NCBI GenBank assembly: GCA_913040875.1
Contig: CAJWHX010000071.1
Coordinates: 1-11,342, forward strand
DNA: 11,342 nucleotides
Direction: 5' to 3'
DNA from: an uncultured Pseudomonadota bacterium
GTDB lineage: Bacteria > Myxococcota > UBA796
Made by a program: the position numbers and the translations under genes. The notes below the pieces were generated by a model. It searched no databases. It was given only the letters and a program-made list of their open reading frames with translations, and was not told where the DNA came from. Positions 1 to 11,342 of the stretch are shown here, one piece after another (within the stretch, counting starts at the first letter, position 1; the number at the start of each line of letters is the position of its first letter).

Positions 1-1
1 G

Positions 2-679
2 AAGCGCTTGATGACCCAGATCTCCCATCAGAGAAAACCTCTTTTAGCACCGTTGCTGTTTGTACCAGTTGGTTTGATGATGATCAATATCTCGGTCGCG
101 GGACGTTTTGATACGCGGATGAATGATTGGCTGGAGCATTCTTGTCGTGTATTGCCCGATGATGGGTTGGTGTTTGTTGCGGGAGACGGTGCTGTTTTTG
201 GCAGTATTCTGGGGCAAGAAGTACTGGGAGTATGCGAGCATGTTCAGTTTGTATACCCAAAACTACTTGTCTACGATTGGTACAGAGATCAGCTTCGTGC
301 AAAAGGAGTGGAAGGCAGAACAATGGTTGAAGTTCTGCAGCACCATTCCGGACCAGTATTCTCAGTACTGGGCTTGGTTGGAGAGGACTCCGACCTACCC
401 TTCTCTGTTCCGTATGGTGGGTACTGGATGCAGTTTATACCTCCGAATCAATCGTTACCAGATCCTGAAACTGTTGAAGCCCATTTGTACGAGCACAGTC
501 AATTGATGAGTTTCAGTGATGTTCAGCATCCATTTTTATTGCAACAGTCTGCTGAAAACTGGCCCTTTGAGCAGTGGGGGCACAGCTGGATGGCACTTGG
601 AGAGGGTTACAATTCTTTTGGGAATGAAGACGCAGCCAAGAGGTGTTTTACATATGCGAAGCAATGGTTGGGAGAGTAA
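2..679 (+). CDS. C-terminal part of a membrane protein, probably DUF2723/PMT-like (5' truncated by window)
   Basis: The frame is open to the left window edge with no upstream stop, and no ribosome binding site is visible before the TTG/ATG codons at 8-13, so this is most likely the 3' end of a longer gene. The visible part opens with one hydrophobic segment (about residues 11-31 counted from the TTG at 8). A soluble domain follows, with the pattern R-F-D-T-R-M-N-D-W, then L-P-D-D-G-L-V-F-V-A-G-D-G and a W-Y-R-D-Q-L. In DUF2723 (PMT-like glycosyltransferase) proteins the last transmembrane helix is followed by a similar domain of the type 'lp..a.v.v.gD....y.q....dv..v...l....WY', and often by a TPR-like tail. 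The end here (W-M-A-L-G-E-G-Y...A-A-K-R-C-F-T-Y-A) looks like a single TPR unit. The family call rests on pattern resemblance only. Alternatively this could be a complete small single-pass membrane protein of about 223 residues starting at the TTG. Confidence 0.5.
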   Translation, partial: KRLMTQISHQRKPLLAPLLFVPVGLMMINISVAGRFDTRMNDWLEHSCRVLPDDGLVFVAGDGAVFGSILGQEVLGVCEHVQFVYPKLLVYDWYRDQLRAKGVEGRTMVEVLQHHSGPVFSVLGLVGEDSDLPFSVPYGGYWMQFIPPNQSLPDPETVEAHLYEHSQLMSFSDVQHPFLLQQSAENWPFEQWGHSWMALGEGYNSFGNEDAAKRCFTYAKQWLGE

Positions 680-711
680 TCTTACAATTGGCATATAGAT
701 TGCATGAGAAG

Positions 712-776
712 TGTATACAGAAATGTATACATGGTCGAACTATGAAGTGGTATTGGATTGTGTATTGAAATATACA
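712..776. promoter_or_regulatory. Cluster of TGTATACA-type palindromes upstream of the lipoprotein gene
   Basis: Two perfect 8-bp palindromes TGTATACA lie at 712-719 and 724-731, so their centres are 12 bp apart. A third related inverted repeat, TGTAT-N6-ATACA, lies at 761-776, just before the ribosome binding site of the next gene. All three are in the 113-base gap between two plus-strand genes, which holds no other gene. Such spaced palindromes are typical of operators for dimeric repressors or activators. No regulator is identifiable in the window. A convincing -35/-10 pair is not visible, although TATACA itself could serve as a -10 element. Confidence 0.4.
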
Positions 777-792
777 GAAGGAATTGAACTCT

Positions 793-1524
793 ATGGAGAA
801 AATTATGAACGGTAAACTTGGAATTTGGATGAGCATCGCATTTGGTGCAGTAGCCTGTACAGATGTCAAATCAGAAGAAGTCACCACCGCTGGGATGTAT
901 TTGGATTACACCGTAGTGACAGAAGGTGAAGGGACAGGCTCAAATGTGAACACGTTACTGAGAGTGGGTGGGTTAACGTCCACGACATACGTGGATTTGT
1001 CAGCCGGTGATCAACTGACAGTGGCTGTAGCTGCTGAAGAAGCCGTTCTGAGTCAGGTGAGTTTAGGCGTTGTGCATTCTTATACGCAGCGATTTGAAGC
1101 CGATACAGAAGGGAGTGAATTTACATTGTCCTTTGATAGAGTTGATCAAACGGGTGCACCAGAGTCTATAGCATCACTACCAGCACCATTTACAGTGACG
1201 ATGCCGGAGGTGGATAGTACCTTCTCTAGATCCAATGATACGGGTGAGATTGTGGTTGCATGGGACAATCAAAGCGACGATCGAGTCAACATCACCGTGC
1301 ACGGTGATTGTTTTGCCTCTTATTTTGCACTGAATGAAGACGATGCTTCGACGCATACCATTCCATTGTCGTATTTTAAAGACAACGAATACGATTCAGC
1401 GAGTTCTTGTACTGCTGAGATAGCCGTTGAGCGTCTGCGAACGGGAACTGTTGATCCTGAATTTAGTGATGGCCAGAGTCAAGGAGTGCAGCGACGCACG
1501 GTGTCGGTACTGATCGAGCCCTAA
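793..1524 (+). CDS. Hypothetical secreted lipoprotein
   Basis: The start is set at the ATG at 793 because an AAGGAA ribosome binding site (778-783) sits 9 bases upstream; a TTG nine bases earlier is in frame but badly placed. The 243-residue product begins with a short lipoprotein signal peptide: K8, a hydrophobic stretch L9-V20, and a lipobox A-V-A-C with Cys22. The mature part is acidic and rich in Ser, Thr and Val, with alternating hydrophobic patterns suggesting beta-sandwich structure. It has a pair of Cys residues in the last third (H-G-D-C-F-A-S and S-S-C-T-A-E) that could form a disulfide. No enzyme motif is visible and I do not recognise a named family. It is monocistronic in appearance: palindromes lie upstream, and the next gene is convergent. 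It probably sits on the outer membrane or in the periplasm. Confidence 0.75.
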   Translation: MEKIMNGKLGIWMSIAFGAVACTDVKSEEVTTAGMYLDYTVVTEGEGTGSNVNTLLRVGGLTSTTYVDLSAGDQLTVAVAAEEAVLSQVSLGVVHSYTQRFEADTEGSEFTLSFDRVDQTGAPESIASLPAPFTVTMPEVDSTFSRSNDTGEIVVAWDNQSDDRVNITVHGDCFASYFALNEDDASTHTIPLSYFKDNEYDSASSCTAEIAVERLRTGTVDPEFSDGQSQGVQRRTVSVLIEP

Positions 1525-1577
1525 TCTATGCTCGGCCTCACATTGATGTGATTCAATGGTATTCTACAGCCTGACCG

Positions 1578-1619
1578 ATCAACTATCAACTGTCAACGAT
1601 GAACGATGAACGATGCGGG
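1578..1619. repeat. Degenerate heptanucleotide tandem repeat
   Basis: Six consecutive 7-base units can be read: atcaact, atcaact, gtcaacg, atgaacg, atgaacg, atgcggg. They fill the gap between the convergent ends of the lipoprotein gene and the selenoprotein gene. The units drift gradually from one variant to the next. They resemble the short heptamer tandem repeats seen in intergenic DNA of some bacteria such as cyanobacteria. No function can be assigned. Confidence 0.6.
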
Positions 1620-1632
1620 ACGGACAGATACT

Positions 1633-2169
1633 TTACTCCGAACCAATCAGTCCAACCATCGCCTCTGTAAGGAAGGCTAGATTGTCCGGAGACCCCAGGT
1701 CGTGCTGTGTGAGGTTGTATACAAATCGCAAGTCCCCATTTTGATCTAGAATATAGACGTCTCTGTACTGGACATCCCACTGTGTCCAAGCATCGACCTC
1801 TTCAATATCTTGGAGCCATGGGATATCTCTATCCTCAGTGACACGTTCATTTCCATTTTCATATCCAATGCCGTTGACTCCGATTATTTGTACAGCATGT
1901 TCGTCTTTGTTCAATGTGTCTTGCAGAGCATTCAAATGACCAAACTGGCCAGAGCAGTATCCTCATGTTGAGTGACCAAAATACCAAGCCGAGACGAGTT
2001 CTGGACTGGTGGATGCAAACTGATCACTAGATACGGTCGTATCGTATAGATCTGAGGTTATGTTGACATCTAGAAGCGAAAAGACTGGTAGGGTTTCATT
2101 GATGTATTCAATGTTAAATGACTGACATCCGGTGTACATCAGCAAAGTTGTGAAAATGAATGATGACAT
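1633..2169 (-). CDS. Thioredoxin-fold selenoprotein, exported lipoprotein (in-frame TGA read as selenocysteine)
   Basis: On the minus strand an ATG at 2169-2167, with a GGAG ribosome binding site 8 bases upstream, starts a frame that meets TGA at codon 69 (1965-1963) and then stays open to a stop at 1635-1633. Read through, it gives 178 residues. The N-terminus (S-S-F-I-F-T-T-L-L-M-Y-T-G-C15) is a short lipoprotein signal with an off-consensus lipobox. Then come L-P-x-F-S-L-L-D-V-N (28-36), as at the start of redoxin domains, and A-W-Y-F-G-H-S-T followed by U69-G-Y-C72, exactly where thioredoxins carry CxxC. Further on are the helix S-G-Q-F-G-H-L-N-A-L-Q, I-P-W-L-Q-D, and the strand Y-R-D-V-Y-I-L-D-Q-N-G, where the usual cis-proline appears to be missing. 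A hairpin fitting the bacterial SECIS consensus follows the TGA. The part after the TGA has no ribosome binding site and no ATG of its own at its head. The gene lies 18 bases behind an SseB-domain gene. Probable role: periplasmic or outer-membrane thiol-selenol oxidoreductase. Alternative: a disrupted pseudogene with a Cys-to-TGA mutation. Confidence 0.78.
1937..1951 (-). promoter_or_regulatory. Putative bacterial SECIS element
   Basis: Immediately downstream of the in-frame TGA, the minus-strand RNA can fold as UGGCC-AGUUU-GGUCA, a 5-bp stem with one G-U pair and a 5-base loop. The apical loop begins 16 bases after the UGA and has G as its second base. Described bacterial SECIS elements have a short upper stem 16-37 bases after the UGA and a conserved G in the first two loop positions, so this fits at the lower distance limit. 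The stem is short and does not extend well outward, so the assignment leans on the protein evidence. Confidence 0.55.
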
Positions 2170-2187
2170 TGTAAATTCTCCAAGGTG

Positions 2188-2919
2188 CTATACAAATCGT
2201 TTAACTCGTGCCCACAAACTGTCGAGTTCACTTTTGTACAACTCTCCTCTGGTTTCACCTTTTGGATTCAACCATAGGGAACCGGCATTTTGCTGAACAG
2301 CCTTTTTGAGGATCTGCAACATGGTCAATTCTTGCAGGTGTTGACCTCTTGGGTTGTACTGCAACGCGTGCTTTTCATCAGTGAAAGCCCCGAAACAATC
2401 TAGGTTTACGATGGTGTCGCACTTTTGTAGAGACCCATCATCATTGACCAATGCTAGCAAAGTGGCATCTAAGAGGGTGGTATACATTTGTAGGCGAAGC
2501 TGATGATCTTTATTTCGAGCCAACTGCTTCATTTGTCCAACCAGTATTCGATTGTAGATTTGTAAAGATGGACTGGGAACGACCGTTGTAGAAATGGTTT
2601 CGGAACTTTCTCCAAAGATGGAGAATATACTCTCTATCGTTGAATTCAATTCATTCAACTCAGAAGCATCCGTGAAGGTGTACAGTCGCCCAAGAGAGTA
2701 GCCTTGTCGTCGCTCTTTTAACCCAAGTACGGTCAAGTGCTCCAACTGTTCAACCGTCAGATGGTGTTCCTTGGGAAGATTTTTGTTGCAAGAGACTTCA
2801 AGTAACATTCGACTAGATGGCCGAAAACTTCGAATGGTTACCCAGTAGTGTTTGCCCTCAAACAGGACCCGATGTTCAGGAGTATTGAAGAGCGTTTGCA
2901 ACGATGGAAAAGGAGTCAT
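2188..2919 (-). CDS. SseB-like domain protein with N-terminal TY-Chap/YbjN-like region
   Basis: The product has 243 residues; the ATG start (2919-2917) is supported by AGGA 7 bases upstream. There is no signal peptide and no membrane segment, so it is probably cytoplasmic. The C-terminal half (about 145-235) follows the SseB N-terminal domain pattern: L-L-D-A-T-L-L-A-L-V-N-D-D-G-S, then G-A-F-T-D-E-K-H-A-L, then G-S-L-W-L-N-P-K-G-E and a final E-L-D-S-L. The N-terminal half (about 15-105) has the strand-strand-helix and 'L-G-L-K-E-R-R-Q-G-Y-S-L-G-R-L-Y' pattern of type-III-chaperone-like (TY-Chap/YbjN) domains, a weaker match. Such proteins often act as small-molecule-free binding or chaperone-like proteins, and no catalytic residues are evident. 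It is the first gene of a probable two-gene unit with the selenoprotein. Whether the two are functionally linked is unknown. Confidence 0.6.
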   Translation of the reverse strand: MTPFPSLQTLFNTPEHRVLFEGKHYWVTIRSFRPSSRMLLEVSCNKNLPKEHHLTVEQLEHLTVLGLKERRQGYSLGRLYTFTDASELNELNSTIESIFSIFGESSETISTTVVPSPSLQIYNRILVGQMKQLARNKDHQLRLQMYTTLLDATLLALVNDDGSLQKCDTIVNLDCFGAFTDEKHALQYNPRGQHLQELTMLQILKKAVQQNAGSLWLNPKGETRGELYKSELDSLWARVKRFV

Positions 2920-2950
2920 GCGGTGTTCCTAAAATATATTTTGTTTTATA

Positions 2951-2965
2951 GGACAGAAAATGTCC
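2951..2965. promoter_or_regulatory. 15-bp inverted repeat GGACA-N5-TGTCC
   Basis: A perfect inverted repeat with 5-bp arms and a 5-base spacer (GAAAA) lies in the divergent gap between the SseB-like gene and the 3041 gene. Directly beside it, reading leftward, is TATAAA (2950-2945), a candidate -10 element for the minus-strand unit, so a protein bound here would cover the spacer of that promoter. It could also form a small hairpin. Confidence 0.35.
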
Positions 2966-2968
2966 ATA

Positions 2969-2998
2969 TTGTACACAGTGATTGATCATATGTAATAA
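2969..2998 (+). promoter_or_regulatory. Candidate promoter for the 3041 gene
   Basis: A TTGTAC -35-like hexamer (2969-2974) is followed 18 bases later by TAATAA (2993-2998). Transcription would begin near 3005, leaving a leader of about 35 bases. The -10 is weak, so this is tentative. Confidence 0.3.
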
Positions 2999-3003
2999 TA
3001 GCA

Positions 3004-3018
3004 TGTACATACAGTACA
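3004..3018. promoter_or_regulatory. 15-bp inverted repeat TGTAC-N5-GTACA
   Basis: A perfect inverted repeat with 5-bp arms and a 5-base spacer (ATACA) lies 22 bases upstream of the ATG at 3041, where the transcript would begin. It has the same geometry as the GGACA/TGTCC repeat 38 bases to its left. Its TGTA/TACA ends resemble those of the palindromes at 712-776, which raises the possibility of one regulator family. Confidence 0.4.
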
Positions 3019-3040
3019 AGAATTTTTATCGGAGTTTGTC

Positions 3041-4120
3041 ATGTCTACCAAGCCTCCCAAAGGCATTCAATCCAAAAAACATGTTTTACCTGAAGAATCT
3101 GAGGTTTTGTGGCACTTACTCAGTGGTCTATCTGAGATAACGGAGACGTCTTTTGACCAGTGGGACGTACTCTCCTTTGGATTGTTGGGCGGCGTTGACG
3201 TAGCACAGCAGAGTAATCTATTGAGAGATCGAGCAGTCCGAGTTCAAGTCCAAACTCATAGAGCCTCTTTTGAACATTTTTGTCAAACCTTACAGTTGGG
3301 CTTTGAAGAATATACCCTGAGCAATCAATGGACTGAAGATGCAGTCGTGCCTTTGTTGGATATGACAGAAAATGTTTTCTATCTCAATCGTACAGGTGTG
3401 TGGAGATTATCATTAACGGATGATTGTCAAACCTGGTGGGCGCGGAATCGATTGGGAAAATCATGGAACGCTGCGTCTTTCAAACCAAAGCGTGGAGATC
3501 GGTTGTGGTTGATTGAAGACATCTCCTCAAAAAATATTCAAGAGGTGCTTCACTTGGTATTGGCAGAGCAGTGTGCACATTTCATCAATAGTATCGGTGT
3601 TGAGACGCAGGTTCAGAATTGGTTGAATCATATTCGTCGACCCTCATTGAGAAAGAGTTGGCACAGTATACTGTCTGAAAAGACCGATTATTATTGGGCA
3701 TCCCTTCAGTTGTACAACGAAATCCATGCACAATCTGACGTGGCTTTTCGCGAAAAGTACATACAGTTTCTTTTGCAGTGTGCAGAGTATTTACACTGTC
3801 CGGATTTGAAGTCTATGGCCCTTGATTTTCGTCGTTCTCAACGGTATTGGAAACAGTTGGGCTCCGTATTGTTGGATGATGGCTCTCCTCAACTGCGTGA
3901 TGTTCCGGTCGTGGATTGGATGGACTCTAAGGTGGTCTTCCGAAATGCCGCAGAATTTGCTGAGGAGAATTTTGATCAAAATTTGGAATCTAGACTGGCG
4001 CTAATGGAGAGTGCGGTGCAGCGTATTGTGTCCGCCGAGAGACGCTTTTTTGTCATGGTATCGGAAGTTCTTTCTGGTTTGGTTCGTGGCCGAACATTGA
4101 TTCAGCAGTTTGAAATGTAA
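3041..4120 (+). CDS. Protein with DUF4872-like C-terminal half (possible BtrH-type family)
   Basis: The product has 359 residues; the ATG follows GGAG by 6 bases. There is no signal peptide and no membrane segment. Residues about 205-345 match, from memory, the helical pattern of DUF4872, the domain that follows the BtrH N-terminal domain. The order is F-R-E-K-Y-I-Q-F-L-L-Q-C-A-E-Y-L, then D-L-K-S-M-A-L-D-F-R-R-S-Q-R-Y-W-K-Q-L, then a last helix L-E-S-R-L-A-L-M-E-S-A-V ending in S-A-E-R-R-F-F. BtrH is the acyl-ACP:aminoglycoside acyltransferase of butirosin biosynthesis. The N-terminal half contains a polar H-F-C-Q-T-L-Q-L segment (79-86) that could be a decayed or variant catalytic Cys motif, but it does not sit at the N-terminus as in BtrH. 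Function is unassigned and the family link is only moderately supported. No other biosynthetic genes surround it. Confidence 0.5.
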   Translation: MSTKPPKGIQSKKHVLPEESEVLWHLLSGLSEITETSFDQWDVLSFGLLGGVDVAQQSNLLRDRAVRVQVQTHRASFEHFCQTLQLGFEEYTLSNQWTEDAVVPLLDMTENVFYLNRTGVWRLSLTDDCQTWWARNRLGKSWNAASFKPKRGDRLWLIEDISSKNIQEVLHLVLAEQCAHFINSIGVETQVQNWLNHIRRPSLRKSWHSILSEKTDYYWASLQLYNEIHAQSDVAFREKYIQFLLQCAEYLHCPDLKSMALDFRRSQRYWKQLGSVLLDDGSPQLRDVPVVDWMDSKVVFRNAAEFAEENFDQNLESRLALMESAVQRIVSAERRFFVMVSEVLSGLVRGRTLIQQFEM

Positions 4121-4225
4121 CTGAACAAACTGGTGTTTATGCGGTCATAATTTGACCTATAGTAGCTTGTGTTATTGTCAAAAATGTTAAATTGATAATG
4201 TTCAATACCAGTCTGAGGTGAAATT

Positions 4226-4549
4226 ATGAACATTATTCTTGAAAAGGCCAATCGATTAATTTGGCAAAATCGGTCAAAAACAGGTGGTACGAAGCTGTTG
4301 TGTAGAGCTCGAGACATTGAGGCTTCCCCCAAGATTAAACTCATTGAGGACAGTCCTCGAGGCCACTCCAAGGCTTTGATTGAAGGATCGAATGGGGAGT
4401 TGTATGAAGCGTGGCTGTTTACTTCCGGAAAAGTCTATTGCTCTTGTGCATTCTTTGCGGATTTAGAACCATTTCAACGTCAAGCCTTAGGGTGTAAGCA
4501 TCTTTTGGCACATGCGTTAAGATTGGTGAACAAGAAACGGGCCGCTTAA
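4226..4549 (+). CDS. Stand-alone SWIM zinc-finger protein
   Basis: The product has 107 residues; the ATG lies 4 bases after AGGTGA. The C-terminal half contains C72-S-C74, 15 residues, then C90-K-H92, the CxCx(n)CxH signature of SWIM zinc fingers. The flanking pattern is typical too: an aromatic/hydrophobic strand (E-A-W-L-F-T-S-G-K-V-Y) before it and a helix (L-L-A-H-A-L-R-L) after it. SWIM domains bind DNA or protein in transposases, SWI2/SNF2 ATPases and recombination-associated proteins. Bacterial stand-alone versions are common next to SWIM-associated helicases, but none is present here. The N-terminal half (K-A-N-R-L-I-W-Q-N-R) is basic. It may be transcribed with the gene ending at 4120, 105 bases upstream. 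It ends 21 bases from the convergent phosphoesterase gene. Confidence 0.8.
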   Translation: MNIILEKANRLIWQNRSKTGGTKLLCRARDIEASPKIKLIEDSPRGHSKALIEGSNGELYEAWLFTSGKVYCSCAFFADLEPFQRQALGCKHLLAHALRLVNKKRAA

Positions 4550-4570
4550 GTCTGTTCAAATGGAAGGTTG

Positions 4571-5383
4571 TTAAGTGACGTCGATGACCTTTTCGATGGT
4601 TGGAACGCCATATTCTGCAGCACCGGTATGGACAATCAGATTGTGTCTTATGGTTGCTGTACCGGCGTGATGACCATGCCCACAGAGAACGGTCCATTGT
4701 ACATCGGAATGTTTAGTGGCCCACTTCAACAACAGATCTCCAATGGCTTTACACGTGAAGTCAGGGATCCAATCTGTGGCGCCTGAGTATCCCATGTACC
4801 ACGCGGATTCAGGATAAGGAGGAACATGGGTGGCAACGATTATTTCGTCGATGGATTCAATGTTTCGACTGTTCAAAATGTATCTGATCTGAGTGTCCAT
4901 ACGCTTTTGCGATTCTGCTCCGAGACGTTGCAATCTAGATTGCAGCAGATTTCTACTCAATCCCGTTAGCTCTTTGATGTATCGATGGTCATTCAATCGA
5001 ACTGGTGTTTGTAGAAAATCTCCGTTCCGAGCGTCTCCCCAGCCACCATCTCCAATGAGCACTTTGGTTTGAGACAACTGAATGGCTCCAGATTCGTCTA
5101 GCCAGTGGGCATCTTGCTGGACTTGAGACCATTGGGACACCTGAGAACGTACAGATTCTATACTTGCTCCATAATAATCGTGGTTTCCCAAAACGAAGTA
5201 CAAGGGCGCATCGATGTTTCGACTCAGCCACTCTAATTCATCAATGATGGACGTTCCGGTGGCGATATCACCGGTGATCAATACTTTGTCGGCATTGCAA
5301 TGATTGATACTGTTCACAAACGTCAATCTGGATTTCGTTGAAGCGCTATCCAGATGAATGTCTGTCGCCCAAAGCAATTTCAT
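4571..5383 (-). CDS. Calcineurin-like metallophosphoesterase
   Basis: The chosen start (5383-5381) gives 270 residues, begins M-K-L-L-W-A-T-D-I-H and has GAGG 7 bases upstream. An in-frame upstream start (5416) would only add a non-conserved leader. All metal-binding motifs of the family are present: D8-I-H10, G-D39, G-N67-H68-D69, T-H186-V-P-P and G-H236-G-H238. They would bind two metal ions and hydrolyse a phosphoester bond. The protein is cytoplasmic, with no signal sequence. Length and motif order are normal for a single-domain phosphoesterase; the substrate (nucleotide, phosphodiester or phosphoprotein) cannot be read from the sequence. It diverges from the TRAP locus and converges on the SWIM gene. 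Confidence 0.85.
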   Translation of the reverse strand: MKLLWATDIHLDSASTKSRLTFVNSINHCNADKVLITGDIATGTSIIDELEWLSRNIDAPLYFVLGNHDYYGASIESVRSQVSQWSQVQQDAHWLDESGAIQLSQTKVLIGDGGWGDARNGDFLQTPVRLNDHRYIKELTGLSRNLLQSRLQRLGAESQKRMDTQIRYILNSRNIESIDEIIVATHVPPYPESAWYMGYSGATDWIPDFTCKAIGDLLLKWATKHSDVQWTVLCGHGHHAGTATIRHNLIVHTGAAEYGVPTIEKVIDVT

Positions 5384-5415
5384 TGTGAACCTCATCCTCT
5401 CATACGTTACATACA

Positions 5416-5421
5416 TATAAT
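5416..5421 (+). promoter_or_regulatory. Candidate -10 box of the TRAP operon
   Basis: A perfect TATAAT lies 29 bases before the tatT ATG, in the 67-base gap between the divergent phosphoesterase and tatT genes. No good -35 hexamer lies 16-18 bases upstream, so the promoter would be weak or activator-dependent. Transcription would start near 5428, giving a very short leader. Confidence 0.4.
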
Positions 5422-5450
5422 CGAATTATTCCTTGAATACAGGAGTCTTT

Positions 5451-6467
5451 ATGTGGTTGTTGACTTGGACGTTGTCGATGGGCTGTCTAACCAAAATGGT
5501 CGATCGAGTAACCGTGGATCGTATTGTGGGTGAAGGCCAGACGATAGCCGATACACAGATGCCCTGCGCTTTGGGAGAATCGCTCAATCATGTTTTGATG
5601 GCGACTCAAGGAAAACGCACACCCAATTTGGGACTGTTGATCAGCAATGGCACTAGTGGTATTTGCGCACAGAGTAAAGCGTGGGAAGAACGTCTACGTG
5701 CAGAGCGTACGAAGGTTCAACGTCCGTTAACGGATCCGTATAGAGTCGCAGAGATCAAAGATGCTCAGATAGCTGCCAAACGGTGGGACAGACAGACGGC
5801 CAGACGATTTTATGCTGCATTTACATATGCAGAAGCCGGATTTGGATCTGTCGACACTCCCTGTCCAACGATCGAGGCACGGGATGAGTCAGCCTATTTG
5901 GTGGCCTTGATAGCGGGTACGTTTGCAGTCCTTCACGATAAGCAGAGTGACGGTACGGTAGGAGTTCCTTTGGATTTACTCCCCAAGATTGCACGTGCTT
6001 CGACTTGTTTGGATAATGAGAAGTGGTGGCACGTTCCTCAGGCATTGAGAGGGGGAATATGGGCAACCATCCCCGGTTCTGGACCGGACGACGTGGAACC
6101 TTGGGCGTTGCTTGAACAGGCAGCCAAAGAAGGTTCCGAGAGTGGTGTTCGCGTTGCGTATGCGGTGGGCGCACTACTTGCTAACAATGCTGGTGAGACA
6201 GACCGCATGCGACAGTTTTTAATTGGACACGGCGACTCAGTAAATCAAACGCCTCGGAATCAAGGTTTTGCCTTCTTTGATCAATATGCATATGAAGTTT
6301 CATTGCATCAATCTGACCTGTTGTGGATAGCTGAAACCGGTCATCGAACTCCGATACTGGGTGGTTTACCCATGTCCATACAGGAGACTCCATCTATAGA
6401 CGGCGAGGATCCGTTTGGTGACGATGTTGAAGCAGAGCCAAGTGAAGATCCGTTTGGTGAAGAGTGA
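5451..6467 (+). CDS. tatT: TatT, lipoprotein component of a TRAP transporter (TPR-associated)
   Basis: The ATG at 5451 is chosen because AGGAG (5441-5445) lies 5 bases upstream; it gives 338 residues. A short signal ends at a lipobox-like S-M-G-C12, so the protein is probably lipid-anchored in the periplasm. The body fits the TatT family: a helical repeat protein with an early C-A-L-G-E-S-L...N-L-G-L-L-I-S-N-G segment, and a central R-R-F-Y-A-A-F-T-Y-A-E-A-G-F-G where the family has 'a..fY..g..Ya..gf'. In Treponema pallidum, TatT (Tp0956) is a trimeric TPR-like lipoprotein that binds the solute-binding protein TatP, and may pass hydrophobic ligands. The next two genes encode a TatP-like protein and a fused permease, the same order. 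The C-terminal tail is acidic and carries two DPFG motifs (320-323, 333-336) that echo the DPFA motifs in the permease. Confidence 0.7.
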   Translation: MWLLTWTLSMGCLTKMVDRVTVDRIVGEGQTIADTQMPCALGESLNHVLMATQGKRTPNLGLLISNGTSGICAQSKAWEERLRAERTKVQRPLTDPYRVAEIKDAQIAAKRWDRQTARRFYAAFTYAEAGFGSVDTPCPTIEARDESAYLVALIAGTFAVLHDKQSDGTVGVPLDLLPKIARASTCLDNEKWWHVPQALRGGIWATIPGSGPDDVEPWALLEQAAKEGSESGVRVAYAVGALLANNAGETDRMRQFLIGHGDSVNQTPRNQGFAFFDQYAYEVSLHQSDLLWIAETGHRTPILGGLPMSIQETPSIDGEDPFGDDVEAEPSEDPFGEE

Positions 6468-6483
6468 TATCTGGCCGTTCAAT

Positions 6484-6503
6484 AACTGTAACCATAGACA
6501 GTT
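6484..6503 (+). promoter_or_regulatory. Weak hairpin between tatT and tatP
   Basis: AACTGT (6484-6489) pairs perfectly with ACAGTT (6498-6503) across an 8-base loop, just after the tatT stop. There is no T-run after it, so it is not a good intrinsic terminator. It may stabilise the upstream transcript end. The rest of the 117-base gap shows no gene. Confidence 0.25.
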
Positions 6504-6569
6504 TGATTCTAAGGAAGAATTTAGACATCCAACGGGTTATGCAAAGGTAAGAAGGAAACAGATTCGTAA

Positions 6570-6578
6570 GGTGAGGAG
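6570..6578 (+). promoter_or_regulatory. Strong ribosome binding site deciding the tatP start
   Basis: GGTGAGGAG lies 6 bases before the ATG at 6585. The alternative ATG at 6618, which would give a textbook signal peptide, has no Shine-Dalgarno sequence in front of it. The longer start is therefore preferred. Confidence 0.55.
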
Positions 6579-6584
6579 ATTGAC

Positions 6585-7622
6585 ATGTTGTGTACACTTT
6601 TCAATATTGCTATACAAATGCGAAAAGCAGTCCAGCGTACAGTCCTGGTTGGATTGACAACGGCTGGATTCATGGGATCAGCGACCGCCCAAAGCATTTG
6701 TGTTTTTGATCCCGCAGGTAAAGCAGGTGATTACTATCGATTGCTTGATCAATATGCTCTAGAGGCTTCATCTTGGGGCGTCTCTCTCGATGTCAAAGTC
6801 TACACGGATGAGGAAACTGCAGTCAAAGACTATGAAGCCAAACAATGTGATGCTGTAGTGGCAACAGGGGTTCGATTGGCTCGATTTAACAATTTCCCTA
6901 CATCGATTGAGGCGATTGGTGCCCTGCCGACCTATCCATTGTTGAAGAGTATGGTGAAAACACTGGCAACGTCGGGTGGTGCAGCCAAAATGATGAGTAA
7001 ATCTGGCAATGCAACAGTGGGTATTATTCCAATTGGTGCGGTATATGTTCTTGTAAGAGATCGGAACATAGACACTGTAGAGGAGTTGGCGGGAAAGAAG
7101 ATTGCCACGATGGATTACGACAAGCCGTCCGTTGTTATGGTGGAGAAGATTGGTGCCATCATGGTTCCAGCCGACCTAGGGAGTATTGGTCCGAAGTTCA
7201 ACAATGGCGATGTCGATGCCTGTTATATATCTGCTCCAGTATACCAGCCGTTTGAGCTGTGGAAAGGATTGGGAGAGAAGGGAGGCATCGCGAGACTGCC
7301 AATCGCTCAAGCCACTCTACAAGTGATGGCACGTGAAGAGGCATTCCCTGCCGACTTTTCAGCAAAGTCACGAGCATTCTTTTGGTCTAAGTTTGATGAG
7401 TCGATGGGATATGTGACGAAGGCGGAGGCGGCCATTCCAAGTAAGTATTGGATTGAGATACCTGCTTCAGATATTCCCGATTTTGATGAGATGTTTCAGC
7501 GTTCTAGAATTGAGTTGCGAGACACACACAACGCGTACAATCCAAAAATGCTGAGTGTGATGAAGGACAAACGTTGTAAAGCAGATGCCACGCGTCCTGA
7601 ATGTGCAGAGGATAAAGAATAA
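6585..7622 (+). CDS. tatP: TatP-like periplasmic solute-binding protein (AdeT1/2, DUF6091-type)
   Basis: The product has 345 residues from the ATG at 6585 (334 if started at 6618). A signal peptide is clear: M-R-K-A-V-Q-R followed by a hydrophobic core and a likely cut in A-T-A|Q (33-36). The mature protein starts I-C-V-F-D-P-A-G-K-A-G-D-Y. It contains W-G-V-S-L-D-V-K-V-Y-T-D-E, C-D-A-V-V-A-T-G-V-R, G-I-I-P-I-G-A-V-Y, A-G-K-K-I-A-T-M-D-Y-D-K, F-N-N-G-D-V-D (205-211) and a C-terminal R-C-K...P-E-C, all hallmarks of the AdeT1/2 (DUF6091) branch of TRAP-type binding proteins. In databases these are sometimes mislabelled as RND efflux proteins for aminoglycosides; position between tatT and a TRAP permease shows that uptake is the likely role. 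The ligand is unknown. Two Cys near each end (C39, C88; C331, C340) could form disulfides. Only 3 bases separate it from the permease, so the two are co-translated. Confidence 0.8.
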   Translation: MLCTLFNIAIQMRKAVQRTVLVGLTTAGFMGSATAQSICVFDPAGKAGDYYRLLDQYALEASSWGVSLDVKVYTDEETAVKDYEAKQCDAVVATGVRLARFNNFPTSIEAIGALPTYPLLKSMVKTLATSGGAAKMMSKSGNATVGIIPIGAVYVLVRDRNIDTVEELAGKKIATMDYDKPSVVMVEKIGAIMVPADLGSIGPKFNNGDVDACYISAPVYQPFELWKGLGEKGGIARLPIAQATLQVMAREEAFPADFSAKSRAFFWSKFDESMGYVTKAEAAIPSKYWIEIPASDIPDFDEMFQRSRIELRDTHNAYNPKMLSVMKDKRCKADATRPECAEDKE

Positions 7623-7625
7623 TCG

Positions 7626-9872
7626 ATGATGGATCGCATACGTCAGTTCACCGCACTGGGCATCTTTGGAGTGCTCTTTTGCGCGTTGTTGTTTGGGCTG
7701 GGTCCCTCTCTTTCTGCTCGACTGGTCTTGATCGGGGAAAAGATTTGGGACGGATACGCACAAGACTTGCGCTATGATCCAGATGTACCCGAGTGTGATT
7801 TACAAGAACTGGAATCTAAGCTGGAAACCTGCCCGGTAACAAATGGCCCAACGGGTGTTGAAACCGATGAGACAGATGATGAGGTAGATCCATTTGCAGA
7901 TGAACAGGATCCGTTTGCAGATCCTGAAGAGGACCCTTTCGCCGATGAACCAATAGTCAATACCGCGGTAAAAGAAGAGGACCCTTTTGCAGAGGAATCA
8001 GATCCCTTTGCAGAGGATGCAAAAGAAGACGCGAAGGCCGAGGCGGATCCATTTGCTGAAGAGGTCGATAAAGACGATCCGTTTGCGGGTGAAGCAGATC
8101 CTTTTGCCGCGGCACCATCGGTGCCCAAAGTGAACTGTATAGCATTGAGTACGTTGGCAGAGCGATGTTCGATGCGACATGCAGCCTACGATGATGTACA
8201 ATCTAGGTTGACCACAGATGTTCGGGCATATCGCAGCGTGGAGCTTGCTTTTGGAGCCATGGCGAAGTTTCCATATTGGAAGCACATGCTCATTCTACTT
8301 ACGTTACTGGGAGCCATTTCAGTCACCTCCCGCAATGAACACATTTCTTTGCGAGAAGTCGAGAATCAAACAGAACATCGAGTATCACAAACATTACAGT
8401 TGACGGTACATCTGTTGTGGCTTGTTTCCTGTTGGAATGATTATCAAGTTCAGCAGGCATCTGCTGCAGCAGCCGAGCATGCTGGAATTCCCCTTTTGTG
8501 GTGTGCGGGTTTTGCCGCGTTGGCAATCATTAATGTGTCACACCTCATGAAGCGTCCGGAGTTTTCAAATCCTCAACAGTTTTCGATTGGACGTTTGCTG
8601 ATGACCATTCCACTGTTTACCTACATGGGACTGATTGCTGGGGTTTGGTTTTTGGGCTGGGAAGGACTCTCTTCAGGACAAGCCATTTACTTGCACAAGT
8701 TTATCCAACATCCGACCATTTACCTCGGGATTGGTCTGTATATTTGGGCAGGGATGTTATTCGCGACGACTCGAGTAGCGAGGTTGGCATTTGGATTGCT
8801 TACACCGTGGGGATTGCCAATAGGGGTACTGGCTTGGCTTGCTGTGGTGTTGTCCGCCATCCCAACGGCATATTCCGGCGCCTCAGGTATTTTTGTAATT
8901 GCCGCTGGTGCGGTAATATTTGAGCAGCTTCGTAGTGCCGGAGTTAGCAAACGGATGGCCCTTGCAGCCACTGCAATGTCTGGATCTCTAGGCGTGGTTT
9001 TACGTCCTTGTTTGGTGGTGGTCCTCGTAGCGGTCCTTAATAAACAGGTGACCACGGATGAATTGTTTTCTCAAGGTTTGTGGGTGTTTGCCTTGACGGC
9101 GGTCCTGTTGCTGGGAGCCTTTTTATGGCGGAATCCGGAGCCTCTTCGAATTGATCCCGACCCACGTGCCAAAGAATTGTTTATGGGTGCGGTAACATCT
9201 TTACTGCCTTATGCAGGTCTAGTGCTGATCGGATGGTTTGCCTATGGCTTCTTGCTTGACATGTGGGTCAATGAACAGACGGCAGCATTGGTGTTACCCG
9301 GACTTCTATTGGTCATAGTGGTGTGGGAGAGAGTGAAAGTTCGTCCGAGTTTGCCAGAAGAGCCAGATCAAAGATCTGTAATGCCAACGTTGATCGATGC
9401 GACGATGGAATCGTCTATTCACATTGGAGCGTTGTTGGTGTTAATGGGAGCATCGGTTGCACTTGGCGGAGTGGTTGAACGGGCTGAGGTGATGTCCTTC
9501 TTTCCACAAGACTTAGGTGGACCGGTCGGAGCAATGACCGCACTCGTTGGGTTGATGGTGCTTGTTGGAATGACGATGGATGCTTTGGGCGCTGTGGTTC
9601 TCGTTTCAGTGACACTGGCAAAGGTCGCTTACGACAATGGCATTGATCCCGTACATTTCTGGATGATGGTCTTGGTGGCTTTTGAGTTGGGATATTTGAC
9701 GCCGCCAGTAGCCCTCAATCACTTACTGGCACGTCAGGTGATTGGTCCAGAGTCCAATCTGGAAGATGAGGAACTGGGATTCTGGTCTGACAACGAACAC
9801 TTATGGCTTCCCATGCTGGTGATGGGTGTGGCACTGGTATTGGTTGCATATGTCCCATTTATTTGGTATTAG
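7626..9872 (+). CDS. tatQM: Fused TRAP transporter permease (TatQM-like, DctQ-DctM fusion) with DPFA-rich insertion
   Basis: The product has 748 residues in the inner membrane. One helix (about 7-29) is followed by a long extracytoplasmic loop (about 35-215). This loop has four Cys (57, 69, 171, 181) and eight DPFA motifs in a strongly acidic stretch (88-161). More helices follow (about 219-345) and correspond to a DctQ-like small-subunit part. From about 355 onward comes the DctM-type large permease: A-Y-S-G-A-S-G-I-F (415-423), S-G-S-L-G-V-V-L-R-P near the first re-entrant hairpin, and G-M-T-M-D-A-L-G-A-V with G-Y-L-T-P-P-V-A-L-N (689-698) near the second. TRAP permeases use a sodium gradient together with a periplasmic binding protein. 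The fused arrangement and gene order match TatT-TatP-TatQM. The start codon could equally be the next ATG (7629). Which ligand is imported is not visible. Confidence 0.8.
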   Translation: MMDRIRQFTALGIFGVLFCALLFGLGPSLSARLVLIGEKIWDGYAQDLRYDPDVPECDLQELESKLETCPVTNGPTGVETDETDDEVDPFADEQDPFADPEEDPFADEPIVNTAVKEEDPFAEESDPFAEDAKEDAKAEADPFAEEVDKDDPFAGEADPFAAAPSVPKVNCIALSTLAERCSMRHAAYDDVQSRLTTDVRAYRSVELAFGAMAKFPYWKHMLILLTLLGAISVTSRNEHISLREVENQTEHRVSQTLQLTVHLLWLVSCWNDYQVQQASAAAAEHAGIPLLWCAGFAALAIINVSHLMKRPEFSNPQQFSIGRLLMTIPLFTYMGLIAGVWFLGWEGLSSGQAIYLHKFIQHPTIYLGIGLYIWAGMLFATTRVARLAFGLLTPWGLPIGVLAWLAVVLSAIPTAYSGASGIFVIAAGAVIFEQLRSAGVSKRMALAATAMSGSLGVVLRPCLVVVLVAVLNKQVTTDELFSQGLWVFALTAVLLLGAFLWRNPEPLRIDPDPRAKELFMGAVTSLLPYAGLVLIGWFAYGFLLDMWVNEQTAALVLPGLLLVIVVWERVKVRPSLPEEPDQRSVMPTLIDATMESSIHIGALLVLMGASVALGGVVERAEVMSFFPQDLGGPVGAMTALVGLMVLVGMTMDALGAVVLVSVTLAKVAYDNGIDPVHFWMMVLVAFELGYLTPPVALNHLLARQVIGPESNLEDEELGFWSDNEHLWLPMLVMGVALVLVAYVPFIWY
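7887..8108 (+). repeat. Eight in-frame DPFA motif copies in the permease gene
   Basis: The motif D-P-F-A, usually followed by an acidic pair (DE, EE, ED), occurs at residues 88, 95, 103, 119, 126, 141, 151 and 158. Codons vary between copies (gatccatttgca, gatccgtttgca, gaccctttcgcc), so the repeat is conserved at protein rather than DNA level. Spacing is irregular (7-16 residues), and the stretch is predicted to be disordered and extracytoplasmic. Confidence 0.85.
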
Positions 9873-9901
9873 TCAAGATAAGAAGGCTTTTTGGAGGAAT
9901 A

Positions 9902-10444
9902 ATGAAAACAATTATGTATTGTCATGGTCGTGGTTCTACCGGTAGAGGTTCGAAGTCAACCATAATCAAAAATTATTTTGAGCAACACAAATTTGTTGCC
10001 AATGATTATCCGACGAATGATCCTGTGGAGACCAATAAGGACAAGCCAATGCCTTGTGATCTGCACCAGATGAAAGAGTTTTGGCGATATGTACAGATGT
10101 TGACAGGAGATATCAAGATTCACAAACCTGATGTCATTATTGCCTCCTCGTTTGGCGGCGCTGTATTAACACGTGTCATTATGGAAGGTGGCTGGACTGG
10201 GCCGACAGTTTTCCTAGCACAAGCAGCTCACAAATTTGGTGTAACAGATACACTACCTGTTGGATGTGAGGCCATCTATATTCATGGTACAGAAGATGAC
10301 GTAGTGAATTTCGAAGGGAGTGCAGTATTGGCAGGAACCTCTAGCAATGCAAAACTTGTAACGGTGAGTGATGGACATCGTCTTAAAGCAGATGAGAGTC
10401 GAGAAGCCTATTTGACTGCAATCGCTGAACTATTGCAAGATTGA
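9902..10444 (+). CDS. Small alpha/beta hydrolase
   Basis: The product has 180 residues; the ATG follows GGAGG by 5 bases, and an in-frame start upstream inside the permease gene is excluded for lack of a site. The order of motifs is that of a minimal alpha/beta hydrolase: M-Y-C-H-G-R-G-S (5-12, oxyanion loop), the nucleophile elbow A-S-S83-F-G-G (81-86), a late acid in H-G-T-E-D-D-V-V (D132 or D133) and the catalytic H159 in D-G-H-R-L. It is about the size of YqiA/YcfP-type esterases, which lack a large lid. There is no signal peptide, so it is cytoplasmic. It begins 29 bases after the permease stop and so may belong to the TRAP operon. If so, it could process the imported compound; that is inference. 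Substrate is unknown. Confidence 0.75.
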   Translation: MKTIMYCHGRGSTGRGSKSTIIKNYFEQHKFVANDYPTNDPVETNKDKPMPCDLHQMKEFWRYVQMLTGDIKIHKPDVIIASSFGGAVLTRVIMEGGWTGPTVFLAQAAHKFGVTDTLPVGCEAIYIHGTEDDVVNFEGSAVLAGTSSNAKLVTVSDGHRLKADESREAYLTAIAELLQD

Positions 10445-10461
10445 TGTAGAGCTGGCTGGAC

Positions 10462-11292
10462 ATGTGGCACTCCGCGTGGTGGTTATTTTTATCCACAGTC
10501 GTAGACGTTGGATTGAATCAGTCTGAACAGCGTTCACAAGCGCTGGAATTCTCAAGGAGTATCGAGTCGTCAAAGCAGTTTGAAGTCTCGTTGGTGGATT
10601 CCTTGGGTGAAGGTGCAGGATGCTTTGACTCAGACCCTCGCTACGAGGTACAAACGGTAAATTGTCAGACGTGGTTGCAGTGGGTGTTGGCAGATGCGTA
10701 TGCGAGAGGCAATAAGTACCACTTTCGCAGAAATATGGACGTATTGCGTTACTATGAAGAGATTTCATTTGCCCACCGCAAGCATTTCATCGATCGGTGG
10801 ATATTATATGCACCGGAACCACTGATGACCATAGATCTTCCGAGTTGTCAGAGTGACCAGAGTCAACTGATTACGTTGCAACTGTCTGCATTTCGGAATC
10901 AACAGCAATTTCTCATGCCGTTGTTTCAAGAATCAGCCAGTGGTACGGAGCAACACGTCGTATCTTATCTATCGATTGAACAATCCAATCGCTGCGCAGA
11001 ATCACTCCCAGAAGGGTGGTACGTAGGATTCTTTGTCGCCAATGATACATGGCTCTCTAAGTGGAGTTCAATCGGTCAAATGGGTCTGGTCCACTCAATG
11101 ATCCTTGAAAAAACAGAAGGCCAGTTGTTCATCCATCACGCGTCAATGGACGCTAAACGTGTCATTAAAGAACCTTGGATTGATTTTCAACACCGTTTGG
11201 GTGTTGTGGCAAAGGGGTACCGATTCTTTGGATTGGATCCGACGTGGGCTCCCGGAAGAGAGTTGCCTGTGGGAGAGTCTAGATGTCAGTAG
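10462..11292 (+). CDS. Exported DUF1460-like (NlpC/P60 superfamily) amidase-type protein
   Basis: The product has 276 residues from the ATG at 10462, 17 bases after the hydrolase stop. The N-terminus (W-H-S-A-W-W-L-F-L-S-T-V-V) looks like a short signal sequence, though it lacks the usual basic residues and the ribosome binding site is weak. The core matches DUF1460, which includes N-acetylmuramoyl-L-alanine amidase-like cell-wall enzymes of papain-like fold. It has a nucleophile V-N-C68-Q-T-W, then M-D-V-L-R-Y-Y and H-R-K-H-F-I-D-R-W-I (105-114), where the family has 'RYr.g...y..R.Hy..dW'. A catalytic-type His follows in G-L-V-H211-S-M-I, then H-H-A-S-M-D-A-K-R-V. It probably acts on peptidoglycan peptides in the periplasm. 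It ends by overlapping the next gene by 10 bases. Confidence 0.65.
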   Translation: MWHSAWWLFLSTVVDVGLNQSEQRSQALEFSRSIESSKQFEVSLVDSLGEGAGCFDSDPRYEVQTVNCQTWLQWVLADAYARGNKYHFRRNMDVLRYYEEISFAHRKHFIDRWILYAPEPLMTIDLPSCQSDQSQLITLQLSAFRNQQQFLMPLFQESASGTEQHVVSYLSIEQSNRCAESLPEGWYVGFFVANDTWLSKWSSIGQMGLVHSMILEKTEGQLFIHHASMDAKRVIKEPWIDFQHRLGVVAKGYRFFGLDPTWAPGRELPVGESRCQ

Positions 11293-11342
11293 AATCTGAT
11301 CGAATCCCGTCGACGTTGAGAATGCCAGTCGGAGTTTGTGTA
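11283..11342 (+). CDS. Start of an unidentified downstream gene (3' truncated by window)
   Basis: An ATG at 11283 lies inside the last codons of the amidase-like gene, in another frame, with GGGAGAG a few bases upstream. The frame stays open for 20 codons to the window end (M-S-V-E-S-D-R-I-P-S...). A short overlap with a good ribosome binding site is typical of a translationally coupled operon member. Too little is visible to name it. Confidence 0.5.
   Translation, partial: MSVESDRIPSTLRMPVGVCV

Follow-up and report, generated by a model that had tools for sequence, protein, structure and literature searches.

Does the TGA that divides a minus-strand reading frame in the window (the whole stretch of 11,342 nucleotides analysed here) end a gene, or is it read through, and if so as which amino acid? 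The frame opens with an ATG at 2169, meets one TGA at 1963-1965 and continues in the same phase to a TAA ending at 1633, and the context of the TGA is WYFGHST-U-GYC. The preliminary description had reported two adjacent minus-strand frames of the same phase split by a single TGA at a UxxC motif, and its coordinates, phase and motif were exact. The features of this gene are as follows.

1633..2169, minus strand: candidate selenoprotein gene of 178 residues with Sec predicted at residue 69 and a TAA stop, from the frame and the NF053656 match (176.1 bits)
2178..2181, minus strand: GGAG, probable ribosome-binding site, from the sequence
1963..1965, minus strand: in-frame TGA, putative Sec codon (U69), from the 15 genomes over the family cut-off, of which 14 have TGA and 1 has Cys at the homologous site
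1954..1956, minus strand: Cys72, second residue of UxxC and probable resolving Cys, unchanged in all 27 rows of alignment A4

The ATG at 2169 is preceded by TTGGAGAATTTACA. The first start codon past the TGA is a TTG at 1935, preceded by CTGCTCTGGCCAGTTTGGTCAT, where no ribosome-binding site was found, in accordance with the earlier claim that the second half lacks one of its own. TGA terminates 2 of the 11 other window genes counted, each time with more in-frame stops soon after it, and the Trp codon TGG is used 81 times in these 11 genes. TGA is therefore an ordinary stop in the window, as the preliminary description had held when it considered recoding as Trp unlikely.

The read-through product matched the NCBIfam profile NF053656.1 (redoxin_TUGYCR) with a score of 176.1 bits (cut-off 100; E = 3.8e-52). 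The match covers residues 28-172, nearly the full profile, and because this range includes residue 69 a single profile matches both sides of the TGA. In NCBIfam release 20.0 the family is named 'TUGYCR motif thioredoxin fold (seleno)protein', and its profile matches all 19 members of our alignment A1. The window product has the same UGYC site, with TUGYCS instead of the TUGYCR of the family name, and this last position varies in other members too. Thus, the gene is a divergent addition to a redox-protein family already curated by NCBI, and the suggestion that it was undescribed finds no support here. The strings TUGYCR and NF053656 were absent from the literature searched by text, and neither TUGY nor NF053 was found in the main text of the 2026 review PMC13188914. 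Table 1 of that review lists Prx-like thiol:disulfide oxidoreductase and redoxin family selenoproteins (PF00578 / PF08534, UxxC), which the window product resembles in its redoxin fold with a UxxC site, and earlier surveys may have counted some members under other UxxC redoxin families. PF00578 (AhpC-TSA) is the best Pfam match of the window product, yet its 18.4 bits lie below the gathering cut-off of 26, and PF08534 matches 2 of the 19 A1 members and leaves the window product unmatched at E up to 1.

The codon at the site was compared in 294 genomes from the phylum of G001, the Planctomycetaceae MAG that carries locus L001. The family was matched in 45 of them at E up to 0.001 and in 15 over the cut-off. 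In 14 of these 15 genomes the matched region contains a single TGA, which always falls on the homologous position, and the remaining genome, G001, has TGT (Cys) there, as does locus L002. The pattern by which bacterial selenoproteins are recognized, a TGA aligned with Cys or with TGA in homologues, is thus found for the window gene. Chance is excluded, because the homology extends over both flanks of the TGA and because 14 genomes share a TGA at this position. L013 and L014 are tandem double-domain forms in which the first domain has Ser at the site (ATSIYARDQF and ATSLYARDQF, respectively) and the second domain has the TGA. The Cys form occurs as a C-terminal domain in proteins of 957 and 973 residues (L001, 7622-10495, plus strand; L002, 7329-10250, plus strand) in two Planctomycetaceae MAGs, both of which also have SelB over its cut-off. 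Among the loci below the family cut-off, the codon was viewed for L026 only, a more distant redoxin with TGA (1606-1608, plus strand) in the motif WUGFC.

Two protein searches gave 122 listed homologues; scoring in the second was confined to the 7997 candidates with the most shared words, candidate length was limited, and the best 120 of 121 matches were listed. Among those listed, 98 align only past the site (in 93 the alignment starts within the homologue's own first 12 residues, and 5 carry more residues ahead of it), 8 end exactly on the residue preceding it, and 16 span it, with Cys in 6, Trp in 8, Gly in 1 and a frameshift in 1 (P0017). Short 5′ halves were probably under-counted because of the length limit. 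These counts bear out the prediction that annotation would give two halves, and the alignment to databases that the preliminary description had proposed gave a profile running across the TGA and Cys at the site in the six homologues above. Two public entries are shown to be pieces of TGA genes, since P0091 (98 residues) is identical to the part of L025 after the TGA and P0123 (205 residues) to the part of L024 before it. The entries that begin past the site include ones named Nannocystis pusilla and Nannocystis sp. (Myxococcota).

That public annotation stores halves could be taken to mean that the protein truly ends at residue 68 and that the locus is a pseudogene or two separate genes. We regard this as highly improbable and reject a decayed gene, since 14 genomes conserve both the TGA and the open frame that follows it; moreover, the second half has no ribosome-binding site in the window, the first half would lack most of the thioredoxin fold according to the model described below, and the Cys relatives are single proteins. 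The eight listed relatives with Trp at the site (P0002-P0007, P0013 and P0019), two of which share 95% and 92% identity with the window protein, raise another reading, that the TGA is decoded as Trp or that it arose by mutation or sequencing error from a genuine TGG codon. None of these entries, however, comes from a contig longer than 1,362 bases, and judging from the proteins, translation with code 4 by gene callers on such short contigs may explain them. In the frameshifted relative P0017, Val-Arg over the site leaves eight possible codons, which include TGA and TGC and exclude TGG. The 14 genomic relatives carry TGA, and five close relatives (P0008-P0012, 68-79% identical) start past the site. 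On the usage of TGA as an ordinary stop and of TGG in the window, the codons possible in P0017 and the alternation of TGA and Cys, we judge Trp recoding, a TGG codon or a code-4 organism to be unlikely, with only a few chances in a hundred.

A selenocysteine codon would be accompanied by a SECIS element, and a hairpin of this kind lies just past the TGA.

1936..1952, minus strand: SECIS-like stem-loop with the loop AGTTT, 16 nt past the TGA, from covariation (n = 15) and RNAalifold, with 5 of 6 pairs formed in the window
1921..1957, minus strand: the hairpin with a possible lower stem (1954-1957 with 1921-1924), from the RNAalifold consensus, with 3 of 4 lower pairs formed in the window as read off the alignment

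The hairpin alignment consisted of 15 sequences, the window and 14 relatives, with stem columns 14-19 facing 25-30 around an AGTTY-like loop. Of the 90 cells, 82 were paired, against 70% in shuffled alignments, and 22 cells were changed on both sides, against 6.2 in shuffles; none of 500 shuffles was as high in either measure. Two of the five measures were not above the shuffles, namely pairs with changes on both sides (98 of 500) and further pair types (322 of 500). When the partner was shifted by 1-3 columns, pairing fell to 27-43%, and synonymous recoding that kept the protein gave a mean of 51.4 paired cells with a maximum of 65 (n = 5000), so that none reached 82. RNAalifold, with the structure not supplied, paired columns 15-19 with 25-29 and added the lower stem. 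This result indicates that the hairpin is maintained by compensatory changes. The window hairpin by itself is unexceptional (z of -0.17 and +1.18, with 17% of recodings doing as well), and pairing is weak in some relatives (3 of 6 pairs in L015, 4 of 6 in L011 and L017). The contrast between TGA and Cys forms is modest because non-TGA sites still form 3 or 4 of the 6 pairs (4 in L001, L002 and L014, 3 in L013). L026 forms 1 of 6, and its sequence does not follow the hairpin register of the main family. The review PMC13188914 gives as bSECIS limits a loop of 3-9 nt with G in the first two places, a stem of at least 4 bp, a spacing of 16-37 nt and an MFE of -7.5 kcal/mol or lower; the window hairpin, with a 5-nt loop, G in second place, a spacing of 16 nt and -9 kcal/mol, lies within those given there.

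The Sec machinery was determined in the genomes of the TGA-bearing relatives. SelA was over its cut-off in 12 of the 14, with a SelA fragment at a contig edge in G282, and SelB in 11 of the 14, G092 and G110 being judged by their E-values (1.9e-87 and 1.5e-90). tRNA-Sec was found at 68 bits or more in 8 of the 14, and in 10 of the 15 over-cut-off genomes if G001 and a 49-bit match in G282, which may be an ordinary tRNA, are counted. At least one of the three was present in 13 of the 14 genomes, and none of them was found in G214. Across the phylum, SelB passes its cut-off in 190 of 294 genomes, so the 11 of 14 seen here does not stand out clearly as an enrichment, and the machinery speaks for compatibility with Sec insertion more than it serves as evidence of it.

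An AlphaFold model built from 18 sequences (pLDDT 88.2, pTM 0.83) places residue 69 directly before the helix 70-88 and Cys72 in the first turn of this helix, and residues 1-16 are of low confidence. A PDB sequence search with the window product gave no match at E up to 0.1. The solved structures nearest to the model include ResA, DsbE, Bcp1 and AhpE, at 13-20% identity. The likeness in fold to ResA / DsbE / TlpA-like oxidoreductases (2h1b_A, TM 0.82; 3gl3_D, 0.80, by target length) comes with 14-17% identity, and the window product has Sec, as we read the codon, where their first Cys stands. In addition, the N-terminus may direct export.

2125..2169, minus strand: putative short signal peptide with a lipobox-like YTGC end (Cys15), from the sequence and the low-confidence model residues 1-16

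The YTGC is lipobox-like, but the signal is short and lacks a basic residue; the lipoprotein signals of L015, L016 and L023 are more typical by eye. Most likely, the product is exported, perhaps with a lipid anchor, and works as either a thiol-disulfide oxidoreductase or a peroxiredoxin-like enzyme. The earlier view of a thioredoxin-fold selenoprotein with a UxxC site agrees with the profile, the TGA/Cys site, the hairpin and this model.

Which of these activities would prevail is less certain. The same selenoprotein might be mainly a peroxidase of the peroxiredoxin kind rather than a disulfide exchanger, a reading to which we give somewhat less than even weight. It would fit with AhpC-TSA as the best Pfam match, even below its cut-off, with the rank of the Bcp1 and AhpE structures alongside ResA, and with the strand YRDVxILD, which we take to resemble the conserved Arg strand of peroxiredoxins. 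On the other hand, the ResA and DsbE structures match too, and a UxxC pair at the start of a helix is usual for disulfide oxidoreductases.

Upstream of the candidate selenoprotein gene lies a second gene on the same strand.

2188..2919, minus strand: gene with an SseB N-terminal domain (PF07179, 24.5 bits, cut-off 21), ending 18 nt before the ATG

From this spacing, the two genes are possibly co-transcribed. Just downstream of the candidate selenoprotein gene, at 1585-1625 on the minus strand, are the short direct repeats CGTTCATCGTTCATCG and GTTGACAGTTGATAGTTGATC. An Rfam scan of the window gave one match, at 2422-2470, which was below the gathering score and was taken as chance. Elsewhere in the window, the protein encoded at 5433-6467 (plus strand) ends in acidic DPF repeats, EDPFGDDVEAEPSEDPFGEE, and DPF repeats recur about 10 times in a DctM-type TRAP permease two genes on (7626-9872, plus strand). 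An AdeT-like protein of the window, compared in order to place the window in a phylum, matched only Marinobacter and Acinetobacter plasmid records (40-44%); it had no match in the 294 genomes, a search that shows nothing as it had no positive control. No relative was confirmed in the viral contigs searched.

Taken together, we hold with a probability of about 0.93 that this is a bacterial selenoprotein gene encoding an exported redoxin. UGA at codon 69 would be decoded as selenocysteine, directed by the SECIS hairpin, whose loop starts 16 nt downstream, with SelB and tRNA-Sec. The product would be exported with a thioredoxin fold, perhaps lipid-anchored, and Sec69, positioned where the first long helix begins, would act as the nucleophile, with Cys72 as the resolving residue. 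The enzyme would then act outside the cytoplasm as a thiol-disulfide oxidoreductase or a peroxiredoxin-like enzyme.

For the family as a whole, we lean towards a wider reading, that these exported redoxins mostly use Sec, with Cys as the exception, that they occur at least in Planctomycetota and probably also in Myxococcota (Nannocystis), that they have a conserved SECIS of their own with an AGUUY loop, and that the family is largely hidden because databases store its members as halves. New in this analysis are a divergent family member, covariation in support of the SECIS hairpin and a tally of database entries that are split. The gene shows how annotation hides such genes, since databases mostly store the family as broken halves, and the Nannocystis entries suggest a named host in which the use of Sec in an exported redoxin could be tested.
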